Source: Chloroflexota bacterium | Lineage (GTDB): Bacteria; Chloroflexota; Limnocylindria; P2-11E | Length of the DNA: 47,774 nucleotides | NCBI GenBank assembly: GCA_005889295.1 | Contig: VBEY01000059.1 | Span: 1-47,774, forward strand | Direction of reading: 5' to 3' | Shown here: positions 1 to 47,774 of the stretch, piece by piece | Layout of the letters: every line of letters starts with the position of its first letter | Position numbering within the stretch: the first letter of the stretch is position 1 | The notes under the pieces: generated by a model | What the model saw: the letters and a program-made list of their open reading frames with translations, nothing else | The model's database searches: none | What the model was told of the DNA's origin: nothing | Translations under genes and position numbers: made by a program

Positions 1-759
1 GACCTCGGGATCGCCGGGTCGACAGTCGGCGGCCTCGAGACCTGGCACCTGACCGGATCAGCGCTCACTGTCGAGCTCTGGGCAAACCCGAGTCAGCTCT
101 CGCCCGAGGCTTGGTTCGCGGCGAACCTTGGCGGCAGCATCGTGACGAAGACCACCGAATCCTCATCTGCAACGATCGCCGGGAAGGCGGCGCTCGTCCT
201 TCGTCAATCGGTGGGACCCCAGCCGCCGGACAATCGCTTCGACCCGCAGAAGACATGGGTCGTTCCAGCTGAACGCCCCGACCGGATGCTCATCATCACG
301 GCGCACCTCGGGGACAGTGCCTTCGCGGCAGAGATGGACGCCGCTGTCGCGTCGCTCGCCCTCTTCGCTCCCCAATCCGCGGTCACGAACGTGGACATAA
401 CGCGAGAGGATGTGCTCGGCCGCTGGAAGACCATGAGTCCGGCGCCGGGTCGCGTCGAGGCCAAGCTCGTGACCTGGGCGGAGGCCGGAACCCTCGAAAA
501 CTCTTCGAGGTGGAATCGCCTCGATCGGGACCCCGACAGCCTCGTGTGGATCGTGGCGGTGAGCGCGGTCGGCGCCGAACCCGGCTTCTCTCTACCGTCC
601 CGCGGCGGCCGCGGGCCGATAGCGCAGGACCCGCCTCGGTGGCAGATGTATGCAACTCCCGCGAGCTCGAACGACGACGGTGCCGGGCTCTGGGGCCAGA
701 TCGGCTCGAAGGGCGACTGGCCCGCGGGGTTCGACACGCTCAAAGACAGGTGCTGTTAG
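1..759 (+). CDS. Hypothetical protein, 5'-truncated by the window edge
   Basis: The reading frame is open from base 1, so at least 252 residues are visible and the true start lies upstream. The ATG at 142 is internal, because the residues before it (a ..VELWANPSQLSPEAWF.. stretch) read as normal protein. I do not recognise a catalytic motif. The stretch has the look of the small extracellular beta-rich domains attached to lipoproteins in this kind of genome: a short W-rich strand, a GKAALVLRQ strand, and a C-terminal SLVWIVAVSAVG strand. Function unknown. It converges on surE, with 15 bases between the stop codons. Confidence 0.6.
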   Translation, partial: DLGIAGSTVGGLETWHLTGSALTVELWANPSQLSPEAWFAANLGGSIVTKTTESSSATIAGKAALVLRQSVGPQPPDNRFDPQKTWVVPAERPDRMLIITAHLGDSAFAAEMDAAVASLALFAPQSAVTNVDITREDVLGRWKTMSPAPGRVEAKLVTWAEAGTLENSSRWNRLDRDPDSLVWIVAVSAVGAEPGFSLPSRGGRGPIAQDPPRWQMYATPASSNDDGAGLWGQIGSKGDWPAGFDTLKDRCC

Positions 760-774
760 CGAGGCCCCAGCAAG

Positions 775-1578
775 CTAGTCCGCGCTCACCTCGACCGGTG
801 CGGTCCAGCCCCAGTCCCACGCGGCGAGCTCTTTGATGAGCTCGTGATTGGTGAGGTCGAGGTAGATCGGCGTCACGCTGATCTTCCCGTCGCGCAGCGC
901 CGCGACGTCGGTGCCAGGCTCAGCATCGCCCGCAACCGCAGGACCGCCCACCCAGTAGTAAGGCTCGCCGTAGGGATCGAGCCGCTCAACGAGCTGGTCG
1001 CGGTAGTTCCGTTTGCCGAGCCGCGTGACCTCGACCCCCGCGATCCGCTCGCGCGGGAGCGGCGGCACATTGATGTTGAGAAGGGCGTCGGACGAGAAGC
1101 CCTTCGCGAGGATGTTCTTCGCGAGCAGCGCGGCGAACGAGGCCGCCGGGCCGAAGTCGATGTTCGCGCCGAACGCGCCGATCGAGATCGCGATCGATGG
1201 CACACCCGAAAGCAGGCCCTCCATGGCGGCGGCGACTGTGCCCGAATACGTGATGTCGTCCCCCATGTTCGATCCGCGGTTTATCCCCGAGACGACGAGG
1301 TCGGGCTTGTTCGGAAGGAAGCCCAGCACCGCGAGGCGCACGCAATCGGTCGGCGACCCGTCGGTCATGAATGCGGGCTGCCCGGTCCGGAGCTGCGTCG
1401 CCTTCACACGCAACGGGCGATAGAGGGTGATGCTGTGGCTCGCGCCGCTCCAGTTGCGCTCGGGAACGATGATGTCGACGTCCCCGATCGTCCAGAGGGC
1501 GTCCGCGAGCGGCCCGAGCGCATCCGATTCGATGCCGTCGTCGTTCGTGATGAGGATGTGCTTCCGATTGGCGGTCAC
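775..1578 (-). CDS. surE: 5'/3'-nucleotidase SurE
   Basis: A 267-residue SurE family nucleoside monophosphate phosphatase, acting in the cytoplasm on 5' and 3' nucleotides. The N-terminal ILITNDDG (residues 9-15) carries the paired metal-binding aspartates. The conserved SGINRGSNMGDDITYSGT block follows near residue 100-120. Length is normal for the family. The GTG at 1578 is chosen because it places the ILITNDDG strand close to the N terminus and overlaps the upstream AI-2E gene stop by four bases (GTGA). A longer frame upstream is only the shadow of that gene. The overlap implies co-transcription and translational coupling with the permease. Confidence 0.93.
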   Translation of the reverse strand: MTANRKHILITNDDGIESDALGPLADALWTIGDVDIIVPERNWSGASHSITLYRPLRVKATQLRTGQPAFMTDGSPTDCVRLAVLGFLPNKPDLVVSGINRGSNMGDDITYSGTVAAAMEGLLSGVPSIAISIGAFGANIDFGPAASFAALLAKNILAKGFSSDALLNINVPPLPRERIAGVEVTRLGKRNYRDQLVERLDPYGEPYYWVGGPAVAGDAEPGTDVAALRDGKISVTPIYLDLTNHELIKELAAWDWGWTAPVEVSAD

Positions 1579-2810
1579 TTGCCTCGCGCGGTGATACGCG
1601 CCTTGCGGGCGAGACGCTGTGCCTCCCTCGCCTCGGCTTCGGCATCGCGCTGATCCGCCGCCGCGGCGGCGGCCGCGGCGTCGGCCTCCTCCATGAGCGT
1701 CGAGGCCTCCGTGCGCGCGCGCCGTCCCTGCGCGACCTGGAAGGCGTAGCGCACGAACGTGTTGATGATGCCCGCGACCGGCATCGCAAGGAACACGCCC
1801 CAGAACCCGGCGATGCGCGACCCGATGAGGAGAGCGAGGAATACGAAGATCGGATGGATCCCGATCGCGTTCGACATGATGCGAGGGCCGAGCACGTTGA
1901 GCACGACCTGCTGCAGCGCGATCGTCAGGGCCAGCACCCATATGAAGACATCAGGCGCCCCGAGGAGCGTGACCGCGAGGACGGGTATCTCGGCGATGAT
2001 CGGGCCGAAGAACGGAATGATCATCGTGAGTCCCGACAGCACCGCCAGCACACCGGCGAACGGGACCCCGAGCAGCACGAGGATCGCGAGAGTTGCCACC
2101 CCGTAGATCAGACCGAGGATGAGCGACCCACGGATGAAACCGCCGAACGAGCGGTCCGCGCTCTGCCGGAGCAGCTCCGCCTCGCTGCGGAGCTCGGGGC
2201 TGAGGGCGGCGAGGAACCGCTGCCAGAGCTGATCGCCGTCGATCAGCATGATGAACGCGATGATGAGGACGAGGGTCGCATTGAAGAGGACGTTCGCCGT
2301 CGCGGAGACGTACCCGAGCGCATCGGCCGCGACCGTTCCCGCGATCTGGGAGAGCTTCGCCGGGACCTGGCCGTACAGGTCGGTCACGCTCACCGGGAGA
2401 CCCGCTCCTTCCAGCCGCCGTTGCAGGGCCACGACCTCTTGCGCGGCGCGATCGCCGTACTCGGGGGCACGGACGATGAGGTCGTTGAGCTGACTCACGA
2501 GTCCCGGCACGACGAGCGCGAGAGTCCCTGCCAGAACGAACGCGATCCCGATGTACACGACGACGACGCTGAGCGCGCGATTGAGGATCGTGCGCTGATC
2601 GATGCGGGTCACAAGGGGCGAGAGCAGGTACGAGACGGCCCAGGCCGCGACGAAGATGATCAGGACGTCGGCGACGCGCGAGAGCGCCTCGGTGAGGTCA
2701 GCGAGGAGCTGAAATGTCGCGAGAATGATGAGAAGTACGACGAGCGTCGTCAGGAGCTGCCGCTCCCGCGTCGAGAGATTCACAGGCGAATGGTACTGAC
2801 GGAATACCAT
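1575..2810 (-). CDS. AI-2E family transporter (YdiK/PerM-type permease)
   Basis: A 411-residue polytopic membrane protein of the AI-2E transporter family (PF01594). Two hydrophobic helices near residues 20-70 are followed by another around 85-110, a soluble amphipathic stretch (about 120-180), and the typical C-terminal run of helices including the [17 protein letters not shown] segment and the later [15 protein letters not shown] segment. Family members export small molecules or Na+/Li+; the substrate cannot be told here. The last 45 residues form an alanine- and arginine-rich charged tail, probably a cytoplasmic coiled coil. A GGAG lies five bases before the ATG. It heads a two-gene operon with surE and diverges from thrC. 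Confidence 0.88.
2805..2810 (+). promoter_or_regulatory. Possible -10 box (TACCAT) for a leaderless thrC transcript
   Basis: TACCAT fits the TANNNT form and ends eight bases before the GTG of thrC, with no Shine-Dalgarno sequence between. The same arrangement recurs before several other genes in this window. It overlaps the start codon of the divergent AI-2E gene. Confidence 0.4.
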
Positions 2811-2818
2811 GCTTCTCC

Positions 2819-3877
2819 GTGCCAGACGCGCGCTGCCTTATCGATCGCTACGCGTCCTATCTTCCAGTGACCGACCGGACACCCCGGCTAACCCTCGGCG
2901 AGGGAGGCACGCCGCTGGTGCGCGCTCGCTCACTCGAGCGCGAGACAGGCGTTCCCGAGATCTGGCTCAAGGTCGAAGGTCAGAACCCGACCGGTTCATT
3001 CAAGGATCGCGGAATGGTCGTCGCTGTGGCGAAAGCGCTCGAACAGGGCGCGCGCATGGTCCTCTGCGCATCGACCGGCAACACGGCCGCTTCGGCCGCC
3101 GCGTACGCAGCGCGCGCGGGCATGTCGTGCACCGTGATCCTCCCCGCGGGGCAGGTCGCGGCCGGCAAGCTCGCGCAGGCGATCGCCCACGGCGCGCGCG
3201 TGGTCGCGGTGCGCGGCCCCTTCGACGCCGCCCTGGCCGTCGTGCGGACGCTTGCCGAACAGGGCGAGGCGACCCTCGTGAACAGCGTCAACCCGGACCG
3301 CCTTGAGGGCCAAAAGACGGCCGCCTTCGAGCTCTGCGAGACCTTCGGGGACGCACCCGACGCCCTGTTCATCCCCGTGGGAAACGCCGGGAACATCACC
3401 GCCTACTGGAAGGGCTTCGTGGAGGCGGCCCGGACCGGCCTCGCCCACAGAAGGCCTCGGATGTACGGCTACCAGGCCGAGGGTGCGGCGCCGCTTGTCC
3501 GCGGTGCTCCCGTGGCAGAGCCCGAAACGATCGCGACGGCGATCCGCGTCGGCAACCCCGCCTCGTGGAGGGGCGCCGTGGCGGCCCGAGACGAATCGGG
3601 CGGCGCGATCGACGCCGTGACCGACGCCGAGATCCTGGACGCGTACAGCTTCCTCGCCCGCTGCGAGGGGGTCTTCGCCGAGCCAGCCTCCGCGGCGGCG
3701 ATCGCCGGGCTGCGCAAGCGCGCCCGCGCGAACGGCCTCCGCGGCGCGTCGCGCGTCGTCTGCGTCCTTACGGGCAACGGTATGAAGGACCCCGAACGAG
3801 CCCGCTCGCTCGCCGGCGGCGACATCGCCACGGTCGAGGCCACACCGGACGCGGTGCGCGCTGCGTTGAGGTCGTAG
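2819..3877 (+). CDS. thrC: Threonine synthase
   Basis: A 352-residue fold-type II PLP enzyme that converts O-phosphohomoserine to threonine and phosphate, the last step of threonine synthesis. The PLP lysine is K62 in [10 protein letters not shown]. The [14 protein letters not shown] segment (about residues 85-98) binds the substrate and cofactor phosphate, and [10 protein letters not shown] near the C terminus is the usual late motif. It is the short form of the enzyme, lacking the large N-terminal domain of the E. coli type. The immediate downstream gene is homoserine kinase, which makes its substrate. The start is a GTG without an SD. Confidence 0.94.
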
Positions 3878-3879
3878 CA

Positions 3880-4806
3880 GTGGGGGAGCTTCGGGTGCGG
3901 GTGCCCGCGTCCAGCGCGAACCTTGGCCCCGGCTTCGATTCCTTCGCGATCGCCCTTCCCCTTCTGGCCGAGTTCGACCTTCGCCCGGCCCGGGCCTGGT
4001 CGGTGAGCATCGACGGTGGGGCCAGCGATCAGGACAACGGGATGGAGAACGGAACGCCCACTGGTGAGGACAATCTCTTTGTCGTCTCGGCACGCGCGGC
4101 GGCGGAAGCGGCCGCCGAGACTCTCGGCTCCTACCACGTGGTCCAGCGCTCGGCGATCCCTGTCGGACGGGGGCTCGGATCGAGCGCGGCCGCCATCGTC
4201 GGTGGCGTCGTGGCGGCGAACGCGCTCATGGGCGAGCCACTCGACCGGCGGACACTCCTGCGGGTCGCGAGCGAGGTCGAAGGGCACGCCGACAACGTCG
4301 CCGCCGCGCTCTACGGTGCGTTCACCGTCGCGCTTCCGAGCGACGACGGGCCGGTCGCGACCCGCATCGCGTTCCCGCGCTCGTGGCGCATTTGCCTCTT
4401 CATTCCGCGCGAACCGCTCACGACCGAGAAGGCTCGCGCCGTACTTCCGGCCAACGTCTCGCGAGCCGACGCCGTCTTCAATATCGCCCACGCCGCCGCG
4501 CTCCTCGCCGCGGTCCTTCGGTCCGACGGCGCGCTGCTCTCGATCGCCATGGCGGACCGGCTCCATCAGCCCGCGCGGGCCCAGCTCGTGACCGGCCTCA
4601 ACGACATCATCGCCGCCGCGCGGGGCGCGGGCGCGTTCGGAGCCGCGCTGTCGGGGGCGGGCCCGGCCGTCGTCGCGTTCGCGCCGGCGCGGCTTGCCGC
4701 GCGGGTGGTCGAGGCGATGGAAGAGGCCGCGCATGCCGTCGGGACGAGCGGGCGCGGCCGCGTCGTGCGCGTGCGCGCCGCCGGTGCTCAGGTCCAGCGC
4801 TCGTGA
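3880..4806 (+). CDS. thrB: Homoserine kinase (GHMP family)
   Basis: A 308-residue GHMP kinase that phosphorylates L-homoserine with ATP, feeding thrC directly upstream. The N-terminal VPASSANLGPGFDSF motif (residues 8-22) and the phosphate-binding loop GRGLGSSAA (about 97-104) are intact, and a C-terminal GAALSGAGPAVVAF motif 3 is present. The GTG at 3880 lies two bases after the thrC stop and puts the first motif in its usual position; the frame extends upstream but only overlapping thrC. The pair forms a thrC-thrB operon continuing into the next genes. Confidence 0.94.
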   Translation: MGELRVRVPASSANLGPGFDSFAIALPLLAEFDLRPARAWSVSIDGGASDQDNGMENGTPTGEDNLFVVSARAAAEAAAETLGSYHVVQRSAIPVGRGLGSSAAAIVGGVVAANALMGEPLDRRTLLRVASEVEGHADNVAAALYGAFTVALPSDDGPVATRIAFPRSWRICLFIPREPLTTEKARAVLPANVSRADAVFNIAHAAALLAAVLRSDGALLSIAMADRLHQPARAQLVTGLNDIIAAARGAGAFGAALSGAGPAVVAFAPARLAARVVEAMEEAAHAVGTSGRGRVVRVRAAGAQVQRS

Positions 4807-5303
4807 GGTTCGGAGCGCTGCTGCTCGCGGCCGTTCTGCTCGCCTCGGCATGCATCGACAATCGGGTCGTCGTGACGACGCCGACGCCGACTCCGGTCCG
4901 AACGACAGCCGCGCCGAGCCCGAGCCCGAGTCCCACGCCCAGCCCGACGCCGACGCCCACTCCGGCGCCGACGCCGCTCCTGTCGGCGCGCGGCGGGATC
5001 CTCGTGAAGGAGCCCCTCGCGAACTCGCGCGTTCGCAGCCCCCTCACCGTCAGCGGCGACGCGAGCGTGTTCGAGGCGGCGCTCATCTGGCAGCTGACCG
5101 ACACCGCGGGTCGCGTCCTCGCGAGCGATTTCACCACCGCGACGGCGGGCGCACCGGCCAAGGGAACGTTCACGATCACGGCGTCCTACAAGGACCCGCC
5201 GTCCGAGATCATCGGATTCGCCGAGGTCTTCACGCGCAGCCCGAGGGACGGAACGATCGATGAGATCGTCCGCGTCCCGCTCATCTTCGCCGCAGCGCGC
5301 TGA
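4803..5303 (+). CDS. Lipoprotein with Gmad2 immunoglobulin-like domain
   Basis: A 166-residue exported lipoprotein. The signal peptide ends in the lipobox LLASAC, with C17 as the acylated cysteine. Residues 24-60 are a Pro/Thr/Ser repeat linker made of PTPT and PSPS units. The remainder matches the Gmad2 domain pattern: VKEPLANSRVRSPLTVSG, a VFEAALIWQL strand, and an ending SPRDGTIDEIVRVPLIF. Gmad2 domains occur in spore-germination GerM-like and other surface proteins; its binding role here is unknown. The GTG at 4803 overlaps the thrB stop (GTGA). The gene ends by overlapping the ATG of birA by one base. Confidence 0.85.
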   Translation: MRFGALLLAAVLLASACIDNRVVVTTPTPTPVRTTAAPSPSPSPTPSPTPTPTPAPTPLLSARGGILVKEPLANSRVRSPLTVSGDASVFEAALIWQLTDTAGRVLASDFTTATAGAPAKGTFTITASYKDPPSEIIGFAEVFTRSPRDGTIDEIVRVPLIFAAAR

Positions 5304-6061
5304 TGCGCCTCGCGCTCCTGGCGATCCCGGCGGTGCGGAGCGCGCTATCGCTCGAGATCAACCGAGACATCGAATATCACGCCGCGATCGCCAGCACCCA
5401 GGATCGGGCCCGAGCCCTGGCGGCGTCCGGATCCGGCCCGCGTGTCGTCGTCGCCGATCACCAGACCGCGGGACAAGGCACCCGTGGGCGCCCCTGGCAC
5501 GCCCCGGCCGGCACGAGCCTCCTCGCGTCGTGGCTCTTCCGCCCCGCTCCCGCTGAGCCAGGGCTTTTCGCCCTTCTCGCGGGCGTCGCCGTCTCGCGGG
5601 CGCTTCAGCGGCTGGGCCTTCGAGACGCCTCCCTAAAATGGCCCAACGACGTCGAGGCTGGCCATAAGAAGGTCGCCGGAGCACTCGCCCATGCGACCAC
5701 TGATGGGGAAGGCGGTTCGCTGGTGCTGGGGATCGGCGTGAACGCGCATCAGCAGCTCGAGGACTTCCCTCCGGAGCTGCGCGGGACAGCGACGTCGCTG
5801 GCCCTCGCCGGGCACACCGTCGATCGCCTCGTCCTCTTCGTCGACCTCACGCGCGAGCTCGAACGCGTCGCCGCGCCTTCCGAGCGGCAACCCGCGCTCG
5901 ACGAGTGGCGCCGGCGCTCCACGCTCCTGGGCCGCGAGGTCGAGGTGACCCGTGAGGGCAGACCGGTCGTGCGCGGCGTCGCTCGGGACATCGCCGAGGA
6001 CGGTGCGCTCCTGGTCGAGTCCGAGCGCGTCGTGGTCGGCGACGTGCGAGTCATTGCATGA
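5303..6061 (+). CDS. birA: Biotin-[acetyl-CoA-carboxylase] ligase, single-domain (no DNA-binding domain)
   Basis: A 252-residue class I biotin protein ligase that makes biotinyl-AMP and attaches biotin to the carrier protein AccB. The signature GQGTRGRPWHAPAGTSL lies near residues 52-68, KWPNDV near 112-117, and the C-terminal SH3-like domain with its RGVARDIAEDGALLVE turn is at the end. There is no N-terminal winged helix, so it should not act as the biotin-operon repressor as E. coli BirA does. The position three genes before accDA fits its role in supplying biotinylated carrier for acetyl-CoA carboxylase. It overlaps degV by four bases. Confidence 0.92.
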   Translation: MRLALLAIPAVRSALSLEINRDIEYHAAIASTQDRARALAASGSGPRVVVADHQTAGQGTRGRPWHAPAGTSLLASWLFRPAPAEPGLFALLAGVAVSRALQRLGLRDASLKWPNDVEAGHKKVAGALAHATTDGEGGSLVLGIGVNAHQQLEDFPPELRGTATSLALAGHTVDRLVLFVDLTRELERVAAPSERQPALDEWRRRSTLLGREVEVTREGRPVVRGVARDIAEDGALLVESERVVVGDVRVIA

Positions 6062-6924
6062 GCGAACGCAGTGTCATCGTCATCGACGGCAGCTCGGCGA
6101 TGTCGGACCAGGTGAAGCGCGAGTTCAATTTCCGACTGCTCCCGATCCACGTGCTTTTCGGCGACGAGGACTTCACGCCCGGCGTCAACATGACCCCCGC
6201 GGAGTTCTACGCGAAGCTCGCATCGTCGAAGACCCCGCCGACGACCGCCGCGCCATCGCTCGGCGAGTGCGTGGAGATCTATCAGACCCTCGTCCGCGAG
6301 GGGTTCCGTTCCATCCTGGTGATCACGGTCATCAACGAGGCATCGGTCACTCACACCGTCGCGAAGACCGCGGCGCAGCAGGTGAGCGGCGCAAGTATTG
6401 AGGTCGTCGACTCGCGAACCACCGCCGGCGGCATCACGCTCATCGCGACCGCGTGCGCCCGTATGCTCCGTGACGAACGTGGCTTCGACGCGGCGGTAGC
6501 GCTGGCGCGGCGTCTCGCCGGTCGGGTCCAGATCCTTGCGCTGATCGATACGCTCGAGTACCTCCGCCGTGGAGGCCGGGTGTCCGGAGCCCAGGCCGCC
6601 TTCGGCGCGCTCCTTTCCATCAAGCCGATCGTCGAGGTGAAGGACGGTGATCGCGTCCTCATCGACAAGGTCCGCACTCGTGAGCGTGGCGTCGAGCGGC
6701 TCAAGCAGCTCATCGAGGAGCGCGTCCCACCGGGCTCGCGCATCCACGCCTGCGCGATGCACACCAACCACCCCGAGCGCGCTCACGTCCTTGGCGAATG
6801 GGTCCAGCAGCGGTTTCACTGCGTCGAGTACTGGACTGCCGAGGCGGGCCCCATCATTGGGACGCACACCGGCCCCGGCGTCGCGGGGTTGTGCTGGTAT
6901 CGCGAGGAGGATGCTCGGGCGTGA
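6058..6924 (+). CDS. DegV family fatty-acid-binding protein
   Basis: A 288-residue DegV family protein (PF02645). These cytoplasmic proteins bind long-chain fatty acids and, in Firmicutes, act as FakB subunits presenting the fatty acid to the FakA kinase. The N-terminal IVIDGSSAM strand, the TSQPS-like motif reading TTAAPSLGEC (near 61-70), the DSRTTAGG segment (about 117-124) and the TLEYLRRGGRVSGAQA motif (about 163-178) are all present. No fakA-like gene is in the window. Its location between birA and accD supports a lipid-related role. It overlaps birA upstream and accD downstream by four bases each. Confidence 0.9.
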   Translation: MSERSVIVIDGSSAMSDQVKREFNFRLLPIHVLFGDEDFTPGVNMTPAEFYAKLASSKTPPTTAAPSLGECVEIYQTLVREGFRSILVITVINEASVTHTVAKTAAQQVSGASIEVVDSRTTAGGITLIATACARMLRDERGFDAAVALARRLAGRVQILALIDTLEYLRRGGRVSGAQAAFGALLSIKPIVEVKDGDRVLIDKVRTRERGVERLKQLIEERVPPGSRIHACAMHTNHPERAHVLGEWVQQRFHCVEYWTAEAGPIIGTHTGPGVAGLCWYREEDARA

Positions 6925-7772
6925 GGCTTCGTAACCCGTTCGGTCGAAAGACGAAGGAGTTTCCGTCGCATCTCTGGACGCAGTGTCCGAGCTGCGGCGA
7001 GATGCTGTTCAACAAACAGCTCGACCGCAACCACAACGTGTGCCAGAAGTGCGGCCATCACTTCAAGCTCGGAGCGCTCGCGCGCATCGACCTCCTGGCC
7101 GATGCGAAGTCATTCAGCGAGACGGACGCCGACATGGTGTCGTCCGATCCGCTCGGGTTCGTCGACAGCAAGCCATATCCGGAGCGCATCGCGGCGGCGC
7201 AGGCGAAGAGCGGACACAAGGACGCGGTCCTGACCGGGGACGCGCAGATCTCGGGCATCCCTGTCGTCCTCGCGGTCATGGATTTCGAGTTCATGGGCGG
7301 GTCGATGGGCAGCGTGGTCGGCGAGAAGCTCACCCGGGCGGCCGAGCGCGCGTACTCGGCGCGCAAGCCGCTCGTCATCGTCTCCGCGTCCGGGGGCGCG
7401 CGCATGCAGGAGGGGACGATCGCGCTCATGCAGCTCGCGAAGACCGTCGCTGCGGTCGCACGCCTCGACGACGCGGCTATCCCATTCATTAGCGTGCTCA
7501 CGGACCCGACGACGGGCGGCGTCCTGGCCTCCTTCGCGTCGCTCGGCGACATCATTCTCGCCGAGCCCGGCGCGCTCATCGGCTTCTCCGGTGCTCGTGT
7601 CACCAGCGAGACCATCGGGGAAAAGCTGCCGAAGGGTTTCCAGCGAGCCGAGTTCCTGCTCGAGCACGGCTTCGTCGACCAGGTCGTCCCGCGGTCGCAG
7701 CTCAAGGAGCGCATCGCATTCTTCTTGAACGCGTTCCGCGTCGCGGGTCAAGACCTGCGCTGGAGCCTTTGA
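6921..7772 (+). CDS. accD: Acetyl-CoA carboxylase carboxyltransferase subunit beta
   Basis: A 283-residue beta subunit of the carboxyltransferase that moves the carboxyl group from carboxybiotin to acetyl-CoA. The N-terminal zinc ribbon has the expected four cysteines, C22, C25, C41 and C44. The crotonase-like core carries SASGGARMQEG and the VLTDPTTGGVLASFASLGD segment typical of AccD. The GTG at 6921 overlaps the degV stop (GTGA) and gives the usual short leader before the zinc ribbon. It is followed three bases later by accA, its obligate partner. Confidence 0.95.
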   Translation: MRLRNPFGRKTKEFPSHLWTQCPSCGEMLFNKQLDRNHNVCQKCGHHFKLGALARIDLLADAKSFSETDADMVSSDPLGFVDSKPYPERIAAAQAKSGHKDAVLTGDAQISGIPVVLAVMDFEFMGGSMGSVVGEKLTRAAERAYSARKPLVIVSASGGARMQEGTIALMQLAKTVAAVARLDDAAIPFISVLTDPTTGGVLASFASLGDIILAEPGALIGFSGARVTSETIGEKLPKGFQRAEFLLEHGFVDQVVPRSQLKERIAFFLNAFRVAGQDLRWSL

Positions 7773-7775
7773 GCG

Positions 7776-8762
7776 ATGTCCATGCTCGATCGCATCGTCG
7801 GCTCGCGGCGCGCCGCGGAAGGCAACGGCCATCTCGCGGTCGAAGCGGGACTCATCACCGACGCGACGCAGCTCGCGTCGACCCGACCGACGCCATGGCA
7901 GACGGTGCAGACCGCGCGCAACATCGCGCGCCCGCACGCGCACGACATCATCAGCCGGGTCTTCGATCGCTTTCAGGAGCTGCACGGGGATCGTGCTTTT
8001 CGCGACGACCCGGCCATCATCGGCGGGATCGCCGAGCTCGGTGGGCGCCCCGTCGTCGTCGTCGGGCAGCAGAAGGGCTCGTCGACCGAGGAGAACATCG
8101 AGCGCAACTTCGGCATGCCGTATCCCGAGGGCTATCGCAAAGCGATGCGCCTCTACCGCCTCGCGCAGAAATTCCACGTTCCGCTCATCACGCTGGTGGA
8201 TACCCCGGGCGCCTATCCCGGTCCCGAGGCCGAGGAGCGGGGACAGGCCGAGGCGATCGCCTCGAGCATCCAGCTCATGACCCGCCTCGCCGTCCCGGTG
8301 GTGGTCGTGGTGCTTGGCGAGGGCGGCTCGGGTGGCGCGCTCGCGCTCGGTGTCGGCGACGTCGTGCTCGCGCTCGAAAACGCGACGTACTCGGTGATAT
8401 CACCCGAGGGTTGCGCGGCGATCCTCTGGCGAAGCGCCAGCGAGGCGGAGCGCGCGGCCGTCGCGATGAAGCTCGCCGGACCCGATCTTCTGGACACCGG
8501 CGTCGCCGACGCGCTCATCCGTGAGCCGGCGGGTGGCGCGCACACCGATCACGACGCGACCGCCGCGGCGATCAAGACCGCGCTCATCGCGCAGCTCGAG
8601 CGGCTCTCACGTGTGCCGGTCGCGGACCTGCTCTCGCTGCGCTACGAGCGCTTCCGCTCGTTCGGCATGTTCGTCGAGCCGAGTGGCGGCACCGCGCCCG
8701 CGCCGCCGCGGCCGTGGTGGCGGCGGATCCTACGGAATCCCTTGCCGAAAGACGCGCTATGA
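7776..8762 (+). CDS. accA: Acetyl-CoA carboxylase carboxyltransferase subunit alpha
   Basis: A 328-residue alpha subunit of the carboxyltransferase, forming the alpha2beta2 enzyme with AccD. The core motifs LHGDRAFRDDPAIIGGIA, LVDTPGAYPGPEAEERGQ, LGEGGSGGALALGVGD and the ISPEGCAAILWR segment are all in order. The N terminus has the usual amphipathic region before the ARPHAHDII helix. The last 30 residues are a Pro/Arg-rich extension. The stop overlaps the ATG of the next gene (ATGA), so the carrier-like protein that follows is probably made in coupling with this subunit. Confidence 0.95.
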   Translation: MSMLDRIVGSRRAAEGNGHLAVEAGLITDATQLASTRPTPWQTVQTARNIARPHAHDIISRVFDRFQELHGDRAFRDDPAIIGGIAELGGRPVVVVGQQKGSSTEENIERNFGMPYPEGYRKAMRLYRLAQKFHVPLITLVDTPGAYPGPEAEERGQAEAIASSIQLMTRLAVPVVVVVLGEGGSGGALALGVGDVVLALENATYSVISPEGCAAILWRSASEAERAAVAMKLAGPDLLDTGVADALIREPAGGAHTDHDATAAAIKTALIAQLERLSRVPVADLLSLRYERFRSFGMFVEPSGGTAPAPPRPWWRRILRNPLPKDAL

Positions 8763-9166
8763 GCGACAACGATCCGTTCCTTGGACTCGTCGATGACCTC
8801 CTTCGCCTGGAGCTGCCCGCCGGCCTGCACGCGGTCACGATCGAGGTCGAGGCGGATGGATTCGCCGTCTCCGTTTCGCGGCACGGGCAGGCCGGGACCG
8901 CGACCGCGCCGGCCGCGGAGCGCGAACAGGGTCCGACCGAGAAAACGCAGCGCGTGCACGCGACGACGGTCGGCGTGTTCAGCACGGCGCGAGAGTGGAC
9001 CACCGGCGATGCGGTCGCGCGGGGCGATGTCCTTGGCGGGATCCAGTCCCTTGGTCGCATCGCCGAGATCAGCGCGCCCGCCGACGGCGAGATCCGCGAG
9101 GTCCTCGTGACGGGTGGTGCGCCGGTGGAGTACGGGCAGGCGCTCTTCGTCATTGCCCTCCGCTGA
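8759..9166 (+). CDS. BCCP-like protein lacking the biotinylated lysine (BADC-like)
   Basis: A 135-residue protein with the full layout of a biotin carboxyl carrier protein. An N-terminal LVDDLLRL..TIEVEADGFAVSVSRHG stretch parallels LVAELLER..ELEVKRGGVRVRVAKDG of the true AccB at 23525-23983. A charged linker follows, then a biotinyl/lipoyl domain (about 68-135) ending in GAPVEYGQALFVI. At the hairpin where AccB has EAMK, this protein has QSLG (residues 96-99), so glycine replaces the biotin lysine. It cannot be biotinylated there. It overlaps accA by four bases. A structural or regulatory subunit of acetyl-CoA carboxylase is my inference, by analogy with plant BADC proteins. Confidence 0.82.
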   Translation: MSDNDPFLGLVDDLLRLELPAGLHAVTIEVEADGFAVSVSRHGQAGTATAPAAEREQGPTEKTQRVHATTVGVFSTAREWTTGDAVARGDVLGGIQSLGRIAEISAPADGEIREVLVTGGAPVEYGQALFVIALR

Positions 9167-9428
9167 CCGAATCGCCGTCAAGGTCCACGAGTCCGGCGAC
9201 GGCCACGTCGCGCTGGTCACGGTGAACGATCGCGTCACGACGACGCACCGGGTGCGCATCTCGCCCGCCGAACGCGAGCGCTTCGGCGGCGACGACGTCG
9301 CGGACCTGGTCAGGCGCTCGTTCGAGTTCCTCCTGGCGCGCGAGGCGAACAGTTCGATCCTTCGCGAGTTCGACCTCTCGACGATCGAGCGGTATTTCCC
9401 CGAGTACGCGCGCGAGATTCGGAGCTAG
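9153..9428 (+). CDS. Conserved small protein, function unknown
   Basis: A 91-residue soluble protein with no membrane segment or signal peptide. It contains a beta-rich first half (IAVKVHESGDGHVALVTVND) and a helical second half with the EFLLAREANSSILREFDL and IERYFPEYAREIRS segments. That ending is typical of small conserved proteins of unknown role in Chloroflexota and Actinomycetota. The TTG at 9153 is the last start that keeps the conserved part and overlaps the end of the carrier-like gene by 14 bases; GTG codons at 9114 and 9117 are alternatives. It is the last gene of the thr-birA-acc block and converges on the membrane protein, sharing its last four bases. Confidence 0.65.
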   Translation: MPSADRIAVKVHESGDGHVALVTVNDRVTTTHRVRISPAERERFGGDDVADLVRRSFEFLLAREANSSILREFDLSTIERYFPEYAREIRS

Positions 9429-10186
9429 CCGACCAAGGCGGGAGCGGGTGCCTCGACCCGCTTGAGCCCGCGCGCCGCCCGCCAGCCGGAGACCAGGCCG
9501 AAGATGGCGATCGCATGCACCGCGATCCCGAGGAAGTCCTCGGCCAACACGAACAGGAGACCGTCGAGGAGGTACAGCCCGGTGCCGATCGCGTACCAGC
9601 CGAGCCGTCCGCGGCGCGCGGCCCGCCCGATGAGCAGAAATCCACCGGCGATCGCGATGTCGATGATGAACGCGTAGATCGGCGTGCGCACGGTGTTGCT
9701 GAGACCCTCGGCAAATCCGTCGACGAGGTACGTCACGCCGAGGCCGACCACAAGACCCCACTGCGTCCCGGCCGCGTTGAGCACCGAGTTGAGGATCGAC
9801 GCGCCCCCGATCCAGTAGAACCAGGCGCCACCGCTGTTGCGTCGTTGCAAGAGCTGGAACCGAACGAGGTCCTGGCTGCTGACGGCGGCTCCCGTCGCAT
9901 CGGACGCGCCCGCGAGCGGCGCCGGGAGGGTCGTCTCCGTGCCAAGCACGGGCTTGCCGTCAACGTGCAGCGTCGGCTGATCGTTGGAGACGCGCGGGAT
10001 CACCACGGTGAGGACGTGCCCCCCGAGGCTCCTGACGAAGCGGTCGGACTCTGGCGTCTGATCGAAGCGCTCGACCTGTCGCTTGTCGACCGTGACGCGG
10101 ACGCCGAAAAGCGGCGCGCGATCGACGAGCACACGATGCTGGCGACCCGACGCCTCGGTGACCGCCCATTCCGCTACACGTGCCAT
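9425..10186 (-). CDS. Predicted membrane protein, function unknown
   Basis: A 253-residue protein in two parts. Residues 1 to about 120 are soluble and start with MARVAEWAVTEASGRQH, a stretch followed by alternating beta-strands including VLTVVIPRVS and LHVDGKPVL. The second half holds about four hydrophobic helices: WFYWIGGASILNSVL, a TYLVDGF and IYAFIIDIAIAGGFLLIG pair, YAIGTGLYLLDGLLFVLAEDFLG, and IAVHAIAIFGLVSGW. I do not recognise a named family with certainty. The ATG at 10186 is preferred over a longer frame. It is divergent from fabD, with 85 bases between the two starts. Confidence 0.72.
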   Translation of the reverse strand: MARVAEWAVTEASGRQHRVLVDRAPLFGVRVTVDKRQVERFDQTPESDRFVRSLGGHVLTVVIPRVSNDQPTLHVDGKPVLGTETTLPAPLAGASDATGAAVSSQDLVRFQLLQRRNSGGAWFYWIGGASILNSVLNAAGTQWGLVVGLGVTYLVDGFAEGLSNTVRTPIYAFIIDIAIAGGFLLIGRAARRGRLGWYAIGTGLYLLDGLLFVLAEDFLGIAVHAIAIFGLVSGWRAARGLKRVEAPAPALVG

Positions 10187-10255
10187 AGGCCGGAGATCAT
10201 CGTCGCGAAGGGCAGGCAACCCGGTAGCGGTCGCGTCTCACCGAGCGGCAGTACG

Positions 10256-10261
10256 TAGACT
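10256..10261 (+). promoter_or_regulatory. Possible -10 box (TAGACT) for fabD
   Basis: TAGACT ends ten bases before the fabD ATG with no SD in between. The identical hexamer sits before fabZ and fabF, so it may mark shared promoters of fatty-acid genes. Confidence 0.42.
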
Positions 10262-10271
10262 CGGCGGCTTC

Positions 10272-11216
10272 ATGGGAACCAATGGGGTCGCATGGCTCTT
10301 TCCCGGTCAAGGATCGCAGACCGTCGGAATGGGAAAAGACCTCGCGGATCGTTACCCCAGCGCGGCCCGCGTCTTCGAAGAAGCGAATGACGCAATCGGT
10401 GTCGATCTGCGTGCGCTCTCGTTCGACGGACCGCCGGAGGAGCTCGATAAGACCTCGAATACCCAGCCCGCCCTCGTCGCCGCGTCAATCGCGGCCTTGC
10501 GCGCGGCGGAGGAAGCCAGTGGCGGTCGGTTGCCCGAGCCGGTGGTTGTCCTCGGCCACTCGCTCGGCGAGTTCAGCGCGCTCGTCGCGGGCGGCGCGCT
10601 CAAGCTCGCGGATGCGGTGCGGTTGGTCCGCACGCGAGGCGAGCTGATGCAAAGCGCCGATTCCGGAGGGGCCATGGCCGCCGTGATCGGACTCGACGCG
10701 TACGTCGTGGCGCGCGCGCTGATCGGAACGCATGTCGTCGTCGCCAACGACAACGCACCGGGCCAGGTCGTCATCTCCGGACCGCGCATCGAGCTCACTC
10801 GCGCGGCCGAGGATCTGAAGAGCATCGGTGCAAAGCGGGTCGTACCCCTGCGGGTGTCAGCAGCGTTCCACTCGCCGGCGATGCAGGCCGCCGCGCCGCG
10901 GCTCCGTCAGGCGATCGACGTCACTCCGTTCAATGCCCTCCGCTATCGCCTCATCGCGAACGTGGATGCCAAGGTCCACGAGCACGCGCGTGCGATGCCC
11001 GCGCTCCTGGAGAAGCAGGTGTGGTCTCCGGTACAGTGGGTCGCCTCGGTCAAGCGGGCCTATGGGGAGGGCGCGTCCGCGTTCGTTGAGTTCGGTCCCG
11101 GGACCGTGCTTACGGGCCTCGCCAAGCGGATCCTTCCCGACGTGGTGACCGGGAACGTTTCGGACGAGGGCACGCTTCGGCAGTCGCTTCCGCTGTTGAA
11201 GGGAGATGCGCGGTGA
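10272..11216 (+). CDS. fabD: Malonyl-CoA:ACP transacylase
   Basis: A 314-residue FabD that transfers malonyl from CoA to acyl carrier protein, starting fatty-acid elongation. The N-terminal FPGQGSQTVGMG motif (residues 10-21) and nucleophile S97 in GHSLGE are present. H200 in AFHSPAM completes the catalytic dyad. Length is normal. The ATG at 10272 places the FPGQGSQ motif in the usual position; the frame is open upstream but overlaps the divergent gene. It uses the malonyl-CoA made by the carboxylase encoded around it and overlaps the VOC gene by four bases (GTGA). Confidence 0.95.
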   Translation: MGTNGVAWLFPGQGSQTVGMGKDLADRYPSAARVFEEANDAIGVDLRALSFDGPPEELDKTSNTQPALVAASIAALRAAEEASGGRLPEPVVVLGHSLGEFSALVAGGALKLADAVRLVRTRGELMQSADSGGAMAAVIGLDAYVVARALIGTHVVVANDNAPGQVVISGPRIELTRAAEDLKSIGAKRVVPLRVSAAFHSPAMQAAAPRLRQAIDVTPFNALRYRLIANVDAKVHEHARAMPALLEKQVWSPVQWVASVKRAYGEGASAFVEFGPGTVLTGLAKRILPDVVTGNVSDEGTLRQSLPLLKGDAR

Positions 11217-11554
11217 GGGTCACCAAGACGTACGTCCGCTTGCTGGCGGTCGACGTCGCAAAGACCGCGGGGTTCTATGAACGCGCCCTCGGACTCATCG
11301 CTCGTTCTGAGTCACCAGCGTGGACCGAGCTCTCCGCGGACGGCGGCGTGGTCGCGCTCCACGACGGTGGCGCGAAAGCGCCGACTGAGACGCACCTCGG
11401 TTTCGAGGTCGACGACATCACCGCGGCCTGCGCGGCGGTGCAACGCGAGGGCGGCGAGGTCGTCGCGAGACCGGTCGATCAGTACGGCATCCTCGTCGCG
11501 CGCGCCGCGGACCCCGACGGGAATCGCTTCTGGCTTGCGCAGGTGTCACCGTAA
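11213..11554 (+). CDS. VOC (glyoxalase/bleomycin-resistance) family protein
   Basis: A 113-residue single VOC module with the paired beta-alpha-beta-beta-beta units: TYVRLLAVDVAKTAGFYERALGL at the front and the THLGFEVDD and ADPDGNRFWLAQV strands at the back. Candidate metal ligands are H61 in THLGFEV and a late glutamate/aspartate, but the ligand set is incomplete compared with glyoxalase I. The substrate is unknown. Its place between fabD and accC, overlapping both, hints at a role linked to acyl-CoA metabolism such as a methylmalonyl-CoA epimerase-like activity, but nothing in the sequence proves it. Confidence 0.8.
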   Translation: MRVTKTYVRLLAVDVAKTAGFYERALGLIARSESPAWTELSADGGVVALHDGGAKAPTETHLGFEVDDITAACAAVQREGGEVVARPVDQYGILVARAADPDGNRFWLAQVSP

Positions 11555-12915
11555 TGACCCCGATCGAGAAGGTCCTCATCGCGAATCGCGGCGAGATCGC
11601 GGTGCGGATCATCCGCGCCTGCCGCGAGCTCGGCATCCAGTCGGTCGCCGTGTACAGCGAAGCGGACGCGCACAGCCTCCCGGTCCATCTCGCCGACGAA
11701 GCGATCTGCATCGGACCGGCGAACGCGCGCGAGTCGTACATGAACATTCCCGCGATCATCTCCGCGGCGCTCCTGTCGGGCGCGCAGGCGATCCATCCTG
11801 GGTACGGCTTCGTTTCGGAGAACGCCGACTTCGCCGAGGTCTGCAAGGACCACGGCCTCGTGTTCATAGGCCCGCCGCCCGAAGTTCTGCGGCTGTTCCA
11901 CGACAAAGCGCAGACACGGCTCGAGATGAAGCGCGCCGGGATGCCGGTCATTCCCGGTTCGGACGGTCCGGTGCGCAACGTTGCCGAGGCGCTGCGCATC
12001 GCCGAAGCGATCGGCTATCCGGTGATGCTGAAGGCGAAAGCCGGCGGCGGCGGGCGCGGGATGCGCAAGGCGATCTCGCCCTCCGAGCTGCAGCGCCTCT
12101 GGCCGCAAGCCGCGAGCGAGGCGAGGGCGTCGTTCGGCGACGACGGCATCTACGTCGAGCGGTGTCTCGAGGGCGTGCGGCACGTCGAAGCGCAGATCGC
12201 GGTCGATGAGTCGGGGCGGGGCATCTGCCTCGGCGAGCGCGAGTGCTCGATCCAGCGTCGCAACCAGAAGATGATCGAAGAAGCGCCTTCGGCCTCGATC
12301 AGCGAGAGCCTGCGACAAGAAATCGCGAAGCTCGCGGTCGACGCGGCCGTTCGCTCGGGCTACCGCAACGTCGGGACCTTCGAGTTCCTCGTCGACGCGC
12401 AGAACAAGCCGTATTTCATCGAGGTGAACTCGCGGATCCAGGTCGAGCACACGGTGACCGAGATGACCACCGGGATGGACCTCGTGAAGGAGCAGATCGC
12501 GCTCGCGTCCGGCGAGCTCCTCTCATTCAGCGAGGAGCAGATCTGGGTGCACGGCCACGCCATCGAGTGCCGCATCAATGCCGAGGATGCTGAGGCGAAC
12601 TTCGCTCCCTCGACCGGCGTGCTCACGAGCTGGCTACCTCCTGCCGGACCGGGAATTCGCCTGGACTCGCACTGTTTTCAGGGCTACGAGGTCCCGCCGT
12701 ATTACGACTCGCTCCTCGCGAAGGTGATCGCGTGGGGCCGCGACCGGCACGAGGCGGTCGCCCGCATGCAGCGCGCTTTGGACGAATTCACGATCGTTGG
12801 CGTGACGACGAATATCCCGGCGCACAAGAAGATCCTCGCGAGCGATCTCTTCCGCTCCGGGCAGGTGACCACGCACTTGATAGATACTGTCGGGGTCGAT
12901 GCGCTCGCCGGCTGA
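11554..12915 (+). CDS. accC: Biotin carboxylase subunit of acetyl-CoA carboxylase
   Basis: A 453-residue ATP-grasp biotin carboxylase that carboxylates biotin on AccB using ATP and bicarbonate. Motifs are intact: IANRGEIAVRIIRAC (9-24), HPGYGFVSEN (81-90), the glycine-rich ATP loop KAKAGGGGRGMR (160-171), the biotin-binding QRRNQKMIEE, and EVNSRIQVEH (290-299) with the catalytic arginine. Length matches stand-alone AccC. The ATG shares one base with the VOC stop codon. It lies in a different cluster from accDA and from accB, so the carboxylase is built from three loci within this window. Confidence 0.96.
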   Translation: MTPIEKVLIANRGEIAVRIIRACRELGIQSVAVYSEADAHSLPVHLADEAICIGPANARESYMNIPAIISAALLSGAQAIHPGYGFVSENADFAEVCKDHGLVFIGPPPEVLRLFHDKAQTRLEMKRAGMPVIPGSDGPVRNVAEALRIAEAIGYPVMLKAKAGGGGRGMRKAISPSELQRLWPQAASEARASFGDDGIYVERCLEGVRHVEAQIAVDESGRGICLGERECSIQRRNQKMIEEAPSASISESLRQEIAKLAVDAAVRSGYRNVGTFEFLVDAQNKPYFIEVNSRIQVEHTVTEMTTGMDLVKEQIALASGELLSFSEEQIWVHGHAIECRINAEDAEANFAPSTGVLTSWLPPAGPGIRLDSHCFQGYEVPPYYDSLLAKVIAWGRDRHEAVARMQRALDEFTIVGVTTNIPAHKKILASDLFRSGQVTTHLIDTVGVDALAG

Positions 12916-12924
12916 CTGGCTTCG

Positions 12925-13401
12925 ATGAAGATGCGGATCCGCTCTGGAGTGGTGCCGAGTAACACGGCCGTCGCTTTGCTCGCGCTGCTCCTCGCTCTCC
13001 TCGTCGGGGTCACAGCTCTGCGAGGCCTGTTGGGCGCATCGGCCCAGCCTTCTGTCCCCATCCCCCTTCCGGCCGATAACCCCGCGACGATCGCGCCGAC
13101 GGTCGAGCCGAGTGCAGCGCCGCTCTTGCCGGGGTCCGCGGCTCCGGTGACAGAGACCGGGACGTCGCCTCTTCCGGCATCACAGACGACAGGACCCGCT
13201 CCAGCGTCGGTCCAACCGAGCAGCCCGACGGTCGCACCCCGAACTTCCATCCCGAGCGCGGCTCCTCGCGCAAGCCTGCCGCCCGGCCCTGCGACGAGCG
13301 CAGCTCCCGGGCGGGATGTCATGACGGTGGCACCCGAGGATGGCGGTCCCGGTGCCGCACAGCCGGGTGCGCGTATCTCGCCGCCTCCAGCGTCAAAGTA
13401 A
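12925..13401 (+). CDS. Membrane-anchored Pro/Ala/Ser/Thr-rich protein
   Basis: A 158-residue protein with a short basic N terminus, one hydrophobic helix (about residues 15-38, rich in Leu and Ala) and a long disordered tail dominated by Pro, Ala, Ser and Thr. There is no lipobox and no recognisable domain, so it is likely a bitopic membrane protein with an extracellular tail. It follows accC by nine bases and may be read with it. Its low-complexity composition makes family assignment impossible by eye; function unknown. Confidence 0.6.
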   Translation: MKMRIRSGVVPSNTAVALLALLLALLVGVTALRGLLGASAQPSVPIPLPADNPATIAPTVEPSAAPLLPGSAAPVTETGTSPLPASQTTGPAPASVQPSSPTVAPRTSIPSAAPRASLPPGPATSAAPGRDVMTVAPEDGGPGAAQPGARISPPPASK

Positions 13402-13491
13402 CTTCGTAACACCGCGATCGATCCGCTGACAGTTGTCGCAAAACGATCATGTCTGGTCGCGGTGAGGATTAGCGACAGGTCGGTCCTTCGC

Positions 13492-13519
13492 TTGACAACA
13501 CAACGAGCCTTGATAACTT
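13492..13519 (+). promoter_or_regulatory. Strong sigma-70-type promoter (TTGACA, 16 bp, TAACTT)
   Basis: A perfect -35 TTGACA at 13492-13497 is followed after 16 bases by TAACTT at 13514-13519. It lies inside the longest possible frame of the next gene, so transcription from it would start after the first possible start codon. This argues for the GTG at 13564 as the real start. Confidence 0.6.
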
Positions 13520-13563
13520 CGTCCACCGTTCGCGGGGGTCGAGGGGGGGCCGGTCGGCCGGTC

Positions 13564-15519
13564 GTGGGATCCCTCATCGCGATATCCGCCGCGTCTCCCG
13601 CGACAGCCGCCTCGGGGATCACCCGCCAGATCGCGCTCGCGGGCACCGGTTCACCGGTAACACGCGAATACGTCCCGTCCTCCGACACTCTCAGTGCCCC
13701 CGAGCTTCGCGGGATCGACGGCGGACCTGCGGTCCCCGAGTTCAACGGGATCATCCCTGCCTCGACGCGAGAAGGGAGCTCAACCGGAAGCACGGGCGCC
13801 GCGCCACGGCTGAAGACAAGCTTCGAAGGCTTGAACATGTTCCAGCAGCGCTTCGCGCGCGGTGGCAACCAGTTCACCGTAGAGCCGCCGGACCAGGGTC
13901 TTTGCGTAGGCAACGGCTACATCGTCGAGACAGTCAACGACGTCTTCAACGTGTACAACTCGAGCGGAGTTTCGCAGCTTGCCGCCAACAATGTCGGCGG
14001 GGCGGTTGACCTCAACTCGTTCTTCGGCTACCCGCCGGCCATCAACCGCAGCACCGGTGTCTTCGGTCAATCCGTAACAGACCCGAGCTGCCTGTACGAC
14101 TCGCAGACCAGGCGGTTCTTCGTTGTAGCGCTGACCCTCGAGAGGAAGCCGAACGGTCCCTTAACTCTCGTGAATCACCTCGACCTTGCCGTGAGCACCA
14201 CGTCGAACCCGACCGGTCTGTGGAAGATCTACAAGGTCGACGTCACCAACGATGGGTCGAACCCCGCGCCTCAGAACGCCTGCCCGTGCATCGGCGACTA
14301 CCCGCACATCGGAGCGGACGCGAACGGCTTCTACATCACGACGAATGCCTATCCCTGGACCGCGGTCAGCTCCGAGTTCGCTGGTGCGCAGATCTACGCG
14401 TTCTCCAAGCGCCAGCTCGCTTCAGGACCGGCTTCGGTGAGCGTCACGCGCATCGACACATGGAACGCGGTCAACGTCCCGAGCGACGCTGGGCCGAAGC
14501 AGCCTGGCTTCACGGTCTGGCCTTCGGTTTCCGCGGAGGTCTCCGATGAAGTCGGCGAGAACGGCACCGAGTTCTTCATGAGCTCGAACGCCGCGGACGA
14601 GGCGACACACCCGATCGCTGGCATCGGTGGTAACTACGTCTCCAACCAGATCGTCGTGTGGTCGCTCAGTAACACCAAGTCCCTCGACCGCAAGACCCCT
14701 TCTCTCAATCTCACGAACAAGGTCCTGCAGGTGAACACGTACGCGATTCCTCGGCGGGCGGAGCAGCCCGGCTCGGGCAATGCGCCCGGAGACGACACGC
14801 CGCAGGGCAAGTGCATCAACGACACGACCACTCCGACTCCCTTTGGGACCGGCTGCTGGAACATCATTTTCTTCAGTGAACCGGCCCACAACGAAGTCGT
14901 GTCGCGCCTTGATTCGAACGACACGCGCATTCAGCAGGTCATGTTCGCGGACGGGAAGCTCTGGGGTGCCCTGGGCACCGCAGTGAGCTTCGATAGCAAT
15001 CCTGCTCACAACAAGGCGGGCATCGCCTACTTCATCGTCAAGGTGGGCGATGAGGATGACGGATTGAATGCCAGCATCGTCCGACAAGGAACCTATGGCG
15101 TCGCGGGCAAGAACCTGCTCTACCCAGCCATCGGGGTGACCGAAAGCGGCCGTGGTGTGGTTGCGTTCACGCTCGTTAGCGCCACCGACTTCCCGAGCGC
15201 GGCGTATGCATCAATCGACGCGAAAAACGGCATAGGCGCGGTCCGGATCGCGGCGGCCGGAGCCGCGACGGACGACGGCTTTACCAGCTACAAATCCCAG
15301 GTCGGCGACCCGCCCCGGACACGATGGGGCGACTACGGCGCAGCCGCTGTCGATGGAGACTCCATTTGGATCGCGAGCGAGTACATCGCGGCAGCGTGCG
15401 ATTACAAGAAGTGGGGCGGCAGTTTCTTCCCCGACGGTACCGGAACGTTCGGTCGTTGCGGCGGCACCCGTGCAGCTCTGGCAAACTGGTCCACGCGGAT
15501 CAGTAAGATCACGCCGTAA
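13564..15519 (+). CDS. Large secreted protein, function unknown
   Basis: A 651-residue exported protein. A hydrophobic stretch GSLIAISAASPATAA near the N terminus looks like the end of a signal peptide. The rest is Asn/Thr/Gly-rich, lacks further membrane helices and has paired cysteines (for example in CPCIGDYPH, and again near the C terminus), fitting an extracellular beta-propeller-like fold. Repeated motifs such as QGLCVGNGYIVETVND, CIGDYPHIGADANGFYITTN and RWGDYGAAAVDGDSIWIASEY resemble blades. Codon use is slightly less GC-biased than the neighbours. The frame is open from a GTG at 13462; I prefer 13564 because a consensus promoter lies between. It ends in a strong terminator and is probably a single-gene unit. 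Confidence 0.75.
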   Translation: MGSLIAISAASPATAASGITRQIALAGTGSPVTREYVPSSDTLSAPELRGIDGGPAVPEFNGIIPASTREGSSTGSTGAAPRLKTSFEGLNMFQQRFARGGNQFTVEPPDQGLCVGNGYIVETVNDVFNVYNSSGVSQLAANNVGGAVDLNSFFGYPPAINRSTGVFGQSVTDPSCLYDSQTRRFFVVALTLERKPNGPLTLVNHLDLAVSTTSNPTGLWKIYKVDVTNDGSNPAPQNACPCIGDYPHIGADANGFYITTNAYPWTAVSSEFAGAQIYAFSKRQLASGPASVSVTRIDTWNAVNVPSDAGPKQPGFTVWPSVSAEVSDEVGENGTEFFMSSNAADEATHPIAGIGGNYVSNQIVVWSLSNTKSLDRKTPSLNLTNKVLQVNTYAIPRRAEQPGSGNAPGDDTPQGKCINDTTTPTPFGTGCWNIIFFSEPAHNEVVSRLDSNDTRIQQVMFADGKLWGALGTAVSFDSNPAHNKAGIAYFIVKVGDEDDGLNASIVRQGTYGVAGKNLLYPAIGVTESGRGVVAFTLVSATDFPSAAYASIDAKNGIGAVRIAAAGAATDDGFTSYKSQVGDPPRTRWGDYGAAAVDGDSIWIASEYIAAACDYKKWGGSFFPDGTGTFGRCGGTRAALANWSTRISKITP

Positions 15520-15540
15520 CTCGCGACCTCGCCAAACGCG

Positions 15541-15574
15541 AAGGGGACCACCGCAGGGTGGTCCCCTTCTTTGT
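15541..15574 (+). terminator. Rho-independent terminator
   Basis: A perfect 12-bp stem (AAGGGGACCACC paired with GGTGGTCCCCTT) with a four-base loop GCAG, followed by a T-rich CTTTGT run. It starts 21 bases after the stop codon of the secreted protein and just before the fabZ promoter. Confidence 0.92.
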
Positions 15575-15577
15575 CTC

Positions 15578-15583
15578 TAGACT
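15578..15583 (+). promoter_or_regulatory. Possible -10 box (TAGACT) for a leaderless fabZ transcript
   Basis: TAGACT ends eight bases before the fabZ ATG, immediately after a terminator. Because the terminator isolates it from upstream transcription, a promoter must lie in this short gap, which makes this one of the best supported boxes of this type. Confidence 0.55.
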
Positions 15584-15591
15584 CGCCGACG

Positions 15592-16035
15592 ATGTCCACC
15601 CTCGACAAAGCCGCGATCGAGAAACTCATTCCGCACCGCGATCCATTTCTCTTGATCGACCGCGTGATCGAGCTCGAGCCGGGCGTGCGCGCTGTCGCGG
15701 AGCACACCTTCACGGGCACGGAGTGGTACCAGCCGGGGCACTTCCCTGGTAATCCGATCGTGCCCGGCGTCATCCTCGTGGAATCGATGGCTCAAACCGC
15801 GACGGTCGGCGCCATGGCGCACCCGGACTATCGCGAAGGCCTCGGCCTGTTCGCGGGCATCGAGGAGATGCGCTTCAAGCGCATGGTCAAGCCCGGCGAC
15901 ACCGCGCGGTTCGAGGCGACGTTCGAGAAGATGCGGCGGGGGTTCGCCCGCGTCGCGGTCCGCACGATGATCGGCGACGAGCTCGCCGCCGAAGGTGTCA
16001 TCCTCGCGGTCTTTCAGCCGAAAACCAAGGCATGA
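15592..16035 (+). CDS. fabZ: 3-hydroxyacyl-ACP dehydratase FabZ
   Basis: A 147-residue hotdog-fold dehydratase that removes water from 3-hydroxyacyl-ACP during fatty-acid elongation. The IPHRDPFLLIDRV opening (13-25), catalytic H50 in PGHFPGNPIVPGV and E64 in ILVESMAQ are all present. The ATG at 15592 is preferred to an in-frame TTG at 15571 that lies in the terminator. It has no SD; a TAGACT box eight bases upstream suggests a leaderless transcript. It overlaps the arginase gene by four bases, an unusual pairing. Confidence 0.95.
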   Translation: MSTLDKAAIEKLIPHRDPFLLIDRVIELEPGVRAVAEHTFTGTEWYQPGHFPGNPIVPGVILVESMAQTATVGAMAHPDYREGLGLFAGIEEMRFKRMVKPGDTARFEATFEKMRRGFARVAVRTMIGDELAAEGVILAVFQPKTKA

Positions 16036-16961
16036 AACGCACCATCGAGATCGTCGGCGTCCCGATGGACCTTGGCGGAAACCGCCGCGGGGTCGATATG
16101 GGCCCTTCGGCGATCCGCTACGCGGGCCTTCGCGATAGGCTTGCGAGCCTCGGCTACGCGGTCCGCGATCGGGGGAACGTCCGCGTGGCCGACCGCGACG
16201 AGGGCGCGACCAAGGACTTCCGCGAGGTGGACAAGAACGAGCTCGCGCGCATGAGCGGGCGCGCCCACCACGTCGAAGAGATCGTCCGGGTCGCCCTGGA
16301 TCTCGCGAAGGTCGTCGCGGACATCGAGCGCGCCGGCAACATGGCGATCGTCCTCGGGGGCGATCACTCGATGGCGATAGGAACTCTCGCCGGGATCGCC
16401 CGCGGAGGCCGCCGTCCGGGAGTCATCTGGATGGACGCGCATGGCGACAGCAACACGCCGAAGACATCCCCGTCCGGGAACGTCCACGGGATGCCCTTCG
16501 CAGTCGCGTTCGGGCCCGCCGCCGAGACATTTCCGAAGGAGCTCTCTGGCTCGGTCGATGGCCACAAGGGTGTGCTCATCGGGCTCCGCAGCGTCGATGC
16601 TGGAGAGAAGGAGAACATCAGAGCCGCCGGGGTGACGCCGATCACGATGGCCGACATCGATCGCATGGGCATGAGCGCCGCGATGGAGAAAGCCATCGCG
16701 ATCGCGTCCAAAGGCGACGGCATCCACCTCTCTCTCGACATGGACGCGATCGATCCCGACGAAGCCCCAGGCGTGGGGACGCCCGTTCGCGGAGGGCTCA
16801 CCTACCGCGAAGCACAGCTCGCGATGGAGATGCTCGCCGCGTCAGGAAAGCTGCGCTCGCTTGAGGTCGCCGAAGTGAATCCAATCCTTGATCAGGGCAA
16901 TCGCACGGCGGCCCTCGCGGTGGAGCTCGTCGCGTCGGCGCTGGGGCAGACGATTCTCTAG
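16032..16961 (+). CDS. rocF: Arginase
   Basis: A 309-residue ureohydrolase that splits arginine to ornithine and urea using two Mn2+ ions. All metal motifs are present: GGDHS (109-113), DAHGD (135-139) and SLDMDAIDP (234-242). The SPSGNVHGMP segment (about 146-155) is the arginase-type substrate loop and distinguishes it from agmatinase and formimidoylglutamase. It is translationally coupled to fabZ and converges on the ankyrin gene with a four-base overlap of the two stop regions. No other arginine-catabolism gene is adjacent. Confidence 0.92.
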   Translation: MKRTIEIVGVPMDLGGNRRGVDMGPSAIRYAGLRDRLASLGYAVRDRGNVRVADRDEGATKDFREVDKNELARMSGRAHHVEEIVRVALDLAKVVADIERAGNMAIVLGGDHSMAIGTLAGIARGGRRPGVIWMDAHGDSNTPKTSPSGNVHGMPFAVAFGPAAETFPKELSGSVDGHKGVLIGLRSVDAGEKENIRAAGVTPITMADIDRMGMSAAMEKAIAIASKGDGIHLSLDMDAIDPDEAPGVGTPVRGGLTYREAQLAMEMLAASGKLRSLEVAEVNPILDQGNRTAALAVELVASALGQTIL

Positions 16962-17617
16962 CGAGCAGCCAGGATGCGAGCGACGTCCGCATGGTCGCGC
17001 TCGGTCGCGATGTCCTGCGCGGTCTTCCCGTCCTTGTTCCTGATCGCTCGGTCCGCGCCGTACTTCAAGAGCAGGTCGAGGCTCGCGCGGTCGCCTGTGA
17101 ACGCGACCGTATGGAGTGGCGTGGAACCCGACTGGCTCTTCGCGTTCGGATCGGCTCCCCGGTCCAGCAACATCCGCACGATCTCGACGTCGCGGGTGCC
17201 CGCATCGGTCGCCACCGCGGAATGCAGGGGCGTGAAGCCGCCGTTGCGCGATGCGGGGCGCGGGTCAGCGCCGGCGTCGAGGAGGTAACGGACGACGTCG
17301 CGTCGCTTGAAGAAAGCGGCGAGGCCGAGAGGCGAGTAACCGTCCGGCGCGACGCCATTCGCCTGAGCGGGATCGCGCTCGACCATCTCGCGAACGCGTT
17401 CGGTGTCGCCGGCGGCCGCCGCCTCGAACACGGTGAGCTTCGGCCCTCGCCGAAGTATCGCCGTCGCGATGTCGTCCTGGCCGCGATAGAGCGCCGCCAG
17501 GATGGGCGAGAGCCCCGTATCGTCCCGCGCGTCGACGAGCGCCCTGTTCCCCTCCAGAAGCCTTTCCACCGCGGCCGTGTCGCCGCCCTTGATCGCCGAG
17601 AAAAGGTCCGTCGTCAT
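16958..17617 (-). CDS. Ankyrin-repeat protein
   Basis: A 219-residue protein made almost wholly of ankyrin repeats. Clear repeats are DGYSPLGLAAFFKRRDVVRYLLDAGADP, GFTPLHSAVATDAGTRDVEIVRMLLDRGADPN, SGSTPLHTVAFTGDRASLDLLLKYGAD and a C-terminal capping repeat, with weaker ones before them. No signal peptide or catalytic domain is visible, so it is a cytoplasmic protein-binding scaffold with unknown partner. A GGGAG lies six bases before the ATG, after a TATAAA stretch. It is monocistronic and shares its last bases with the convergent arginase gene. Confidence 0.88.
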   Translation of the reverse strand: MTTDLFSAIKGGDTAAVERLLEGNRALVDARDDTGLSPILAALYRGQDDIATAILRRGPKLTVFEAAAAGDTERVREMVERDPAQANGVAPDGYSPLGLAAFFKRRDVVRYLLDAGADPRPASRNGGFTPLHSAVATDAGTRDVEIVRMLLDRGADPNAKSQSGSTPLHTVAFTGDRASLDLLLKYGADRAIRNKDGKTAQDIATERDHADVARILAAR

Positions 17618-17681
17618 CTCAGACTCCCTTTATAGGAACGGACCCGGGCTGGGTCGGTCGTGCCTCTGTTCGACCGGGTCG

Positions 17682-17687
17682 TATCGT
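17682..17687 (+). promoter_or_regulatory. Possible -10 box (TATCGT) for the SGNH hydrolase gene
   Basis: TATCGT ends seven bases before the GTG start, without an SD. The same hexamer with the same seven-base gap occurs before the diaminopropionate ammonia-lyase gene on the other strand. Confidence 0.42.
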
Positions 17688-17694
17688 CCACAGC

Positions 17695-18366
17695 GTGAAA
17701 GTGCGCCAGCTGCTGATTCTGTGGCTCGTAATCCTCACGTCCTGCAGCTCGGCGGCGCCTTCGGCTCCGAGCTCGCTCGCAGCGACGGCCTCGCCTACAG
17801 GCCCCCCCGCCGTGAAGATCGCGGTTCTCGGCGACAGCATCGCCGCGGGGACGGGCGCGAGTGGGTTCGATGCTATCTGGTGGGTCCGCGCTCAGCTCGC
17901 ACTTCGACAGTCACGGCCCCTCGTGACATTCACTAACTTCGCGCAGGCTGGCTCCGGCGTTGACTATCTCGAACGGACGGCCCGGGTCGTCGATCCGAAA
18001 GACTATCGGATCGCCGTTGTTATCGAGGGACGGAACGATCAGATCGACGAAGCTGCGTGGCGCCCTCGATTCTCCGCGGTCGTGGAGGCGCTGGAGGCGA
18101 AGTCGATCACCGTAGTCCTCGGGACGTACCCGCCAGCGTTCGTGAACGGCGCTTTCTCCGAGTTTCCCCGCAATACGGTGATTCGCGCGATCGCCGAGGC
18201 GGGACACCGTCCGCTTCTAGACTTTGAGGCGCGGTGGCGCGCGGCTGGGCCGACGATGGCCGCCGGGTGGTACACCGATCAGGTGCACGCAAATGACCCC
18301 GGTCAGAAGATCGAGGCGGAGGTCGCAATCCCGATCCTCGAACCCCTGATCGCGAAGGGGCCGTAG
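17695..18366 (+). CDS. SGNH/GDSL hydrolase family lipoprotein
   Basis: A 223-residue exported esterase-like protein. The signal peptide ends in a lipobox-like LTSC, with C17 as likely lipidation site, followed by a Ser/Ala/Pro linker. The SGNH fold begins with the nucleophile block VLGDSIAAGTG (S48), followed by a block III-like EGRNDQ and a block V DQVHAND supplying the Asp and His. The glycine block (NFAQAGSGVDYL) is also present. Substrate unknown; family members deacylate carbohydrates, lipids or peptidoglycan. It is followed by a decayed MarR gene. Confidence 0.82.
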   Translation: MKVRQLLILWLVILTSCSSAAPSAPSSLAATASPTGPPAVKIAVLGDSIAAGTGASGFDAIWWVRAQLALRQSRPLVTFTNFAQAGSGVDYLERTARVVDPKDYRIAVVIEGRNDQIDEAAWRPRFSAVVEALEAKSITVVLGTYPPAFVNGAFSEFPRNTVIRAIAEAGHRPLLDFEARWRAAGPTMAAGWYTDQVHANDPGQKIEAEVAIPILEPLIAKGP

Positions 18367-18373
18367 TCGCTGA

Positions 18374-18706
18374 GTCGATGATCAGCTATCGGAGCTGGCC
18401 CGTGATGAGGTTGGCGACCTCGCCGCGGCCGAGCAGGTCCGCCCGCCGACGATGAGCCGGCTCGTTAGCGAGATGGAACGAGCCGGCGTCGCGCGCAAAG
18501 TGATCGACCGCGGTGATGCTCGTGTGGTGCGTGTGCACGCCACGCTGAGGGGCCTGTGTGCCCTGGCCCGCGGGCCGGCCATGCGCATCGAGGCCATCGC
18601 CGGCCTCTTGAGGCATCTCGATCCGGATGAGCTCGGCACGGTCGAGCGCGCCGTCGACACGATCGAGAATCTTCTCGGGCAACGCGCGGCATCCGCCCGG
18701 CGCTGA
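18374..18706 (+). pseudogene. MarR-family regulator remnant lacking its N terminus
   Basis: The frame from 18374 encodes a good MarR winged-helix core: LSELARDEVGDLAAAEQVRPPTMSRLVSEMERAGVARKV, then DARVVRVHATLRG and a C-terminal dimerisation helix ending in LLGQRAASARR. The N-terminal dimerisation helices are missing. The frame opens directly after a TGA at 18371 and has no start codon before an ATG at 18452, which lies inside the recognition helix. A protein from that ATG would be 84 residues and could not bind DNA normally. I read it as a decayed gene; a short non-DNA-binding remnant is possible. Confidence 0.65.
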
Positions 18707-18735
18707 CCGGTCTACCCTCATTGCAGGCGGAGGCC

Positions 18736-20838
18736 GTGCAGCTCAGCATCTACGACACCCTCCAGCGGCGCGTCGTCCCGCTCACCCCGCAGCGGACCGG
18801 CGAGGTGCGCATGTACACGTGCGGCCCGACGGTCTATCGCCCCGTTCACCTCGGCAACCTCCGTTCGTATCTGCTCGCGGATTGGCTGCGCCGGACGCTC
18901 GAGCATTTCGGTAACACCGTGGTCGCGGTCAAGAACATCACCGACGTCGGGCACATGCGCCAGGACGCGGTGGAACGAGGCGAGGACAAGGTCATCGCGG
19001 CGGCCCTGGCCGAGGGCAAGACGCCAAAGGAGATCGCCGAGTTCTACGAGACGCGTTTCCACGAAGACGAGCGTCGGCTCGGGATCCTTCCGGCGACGCA
19101 CTTTCCGCGCGCCACCGATCACGTCCCCGAAATGATCTCCATCATCGAGCGGCTCATCGCCCGCGGGCTCGCCTACCAGGTTGAAGGCGCCGTCTATTTC
19201 GCGGTGAAGCGGTTTTCCGGCTACGGAAGGCTCTCCGGCAATGTCGGCGAGGCGCTGCGGCAGGGCGTGCGTGGCGACCTCGATCCAAAGAAGCGCGACC
19301 CAGCCGACTTCGCGCTCTGGAAGAAAGCCGAGGCCGGCCGCGCGCTGACGTGGGATTCACCGTGGGGCCCCGGGTTTCCGGGGTGGCACATCGAGTGTTC
19401 GGCGATGAGCACGAAGTACCTCGGCGAGCGTTTCGATCTGCACACCGGCGGCGTCGACAACATCTTTCCGCACCACGAGGACGAGATCGCGCAATCCGAG
19501 GGCGCGTACGGTCACGCCTCCGTCGGGCACTGGGTGCACGGCCAGCACCTCCTCGCCGACGGCGTGAAGATGGCGAAGTCGGCGCGCAACACCGTGACCA
19601 TCGACGAGATGGTCGAACTCGGGATCGATCCGCTCGCCTTCCGCTATCAGTGCCTCCTCACGCACTACCGGACGCGCATGCAGTTTTCGCTGGGCGCGCT
19701 GCGACAGGCCGCCGAGGCGCTCGACCATCTTCGCCAGCGCGTGCGCCACTGGTCGCAGGTGCCGCAGGGCGATCCGACCCATACCGCGCTCGACCAACGC
19801 TGGATCGATCCCTTCGCTCGCGCGCTCGCCGACGATCTCAACCTTCCAGCGGCGGTCGCCTGGCTGCAGTCATGCGCGGTCGATCGCGCGATCTCGGACA
19901 CGGAGCGCCTCGCGGTCTTCCTCGAAGCGGATAAGGTCCTCGGCCTCGATCTCGCCTCGGTCGCCGCCGAGCACGCGAAGGCGTCGAGGATCAGGCCGCC
20001 GATCGCGCCGTCATATCCCGCGGCGACCGTCGCGTCCCGGCGCGCGAGCGGAGGACGATCTCGTCGGCAAAAGAGCTGCCCGATCGCAGGGGCCAGCCTG
20101 CCTCGCGCTCGTGGACCGTCGGCATCGTCACGCGCGAGTACCCGGGCGATTTCGCGCGCTGTCTCGCCGGCGTACTCGCCTCGCTGCCGGCGGACGGCGA
20201 AGTCTTCATCGTCGACTCAGGTTCCGGAGATGAGGCGCAGCACGGCATCGCCGACATCGCCACGCGTGATGGTCGCGTCGAGGCCTACTTCGCCGATCGC
20301 GATCTCGGCGAGGGCGCCGCTCGGAACGCGCTCGTCCGCGTCGCGCGTGGCCGGATGGTCCTCATGCTGGATTGCTCAGTCGAGATCACGGGCGATCTCT
20401 TTTCCCCCCTGGCCGAGGTCCTCGCCGATGAGGCCGTCGGTCTTGCGGGACCGTGGGCCCTCCGCACCACCGACCTCAAGCACTTCGATGAGGTCACGAG
20501 CGGCGAGGCTGAGGCGGTGCAAGGGTATTGCGCCGCGGCGCGACGCGATGTCCTTCTCGAAGTCGGCGGCTTTGACGAGCGGTACCGCTTCTATCGGAAT
20601 CTCGACATCGCGATATCGCTCGCCGCGCGGGAGCGGGGGTACCGCGTCGTCGCGCTCGGGGCGGACCGCGCACGGAGGCACGAACACCGCGTCTGGGAGT
20701 CGCTCTCCGAGGAGGAGCGCCTCAAACGGAGCCGCCGCAACTTCGATCGCATGTACCGGCGGTTTCACGGCAAGCCCGTCCTGGTCGGCGGGAGCAGGGG
20801 TTGACGCGCGGGCGGTTGATCCTCGTCGGATCGGGTGA
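18736..20838 (+). CDS. cysS: Cysteinyl-tRNA synthetase, frame lost near its C terminus
   Basis: Class I aminoacyl-tRNA synthetase charging tRNA-Cys. From the GTG at 18736: YTCGPTVY (27-34, zinc ligand C29), the HIGH-equivalent HLGN (38-41), second zinc cysteine C221 in WHIECSAM, GGVDNIFPHHEDE (238-250), and the KMSKS loop as KMAKS (278-282). Homology is good to VLGLDLA near base 19955. Beyond about 19990 this frame becomes Arg/Ser-rich noise and runs without a stop to 20838, through a glycosyltransferase in another frame. The final tRNA-binding helices are not readable in this frame, so an indel (sequencing error or mutation) is likely. A TTG at 18721 is an alternative start. Confidence 0.85.
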   Translation: MQLSIYDTLQRRVVPLTPQRTGEVRMYTCGPTVYRPVHLGNLRSYLLADWLRRTLEHFGNTVVAVKNITDVGHMRQDAVERGEDKVIAAALAEGKTPKEIAEFYETRFHEDERRLGILPATHFPRATDHVPEMISIIERLIARGLAYQVEGAVYFAVKRFSGYGRLSGNVGEALRQGVRGDLDPKKRDPADFALWKKAEAGRALTWDSPWGPGFPGWHIECSAMSTKYLGERFDLHTGGVDNIFPHHEDEIAQSEGAYGHASVGHWVHGQHLLADGVKMAKSARNTVTIDEMVELGIDPLAFRYQCLLTHYRTRMQFSLGALRQAAEALDHLRQRVRHWSQVPQGDPTHTALDQRWIDPFARALADDLNLPAAVAWLQSCAVDRAISDTERLAVFLEADKVLGLDLASVAAEHAKASRIRPPIAPSYPAATVASRRASGGRSRRQKSCPIAGASLPRARGPSASSRASTRAISRAVSPAYSPRCRRTAKSSSSTQVPEMRRSTASPTSPRVMVASRPTSPIAISARAPLGTRSSASRVAGWSSCWIAQSRSRAISFPPWPRSSPMRPSVLRDRGPSAPPTSSTSMRSRAARLRRCKGIAPRRDAMSFSKSAALTSGTASIGISTSRYRSPRGSGGTASSRSGRTAHGGTNTASGSRSPRRSASNGAAATSIACTGGFTASPSWSAGAGVDARAVDPRRIG
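20103..20804 (+). CDS. Family 2-like glycosyltransferase, no start codon in frame
   Basis: This frame, open from 19935 to the stop at 20802, encodes a GT-A type domain: WTVGIVTREYPGDFARCL (Rossmann first strand), VFIVDSGSGDEA, ARNALVRVARGRMVLMLDCSVEITGD (the DxD-like region reads LDCSVE), and a GGFDERYRFYRNLDIAISLAARERGY segment typical of GT2 enzymes. No ATG, GTG or TTG occurs in frame before an ATG at 20355, which would cut off the nucleotide-binding half. The frame continues upstream into the cysS tail. Hence it is either fused to CysS through an indel, started from a rare codon, or defective. The sugar and acceptor are unknown. It overlaps the next gene by TTGA. Confidence 0.6.
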   Translation, partial: SRSWTVGIVTREYPGDFARCLAGVLASLPADGEVFIVDSGSGDEAQHGIADIATRDGRVEAYFADRDLGEGAARNALVRVARGRMVLMLDCSVEITGDLFSPLAEVLADEAVGLAGPWALRTTDLKHFDEVTSGEAEAVQGYCAAARRDVLLEVGGFDERYRFYRNLDIAISLAARERGYRVVALGADRARRHEHRVWESLSEEERLKRSRRNFDRMYRRFHGKPVLVGGSRG

Positions 20839-21541
20839 GTTCACGCCGGCGATGGACGACCTCGATCGCGAGATCCTCGACGGGGTCGGGAAACCACGCG
20901 CGCGCGTCGCGATCGTCCCGACCGCATCCGGCCTCGAGGACACGCCGGAGAGTTGGGCCGAGCTCGGGAAGACGCATTTCGCGGCGCTCGGCGCCGACGT
21001 CGTCCCGGTCATGGTGTTGCGGCGTGACGATGCCCGCGAGCGCCGCTGGACCGAGGCCCTCGGGGACGTGGATTGGATCTACTTCTCCGGCGGGCGCCCG
21101 CAACACGCGATCAACGTGCTCGCCGGGACGCCGTTCTGGGACGAGGTCGTACGCCGACACCGGTCAGGTGCCGTGCTCGCGGGCGCGAGCGCCGGCGCGA
21201 TGATGCTCGGTGAAAAGAGCTACGCCCCAGACGAGTTCGACGCCGCCGGGCTCCCCCAGCGCGTATCCGTGCGCGACGGACTCGGCGTTCTCGACGGCCA
21301 TTTCGTCGTCCCGCACTTCGACCTGCTCGCGCAATTCCCAGCCGAGCGTATCCAGGCGTGGATCGCAGTCTGGCCCGAGGGTTTGCGCGGCATCGGGATC
21401 GACGAGGACACCGCGGTCGTCGAGGGAGCCGACGGCTGGAGAGTCTACGGACGCGGCCGCGCGGTCACGATGACCTCGTTCGACCGGCAACAGGTACACC
21501 CGGCAGGCACGCGCTTCGACAGCATCCCGATCCGTATCTGA
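20801..21541 (+). CDS. Peptidase S51 / cyanophycinase-like protein
   Basis: A 246-residue member of the type 1 glutamine-amidotransferase-like S51 family. The strand ILVGSGEFTPAM opens the fold; YFSGGRPQHAINVL (about 94-107) is the typical GG turn, and the nucleophile elbow GASAGAMML (about 128-136) contains the serine of the S51 family. GLGVLDGHFVVPHFD supplies a candidate histidine. Such enzymes are cyanophycinase or dipeptidase E relatives; no cyanophycin synthetase is present, so the substrate is open. TTG start overlapping the preceding stop (TTGA). Confidence 0.85.
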   Translation: MTRGRLILVGSGEFTPAMDDLDREILDGVGKPRARVAIVPTASGLEDTPESWAELGKTHFAALGADVVPVMVLRRDDARERRWTEALGDVDWIYFSGGRPQHAINVLAGTPFWDEVVRRHRSGAVLAGASAGAMMLGEKSYAPDEFDAAGLPQRVSVRDGLGVLDGHFVVPHFDLLAQFPAERIQAWIAVWPEGLRGIGIDEDTAVVEGADGWRVYGRGRAVTMTSFDRQQVHPAGTRFDSIPIRI

Positions 21542-21597
21542 GACCCAGCGCCCTGCACTCGTCCGATGGGCCTATGGCCGCGGGGCCATCCGGTCGG

Positions 21598-21603
21598 TAA
21601 CGT
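21598..21603 (+). promoter_or_regulatory. Possible -10 box (TAACGT) upstream of the membrane protein
   Basis: TAACGT ends nine bases before the TTG at 21613, again without an SD. It is the weakest of this set because the start codon of the following gene is itself uncertain. Confidence 0.3.
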
Positions 21604-21612
21604 TCCCATCGC

Positions 21613-22248
21613 TTGGTCACCTGGTCGCTCATCCTTGGGGCTCTCGCGCATCGAAGCGCTCTCGTGCGCCTCGCGACCGCGGCCACGATCGGTGTGATCG
21701 GCTTCGTCGTGGCCTGGACCGTCGCCTATGTGGTGCTGCCCGAGGGGGCGACGCGTTTCACGCTCGGGCTCCTGCCCGCTCTCGACGCGCGCGCGGACTC
21801 CACCGGCGTGGCGGCGACGCTCTTTGTTTGGAATGCCGGGTTCGGCTTCGGGGTCATCGCTCTCGCGAGCCTCTACAGCATCGGTCCGATCTCGCTCGCC
21901 TACTTCGCACCGTGGACGTGGCTCATACGGTTCGGCATCGCGCTCGGCACCAACTCCTTCGCCCTCGTCGCCCCGGGTGCGCGCATCGCGCCGCTCGACC
22001 TCCGCTCGATCGTCTCGCACGCGGGAATTCCAGAGCTCGTTGCGTACATCGTCCTCGCGACCGTGCTCGCCAATGCCTCGCTCTGGCGACAGCGCCGGAT
22101 CACCGACCGACACCTCGTTCGTGTCCGGCATCTGCGGGACATCCGCCTCACGCCACTCGAGCTCTCGCTCGTCGCAGTCGCGTTCGTCCTTCTCGCGGGT
22201 GCCGCGCTCATCGAGACCTCGCAGATCGCGCGACTGCAGTCCCTGTAG
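21613..22248 (+). CDS. Polytopic membrane protein, function unknown (possibly SpoIIM-like)
   Basis: A 211-residue protein with about five hydrophobic segments: LATAATIGVIGFVVAWTVAYVV, LFVWNAGFGFGVIALASLYSI, a SLAYFAPWTWLIRFGIALG region, GIPELVAYIVLATVLANASLW, and a C-terminal helix LSLVAVAFVLLAGAALIE. The WNAGFGFG..HAGIPELVAY pattern recalls the SpoIIM/DUF95 family, which has an HG.pE motif before a membrane helix, but the match is weak. A GTG at 21664 is an alternative start that still keeps all the helices. It stands between the S51 gene and fabF. Confidence 0.65.
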   Translation: MVTWSLILGALAHRSALVRLATAATIGVIGFVVAWTVAYVVLPEGATRFTLGLLPALDARADSTGVAATLFVWNAGFGFGVIALASLYSIGPISLAYFAPWTWLIRFGIALGTNSFALVAPGARIAPLDLRSIVSHAGIPELVAYIVLATVLANASLWRQRRITDRHLVRVRHLRDIRLTPLELSLVAVAFVLLAGAALIETSQIARLQSL

Positions 22249-22262
22249 AAAAACCGCCTCGC

Positions 22263-22268
22263 TAGACT
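22263..22268 (+). promoter_or_regulatory. Possible -10 box (TAGACT) for a leaderless fabF transcript
   Basis: TAGACT ends six bases before the fabF ATG, with no SD. Same hexamer as before fabD and fabZ. Confidence 0.48.
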
Positions 22269-22274
22269 CGGATC

Positions 22275-23525
22275 ATGCAGAACGGCGAGCGCCGCCGTGT
22301 CGTGGTGACGGGTCTCGGCATGATCACCCCCCTCGGCTCGACGGTGGAAAAGACGTGGGACGGCGTCGTCGCGGGGAGGAGCGGGATCGGACCGATCACC
22401 CGCTTTGACCCGACGGGCCTCGAAACGACGATCGCCGGGGAGGTCCGCGACTTCGATCCGCTCGACTACATGGATCGCAAGGAGATCCGCCGCTCCGACC
22501 GCTTCGTGCACTTCGCCGTCGCGTCCGCCGGTCAAGCGCTCAAGTCGGCCCGTCTCGAGATCACGCCAGAGCTCGCGCCCCGGATCGGCGTCGCGTTCGG
22601 GTCGGGCATCGGCGGTGTCGAGACACTCGTCGAGCAGGTCCTCGTTCACGACAAGGATCCGCGGAAGGTTTCCCCGTTCCTGATTCCGATGATGATCATC
22701 GACATGGCGGCCGGCGAGATCGCGATGAAGTACCGCGCCAAGGGCCCGAACATGGGCCACGTTTCGGCCTGCGCGTCGAGCGCGAACGCCGTTGGCGAAG
22801 CGGCGGAGATCATTCGTCGCGGGCAGGCCGATGTGATGCTCGCTGGCGGAGCCGAGGCGGGCCTCATCAAGATCGCGATCGGGGCGTTCAACCAGGCACG
22901 TGCCCTCTCCACGCGGAACGACGCGCCCGAGAAGGCCTCGCGCCCATTCGACAAGGATCGCGACGGATTCGTCTTCAGTGAAGGCGCGGGCTGCCTCGTG
23001 CTCGAGGACCTCGAGTTCGCGCGGGCCCGCGGCGCGACGATCCTCGCGGAGTTCCTTGGCTACGGGATGTCGGCCGACTCGTACCACGTCACGGCGCCGC
23101 CGCCCGGGGGCGAGGGCGCGGTGCGCGCGATGCGCATGGCCATCGCGGACGCTGGCGTGAAGCCCGACGCGATCGGCTACGTGAACGCCCATGGCACGTC
23201 GACACAAGCGAACGATGGCGCCGAGACCGCCGCGCTCAAGACGGTCTTCGGCGATCACGCGCGCACGCTCGCGGTCTCGTCGACCAAATCGATGATCGGA
23301 CACACGCTCGGCGCGGCCGGGGCGATCGAAGCCGCGCTCTGCATTCTCGGGATGCGAAACGGGGTCCTTCCACCGACGATCAATCAGGTCACCCGCGACC
23401 CCGAATGCGATCTCGACTACGTCCCGAACCGCGCGCGCAAAACGAAGGTCGACGTGTCGCTCTCGAACTCGATGGGGTTCGGCGGGCACAACGTCGCCCT
23501 CGTCATCCGTCGGGAGGCCGCCTGA
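22275..23525 (+). CDS. fabF: 3-oxoacyl-ACP synthase II
   Basis: A 416-residue elongating condensing enzyme that adds malonyl-ACP units to acyl-ACP. The thiolase-fold catalytic triad is complete: C166 in SACASS, H306 in NAHGTST and H343 in GHTLGAAGA. The opening VVVTGLGMITPLG and the closing NSMGFGGHNVALVI are standard for FabF. Length is normal. The stop codon TGA shares a base with the ATG of accB, so the condensing enzyme and the biotin carrier are coupled; fabF next to accB is less common than accB next to accC. Confidence 0.96.
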   Translation: MQNGERRRVVVTGLGMITPLGSTVEKTWDGVVAGRSGIGPITRFDPTGLETTIAGEVRDFDPLDYMDRKEIRRSDRFVHFAVASAGQALKSARLEITPELAPRIGVAFGSGIGGVETLVEQVLVHDKDPRKVSPFLIPMMIIDMAAGEIAMKYRAKGPNMGHVSACASSANAVGEAAEIIRRGQADVMLAGGAEAGLIKIAIGAFNQARALSTRNDAPEKASRPFDKDRDGFVFSEGAGCLVLEDLEFARARGATILAEFLGYGMSADSYHVTAPPPGGEGAVRAMRMAIADAGVKPDAIGYVNAHGTSTQANDGAETAALKTVFGDHARTLAVSSTKSMIGHTLGAAGAIEAALCILGMRNGVLPPTINQVTRDPECDLDYVPNRARKTKVDVSLSNSMGFGGHNVALVIRREAA

Positions 23526-23983
23526 TGCCGGATCCCCGCAAGGTCCGCGCCGACGCGAACGCGCTCGTCGCGGAGCTTCTCGAGCGCCTCGCGCGCGACG
23601 AGGTCAGCGAGCTGGAAGTGAAGCGAGGCGGCGTCCGTGTGCGCGTCGCGAAGGATGGCGCGCGTGTCGCGGCGAGCGCCCCCGGCGCTTCCGCCCCCGC
23701 GCCGCACGTGCCGTCAGCGGTGCCAGCCCAGCCGGCGACGGAGCTGCCGACCGTCAATGCGCCGCTCACGGGGATCTTCTACCGGGCCTCGTCGCCTCAG
23801 ACGGAGGCCTTCGTGCAGGTCGGTTCGAAAGTGGAATCTGGCGACGTCATCGGCCTGATCGAGGCGATGAAGCTCTTCAACGAGATTCGCTCGACGGTTT
23901 CGGGAAGGGTGCGCCGTATCTTCGCCGAGAACGGCCAGCTCGTGCGCGCACATCAACCCTTGCTCGAGGTCGAGCCGGTATGA
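23525..23983 (+). CDS. accB: Biotin carboxyl carrier protein of acetyl-CoA carboxylase
   Basis: A 152-residue BCCP. The N-terminal helix region (1-40) is followed by an Ala/Pro linker (about 48-75) and the biotinyl domain (78-152). The biotinylation site is K116 in EAMKLFNEI (113-121), and the domain ends with GQLVRAHQPLLEV. The protruding thumb region IFYRASSPQTEAFVQVGS, typical of true acetyl-CoA carboxylase BCCPs, is present. It is the substrate of the BirA encoded at 5303-6061. It overlaps fabF by one base and the YHS gene by four bases. Confidence 0.96.
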   Translation: MPDPRKVRADANALVAELLERLARDEVSELEVKRGGVRVRVAKDGARVAASAPGASAPAPHVPSAVPAQPATELPTVNAPLTGIFYRASSPQTEAFVQVGSKVESGDVIGLIEAMKLFNEIRSTVSGRVRRIFAENGQLVRAHQPLLEVEPV

Positions 23984-24153
23984 GCGCAGCGCGCTGCGTC
24001 ATCTGCGGCGTGCCGCTCGCCGAAGGGGCCATCCGGGTGCGTTACGAGGACCGCATCTATGCGTTCGACTCACCGAAGTGCAAACGCATCTTTCAGGAGA
24101 ACCCGGATCGGTATCTGGACGCCACCGGCGACGTGCTCGAGGAGCCGCGCTAG
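23980..24153 (+). CDS. Small YHS-domain-like metal-binding protein
   Basis: A 57-residue protein. It contains a CVIC pair near the N terminus (residues 6-9), then VRYEDRIYAFDSPKCKRIFQENPDRYL, which is the core of a YHS/TRASH-type domain: an aromatic strand, the DSPKCKRIF helix with its cysteine, and the NPDRYL end. Such domains bind a single metal ion and often serve as metal sensors or chaperones. The ATG overlaps the accB stop (ATGA), so it is made with AccB. A link to the carboxylase is only suggested by position. Confidence 0.75.
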   Translation: MSAARCVICGVPLAEGAIRVRYEDRIYAFDSPKCKRIFQENPDRYLDATGDVLEEPR

Positions 24154-24491
24154 GCGGAGGCTCGCTCCACCGCGGCGGTGATAACCGAGCGGATGAGGTT
24201 CGCGGGCATCCGATCGCTGACGTAGGCGATCGCGCGCATGAGCGGAGCGGGATCGCTCGCCCGGACCTGCACCGCGTAGACGACGGTAGGGACGCGGTCG
24301 GCAAGCTCCTCCACCACCGCCGCGTCCGCTTTTCCGTACGAGCTCAAGATGGCGAAAGGCGCGTCAGCCTCGACTTCCGACGGGTCCTCCACGCGAAACA
24401 GCGAGAAGGGCAGCTCGACCGACCGCAGAAGTCGGAAAACACTGCCGTACGGATCGACGACGGGGATCGCGACGTCCAGCGCCATGGCCAT
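24150..24491 (-). CDS. Hypothetical protein, possibly a degenerate receiver-like domain
   Basis: A soluble protein of 113 residues from the ATG at 24491 (132 residues from a TTG at 24548). It alternates strands and helices: VAIPVVDPYGSVFRLLRSV, FAILSSYGKADAAVVEELADRV and PTVVYAVQVRASDPAPLMRAIAYVSDRM. This recalls the beta-alpha order of a receiver domain, but the acidic pocket and phosphorylated aspartate are not evident, so I do not assign it. It converges on the YHS gene with a four-base overlap of the ends. Confidence 0.5.
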   Translation of the reverse strand: MAMALDVAIPVVDPYGSVFRLLRSVELPFSLFRVEDPSEVEADAPFAILSSYGKADAAVVEELADRVPTVVYAVQVRASDPAPLMRAIAYVSDRMPANLIRSVITAAVERASA

Positions 24492-24556
24492 TTCGACGCC
24501 AGATTCGTGCGGACGCCGAATGGCGAGAACGCCCGGGCGGGGGAACAAGGTCCCCC

Positions 24557-24588
24557 GGTCGGACTAGTTGCTGGTCGGCCTAGTAGCT
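24557..24588. repeat. Tandem pair of 16-bp imperfect direct repeats
   Basis: GGTCGGACTAGTTGCT (24557-24572) is followed directly by GGTCGGCCTAGTAGCT (24573-24588), 14 of 16 bases identical. The second copy contains the stop codon of the TolB-like lipoprotein gene on the minus strand. Confidence 0.7.
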
Positions 24589-25881
24589 AACCGAAGCGAT
24601 GCTGAAAAAGGTCGGGTTCTCTTTGTCCGTTTGAAGCACACGGTCGCCGGTCCCGTTCCTCCGCCAGACACGAACCGAATCCGCGTAGAAGCCGGTGGCG
24701 GCCCGCGCCAGGTACGCGATCGCACTCCCGTCCCAGGTCCACGTGGCCTCGTACGCGTCGAAGGGCAGGGTCGTGTCGCGTCCCGATCTGACGTTGAGGA
24801 GGTGCGTGCGGTACTCGTTTGGCATCGCGCCGGCGGTGGCGCGTGTCGCGACGTAGAGGAGCTCATCGAGCGATGCCGGATTCCATCGCGGATCCTGAAC
24901 TGTCAAAGGGGGGCACCGTTCTTTTGTGTCGAGGACCGTCCGCTCCGAACCAGCGGCGTCGTCGAGGCCGATCAGCGCGGTCGACGTGCCGTCGCACGCC
25001 CCCGTTGCGATCGCGATCTGGGGTACTGCCGCGCGCCAGATCGCGAAGGCTCTGTAGGCTGCGGTCTCGGCCAGCCGCCGCACGACCCGGCCGGTCCCCG
25101 CGTCGACGAGGGCGATGCCTTCCTGGGCGGCGACGATCACGGTGGACCCGTCGGGTGACCATTCAACGGCCTGCCGCGCGTAGCCGACGCGCGCGAGCTC
25201 CCTCACCGCCCCACCTGCCGACGAGACCACAAAGATTGCCTCCAGTGGCGGCACGACCTGGTCGAACGGGAGGAAGTCCACGAAAGCGATCTGCGAACCG
25301 TCTTTGCTCCATGCCGGGAAATATCCCGAAACGCCGAGGGGCCGCGCTTGGCCTGACACTATGTCGACCACTACTAGGCGTCCGCCGACCGAAATCACCA
25401 TGTGTGTGCCGTCGGGCGAGAACTGACGTCGCAGGTATGGCGTGGTGTCGAAGATCGCCTCGGGTATGCCGCCGAGCGATACGTCGTACGCAAAAGCCAG
25501 TCGCGGCGCACCGGTGTCCAGCGGGATCGCCCAGATCTGCACTTCCGCCCAGATGTTGTGGGGGTAGGGCACCTGCTTACCGACGAAGATCCAGTTGCCC
25601 GTCAGCTTTCCGAGCGCATTCGCTCGTATTTCTCCGGCGGGGCCGGGCGTGCGCGAGGGTGACTCCGATGTGGCGGGTGCCGTGGTCGCGCTGGGACGCG
25701 GTTCGGGGCTCGGGCTCCCGCTCGGCCTTGGCTCGTTTGCCGGCGTCGGACTGAGCGTCGCCGGGATCGTGGACTGTGTAGGGGAAGAGCCCGCTGACTG
25801 GTCGGGTGCGCAACCGGCTGCCAGGATCGCAAGCAGTCCGATCGCAACTACTGGTAACGACAGACGCGGTCGTCGCTTCAC
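24580..25881 (-). CDS. Lipoprotein with TolB-like beta-propeller
   Basis: A 433-residue exported lipoprotein. The signal peptide ends in the lipobox LAAGC (C24). Residues 27-85 are a Ser/Pro/Thr linker. The rest is a WD40/TolB-like propeller whose blades carry recognisable turns: FSPDGTHMVIS, WSKDGSQIAFVD, WSPDGSTVIVAA, and ATWTWDGSAIAYLA. These SPDG/KDG turns are typical of PD40 repeats. No catalytic domain is attached, so it likely binds or scaffolds at the cell surface. The start is a GTG. It lies on its own between converging and unrelated genes; ligand unknown. Confidence 0.8.
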   Translation of the reverse strand: MKRRPRLSLPVVAIGLLAILAAGCAPDQSAGSSPTQSTIPATLSPTPANEPRPSGSPSPEPRPSATTAPATSESPSRTPGPAGEIRANALGKLTGNWIFVGKQVPYPHNIWAEVQIWAIPLDTGAPRLAFAYDVSLGGIPEAIFDTTPYLRRQFSPDGTHMVISVGGRLVVVDIVSGQARPLGVSGYFPAWSKDGSQIAFVDFLPFDQVVPPLEAIFVVSSAGGAVRELARVGYARQAVEWSPDGSTVIVAAQEGIALVDAGTGRVVRRLAETAAYRAFAIWRAAVPQIAIATGACDGTSTALIGLDDAAGSERTVLDTKERCPPLTVQDPRWNPASLDELLYVATRATAGAMPNEYRTHLLNVRSGRDTTLPFDAYEATWTWDGSAIAYLARAATGFYADSVRVWRRNGTGDRVLQTDKENPTFFSIASVSY

Positions 25882-25914
25882 AGAGACATGGTGCAGGCGG
25901 GATTGGTGGTCGGG

Positions 25915-27186
25915 CTAGGGGGCGCCGCCCAGGATCGTGATCGCTACCAGAGCGATAGAGAGGGCCGACGCACCCACGGCGGTCCCGATGCCGACCATTT
26001 GCGAGAACCGGCCGTTCGCGTGCTCGCCCATGATGCGGCGGTCGCCGGCGAGCATGAGGATGAACACCAGCACGATCGGCAGGAGCAGGCCGTTGACGTT
26101 CTGCGAGACGAGGATGACGGGGATGAGGGGCACGCTCGGCGAGAGCACGATGAGCGCGCCGACCACGACCAGAAGCGTGAAGAGGCCCATGAACACCGGC
26201 GCCTCGCGGAAGTTCTTGCTGATTCCCGACTCCCATCCGAACGCCTCGCAGATCGCGTAGCTCGTCGAGAGCGGCATGATCGTCGCGGCGAGCAGCGAGG
26301 CGCCAAAGAGGCCCACGCCAAAGAGGAGTTGGGCCTGCTGGCCGGCGAGCGGAAGAAGCGCACGTGCGGCGTCGGCGGCCGAATCGACATGGACGCCCGC
26401 CGGATGCAGCACCGCGCCCGCGACGACGACGATGAAGAAAGCGTTTAGCCCGGTGAGTATTGCGCCGAGCAGGACGTCGACGCGCTCGAATCGGTACTGC
26501 TCCTTGTCGATCCCTTTGTCGACGACCGACGCCTGTATGTAGAACTGCATGTAAGGCGTGATCGTCGTGCCGACGAGCGCCAGGGCCGCGATGAGCGCGG
26601 CTTGTTCCACCGGCAGCGTGGGAATCACCGAATCGCGGACGACGTCGCCCCAGGGAGGTCCGACGATGAACGCGCTGATCGGATACGCGATGTAGGCGAG
26701 CACCAGGACGAAGAGCGCACGCTCGACGATGCGGTAGCTGAAGAACACCACGAGCACCCAGATGAGGACGGCCGCGATCGGCACCGAAACGATCCGCTGC
26801 ACGTGGAAGAGCTCGAGGCTCGCCGCGATACCGGCGTACTCGGCGACGATGTTGCTCCCGTTAGCGACGAGGAGCGCGAGCATCGCGACGATCGTCCAAC
26901 GCACACCGAAGCGCTCGCGGATCAGGTCGGAGAGTCCCTTGCCCGTGACCGCACCCATCCGCGCGCACATCTCTTGGATCACGAGCAAACCGGCTGTCGA
27001 GAGGAGCAGGAGCCAGAGCATCTCGAAGCCGTAGTGCGCCCCGACAGCCGTGTACGTGGTGACGCCCCCGGCGTCGTTGCCGGCGAACCCGGTGATGATG
27101 CCGGGGCCCATGACGGCGAGGAACGCGAGGATCGACGCGCGGCGAACGCGAGCGCGGCGACGGACCGCGGCGGCGGTCCTGATCAC
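25915..27186 (-). CDS. NRAMP-related divalent cation transporter, probable Mg2+ type
   Basis: A 423-residue SLC11/NRAMP fold protein with about 11 membrane helices. In helix 1 the canonical DPGN is replaced by NDAG (residues 37-40, in GPGIITGFAGNDAGGVTTYT). In helix 6 the canonical MPHN is replaced by TPYM (210-213), so the metal-coordinating methionine that selects Mn/Fe is lost. This fits the NRAMP-related magnesium transporters rather than MntH. It overlaps by four bases the gene for a soluble MgtE_N/CBS protein, a known Mg2+ sensing module. Mg2+ transport regulated by that partner is my inference. The ordinary Mn2+ role is the alternative. Confidence 0.85.
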   Translation of the reverse strand: MIRTAAAVRRRARVRRASILAFLAVMGPGIITGFAGNDAGGVTTYTAVGAHYGFEMLWLLLLSTAGLLVIQEMCARMGAVTGKGLSDLIRERFGVRWTIVAMLALLVANGSNIVAEYAGIAASLELFHVQRIVSVPIAAVLIWVLVVFFSYRIVERALFVLVLAYIAYPISAFIVGPPWGDVVRDSVIPTLPVEQAALIAALALVGTTITPYMQFYIQASVVDKGIDKEQYRFERVDVLLGAILTGLNAFFIVVVAGAVLHPAGVHVDSAADAARALLPLAGQQAQLLFGVGLFGASLLAATIMPLSTSYAICEAFGWESGISKNFREAPVFMGLFTLLVVVGALIVLSPSVPLIPVILVSQNVNGLLLPIVLVFILMLAGDRRIMGEHANGRFSQMVGIGTAVGASALSIALVAITILGGAP

Positions 27187-28454
27187 CTAGCGATCGACCG
27201 GAGCGACCTCTTTTTCCAACCGCGCGGGAGCATGAGCTCGACGACGTCGTCGACGGTGACCGTCCCGAGGAGTTTGCGCCGTGCATCGACCACGGGCAGC
27301 GCGAGCAGGTCGTACTTCGCGATCAGCGCGGCGACCTCCTCCTTCGGCGTCTCCGCATCCACCTTCAGGACGTTCGGGTCCATGATCTCGCTCACCTTTG
27401 TATCGGGCGGCGCGACGACGAGGTCGCGGAGCGACAGGACACCCTCGAGCTTCCCCTCGCCGTCGACCACGTAGAGGTAATAGGTAAGCTGCGGATCGGG
27501 CTTCTTCGCGCGCAGCTCGTCGATGGCCTTCGCGGCCGTGAGCTCTCTGGGGAGCGCAACGAAGTCTGTCGTCATGATCCCGCCGGCCGAGTCCTCGGAG
27601 TGGGTGAGGAGCTCCTCGACATCCTTTGCCTCTTCCTTGTCCATGAGCTCGACGAGCTCATCGCGCCGCTCCTCGGGCAGGTCCTGCAGAAGGTCCGCGG
27701 CCTCGTCGGGGTCCATCTCCTCGAGGATGTCGGCGGCGCGCTCCTCCGGCAGGTCGCTGACGATCGCGGCCTGCATCTCTGGCTCGACCTCCTGCAGCGC
27801 TTCGGCCGCGGTCTCGAGGTCGAGCTGCTGGAAGACCGCGATGCGCTCGTCGGCGGTCATCTCCTCCACGATGTCGGCGATGTCCGCCGGGTGCAGGAGC
27901 GCGAGCTTCGTGTGCGGGATCGTGAGACGCACCGCGGCGGTCTTCGCGGGGGTGTCGTTGGCGGGCTCGAGCGTCTCGACGAGGTGCCACGGGATGATGC
28001 CGCGCGGGAGCCGCCGACCGGCGAGCCCGGCGACGCGCTCGGCGACAGCCTCGGCCCCGACCCGGCGGAGGAGACCACGGAGGCCCACGTCGGCACCCAC
28101 CAGGCGCAGCTGACCGTCGACCTCGGAGAGCTGAAGATCGTTCACGCGTACGACTTTGGCGCCGTGCGTGTCGACGATCTGCTTGTCGAGGAGGTCGCGG
28201 GCGAGCCGAAGGGCTTCGCTCGGAAGCTGCGCGTCGGGGGTCGTCTCAAGGCGGTTACGAAGGCGGAAGTGACCGATCTCCTGCGCGAGATCGCCCCAGC
28301 GCAGGACCTTCTCGCCCGACGGCGTCGAGATGATCGCCCACTGCGCGGCCGGGAATTGCCCGTGCGGCACGACCGCGATGTCCGCGAGCTTACCCACCTC
28401 GTTGCCGTTCGGCTCGATAACCCTGCGGTGCTGTATTTCCGACAGGTACGGCAC
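27183..28454 (-). CDS. PRC-barrel / MgtE_N / CBS-pair regulatory protein
   Basis: A 423-residue soluble protein. Residues 1 to about 150 contain PRC-barrel-like segments (for example GNEVGKLADIAVVPHG and GAKVVRVNDLQLSEVDGQLRLVGAD). Next comes a MgtE N-terminal superhelix with LHPADIADIVEEM, DLPEERAADILEEMDPDEAADLLQDL and the EDSAGGIMTTDFVALP link, then two CBS domains to the end. It lacks the MgtE membrane channel and directly precedes an NRAMP transporter, so it probably senses Mg2+ and gates that protein. The GTG at 28454 is chosen because a TACGCT box ends nine bases before it; an ATG at 28484 would add ten residues. Confidence 0.86.
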   Translation of the reverse strand: MPYLSEIQHRRVIEPNGNEVGKLADIAVVPHGQFPAAQWAIISTPSGEKVLRWGDLAQEIGHFRLRNRLETTPDAQLPSEALRLARDLLDKQIVDTHGAKVVRVNDLQLSEVDGQLRLVGADVGLRGLLRRVGAEAVAERVAGLAGRRLPRGIIPWHLVETLEPANDTPAKTAAVRLTIPHTKLALLHPADIADIVEEMTADERIAVFQQLDLETAAEALQEVEPEMQAAIVSDLPEERAADILEEMDPDEAADLLQDLPEERRDELVELMDKEEAKDVEELLTHSEDSAGGIMTTDFVALPRELTAAKAIDELRAKKPDPQLTYYLYVVDGEGKLEGVLSLRDLVVAPPDTKVSEIMDPNVLKVDAETPKEEVAALIAKYDLLALPVVDARRKLLGTVTVDDVVELMLPRGWKKRSLRSIAR

Positions 28455-28463
28455 GACGCCGGA

Positions 28464-28469
28464 AGCGTA
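28464..28469 (-). promoter_or_regulatory. Possible -10 box (TACGCT) for the MgtE_N/CBS - NRAMP operon
   Basis: On the minus strand TACGCT ends nine bases before the GTG at 28454, without an SD. If the true start is the ATG at 28484 this box has no role. Confidence 0.3.
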
Positions 28470-28524
28470 ACCGGTACAATTCATATATCCCAGAGCGCCC
28501 GACCCGGGCGTACCCTCACGCGTT

Positions 28525-28529
28525 GGAGG
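28525..28529 (+). promoter_or_regulatory. Ribosome binding site deciding the start of the TPR gene
   Basis: GGAGG lies eight bases before a GTG at 28538. It also overlaps an upstream in-frame TTG at 28523, which would have no SD of its own, so the GTG is preferred. Confidence 0.7.
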
Positions 28530-28537
28530 AACACCCC

Positions 28538-29386
28538 GTGCCACAGATCACCGATGCCGGTCTTCGCGCGCGCGCACTTGCCGACCAGGCCACCGCCGCG
28601 GCGCTTGAGGCGGACTGGCCGCGCGCCGCGGAGCTGAACCAAAAGCTCGTCGATGCTTCACCGGATGACGTCGAGGCCCGCAACCGGCTGGGCCGGGCGC
28701 TCCTCGAGCTCGGCAGGCTGGATGAGGCCAAGGCTGCTTTCGCCGAGGTCCTCAGGATCGAGCCCTACAACTCCATCGCCCTCCGCGGCAACTCGCGCGT
28801 CGCGACCCTGCAGGAACACAAGACCAAACCGTTCACGACGACGACCAAGACGCAGCCCCGCCTCTTCATTGAGGACATGGGAAAAACGGGGATCCTCCGC
28901 CTGATCAATCCGGCTCCCACCCACGTGCTCGCGAAATACAGCCCGGGTGCGGAGTGCGAGCTACGCGAGCAGGAAGGCCTTCTTGCGGTCCATGCGCGTG
29001 ACGGCGAGCTCATCGGATTCCTGGAGCCGAAGGTCGGGCGCCGCCTGATCGACCTCCTGCGCACTGGCAACCAGTACGTCGCCGCGATCGTGAGCAACGA
29101 TCCCGCGAACGCGCGGGTGGCCATACGCGAGGTGTTCTCGAGCCCTGAGAACGCGAGCCGCATCTCCTTCCCCGGCCACCACCGCTCCGCGGAGACGAAG
29201 GAGCGCGCCTACGTCCGGGGCACCTTCTTCCGCGATGGCGGGGAAGAGATCGAGGAAGAGGCCGAGGAGGTCGAAGAGGAAACCCCGGTCGCCGAGGAAG
29301 TGCTCGAGGAGGCCGAGGTCACGGAAGAGCCGCTCGCCGTCGACACCGAGGACGACGACGATTCGGAGGACGAAGCCGAAGAGTGA
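28538..29386 (+). CDS. TPR protein with conserved C-terminal domain and acidic tail
   Basis: A 282-residue cytoplasmic protein. The N-terminal 90 residues are tetratricopeptide repeats (AAALEADWPRAAELNQKLVDASPDDVEARNRLGRALLELGRLDEAKAAF, then AEVLRIEPYNSIALRG). A middle domain (about 110-220) begins with LFIEDMGKTGILRL and has strands such as LLAVHARDGELIGFLEPKVGRRLIDLL, GNQYVAAIV and VREVF-like IREVFSSPENASRISFPG; I know it only as a conserved partner of TPRs. The final 45 residues are almost all Glu, Asp and Val, a strongly acidic disordered tail. It overlaps the next lipoprotein gene by four bases. Confidence 0.8.
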   Translation: MPQITDAGLRARALADQATAAALEADWPRAAELNQKLVDASPDDVEARNRLGRALLELGRLDEAKAAFAEVLRIEPYNSIALRGNSRVATLQEHKTKPFTTTTKTQPRLFIEDMGKTGILRLINPAPTHVLAKYSPGAECELREQEGLLAVHARDGELIGFLEPKVGRRLIDLLRTGNQYVAAIVSNDPANARVAIREVFSSPENASRISFPGHHRSAETKERAYVRGTFFRDGGEEIEEEAEEVEEETPVAEEVLEEAEVTEEPLAVDTEDDDDSEDEAEE

Positions 29387-31176
29387 GCGGCGCGTTCGCG
29401 CGCCGCGCGCTTGGACCCGTTGTGGGTCTCGCGTTCCTCTCGGCTTGCATCGACTCCACTCCGCCGCCGAAGAGCACGGTCTCGAACGACGTCGAAGGCG
29501 CACCCAGGCTCGCGCGTGACGCCGGTGCCGTGCTCCTTCAGGTATCCGCCTATGACTACGGCCTTGCCGGTGCGCTCGGCGGAGCGCAAACGCGCACCGT
29601 CGCGGCGTCGCGATACGGCGCCGTCATGCGGAACACCGCGAAGACGATCTCCGCGTTCAACGCCACCGTCCTCGCCGGGACGCTCGATCGCGCAGGCCCG
29701 ATCCGCGAAAAGCTCGTGCCGCTCGCCGATGGACTCACCGACGTGGCGCGCGACGGCGAGACCTACGCCGATGGCGGCGACCCGACCGCGTTCGCCCGCG
29801 TGATCTCCGACGTCACCGCGGGGTGGCAGCGCCTTCGCGATCTCTCGACGGTCCTGCCCAAAGATGACGTTCTACAAGGCACGATCGCGCGCGGCATGTC
29901 GTTCGTGGTGAGGAGCACGTCGTCCTCGCAATCCACGATCACGACCGGCCCGTACGCGACCGCGGCTGAGGCCAAGCAGGCGCTCCAGCGCATGGGCTCG
30001 CCACTGAACGGGTCGTTCACCCAGATCGCTCCGTTCATCGTGCGCATCGGGCCATACAGCGATCGCGCCGCCGCGGACACGGCGAGCGCCGGCCTGACGA
30101 AGCAGGGAGTCACGAACATCGTCACCGACGCCGCGTCGTTCACGTTTGCCCGAAGCGGACCGCTCCCGGACGCGGAGCTCTGGCGCGAGCCGTCGCGCAT
30201 CCAGGAGGTGCGTGCGACCTCGCGACGGATCGCTGTGAGCTCGGACGGGGCGTGGCTTCTCGCCGGTAGCGACGACGGCTATGCCGCGCTCTTCGATCCA
30301 AAGGGGAAGCTGACGGCGCTTCCCCAGGGCTTCGCCGGCATGAGCGTGCTCCAGTTCTCCGACGGCGGAAACGAGCAAACCTTCGCGGTCGGCGGCCAGG
30401 TTGTCACCTTCCTCGCCGTCCCATCAGGAAAGAACATCGGCTCCGGCATGCGGTTCACCGGCGCGGCCACCCAGATCCTGTTCGTGTCCTCGACGCGCGT
30501 CTTCGTGGCGGCCTCGGCAGGCGCCACCGGCCTTCCGGGTGGCGGTCCGGGGCTGATCGGCGGTCGTGCCGCGGACGGCGAGGTCATCGGCGATCCGTTC
30601 CCGATCGTGACGCCCGCCGCCGGCGCCCGGATCGCCGCGAGCGACGCCGGGGACGTCTACGTCGGCACCACGAGCGGCGGCGCATTCGATGTGGAGGTCT
30701 TCCGCCCGGGTCGGGACTCCGAGCTGGCGGCGGTGGCGCGCGTCGCCGGAGCCGGGGTCGCACTCGCGGTCGATCGGTCCGCACGGTTCGCGGCGGCCGT
30801 CACCGATCAGGGCACCTACCGCTTCGCCCTTGCCGATCCGCAGACCCTGACCAGGGTCGCCGGGGTTGTACGCGATGTCGCCTTCGCGCCGGACGGCACT
30901 CTTTACGCGCTCGATCAGACCTCGCTCCTCGCCTTCGGACCGGACGGAGCGCTCCGGTGGACGGCTCCGCTCGTCGACGGAAGGCGGCTCGTCGTGGGAA
31001 CGCGCGCGGTCGTGCTCGACGGCACCGACAAGGTCCTCGCATTCGATCCGGCTGACGGTTCGGCCGACGAGCTGGGCGCAGGCGGAGCGATCAGCGACCT
31101 CACCATGTCGCGTGACGGCCGCGTCGTCGGGGTCATCGTGGACGCGAGGAGGGCCGTACTCTTCACACTGCCTTGA
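29383..31176 (+). CDS. SPOR-domain lipoprotein with beta-propeller
   Basis: A 597-residue exported protein. A signal peptide ends with LAFLSAC (C22 lipidated). An N-terminal helical region (40-170) is followed by a SPOR-like domain (about 185-245) with TTGPYATAAEAKQALQRM and FIVRIGPYSDRAAADTASAGLTKQG. SPOR domains bind denuded peptidoglycan glycans at division sites. A C-terminal WD40-like propeller (about 270-597) has blades such as RRIAVSSDGAWLLAGSDDGYAALF and VRDVAFAPDGTLYALDQTSLLAFGPDGALRW. GTG start overlapping the TPR gene (GTGA). A role in envelope remodelling is inferred. Confidence 0.8.
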   Translation: MSGAFARRALGPVVGLAFLSACIDSTPPPKSTVSNDVEGAPRLARDAGAVLLQVSAYDYGLAGALGGAQTRTVAASRYGAVMRNTAKTISAFNATVLAGTLDRAGPIREKLVPLADGLTDVARDGETYADGGDPTAFARVISDVTAGWQRLRDLSTVLPKDDVLQGTIARGMSFVVRSTSSSQSTITTGPYATAAEAKQALQRMGSPLNGSFTQIAPFIVRIGPYSDRAAADTASAGLTKQGVTNIVTDAASFTFARSGPLPDAELWREPSRIQEVRATSRRIAVSSDGAWLLAGSDDGYAALFDPKGKLTALPQGFAGMSVLQFSDGGNEQTFAVGGQVVTFLAVPSGKNIGSGMRFTGAATQILFVSSTRVFVAASAGATGLPGGGPGLIGGRAADGEVIGDPFPIVTPAAGARIAASDAGDVYVGTTSGGAFDVEVFRPGRDSELAAVARVAGAGVALAVDRSARFAAAVTDQGTYRFALADPQTLTRVAGVVRDVAFAPDGTLYALDQTSLLAFGPDGALRWTAPLVDGRRLVVGTRAVVLDGTDKVLAFDPADGSADELGAGGAISDLTMSRDGRVVGVIVDARRAVLFTLP

Positions 31177-33602
31177 GCCAACCAGAGCGCGTCCGCTCCA
31201 TGGTCCCGCTCGAGATCATTCCTCTTCCCCGTCCGCTTGACCGATTCGGCACCGCCTTTCCCTCCGCGCTCGCGGATATCTACACGAACGCGTACGCGCC
31301 GCGGCGCGGGGTCGTCCTCGACCCGCTCGCCTATCCCTGGTCCGCTGCCGACGCCGCCGAGCGCGCCGATCGACGAGGCGTCGCGAAGTCCCGTGAGCCC
31401 CTCGGCGAATGGGCCCGACGGGTCATCGCGCTCGCGCCGGCGGGCGACGAGATCCTCGCCGCGCTCGATCGCGTGGGAGAGAGCGCGCTCGTCGGCACTC
31501 CGCATCGCGTCGCGATGCGCGAGCTTTACGGCTCGACCTGCGCGACCTGCCGTGGTCCGGTGATCGTCGAAGCCTTCCTCTGGGAGCGCGACGCGCCGGT
31601 GCCCACGAAGAAGGCGTTCCGCTGCGGCATCTGCGCCCGCGAAGGGCGCGCGCTCCTGATCGAAGCCACGAACGACGACGACGCCGAATCGAGCCAACGG
31701 CTCGACGAACGCGGCATGGCGTACTGGCAATTCGTCGAGCGGTTCGGGCCCGACCCGAACGCGCAAGCGCTCGGCGAGACGACCGCCGCCCTCTACACGC
31801 CGCGCAATCTGACCGCGCTCATGGCGACGTTGCGCGCCGTCGAGACCGCCGTGCCGGCTTCGCCGATCCGCGACGTCCTTCTGTTGTGCGTGCTCGAGAT
31901 CCTCATCGCGGGCAGCCGCCTGAACACGCTCTCCGGACGCGGCGCGCCTCTTCGTGTCGAGAAGGGTCGCGCCCGTCGGTCGCACGCGTCGCAATCGCGC
32001 GAAGCGAACGTCTGGCTCGAGTTCGACCGGACCGTGCGCGAGCTCGTAGCCTGGCTTGCGCAGCATCCCTCGCCGGCTCGTCCGCGGTCGGCCACGCTCG
32101 CGCTGGATACGGGCGACGCCGATCTCGTGCTCTGCCAGGCCCCCGTCGAGGACTTCCTCGGTGGGTGGAGCGCCGTCGCGGCGGTCGCCCTTCTCGGCAT
32201 CCGCGGCACGAAGCCCACCGATGCCGGCGAGGGACGCGTCGTCGGGCGAGAGCGCTTGCTGCGGACGATGCGCGCCGGGCTCATCGACGGTCATCGCGGA
32301 TCGCGCCCCGACGCACCGGCCGTCGTCTACGTGCCGCACGCCGACCTCGTTACGATTGCCGCGGTCGCCCTGGCCGGTGCCGGTGCCGGTTATCGCCTAC
32401 GCGGGATCACCTACCAACGCGACGCGCTCGCCACCGCGGTGGCGAGCGGGACCGGTGCGGCGGCGGTCTGCGATTTCGACCGTGATGTCCCGCTCCTCCG
32501 TGATCAGGGCGCGGCCGACGCAGCTGCGATCGAGGACGCGATCCGTGCTGGAGTGCGCGAAGTCATCCGCTCGCGCGGCGAGCCCGTGGCAACCGACCGC
32601 GCGGCGGTCGCCGCACTCGAGTCGCTTGCCGCCCGCAAGCTCCTCGCCCCGCTGACTCTTGCGCGCGCGGGTGGCGTCTCGGAGCTCGAGGTGTTCGTCG
32701 ACCACTTCCGCTCAGCGCTCGCCGACGCGACGCGATCGGGCATCGTGCGGATCGAGCTCGATGGCGCCGCAGCGGAACACGCGCACGATACGACCGTCTA
32801 CTCGCTCGCCGAGCCGATCGATGCGACCCCGCTCGACGACCGCATCGAGTGGGGAGTCTGGGGACTTCTCTCGGCCTCCAAGGAGATCGAGACGCGCCAG
32901 CTGCTCCGGCGTGCCTACGGCCTGTTCCGCGATGTCGAGACGCCAGACCGCGAGCTCGTCGAGCGATGCATCGCGGCCTACGGACATCAAGGCGACGACG
33001 GACGCTGGCGCCTCCGCGATGAGGACGCCCTTGTCCGCCGGCAAGCGGACCAAACGCTCCTCGCCGTGCAGCTGGTCGACGCGGGGCGACGGCTCGGTTT
33101 CAAGGTGCACGTCGGCCGCGACCTCGAGCGGCGCGCGCTCCCGGAAGCGCATCTTCACCGCGGGGCGGTACTGGGCGATCTCATGACCGAAGCGGAGCGC
33201 GCGTCGGACATGTCCGGCGACTCGCGAATCCACTCCGACGCCCTCGATTACATCGACTGTGTCTGGTACGACAAGGGCCGGATGGTCTTCCTCTGGCAGC
33301 TCGAATGGACGGCGCGTCTCCATCGGAGCGTGGTTGCCCTTGGCGAGGCCCTTCCGGACGAAGACCGGATCTTCCGTTTCTTCGCCATTGCCGACGAGCG
33401 CCGAAGCCTCGCGGAGTTCAAGCTACGGCGCGCCGCCGCCACGGCCGAGGTGGTTCGACGGCGAGGCTGGCGCTTCGTAAAGTGGGGGCCGCTACGATCG
33501 TGGGCAACACAGCCGGATGTGGCGCTGGACTTGCTCGAGCCGGTCCTGGGCCTCTCTCCCGAGGTGGAACAAACCGGCCAGCAACTGGCGTTTAGGTGGT
33601 GA
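31173..33602 (+). CDS. DNA-methylase-derived protein with degenerate catalytic motifs
   Basis: An 809-residue cytoplasmic protein. Residues 20-60 ([24 protein letters not shown]) align with the N-terminal motif of beta/DUF1156-like DNA methylases, but the SAM loop DPFxGSGTT reads [10 protein letters not shown] zinc-ribbon-like insert follows: CATC (about 121-124) and CGIC (about 151-154). Next is [18 protein letters not shown] and [10 protein letters not shown], standard in that family. At the DPPY position stands QAPV in [19 protein letters not shown]. The C-terminal part contains [24 protein letters not shown], which resembles a nuclease-like core. It is probably not an active methyltransferase; role unknown. 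TTG start overlaps the SPOR gene; ATG at 31200 is an alternative. Confidence 0.68.
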
Positions 33603-33616
33603 CAGGAGGCATGTCA

Positions 33617-33958
33617 ATGTCCAAGCCACAGGTAGTGAGCGACCAGAACTTCGAGGCGGAAGTCATCAAATCCGACACTCCGGTGCTGGTCGATTTCTGG
33701 GCGGCCTGGTGTGGCCCCTGTCGCATGGTCGCTCCCGTCCTCGAAGAGATCGCGACCGAGCAGGGCGAGAAAGTGAAGATCGCCAAGCTCGATGTCGACG
33801 CCAATCCGATCACGGCCGGTCGCTTCGGAGTCCGCTCGATCCCGACGATGATCCTGTTCAAGAACGGGCGCGAGGCTCAGCGCGTTGTCGGCTACATGCC
33901 GAAGGAAAAGCTCCTCCAGCAGATTCAGCCCCACCTCACCGGAACCGCCGCGGCTTAA
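33617..33958 (+). CDS. trxA: Thioredoxin
   Basis: A 113-residue cytoplasmic thioredoxin with the classic active site WCGPC (C32, C35), the FDFWA-type strand [11 protein letters not shown] and the cis-proline loop [11 protein letters not shown]. It reduces protein disulfides using thioredoxin reductase, which is not in this window. AGGAGG at 33604-33609 stands seven bases before the ATG at 33617 and only one base before the ATG at 33611, so 33617 is chosen. The gene begins 15 bases after the methylase-derived gene. Confidence 0.95.
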
Positions 33959-33972
33959 CGCGGCGCCCCGCG

Positions 33973-34710
33973 ATGACCATCGTTCTCCGGCCGCGCGCGT
34001 CGCTGTTCCACGCCGAAGGAGGCTGGTTCAGCGCGAACTGGCACTTCAGCTTCGACCAGTACTCGGACGAGGCCAACATGGGAATCGGTGATCTCCGCGT
34101 CTTCAACGACGATCGCCTCGTTCCGGGAGCGGCATGGCCGATGCACCCGCACCGCGACATCGAGGGCATCACCTACGTCGCCGAGGGCACGTTCGAACAC
34201 GCGGATTCGCGCGGCAACGGCGGCATCCTTCATCCGGGCGCGGTGCAGCGCGCGACGCTCGGATCGGGGATGCAGCACTCCGAGCGGAACGCCTCCAAGA
34301 CCGAGCCGATGCGTTTCATCCAGATGTGGATCATGCCCTCGCGTCGCGGGCTCGACCCGAGCATCGAGCAGCGCGAGTTCGCATTGGAGTCGCGGCGGAA
34401 TGTGCTGAAGCCCGTCCTCGTACCCGCGCCCGGGTTCGGCGGCGACGGCGCACCGAAGGCTGGCGATGCGGTGACCGTCCACCAGGATGCGGCGGTGTAC
34501 GCCGCCGTGCTGGACGCAAGCAAAAAGGTCCGTCACACGTTCCGCCCCGGGTTCGGTGGGTATCTTTTCGTGGTGCACGGCTCGCTCGCCCAACCCAGGC
34601 TGGACGAGGGTGGGGCGGCCAAGATCCTCGAAGAAAAGGCCCTTGAGCTTGAAGCCGGTCCGACCGGCGCCGAGGTCCTGCTCGTGGAGACGCGCACCCG
34701 CCCCGCCTGA
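33973..34710 (+). CDS. Pirin family protein
   Basis: A 245-residue bicupin of the pirin family (YhhW-like). The N-terminal cupin contains WPMHPHRDIEGITYVAEG with two metal-binding histidines and a glutamate, then LGSGMQHSERN with a further histidine. This matches the metal-binding set of pirins, some of which are quercetinases. The C-terminal cupin (about 155-245) is shorter and ends in GAEVLLVETRTRPA. It starts 14 bases after trxA. The physiological substrate is unknown; a redox link through thioredoxin is only positional. Confidence 0.9.
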   Translation: MTIVLRPRASLFHAEGGWFSANWHFSFDQYSDEANMGIGDLRVFNDDRLVPGAAWPMHPHRDIEGITYVAEGTFEHADSRGNGGILHPGAVQRATLGSGMQHSERNASKTEPMRFIQMWIMPSRRGLDPSIEQREFALESRRNVLKPVLVPAPGFGGDGAPKAGDAVTVHQDAAVYAAVLDASKKVRHTFRPGFGGYLFVVHGSLAQPRLDEGGAAKILEEKALELEAGPTGAEVLLVETRTRPA

Positions 34711-34828
34711 GCGTCAGCTGCAGTCGTTACGGCTTTGCGCCACCTGAGGCCGTAGCGGCCCTCTACCGTTCGCGTTCACAGATACGCGGCCGCGGCATGC
34801 GCGCCGGCGGCAGGAGGGAAGCCACAAG

Positions 34829-35299
34829 ATGCGCGAATACCAAAGCGGGAGCGACGGGGCGGGTAACGCGACGTTCGGCCCAGGGCTGGTTTTCGAAGGA
34901 AAGCTGAGTTTTCAGGGTCAGGTCCGGTTCGACGGGACGTTCACCGGGGAGATCACAACCGACGACCTCCTGATCATCGGCGAGACCGCCAAAGTCTCCG
35001 CCGACATCACCTGCGGCTCGGTCGTGATCAATGGCGAGGTCAACGGAAAGATCAAGGCTCGCGACTCGGTCGAGCTCCGTGGACACGCCCGTGTGAAGGC
35101 CGATCTCGCGACGCCGTCCCTCGTCATGGACAAGGGTGTGGTGTTCGACGGCTACTGCAACATGATGGACAAGCGCGACGTCGTACCGCTCGTGACCGGC
35201 GAAGAGCGCCGGAAGTCGTGGCAGTCGGGTCGCGGCAAGCACCAGGGTCGCGCCAACCGCGAGGTCGAGTCACAGCCGGCGGATCTCTCGGCGCAGTGA
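34829..35299 (+). CDS. Bactofilin-type polymer-forming protein
   Basis: A 156-residue bactofilin (DUF583) that polymerises into cytoskeletal filaments at the membrane. The core (about 25-115) is a right-handed beta-helix made of short hydrophobic turns: GKLSFQGQVRFDGTFTGEITTDDLLIIGETAKVSADI, then SVVINGEVNGKIKARDSVELRGHARVKADL. N- and C-terminal tails are short and charged. An AGGAGG lies about 12 bases before the ATG, a long spacing. The 118-base gap after pirin shows no clear terminator. A 10-bp hairpin follows the stop. Confidence 0.9.
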   Translation: MREYQSGSDGAGNATFGPGLVFEGKLSFQGQVRFDGTFTGEITTDDLLIIGETAKVSADITCGSVVINGEVNGKIKARDSVELRGHARVKADLATPSLVMDKGVVFDGYCNMMDKRDVVPLVTGEERRKSWQSGRGKHQGRANREVESQPADLSAQ

Positions 35300-35303
35300 T
35301 GTA

Positions 35304-35334
35304 ACGCGCGTGCTGAATACGTCGGCACGCGCGT
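35304..35334. terminator. Hairpin between convergent bactofilin and HEPN genes
   Basis: A perfect 10-bp inverted repeat ACGCGCGTGC / GCACGCGCGT with an 11-base loop fills the gap between two convergent genes. It has no T-run on either side, so it may be a bidirectional terminator of the non-canonical type or a transcript end protector. Confidence 0.55.
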
Positions 35335-35336
35335 GC

Positions 35337-35765
35337 CTATGTCGGTGTGATGAGCTTCACCGCGATCAATTCTTGCGTCGCCCAAAGCACCAGTCGCTCG
35401 CAGCGGTCCGCGGCGTCCTGCGCATCTTTGCGACTGGCGGGTTTGTCTTCGTACTCGACGCGGTTCTTCTGATTGATCAACGCGCGGAGCTGATTCGCCT
35501 TGGTGCGGTACTCGCTTGAGTTCCTTCCGACCTCCTCCAAAAGAGCCGCCGCCACCAGGTGGTTCGGATCTCCCGAACGCCGTCCACCGATCCCTATGCA
35601 GACAGCGTCGGCTGTGCTGATCCCGGCGTGGACGGCGCACAACACGGTCGAGTCAAAGCGGCCGTCTTGAAGCTGCTGCACCGCGCTCTCGCAGAACTGC
35701 TTGGCCTTCGTTAAGAACAACGGGGCTTTGTGGCGGGCAGTGACGATGACCTTGACCTTAGGCAT
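35337..35765 (-). CDS. HEPN domain protein (toxin partner of MNT antitoxin)
   Basis: A 142-residue HEPN protein, all helical, of the type that partners MNT nucleotidyltransferases. FLTKAKQFCESAVQQLQDGRFDSTVLCAVHAGISTADAVC is the typical first half. LINQKNRVEYEDKPASRKDAQDAADRCERLVLWATQEL is the C-terminal helix pair. HEPN toxins usually carry an RX4-6H RNase motif; here the expected place reads RVEYE and I see no histidine, so activity is doubtful. The ATG at 35765 overlaps the MNT stop by eight bases, so the antitoxin is translated first and coupled. Confidence 0.84.
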   Translation of the reverse strand: MPKVKVIVTARHKAPLFLTKAKQFCESAVQQLQDGRFDSTVLCAVHAGISTADAVCIGIGGRRSGDPNHLVAAALLEEVGRNSSEYRTKANQLRALINQKNRVEYEDKPASRKDAQDAADRCERLVLWATQELIAVKLITPT

Positions 35766-36384
35766 GCGCGGACTCGTCTTGCGGTGGCAATATCCGGATG
35801 CCCTCTTTGGCGATGCGACTCCATAGGTCACGCCCCGCGCCTCCTTGGACTCGACGGCGCAGAGGCTTGGTGCTGAAATGGACGCTCAGATCGCTGCCGA
35901 AACGCCGGCGGACTTCATCGGCGAGATCGAGCGACGCCGCTTCGGCTGCGGGCGCGCTGGAAGGCGAAACGACCACTGCCAAGTCGATGTCGCTCCCCGA
36001 ATGTGCCTCGCCCCTGGCGAAGCTCCCGAAGAGGTATGCCTCCTGAACTCCCTTCACGACCACGGGTAGGCGTGTACGAAGGTAGCGCCGGAGCTCGGCG
36101 TCGACCTCCGCCTCTTGCCGGAAGAGCTCATGGACGAGGCCGTAGAGGAGATGAGCGCGATTCAGTTGGTATAGGTCCGCCCGCCCGGCGCGCTGCCGGC
36201 TCGTGACGCCGAGCTGCGCAAGCGAAGACAAGACTTCCGAAGCGCGCGGGTGAGTGACCCCGGCGCGGCGCGCGAGATCACGTACGCTCATGCCAAGGCC
36301 CTCCGGGATTGCGTCAAGGGCGCGCAAGATCCGGATGTGGCTGCGGCTGGCGAGCACGTCATCGAGCGCGGCGGCGGTTCGCAT
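35758..36384 (-). CDS. wHTH-fused MNT nucleotidyltransferase (antitoxin)
   Basis: A 208-residue two-domain protein. Residues 1 to about 80 form a winged helix: LASRSHIRILRAL, SVRDLARRAGVTHPRASEVLSSLAQLGVTSRQ with the recognition helix, and a wing. The C-terminal domain is a minimal nucleotidyltransferase with the GSX10DXD signature in FGSFARGEAHSGSDIDLAVVV. MntA-type antitoxins of this kind AMPylate and inactivate their HEPN toxin. The added DNA-binding domain suggests it also represses its own promoter, where a four-half-site operator lies 17 bases upstream. The ATG at 36384 is used; a GTG at 36393 is possible. Confidence 0.86.
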   Translation of the reverse strand: MRTAAALDDVLASRSHIRILRALDAIPEGLGMSVRDLARRAGVTHPRASEVLSSLAQLGVTSRQRAGRADLYQLNRAHLLYGLVHELFRQEAEVDAELRRYLRTRLPVVVKGVQEAYLFGSFARGEAHSGSDIDLAVVVSPSSAPAAEAASLDLADEVRRRFGSDLSVHFSTKPLRRRVQGGAGRDLWSRIAKEGIRILPPQDESAHA

Positions 36385-36400
36385 AGGGCCCACTTTCGGC

Positions 36401-36442
36401 TATGGAACGTTTAATTACCATATGGTACTAAAAGGTTCCATA
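36401..36442. promoter_or_regulatory. Concentric palindromic operator upstream of the HEPN/MNT operon
   Basis: An AT-rich 42-bp element in a GC-rich setting. The outer arms TATGGAAC (36401-36408) and GTTCCATA (36435-36442) are perfect inverted repeats. The inner TACCATATGGTA (36416-36427) is a perfect palindrome with exactly the same centre. TATGGAAC and TATGGTAC are also direct repeats 20 bases apart. The layout suits cooperative binding of two dimers, most likely of the wHTH-MNT protein that starts 17 bases away. Confidence 0.75.
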
Positions 36443-36468
36443 ACGCGAAACCGTCACCGGATCCTAGG

Positions 36469-37611
36469 TCAGTTCCTCTGAGCGAGGATCGCTTCGTAGC
36501 TCTCCGGATCCGTCGCGCCCTCGGAATTCACCAGCGCGATGCGCGAGTCGGAGGTGATGCCGAGTCGCGAGCGAATCGTCTTGTCTGAGCATGCGATCCG
36601 CGCGCCGGCGAGCCCGGCGGCGCCAGACGCGCCGGCGATGACGCCCGCTCGCGCGAGATCTCGCACGGCGCTCGCCGCCTCATTGTCGGTGACCACGAGG
36701 ACGGCGTCGGCACCGGCCAACAGAACCGGCCACGCGACGGCCGACACGCTCTGACAGCGGAGGCACGCCATCACGGTCGGTACGTCGGCCACCGATCGTG
36801 GCGCGCCCGAACTGAGCGATTCTGCGATGGCGTTCGATCCTTCGGGTTCGACGATGACGACCTTCGCTCGGCTGGAGACACGGCGCAGACTCGAGACGCC
36901 GGCCGCCGAGAGACCGCCGACGCCCGCCTGCACGAACAGAAAGTCCGGCACCTCCACAAGCTCGCTGAGGAACTCCTCGAAGAGCGTGCCGTACCCGACC
37001 ATGACATCGCTCGCGAAGGCGCGCTCGTCCGGGGTGGCGTCGTCTCCGACCGTGTCCGGGCAGTACCAGTAACCTCGCGCCCGAGCCGTCGCTCGCGCCG
37101 CCGCGACGGCTTCGTCGTAGCTGCCTTTGACGAGCTCCACGCCGGCACCATGACCGGCGATCGCAGCGACGCGGCTGACCGCGCTGTCGGCAGGGAGGAA
37201 AACGACGCATCGGCATCCGAGAGCCTCGGCCAGGGCCGCGACAGCGCGCCCGTGGTTTCCATCACTGGCCGTGCAGAGAGTCGGTGGACCCAAACCGGGG
37301 GCAAGCGTGCGCAGCTCATGGAAAGAGATGAGCGTGTCCGGCGAAAAGCCCTTCATGTGCTTGACGCGTTCGTGGAGCGCCCACGAGCTGCCCAGGACCT
37401 TAAACGACGGAAGTCCGAAGCGTTCCTGCTCGTTCTTCACGGCAATCCGCGCGACCGTGCAGCTCTCGGCCACCTGCGGCAGATCGACAACGGGCGTCGT
37501 GGCGTAACCGGGCATCGTGCGGTGAAAGCGCGACGAGCCCGTCCCGCCTCTCCACGCCCCGACGTAAGCCGCATCGCGGTGCGGGTTCGTAACCAGGCGC
37601 CTCGTGCCCAT
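36469..37611 (-). CDS. dpaL: Diaminopropionate ammonia-lyase-like PLP enzyme
   Basis: A 380-residue fold-type II PLP enzyme that splits 2,3-diaminopropionate into pyruvate and two ammonia. The PLP lysine is K71 in RFGLPSFKVLGSSWA, a motif typical of this family; FHRTMPGYATTPV (29-41) and the glycine-rich QAGVGGLSAAGVSSL follow the family pattern. DGNHGRAVA is the usual cofactor loop. An in-frame extension to 37914 is rejected: a TATCGT box ends seven bases before the ATG at 37611 and the upstream residues are low-complexity. No amino-acid importer lies next to it. Confidence 0.87.
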   Translation of the reverse strand: MGTRRLVTNPHRDAAYVGAWRGGTGSSRFHRTMPGYATTPVVDLPQVAESCTVARIAVKNEQERFGLPSFKVLGSSWALHERVKHMKGFSPDTLISFHELRTLAPGLGPPTLCTASDGNHGRAVAALAEALGCRCVVFLPADSAVSRVAAIAGHGAGVELVKGSYDEAVAAARATARARGYWYCPDTVGDDATPDERAFASDVMVGYGTLFEEFLSELVEVPDFLFVQAGVGGLSAAGVSSLRRVSSRAKVVIVEPEGSNAIAESLSSGAPRSVADVPTVMACLRCQSVSAVAWPVLLAGADAVLVVTDNEAASAVRDLARAGVIAGASGAAGLAGARIACSDKTIRSRLGITSDSRIALVNSEGATDPESYEAILAQRN

Positions 37612-37618
37612 GCCGATG

Positions 37619-37624
37619 ACGATA
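37619..37624 (-). promoter_or_regulatory. Possible -10 box (TATCGT) for leaderless dpaL
   Basis: On the minus strand TATCGT ends seven bases before the ATG at 37611, with no SD. It matches, in sequence and spacing, the box before the SGNH hydrolase gene. Confidence 0.48.
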
Positions 37625-37693
37625 TTCGGGCTGCTCTGAGACTCCGCTTGCACCTGCGACACCCGATCCCCGCGTAGCGTCGCGCCTGCAGTT

Positions 37694-38557
37694 ATGCGAC
37701 GTGTGCTCACAGGAATCCTGGGCGTGGCGATCGGGCTCCTCCTGGGCGCCTCCATCATTCGCGCTGCGCCCGCGCTCGACCCGCGCTGGCAGACGGTGGG
37801 CGTGGCGCACGAGACACCGCTCGTCGACCGCCTGACGCGGAGCGAAAGGGCATCGCTCCTTTTCGTCCCTGATTCGGTCACGAGCGAACCGACAGCGCTC
37901 GCAACCCTCGTCATGGTCCTCCCAGGCCTCGGCGCCGATGGCCGCGGCCTCGCGGAAGAGTTCGTGGCGGCCGCCGAAGAACACCGCTGGCTGCTGCTTG
38001 CGCCAAGCCCCGACTACGATCCGATCGGGAGCGAGAGCCTGAGCCTTGCCGATCTGCGGGTCGACGAGTCGCTCGTCGCTCTCACTGACCAGGTCATGGC
38101 GCACTCGCAATTCCACGTCGCGCCCGCCATGGATCTGGTCGGATTCTCACGCGGTGCCCAGAGCGCGCACCGGTTCGTACTCCGCCATCCCGAGCGTGTC
38201 GCCGCGCTCGCGAGCCTCTCGGCCGGCACCTACACCATGCCCTCGAACTCGGAGCCCTATCCGTACGGCATCGGGAACTTCGCCCTCTGGAACCATCAGA
38301 ACCCATTCGACGTGGTTGGCCTGCGACGGGTGCGCGTCTTCGTCGGTGTGGGCGGCGCCGACGCGAATCCTGCCGACGTCGCGCGTGACTGGGACGCCGT
38401 CGGCGGCACCACCCGGCTCGAGCGCGCCACGCGTTTCGCGCAGGCGCTGCGCCAGCTCGGCGTCCCGTCACGTTTCCAGGACTACCCCGGCGTCGGCCAC
38501 GTGTTCGTGCCTGCAATGCGGGCAGACGCCATCGCGTGGTTCCTAGGCGCCTCCTGA
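37694..38557 (+). CDS. Exported alpha/beta hydrolase (esterase/depolymerase-like)
   Basis: A 287-residue secreted or membrane-anchored hydrolase. An N-terminal hydrophobic helix (residues 5-24) is followed by the alpha/beta fold: VMVLPGLGADGRGL near 73-86 as oxyanion region, the nucleophile elbow GFSRGAQ (S152), and a C-terminal PGVGHVFVPAM with the catalytic histidine. GVGGADANPADVARDWD probably supplies the aspartate. It resembles PHB-depolymerase/dienelactone-hydrolase-type esterases, but the substrate is unknown. It diverges from dpaL and ends 46 bases before the tRNA-Sec gene. Confidence 0.8.
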   Translation: MRRVLTGILGVAIGLLLGASIIRAAPALDPRWQTVGVAHETPLVDRLTRSERASLLFVPDSVTSEPTALATLVMVLPGLGADGRGLAEEFVAAAEEHRWLLLAPSPDYDPIGSESLSLADLRVDESLVALTDQVMAHSQFHVAPAMDLVGFSRGAQSAHRFVLRHPERVAALASLSAGTYTMPSNSEPYPYGIGNFALWNHQNPFDVVGLRRVRVFVGVGGADANPADVARDWDAVGGTTRLERATRFAQALRQLGVPSRFQDYPGVGHVFVPAMRADAIAWFLGAS

Positions 38558-38603
38558 GTCGCGTACATACACTCGGTGCGCGGGTTTCTTCGGAAACTCA
38601 CCT

Positions 38604-38697
38604 GAGAGTGCGGGGGCTCCGGTGAGTCCCTCGGTCTTCAAAACCGTTGACGGGGCGTAGAACGTTCCGTGGTGGGTTCGACTCCCATGCACTCTCG
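38604..38697 (+). tRNA. selC: tRNA-Sec (UCA anticodon)
   Basis: A 94-base selenocysteine tRNA with all diagnostic traits. The acceptor stem is 8 bp (GAGAGTGC with GCACTCTC). The D stem is 6 bp (GGGCTC / GAGTCC, with one G-T pair) closing a four-base loop. The anticodon loop CTTCAAA reads UCA, complementary to UGA. The variable arm is 8 bp (ACGGGGCG / CGTTCCGT) and the T loop is TTCGACT on a TGGG/CCCA stem. The 3' end reads G then CCG, so CCA is only partly encoded. It gives UGA-directed selenocysteine insertion with SelA, SelB and SelD, none of which is in the window. Confidence 0.95.
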
Positions 38698-38703
38698 CCG
38701 AAC

Positions 38704-40035
38704 GTGACCTCAGAAGACCTCGCCCCCGAGCTCGAGACCGAAGCGCTCGACGAGGCCGCGGCCGCCGAGCCCGGCCGCACCTCGGCGTGGTCGGCGCTCG
38801 AGCACCGCGACTTCCGCCTCTTCTGGATCGGTCTCGTCGTCTCGAACATCGGGACGTGGATGCAGCAGTTCGGCCTCGGCTGGCTGGTGGTCCAGCTCGC
38901 GATCAAGGACGGCGTCCCGCAGCTCGCGCCCTTCTACCTCGGGCTCGTCGGACTATCGCGCGCGCTGCCCGGGCTCGCGTTCGGCCTCTTTGGCGGCGTC
39001 GTCGCGGATCGCGCGGACCGCCGACGCCTCTTGCTTCTCACACAGTCGAGCGCGGCGGTGTCCGCTGCGGTCCTCGCGATTCTCGCGATCTCGAATCAGA
39101 TCAACATCGTCGAGGTCGTTCTGATCAGCGCGCTCAACTCGATCATCTTCTCGTTCGATGCGCCGACGCGGCAGGCGATGGTGCCGCGTCTCGTCTCCGA
39201 CAGACAGCTCATGAGCGCCATCGGACTGAACTCCGCCGCGTTCAACGGCGCGACTCTGGTGGGTCCGCTCGTTGGCGGCGTCCTCATCATCCCTTTCGGG
39301 GTGGGCGGTCTCATGCTCATCAACGCGTTCTCGTACCTTGCGATCGTCGCGGCTCTCTTGCTGATGCGTCCTCAACCGGTGATCGCTTACGGTGCTCGGC
39401 TCTCGCTTCTCGAATCCATCCGGGAGGGCCTCTCGTTCATCCGAGGCGATCCGGTGTTGCGGTGGGTCGTTGCACTGAGCGTCGCGACGGCGCTGTTCAC
39501 GCGGCCGTACATCCAGCTTCTGCCGGCGGAGGCGCAGCTCCTCGGCGTCGGCGCGATCGAATTGTCGTGGCTCCTCGCTGCCTCTGGCGCGGGTGCGCTC
39601 GGCGGTGCGCTCGTGACCGCCTCGCTCGGTGGATGGAAGCACCGCGGCGCACTCCTGGTCGGTGCGGCATTCGCGCACGGCACGCTGCTCATCTTCTTCG
39701 GATTGCAGCACACGGTCGCCGGCGCGCTTGTCTTCGTTGGGCTCACGAGCCTCGCGGTCATGGTCTACCTCGGTATGGCGAACACACTCATGCAGACCCG
39801 AGCGCCTGACGCCCTGCGGGGTCGCGTCATGAGTGTCCAGACGATGGTCTTCATCGGTTTCATGCCGCTCGGGCAGATGCTGCTCGGATCGGTCGGTACG
39901 CTCGTCGGGATCAACAACGCGTTTCTTGTTGGCGGCGTGCTGGTGACCCTGCTTGCCGCATATGCGGCGCTCCGCGTGAGCGCGCTACGTGAGGCCGTAG
40001 CGACAGTCCGACCGGGTCCGGCGACGAGCTCCTAG
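38704..40035 (+). CDS. MFS transporter (MFS_3, EntS-like exporter)
   Basis: A 443-residue membrane transporter with 11-12 helices. Residues 1-30 are an acidic cytoplasmic lead, then FWIGLVVSNIGTWMQQFGLGWLV is helix 1 with the typical MFS_3 signature, and GVVADRADRRRLLLL is the loop 2-3 motif A. Late helices include SWLLAASGAGALGGALVTA and GMANTLMQTRAPDALRGRVMSV. Related exporters release siderophores or drugs. The GTG at 38704 begins seven bases after the tRNA-Sec body, so no separate promoter fits and the transcript probably includes the tRNA. It converges on the zinc-ribbon gene with a four-base overlap. Confidence 0.88.
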   Translation: MTSEDLAPELETEALDEAAAAEPGRTSAWSALEHRDFRLFWIGLVVSNIGTWMQQFGLGWLVVQLAIKDGVPQLAPFYLGLVGLSRALPGLAFGLFGGVVADRADRRRLLLLTQSSAAVSAAVLAILAISNQINIVEVVLISALNSIIFSFDAPTRQAMVPRLVSDRQLMSAIGLNSAAFNGATLVGPLVGGVLIIPFGVGGLMLINAFSYLAIVAALLLMRPQPVIAYGARLSLLESIREGLSFIRGDPVLRWVVALSVATALFTRPYIQLLPAEAQLLGVGAIELSWLLAASGAGALGGALVTASLGGWKHRGALLVGAAFAHGTLLIFFGLQHTVAGALVFVGLTSLAVMVYLGMANTLMQTRAPDALRGRVMSVQTMVFIGFMPLGQMLLGSVGTLVGINNAFLVGGVLVTLLAAYAALRVSALREAVATVRPGPATSS

Positions 40036-40250
40036 GTCGGGCGAGGGCGGACGGAAGGGATCTTCGGGACCACGGCTTCGCCACCCTTGCGGCCGACGAG
40101 CTTGCTGAGTCCGAGCCGGTCCGCATAGCAGTGCGCGCAGACCATCGCGTCCCCGACGGTCAACTGGATGTAGGCGTCGGATCCGCAGTCTGCGCAGCGT
40201 CCTGGTGCCGGTCCCTTCATCGAAAGAGGGGGGTGCACGATTACGGCCAT
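40032..40250 (-). CDS. Small zinc-ribbon protein
   Basis: A 72-residue protein with one zinc ribbon: CADCGSD (residues about 19-25) and CAHC (about 38-41), separated by a short beta-hairpin YIQLTVGDAMV. The C terminus is basic (GLSKLVGRKGGEAVV). Such proteins bind nucleic acid or act as small cofactors. It diverges from the SOS operon and converges on the MFS gene. Function unknown. Confidence 0.7.
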   Translation of the reverse strand: MAVIVHPPLSMKGPAPGRCADCGSDAYIQLTVGDAMVCAHCYADRLGLSKLVGRKGGEAVVPKIPSVRPRPT

Positions 40251-40272
40251 TGGATGAGCTCTCGGGGCCCGA

Positions 40273-40301
40273 TTGACAGGGTCTGAGGCGCGGAGTAGGG
40301 T
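40273..40301 (+). promoter_or_regulatory. Promoter of the imuAB-like operon
   Basis: A perfect -35 TTGACA (40273-40278), 17-base spacer and a TAGGGT -10 (40296-40301). A LexA box follows within three bases, so a bound repressor would block the polymerase. Confidence 0.72.
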
Positions 40302-40303
40302 GG

Positions 40304-40319
40304 TAGAACATTCGTTCTA
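40304..40319. promoter_or_regulatory. LexA (SOS) box upstream of the imuA-like gene
   Basis: TAGAACATTCGTTCTA is a perfect inverted repeat TAGAAC-N4-GTTCTA containing the Gram-positive-type LexA core GAAC-N4-GTTC. The same arms occur in front of dnaE2 at 46539-46554. Confidence 0.85.
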
Positions 40320-40382
40320 ACCACCTGGATGTGGCCAGCACAGGGTGAATCGGACGGTTCGCGAACGATCGAGGGGAGCGAC

Positions 40383-41096
40383 GTGGCGGAGAACCGACTG
40401 GCCGGTGCCATCGCGCGCATCGAAGGACGCTTTGGCGTACATGCGCTTGCGCGCGGCGGTACAAGCGAGCGTCATCGCGACGATGTCCTTATCGCAACAA
40501 AATCGTCACTAGATCGTGTCATTGGCGGCGGCCTTGTCCCTGGCGAGCCGGTCGCGTTCATCGGTCCACCGAGCGTTGGAAAGCTTTGCCTCGCCCTCCG
40601 CGCGACCGCATCCGCGCAAGCGCAGGGCGGGATGGCGGCCTGGATCGATCCGACGGCCTCGTTCGATCCGCTTGCCGCACAGCGCGCGAACGTTGATCTC
40701 GAGCGGCTCGTCATCGTGCGCGCGCGTGGCATGGGCGTCGCATTGGCGACGGCCGCGGCGCTGCGCAGCGAGGGATTCCGCCTCGTCGTCGTTGACGTCG
40801 GCGACCCGGCGTTCGGTGGGACGAATGTCGACGACATCGCACCGGCGCTCCCGGCGGTCCGCGGATCGCCCGCCGCCCTTCTCGTTGTAGCGGGTGAGCC
40901 TGGGCGACGCGTCGCGATCCCGACCTTCGTCTTCGAACGCATCGCCTGGGAGCGTCGCTTCGATCGCACCGTGGGGTGGTCATTCGCGGTGGGGCGCGCC
41001 CACACGAACGATCGCGCGCTCTTCTGCGTCACGTCGCTCGAGGGTGCGCTGGCCGACCTCGGCACCCGCGGCGATCTCGCCACGGTCGCGGTTTGA
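40383..41096 (+). CDS. imuA: ImuA-like RecA-fold protein of the SOS mutagenesis cassette
   Basis: A 237-residue RecA-superfamily protein (SulA/ImuA type). The short opening ENRLAGAIARIEGRFGVHALARG is RecA-like; the Walker A is GPPSVGK (61-67) and a Walker B-like LVVVDVGDPAF comes later. It is shorter than RecA, with no C-terminal domain. ImuA proteins form the mutasome with ImuB and DnaE2 during translesion synthesis. The GTG at 40383 follows GAGGGGAG at 40371-40378; an ATG at 40329 would add 18 residues. A LexA-boxed promoter lies just upstream, and it overlaps the Y-family gene by four bases. Confidence 0.8.
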   Translation: MAENRLAGAIARIEGRFGVHALARGGTSERHRDDVLIATKSSLDRVIGGGLVPGEPVAFIGPPSVGKLCLALRATASAQAQGGMAAWIDPTASFDPLAAQRANVDLERLVIVRARGMGVALATAAALRSEGFRLVVVDVGDPAFGGTNVDDIAPALPAVRGSPAALLVVAGEPGRRVAIPTFVFERIAWERRFDRTVGWSFAVGRAHTNDRALFCVTSLEGALADLGTRGDLATVAV

Positions 41097-42088
41097 GAGA
41101 TCCGGTCACGCTTGCGATCGTCGCGACCGACGCACCGGAGCTACACGGTCGATTGCTCGCGACGCTCCACGCGGCTCTCCCGCGCGTCGGCGTGCTCGAC
41201 CCGGGCGAATTCGCCTGCGATCTCGCGGGCACCGAAGAGCTCCTCGGTGCGCCGGCTCGGGTCGCGCGGAAAGTGTTGGCGCGCTGCGCGCGGGTCGGCG
41301 CTCAGGCATCGGCGGGAATCGCGCCGACCCCGTTCGTCGCGCGCGTCGTCGCCGCGCGAACGCCACCGGGTGAGGTGCGCTCAGTCGACGATGGCCGCGC
41401 GTTCCTCGCGCCGTTGCCGCTCGACGTGCTGCCAGTCGACGCGAAGGTGCAAGAGGAGCTCCGGCTGCTCGGCCTCCGGACAGTCGGTGAGTTCGCGGAT
41501 CTGCCGCGCGGCTCGGTCTTCGATCGGTTCGGCAGTGCCGTGGCGCGGGCTCACGCGCTCGCGCGGGGCGAGTACGGCGACATGGTCCGCGCGTCGGCCC
41601 CGCCGCGCCGGCTACGTGCTCGGCGTTCGTGGGATGACGCGATCGGGTCGCGCGAACAGCTCGTCTTTGCGCTGCGCGTCGTGGTTGACGAGATCTCCGC
41701 GGCGCTCGCGCGAGACGGCTTCGCCGCGCTGCGGCTCGAGCTGCGCCTGGATCGCGAGGACGCCGGACCGCTCCGCATCGAGCGCACCGTGCTTCCGCCG
41801 ACCCGCGAAGCCGCCGCGCTTTTGCGCTCGCTTCGCTGGGCGCTCGAGGAACGCGAGGAGCTTGGCCTCGTGACCGGCTGTGCGCTCGAGGTGCCTGAGG
41901 TCGAGGCCGCGCGCGGCCGGCAGATCGGGCTCTTCGCGCCCGACGGCGCCCGCAGGGAGGAGGCGATCGCGACCGCGCGCTATCTGCGGGCGAAGCTCGG
42001 CAGAGGCGCGGTGCTGCGGGCGCGCGTCGCGGACGAAGGCGCGCGCCTACCTGAGCGCGCGACGGAATGGGTGGAGGTGATCGCGTGA
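41093..42088 (+). CDS. imuB: ImuB-like Y-family protein without catalytic N terminus
   Basis: A 331-residue protein related to the C-terminal three quarters of ImuB. It starts inside the palm domain: PRVGVLDPGEFACDLAGTEELLG (30-52) matches the SxDE strand region, but the D is replaced (the segment reads DPGEF). The fingers and the first catalytic aspartate are absent. A thumb with a helix-hairpin-helix LGLRTVGEFADLPRG (126-140) and a little finger (about 180-270) follow. A beta-clamp-binding motif QIGLF lies at 277-281. Catalysis is not possible; it should act as a clamp-tethered adaptor. TTG start overlaps imuA. Confidence 0.82.
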   Translation: MRDPVTLAIVATDAPELHGRLLATLHAALPRVGVLDPGEFACDLAGTEELLGAPARVARKVLARCARVGAQASAGIAPTPFVARVVAARTPPGEVRSVDDGRAFLAPLPLDVLPVDAKVQEELRLLGLRTVGEFADLPRGSVFDRFGSAVARAHALARGEYGDMVRASAPPRRLRARRSWDDAIGSREQLVFALRVVVDEISAALARDGFAALRLELRLDREDAGPLRIERTVLPPTREAAALLRSLRWALEEREELGLVTGCALEVPEVEAARGRQIGLFAPDGARREEAIATARYLRAKLGRGAVLRARVADEGARLPERATEWVEVIA

Positions 42089-42333
42089 GGCTGTTTGCCG
42101 AACCGCTGCCTGCCAAGCTGATCTGGGACGAGGGTGAGCTGGTTGCGCTCGTCGTTGCCGGCCACCGCCACACCGTCGTCGAACAGCTGCGCCGTTGGCG
42201 CGTGGAAGCCGACTGGTGGAAGGAGGGGGTTTCCCGGGACTACGTAACCCTGCGGACCGCCGACGGTTTGGTGTGCGATGTCTACGGAGACCGGCGCATG
42301 GGCTCCTGGTGGCTGCAGCGTGTGATCGATTAG
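42085..42333 (+). CDS. DUF6504-like small protein of the SOS cassette
   Basis: An 82-residue soluble protein, GTG start overlapping the Y-family gene stop (GTGA). It shows the pattern of the DUF6504 partner found next to Y-family and DnaE2 genes: AKLIWDEGELVALVVAGHRHTVVEQLRRWRVEADWW, then RDYVTLRTADGLVCDVYGDRRMGSWWLQRVID. The role is unknown, but it belongs to the same SOS-controlled unit and may be part of the mutasome. Confidence 0.72.
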   Translation: MRLFAEPLPAKLIWDEGELVALVVAGHRHTVVEQLRRWRVEADWWKEGVSRDYVTLRTADGLVCDVYGDRRMGSWWLQRVID

Positions 42334-42398
42334 CCCGAACGGGGTAGGACTACCAGTCAATTGCCCTGAGCAGCCGGTCAAGCGAGCCTTCGCAGAAC

Positions 42399-44300
42399 AT
42401 GCGTCGGCTTACGGGGCTCGTCCTGGTGGGGGTGCTCGCGTTCACGTTCGTCGGATCTCCGGCGAGTCGTGCCGCGACCGTCGCCTCGAGCTGGCCCGTT
42501 GGCCCACAGCCGTTTGGACTCGCCGTCGACGAACAAACGGGCAAGGTCTACGTCGCGAACAGCGGAGGCGCCGCGCCGGACGGCAGCGGTCGCATCTCGG
42601 TCGTCGACCCGGCCACCGGCTCGGTCGACACAATCCGGACCAGCCTGACCCCGAACCTCGTCCTTGTCGACTCCGTCGGGCGACGCCTCTATTCATCGAA
42701 CGCCAATCTCAACACGAACGCTCGGTCCCTGGACGTCTTCGATCTCGACACGCGCGCGAGCGTGGCAAACCTTCCGGTCGGCGGCTTCGGGATGGCGCTC
42801 GATCGGGCGGCAGGCCGTCTCTATGTCTGCGAGTCGGGGTCTTTGAAGGTCATCGACACAACGACGTTGGCGGTGGTGGCCAGCGCGACGGCACCGGCGT
42901 CGACCTGGTGGTTCAGCGTCGCCGCCGACCCGGACCGTCATCACCTCTATGTGACCAACATCCGAGAGACGTCACCGACGTTCTTCGTTTTGGACGACAG
43001 GGACCTGACGACGCTCGCCGAGATTCCGTTTGCCACCGCGACGCGCTTCGCGGTCACGGTGGATCCGGTCACTCACTTCGTCTTCGTTGCCGGAGGCCAA
43101 TGGGATGGGCAGGCCATGGCTTCGGCCCTATCCGTCATCGATCCGGACACACTCAATGTCACACAGCGGACCTCGCTGCCGGGCTTCGCGGTCGGCATCG
43201 CCCTCGCACCGTCGAGGCACCGGATTTACGTCTCCGACAACACCGGCTATCGCCTGTACGGGATCGACGACACGACCCTCGGGATCGCGGAAACGATGCG
43301 GCTGGAATTTCCTCCGGGTGAATTGCTCATGCACCCGGACCGTCGACTCTACGTCGGCAATCACAACACCAGTTCGCAGAGCGCCAGCACGCTCGCCGCG
43401 CTCGACCTCAACAACCACGCTCCGGTCTTCCTGAGTCTGAGCCTGACGCCCTCGATCGCGTTCACCGGCGACACGCTCCGGGCGGACGCACGCGCATACG
43501 ACCCCGACCTCGCGCCTACGATCGCGGGCAACCCGGTCAGCTACACATACGAGTGGTCGCGCAACGGGAACGTGCTCCCGGGTGCTGGCAGCCCGAGCCT
43601 CGACCTATCTGTCCCAGGCACCGGCGATCGCGGCGACACGATCAGCGTGCGCGTGACGGCGAGCGACGGGGAGCTCGTGAGCGTCGCGAGCACGTCCGTC
43701 GTCATCACCGACAGCGCGCCGACCGCGGCGGTCAGCCTCAGTGACAGCGCCCCCGCAACGAAGGCGGTCTTGAGCGCGCGGGCTGTCGCGAGCGACGCCG
43801 ACAACGATCCGGTGACCTACCGGTTCGTCTGGAAGGTGAACGGTGTCGTGCGCCAGACAACACCTGGCCCGAACGACTCCGACAGCTTCGACCTTGCTGT
43901 GGTAGGGAACGGCGATCACGGAGACCGTGTGGTCGTCGAGCTCGTGGCCTCCGATGGCACGCTCCAGAGCGGCGTCGCATCCGACGCAGCGACCGTTGTC
44001 AACACGGCGCCGACGGTCGCGGTCTCGCTGAGTACGACCACACCGACGTCGAAGAGCGTTCTCATTGCGACGGTCGTCGGCCAGGATCTCGACAGCGACG
44101 GCCTCACGTACGTCTACACATGGCGGCTGAACGGTGTCGTCATGCGAACGGTAACGACGACGTCGACGACGGACCGCTACGACCTGTCGGTCAGAGGCAA
44201 CGGCGACAAGGGCGACATCGTCAGCGTGATGGTCACCGCGACCGACGGGTCATTGACCTCCCCGAGCGCGAGCATCAGCGCGATGGTCCGCAGCCACTAG
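42399..44300 (+). CDS. Secreted YVTN propeller protein with C-terminal Ig-like repeats
   Basis: A 633-residue exported protein. A signal peptide (1-26) precedes a seven-bladed YVTN-type propeller (about 30-335) with blades such as PFGLAVDEQTGKVYVANSGG, NLVLVDSVGRRLYSSNAN, and FAVTVDPVTHFVFVAGG. Three tandem repeats of about 95 residues follow (337-436, 437-533, 534-633). Each has a TYEWSRNGNVL-, TYRFVWKVNGVV- or YVYTWRLNGVV-type strand and a GDRGDTISVRVTASDG-like turn, as in PKD/cadherin-like surface repeats. No catalytic site. It lies between the imu operon and dnaE2 without an SOS box of its own. Confidence 0.82.
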   Translation: MRRLTGLVLVGVLAFTFVGSPASRAATVASSWPVGPQPFGLAVDEQTGKVYVANSGGAAPDGSGRISVVDPATGSVDTIRTSLTPNLVLVDSVGRRLYSSNANLNTNARSLDVFDLDTRASVANLPVGGFGMALDRAAGRLYVCESGSLKVIDTTTLAVVASATAPASTWWFSVAADPDRHHLYVTNIRETSPTFFVLDDRDLTTLAEIPFATATRFAVTVDPVTHFVFVAGGQWDGQAMASALSVIDPDTLNVTQRTSLPGFAVGIALAPSRHRIYVSDNTGYRLYGIDDTTLGIAETMRLEFPPGELLMHPDRRLYVGNHNTSSQSASTLAALDLNNHAPVFLSLSLTPSIAFTGDTLRADARAYDPDLAPTIAGNPVSYTYEWSRNGNVLPGAGSPSLDLSVPGTGDRGDTISVRVTASDGELVSVASTSVVITDSAPTAAVSLSDSAPATKAVLSARAVASDADNDPVTYRFVWKVNGVVRQTTPGPNDSDSFDLAVVGNGDHGDRVVVELVASDGTLQSGVASDAATVVNTAPTVAVSLSTTTPTSKSVLIATVVGQDLDSDGLTYVYTWRLNGVVMRTVTTTSTTDRYDLSVRGNGDKGDIVSVMVTATDGSLTSPSASISAMVRSH

Positions 44301-44302
44301 GT

Positions 44303-46198
44303 CTACTCCGCGCTGGTCGCCGCCCGAACCGTCGAATCGTTGGCGATCGGGACAGCCGTCCGTGGGGCGTTCAGCAGGGACGCCAGGAAGCTCGCGTAGC
44401 TCGTGAGCGCCTCGAGGTGGCCGGCTCCGTAGAAATTCTTGCGGCCCGCGAGAATCGCGATTACGCCGGTCGGGGTATCGCCGCGTCCGGCCACCGGCGC
44501 GACGATGCAGCTTCGGCTGCCGGGCAGCGAGACGCCGATCGGGCGAGCTTCGAGATCGGCGACGATCGATGCGCGGTTCTCGTTCGCCGCGGCCGCGACG
44601 GCGCCGGCGATCTCGCGATGCCCGATGACCTCGTCCGGGACGCCCGAGCCGGCGACGAGCTCGAGGCCACCCCCTGGGATGGCCACGTAGATGAGGGCGG
44701 TGTCGCCAGGAACGATTTCGAGCGCGGCATCGGCGAGGAATCCGAGTGTCCGCGGACCGAGTCCGGGCGCGAGCGCGAGGGCCGCCTCAGCCAGCGCGCC
44801 GACAAGGCGCGCCCGCGGTACGAGCCGGCCGCGAAGGAGGCGCATCGCTCCGAACCCCGCACCGATCCCGACGAGCGCCACGACCCCGATGCCGTTTCCA
44901 CCGATGCGAAGAACAGGCTCGCCGATCGTATGGTCGGTGCCGCTCCAGAGCGCCGCGGTCACGATCGCTGATAGGAGTGCCGTCCCGATGCCCACCTCGG
45001 GTCCGAAGAGGGCACCGCCGATGGCGACCGGCACCATCGCCAGAACGGACGCCGACGCTCCCAGGGCCGGTTCCGCCAGCAGGAAGGCGCCGGTGTAGCT
45101 GACCAGAAGGATGCCGATCGCGGCGATGGCTTGCCGGCGCCGCGCGACAGCACCCCAGGGTCCATCGGGGACGTTGCGCGCGGTGAGGATCACCGCCGAA
45201 CGCGGTGGGATCGGCTTCGACGGCGGCCCGGCGCGGCGCAGTTCCGCGAGAAGTGAGCCCAGAGGTGTGTCCTTCGTCAAGAAGGATGCCGCGCCCGCGG
45301 CGAGGGCCGCTTCCCGGACCGTGTCGTCGAGCGTGAACATCACCACCCGGGTGTCCGGCAGGCTCGTGTGGATCGTGCGCAAGACTTCGATGCCGGTGAG
45401 TCGAGGCATGTCGTTGTCCAGCACGACGAGGTCGGGTCGGGTCTCGCGGATCATGCGGAGCGCCTCCGCTCCGTCGGCGGCCGCACCGACCAATGAGAAA
45501 TCGCCTTCGGCCGCGAGGGCCTCGCGCAGCCCATCGCGAACGCTCGCGTTGTCGTCGGCGATCAGCACGCGTCGAACCACGCCGGAGCGAGGCGCGGTCA
45601 TCGTCGCCACGCGCATCCGCCGCTGACGATCGACGGCGCGCTCGACATCGTCCGAGCTCGTGAGCCCGAGCTCCACGAGGATCTCGCCGAGCGGGACCCT
45701 CCTCCCCTGGCGGAGGTTTTGCTCGGCAAGAGCCCGCTCGAGCTGCGCCGGTCGGATGGCTCCCGCTTCGATCAGGTAGATCCCGATCCCCGGATCGCGA
45801 TCGGATCCATGGCGCAACAGCTGGAGGAGGTCAGCGAGGTCCAGCGGACCGAATGGCTTCACGATGAAAGCGGAGGCTCCGACTGCGCTGGCAAAGGCTC
45901 GTCCCTCAGGATCATCACGTGCCGTGAAGAGGACGACGCGGACATCTCGCGTCTCCTCCGCCGCTTTGAGCTCACGGCAGACCGAGTAGCCGTCGCGACG
46001 GTGGCCTTCGAAGGTGACATCCAGGAGAAGGACCTCTGGACGGTGACTCCTGACGAGCGCGAGGCACTGGTCTGGCGTCGCTGCTTCGATGACCTTCCAG
46101 CCCTGGGCGGTGAGGGTCACTCGAGCGAGAGCCCGGAGCGCGGGATCGTCGTCGGCGACGACGACGGTGGGTTCGCGCTCAGTTCGGCCCTCGGCCAC
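44303..46198 (-). CDS. Double-receiver regulator with membrane and GAF domains
   Basis: A 631-residue protein with an uncommon order. Receiver 1 (about 10-130) has ADDDP, the phospho-acceptor D60 in LLLD, and K114 in VKP. A helical MshEN/GspE-N-like segment (135-195, with GEILVELGLTSSDDVERAV) follows. Receiver 2 (208-322) has ADDN, D261 in VVLDNDMP and K309 in LTKD. Four to five membrane helices (356-455) come next, then a GAF domain (about 465-615). There is no DNA-binding, kinase or cyclase output. GTG start. It converges on the YVTN gene with two bases between stops. Confidence 0.82.
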   Translation of the reverse strand: MAEGRTEREPTVVVADDDPALRALARVTLTAQGWKVIEAATPDQCLALVRSHRPEVLLLDVTFEGHRRDGYSVCRELKAAEETRDVRVVLFTARDDPEGRAFASAVGASAFIVKPFGPLDLADLLQLLRHGSDRDPGIGIYLIEAGAIRPAQLERALAEQNLRQGRRVPLGEILVELGLTSSDDVERAVDRQRRMRVATMTAPRSGVVRRVLIADDNASVRDGLREALAAEGDFSLVGAAADGAEALRMIRETRPDLVVLDNDMPRLTGIEVLRTIHTSLPDTRVVMFTLDDTVREAALAAGAASFLTKDTPLGSLLAELRRAGPPSKPIPPRSAVILTARNVPDGPWGAVARRRQAIAAIGILLVSYTGAFLLAEPALGASASVLAMVPVAIGGALFGPEVGIGTALLSAIVTAALWSGTDHTIGEPVLRIGGNGIGVVALVGIGAGFGAMRLLRGRLVPRARLVGALAEAALALAPGLGPRTLGFLADAALEIVPGDTALIYVAIPGGGLELVAGSGVPDEVIGHREIAGAVAAAANENRASIVADLEARPIGVSLPGSRSCIVAPVAGRGDTPTGVIAILAGRKNFYGAGHLEALTSYASFLASLLNAPRTAVPIANDSTVRAATSAE

Positions 46199-46340
46199 GC
46201 GGCGACTGTCAGCCCTACTGAGCCAGGAGGCAAGTAGAACTTACGAAGCCCGATTCAGGAGCCCGTTGCGCCGCTCTAGCGACTCGAGATCGCCCTCGTG
46301 GGGGAGCCGCTCTGCTCCGCCGGCCTGTTTTCTATGACGA

Positions 46341-46505
46341 GTGGGCGTTCTTAGGGCCCTTGCCTTCCTCATCGCGGCCGCCGGAATGGCGATCGTCGAA
46401 TCCGTGCGATCGGTTCCGGCGAACGACGACGATGACGTCGGCCTTTTCATTGGATCGGCCCGTCCGCTCGCCGCTAAGGTCCGAGTCCGTCGACCTGGTC
46501 GCTGA
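46341..46505 (+). CDS. Possible small exported peptide
   Basis: A 54-codon frame from a GTG at 46341: a hydrophobic N terminus VLRALAFLIAAAGMAIV, a polar NDDDDVG segment and a basic tail. The layout looks like a signal peptide with a short mature part. It has no clear SD and no recognised family. The rest of the 390-base gap between the regulator and dnaE2 (46199-46588) holds only the SOS box. Confidence 0.3.
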   Translation: MGVLRALAFLIAAAGMAIVESVRSVPANDDDDVGLFIGSARPLAAKVRVRRPGR

Positions 46506-46538
46506 CGCGATCGCTCCCATAAGCGGGCTCAGCTAGTC

Positions 46539-46554
46539 TAGAACAGACGTTCTA
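46539..46554. promoter_or_regulatory. LexA (SOS) box upstream of dnaE2
   Basis: TAGAACAGACGTTCTA has the same perfect arms TAGAAC and GTTCTA as the site before imuA. A -10-like TAGTCT (46534-46539) overlaps its left end. The box is 34 bases before the dnaE2 start. Confidence 0.85.
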
Positions 46555-46588
46555 TTACGCTCTCGGCCAGGGAGCGTGGGGAGCCCGG

Positions 46589-47774
46589 ATGCCTGGCTGG
46601 GTCGACTTACACGTCCACAGCAACTACAGCTTTCTCGATGGTGCGTCGGATGTCGACGACCTCGCCGACGCCGCGGTCGAGCAGGGCTTGGAGGCGCTCG
46701 CGCTCACCGACACGAATGGCCTGTACGGCGCTGTGCGGTTCGCGGGCGCCGCCAAAGAGCGGGGACTCCGTCCGATCTTCGGCGCGGAGCTCCAGCTCCA
46801 GGAGATGGGTCACGTCGTCCTCATCGCGCGCGATCGTCTGGGCTGGACCAGCCTCTGCCGGACGATCTCGGCGGCCCAGCTCGCCGGGGAGAAGACAAAG
46901 CCCAAGGCGACGTTCGAGCTTCTCGCTGAGAACGCCGCGGGCCTCTTCGCGCTGACCGGTTGCGCGCATGGCGCGGTCCCGCGCGCAGTCCGGGCCGGCG
47001 ATCTCGACGCCGCACGCGAGGCGCTCACGCGCTTCGCTGCGGTCTTCGGCGAGCGCCTTTACGTCGAGCTCTCGGACCACCTCGACCCCGACGCGCCCGC
47101 GCTCTGCGACACCCTCGCGTCGCTCGCCGGGGAGGTGGGCCTCGGCTGTGTCGTCACGAACAACGTCCACTACGCGCGCCCCGAGGGCCGCCGCCTTCAC
47201 GACGTCCTCCGCTGCATCGATCTCGGCGTGACCCTCGACGAGGCCGGCCAGCGCCTCAAGCCGAACGGCGAGTACTGGCTCAAAGGCGAGGCCATGCTGC
47301 GCGAGCGGCTCGGTCGCTTCGACGAGGCGTTCCGCAACGCGCGTGCGATCGCCGACTCCTGCGTGCTCGATCTTCTGTATGACACGAACACGCCCCGCGC
47401 GGAAGCATCGTTCGTCGGAAAGGATCGTCTTCCGGGTTTCCCCGTTCCCGAGGGGCACACCGCGTTCTCGTTCCTGTACGCGCTCTGCGGCGAGGGCGCG
47501 AAGATCAAGTACCCGCGCATCACGCGCGACGTCGCGAAGCAGCTCGCCCACGAGCTCGACGTCATCGACCGCTGTGGCCTCGCCGAGTTCTTCCTCATCA
47601 ACTGGGACATCGTCCGTTTCTGCAAGGAGCACCGGATCCCGGCGCAGGGCAGGGGATCGGCCGCGGATTCGATCGTCGCGTACGTGCTCGACATCACCAA
47701 GGTCGACCCGATCCAGCACGACCTGCTGTTCGAGCGCTTTCTCACCGAGGACTCGCGGACGATGCCGGACATCG
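46589..47774 (+). CDS. dnaE2: Error-prone DNA polymerase DnaE2 (3'-truncated by window edge)
   Basis: At least 395 residues of a C-family polymerase, continuing past the window. The PHP domain begins with WVDLHVHSNYSFLDGASDVDDLADAA, which is the HxH metal site. VVTNNVHYARPEGRRLHDVLRCI follows, then the polymerase start with GLAEFFLINWDIVRFCKEH and PAQGRGSAADSIVAYVLDITKVDPI. The last is the GRGSAAxS nucleotide-binding motif. DnaE2 rather than the replicative DnaE1 is preferred because it has a LexA box and shares the locus with imuAB; the region distinguishing the two is downstream. ATG at 46589 without an obvious SD. Confidence 0.9.
   Translation, partial: MPGWVDLHVHSNYSFLDGASDVDDLADAAVEQGLEALALTDTNGLYGAVRFAGAAKERGLRPIFGAELQLQEMGHVVLIARDRLGWTSLCRTISAAQLAGEKTKPKATFELLAENAAGLFALTGCAHGAVPRAVRAGDLDAAREALTRFAAVFGERLYVELSDHLDPDAPALCDTLASLAGEVGLGCVVTNNVHYARPEGRRLHDVLRCIDLGVTLDEAGQRLKPNGEYWLKGEAMLRERLGRFDEAFRNARAIADSCVLDLLYDTNTPRAEASFVGKDRLPGFPVPEGHTAFSFLYALCGEGAKIKYPRITRDVAKQLAHELDVIDRCGLAEFFLINWDIVRFCKEHRIPAQGRGSAADSIVAYVLDITKVDPIQHDLLFERFLTEDSRTMPDI

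Follow-up and report, generated by a model that had tools for sequence, protein, structure and literature searches.

A lysine-less biotin-carrier homologue of most sampled Chloroflexota lineages, probably a structural part of acetyl-CoA carboxylase

The closest described parallel to the protein reported here comes from the plastid heteromeric acetyl-CoA carboxylase (ACC) of plants. BADC1-3 are homologues of the biotin-carrier protein (BCCP) that lack the biotinylation motif and occur alongside true BCCP. Reports describe binding to BC/BCCP and an action on the thumb side of BCCP; one group considers these proteins a 'glue' and others an inhibitor (PMC11926652, PMC7712654). As far as we found in the open-licence literature, such a biotin-less part was previously known only from plants, where its role is disputed; the open-licence papers covered yielded no lysine-less BCCP from bacteria, no bacterial BADC and no description of a Chloroflexota BCCP of this kind.

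Bacterial complexes in which the carrier itself has a structural part have been described. The BC-BCCP complex of E. coli owes its cohesion to the BCCP cores, with Lys122 some 40 A away from the active site (PMC11077971). In BC1 of C. aurantiacus, the bridge between two biotin carboxylase dimers is an eight-stranded barrel made of BCCP hairpins, not of the core; the core is dispensable for barrel formation, and the barrel raises biotin carboxylase activity (PMC11077971). A further relevant comparison is the actinobacterial epsilon subunit (AccE/PccE), which is a non-catalytic assembly subunit of carboxylases.

The DNA analysed here (the window) is the whole stretch of 47,774 nucleotides from contig VBEY01000059.1 of a Chloroflexota bacterium in the class Limnocylindria (hereafter, the class). 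It carries a gene cluster in the order birA - degV - accD - accA - X - small ORF - (opposite-strand ORF) - fabD - small ORF - accC, where X is the protein under study, and a separate fabF-accB pair. The features are as follows:

5303..6061, plus strand: birA-like biotin protein ligase, the first gene of the cluster (Pfam; order kept in relatives)
6921..7772, plus strand: accD (Pfam; start placed by conservation and by a GTGA overlap with degV)
7776..8762, plus strand: accA, carboxyltransferase alpha (Pfam ACCA, 5e-117)
8759..8762, plus strand: ATGA, the 4-nt overlap of the X start with the accA stop TGA, suggesting translational coupling (sequence; 46/64 class loci)
8759..9166, plus strand: X, a lysine-less BCCP-like protein of 135 aa plus stop (sequence, Pfam, relatives, profile)
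8831..8884, plus strand: N-terminal beta-hairpin of X, residues 25-42 (AF2, moderate confidence; profile-aligned with the E. coli and C. aurantiacus BCCPs)
8945..9160, plus strand: biotinyl-like domain of X, residues 63-134 (AF2 pLDDT over 93; Foldseek)
9044..9055, plus strand: QSLG, X residues 96-99, in place of the biotin motif EAMK, with Gly99 at the lysine position
9125..9139, plus strand: VEYGQ motif, X residues 123-127, common to lysine-less and lysine-bearing AccB1
11554..12915, plus strand: accC, biotin carboxylase (Pfam)
22275..23525, plus strand: fabF-like ketoacyl synthase, coupled to the true accB
23525..23983, plus strand: true AccB (AccB2 lineage, see below), EAMK, with Lys116 at 23870-23872

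The preliminary description of this DNA had taken X for a biotin-carrier paralogue without the biotin lysine whose ATG overlaps the accA stop, and both statements hold. The translation of X reads GGIQSLGRIAEI at the place where AccB has GLIEAMKLFNEI, the Pfam Biotin_lipoyl match of 9e-8 exceeds the gathering score, and BLASTP aligns X with the AccB of the window at 28% identity over the biotinyl region (E 5e-7). The start lies in the ATGA whose 4 nt are common to both genes; an alternative GTG start at 8714 is without support from relatives. It had also been claimed that X and AccB share their N-terminal region, which pairwise BLAST does not recover, but which profiles and modelling do. For instance, the X family profile matches E. 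coli BCCP (4hr7_B) at 1.3e-20 over its whole length, including the N-terminal domain, and the C. aurantiacus BCCP chain (8HZ4) at 8e-12. X is thus homologous by profile, in its N-terminal hairpin region, to the BCCP of C. aurantiacus, a member of the same phylum, but the latter is fused to BC and biotinylated (Lys553), whereas X is free-standing and lysine-less. Like bacterial AccB/BCCP (TIGR00531), X shows full-length homology, an N-terminal helix-hairpin, a biotinyl fold and VEYGQ; it differs in the lost biotin lysine, the missing thumb and a TIGR00531 score of 37.9 bits, below the cut-off of 115.2 (the true AccB of the window, at 108.8, is itself slightly under). Because the ExMK lysine is absent, with QSLG or another xLG in all class members read, X is rejected as a functional bacterial AccB/BCCP.

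According to the AF2 model, X is predicted to have an N-terminal helix and hairpin, at moderate confidence, followed by a biotinyl (barrel-sandwich) fold; its Foldseek neighbours in the PDB include 1bdo (rmsd 1.8 A), 4hr7 and Arabidopsis BCCP1 (9a87). The modelled layout of the window's true AccB is the same. The thumb segment has 8 residues in 18 of the 18 class members compared, and 14 (Y..SP..PFV) in all 71 rows compared from lysine-bearing AccB1, AccB2 and carriers outside the phylum. Lysine-less copies from other classes mostly retain its length of 14, with the Y..SP consensus lost.

X is conserved throughout the class. Its orthologues (50-83% identity) extend through the genus, family and order, where they adjoin accA and carry SLG or TLG (120 relatives). 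The arrangement in the window's own family is accD-accA-X-fabD-accC, and three more class families have accD-accA-X-accC with VDVLG, VEMLG, IDVLG and similar motifs. The preliminary description had named restoration of the lysine in close relatives, as a sign of sequence error, and loss of the gene from the side of accDA as findings that would speak against it. The lysine is missing, with G in its place, in all class and order members read, so sequence error is rejected, and every intact contig preserves the accD-accA-X-accC linkage. Among 64 class loci, a set in which some genomes appear twice, 46 share the 4-nt overlap of accA and X.

In the class search, X is found at an E-value of at most 1e-25 in 48 of the 56 genomes that are at least 90% complete. 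Eight such genomes fall under the threshold (G023, G065, G061, G081, G084, G082, G080, and G484); X is nevertheless present in G081, and G084 has a fragment of it at a contig edge. Six class genomes without a clear X (G005, G018, G023, G025, G061, and G065) were examined: accA is missing from the assembly in four of them, including G023 and G065, one contig ends within accA, and that of G061 ends inside X itself. True absence of X in these six is therefore rejected.

Substitution rates indicate purifying selection on both domains, so X is a functional protein. Within the genus the whole gene has a dN/dS of 0.23 (accA, 0.12). The ratio is lowest in the former biotin hairpin, at 0.06, followed by the biotinyl-like domain (0.14) and the N-terminal domain (0.17), and reaches 0.48 in the linker. 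The most constrained domain is hence the one that has lost the catalytic residue. In one metagenome-assembled genome (MAG), accA has an in-frame stop (L041:4021-4995), which is probably an assembly error.

Beyond the class, 301 genomes of the phylum were searched with two profiles, one of X (A1) and one of the true AccB (A2), and about 100 loci were retrieved and inspected. Two lineages of carrier emerge: (i) AccB1, found at pepP-efp-[B]-xseA or, in the window's class, at accDA-[B]-accC; and (ii) AccB2, found behind fabF (fabF-[B]), with the lysine in all AccB2 read. Classified from the fetched loci, 48 genomes combine a lysine-less AccB1 with a lysine AccB2, and 12 have an AccB1 with the EAMK lysine; these counts are descriptive, since they come from sampled, partly incomplete MAGs of related families, and they leave out 37 further genomes with lysine-less AccB1 that lack a fetched second locus. 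By family, lysine-less AccB1 with AccB2 occurs in 14 (16 with two less certain) vs. 7 with lysine AccB1. No genome among those classified has the lysine in both AccB1 and AccB2, and a dedicated search of the 12 lysine-AccB1 genomes found no fabF-linked AccB2. Extra matches there belong to long (fused) reading frames, except for short ones, of which the four read stand in other operons; a hidden second AccB2 is rejected. Two class genomes (G033 and G053) have X and no AccB2 match in the phylum profile search, which may reflect missing contigs.

The residue at the lysine position of lysine-less AccB1 is G, N, R, D, Q, or H. Outside the class, these proteins mostly stand at efp-[B]-xseA, the place of the lysine accB of other Chloroflexota, rather than with accDA, so the operon link with accDA is largely class-specific. 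Two loci place both carriers behind accC: accA-accC-[lysine-less]-[lysine AccB] in one genome (G314; carriers at L260:1982-2880) and accC-[lysine-less]-[lysine AccB] in another (G302; carriers at L263:2061-3002). This tandem order ties the pair to one enzyme. Both are large-genome Chloroflexota, and apparent biotin-synthesis genes lie beside the second tandem. The lysine-less carrier is thus seen far beyond the window, in most sampled Chloroflexota lineages, and the class and phylum searches reject X as an oddity of a single genus. The reciprocal lysine pattern of AccB1 and AccB2 looks like that of a duplicated carrier dividing its roles.

In a tree of 138 BCCPs, calculated by quick search from 147 columns after removal of the hairpin columns, AccB2 forms nearly one group and the deep forks are without resolution. 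A topology in which the 51 lysine-less Chloroflexota proteins form a single clade within the bacterial AccBs is not rejected by the AU test (0.91), and its likelihood exceeds that of the unconstrained quick search; a single old loss of the lysine in Chloroflexota is possible. The motif and the tree together suggest that the X of the class descended from the efp-locus AccB1 and moved later to accDA. A wide spread in other phyla is rejected within a biased sample: in 40 genomes reached via relatives there, all second carriers read keep the lysine. Genomes around a Hydrogenedentota MAG hold six lysine-less AccB-like carriers, most of which adjoin accC (L227/L185, L228-L231, and L233); motifs of the carriers associated with this group include VMDVK, SMEIT, ALGIS, TVGIK, and VLGHL, and they are possibly separate cases outside Chloroflexota. 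At locus L079 a lysine is present two residues further along, with no separate lysine AccB detected.

We propose that X serves the AccC-AccB subcomplex as a dedicated subunit without catalytic function, BADC-like and probably stoichiometric, which acts as 'glue' rather than as a conditional inhibitor, and assign this reading a probability of roughly 0.55. By comparison of genes, X is homologous to BCCP over its full length, lacks the biotin lysine, stands beside accD, accA, and accC, and coexists with a lysine AccB of a second lineage, all of which supports a subunit. A structural carrier subunit is suggested in particular by three traits of X: its hairpin, a core that lacks both biotin and thumb, and a gene placed among those of the enzyme. 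The N-terminal beta-hairpin of X would enter the AccC-AccB subcomplex, the biotin-free, thumb-less core would fill a structural carrier site, and AccB alone would shuttle the carboxyl group; the resulting mixed AccC-AccB-X subcomplex would have X acting in assembly, in the 'glue' sense proposed for plant BADC. A role for the hairpin only is argued against by the biotinyl-like core, which is the most conserved part of X, though decay would be expected there; the core must consequently do something beyond what this reading accounts for. The largely class-specific operon link with accDA, and G033 and G053 with their missing AccB2 match, also weigh against the reading. More broadly, the lysine-less carrier of most sampled Chloroflexota lineages is probably a structural part of the enzyme. 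Tentatively, and with somewhat less than even confidence, most Chloroflexota classes may have an obligate BCCP pair, in which AccB2 carries the carboxyl group and lysine-less AccB1 holds the complex, a state fixed once AccB2 was acquired and an independent bacterial instance of the BADC principle. Compared with BADC1-3, X is bacterial, lies in an operon with accDA/accC, has no plastid setting and has its thumb deleted in the class; at the level of sequence X resembles BADC, being a BCCP homologue without the biotin motif in a genome with a true BCCP, and we liken it to BADC without classing it as one (the trees contain no plant proteins).

The preliminary description had suggested that X, like BADC, may be an inactive carrier with a part in regulating or assembling the enzyme, and that true AccB is the competing active form. 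The inactive carrier fits the comparative evidence; competition fits less well. X as a competitive regulator would displace AccB from AccC and lower malonyl-CoA synthesis, as some groups propose for BADC. The shared fold, the lost lysine, and the published inhibitory view of BADC (PMC7712654) agree with this, and a conserved biotinyl-like core would suit a protein that occupies an AccB site. However, the thumb deleted in X is kept in all lysine-bearing AccBs compared, so X is not a plain AccB mimic, and the overlap with accA and the presence of X in every intact class locus suggest constant stoichiometry instead of conditional expression. Because X is probably co-translated with accA and is present in all those loci, a constitutive structural subunit fits better, and we consider competition unlikely.

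That the former biotin hairpin is the most conserved stretch of X could alternatively mean that X has left the carboxylase for another role, e.g., as a binding partner of a signaling protein or a metabolite, or in connection with the DegV or FabD products, and a DegV protein is indeed encoded in the cluster. On the other hand, X is tied to the carboxylase by the tandems in which a lysine-less copy and a true AccB follow accC and by the reciprocal lysine pattern of AccB1 and AccB2, which makes such a departure rather improbable. The position of class X between accA and accC, coupled to accA, would equally suit a linker of the carboxyltransferase (AccDA) to AccC, in the role of the actinobacterial epsilon subunit; lysine-less copies outside the class are mostly away from accDA, however, and X has no AccE-type family match in Pfam or NCBIfam, being unrelated to AccE as far as those libraries show, so that a linker seems a shade less probable still. 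A decaying relic or sequence error, to which the lost catalytic residue might point, can practically be dismissed, as X is intact in scores of genomes, under purifying selection, with hairpin and VEYGQ kept.

X offers a simpler and independent system in which to decide what a lysine-less BCCP subunit does, i.e., whether it is an inhibitor or a glue. If the structural subunit reading is true, a fifth subunit would join the standard bacterial AccABCD picture. For annotation, the gene at the accB position in these genomes is often not a biotin carrier.

Several neighboring genes and carriers deserve mention. Upstream of accD, at 5303-7772, a biotin protein ligase gene and a DegV-family (fatty-acid-binding type) gene are joined by short overlaps, and the order birA-degV-accD-accA-X is kept across the family and order; the presence of DegV in this operon may connect ACC with the supply of fatty acids. 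The small ORF after X (9171-9428, ~85 aa) shows 54-83% identity in many family members and no significant match in a Pfam search. Besides the AccC of the cluster, the source genome has two further biotin carboxylase genes that resemble those of other carboxylases. Finally, AccB-like carriers with IIEVMKLM occur at L372:1544-2173 and L324:1294-1845, next to an accC-like gene in the former and a carboxyltransferase-like gene in the latter, and perhaps belong to another two-subunit carboxylase.
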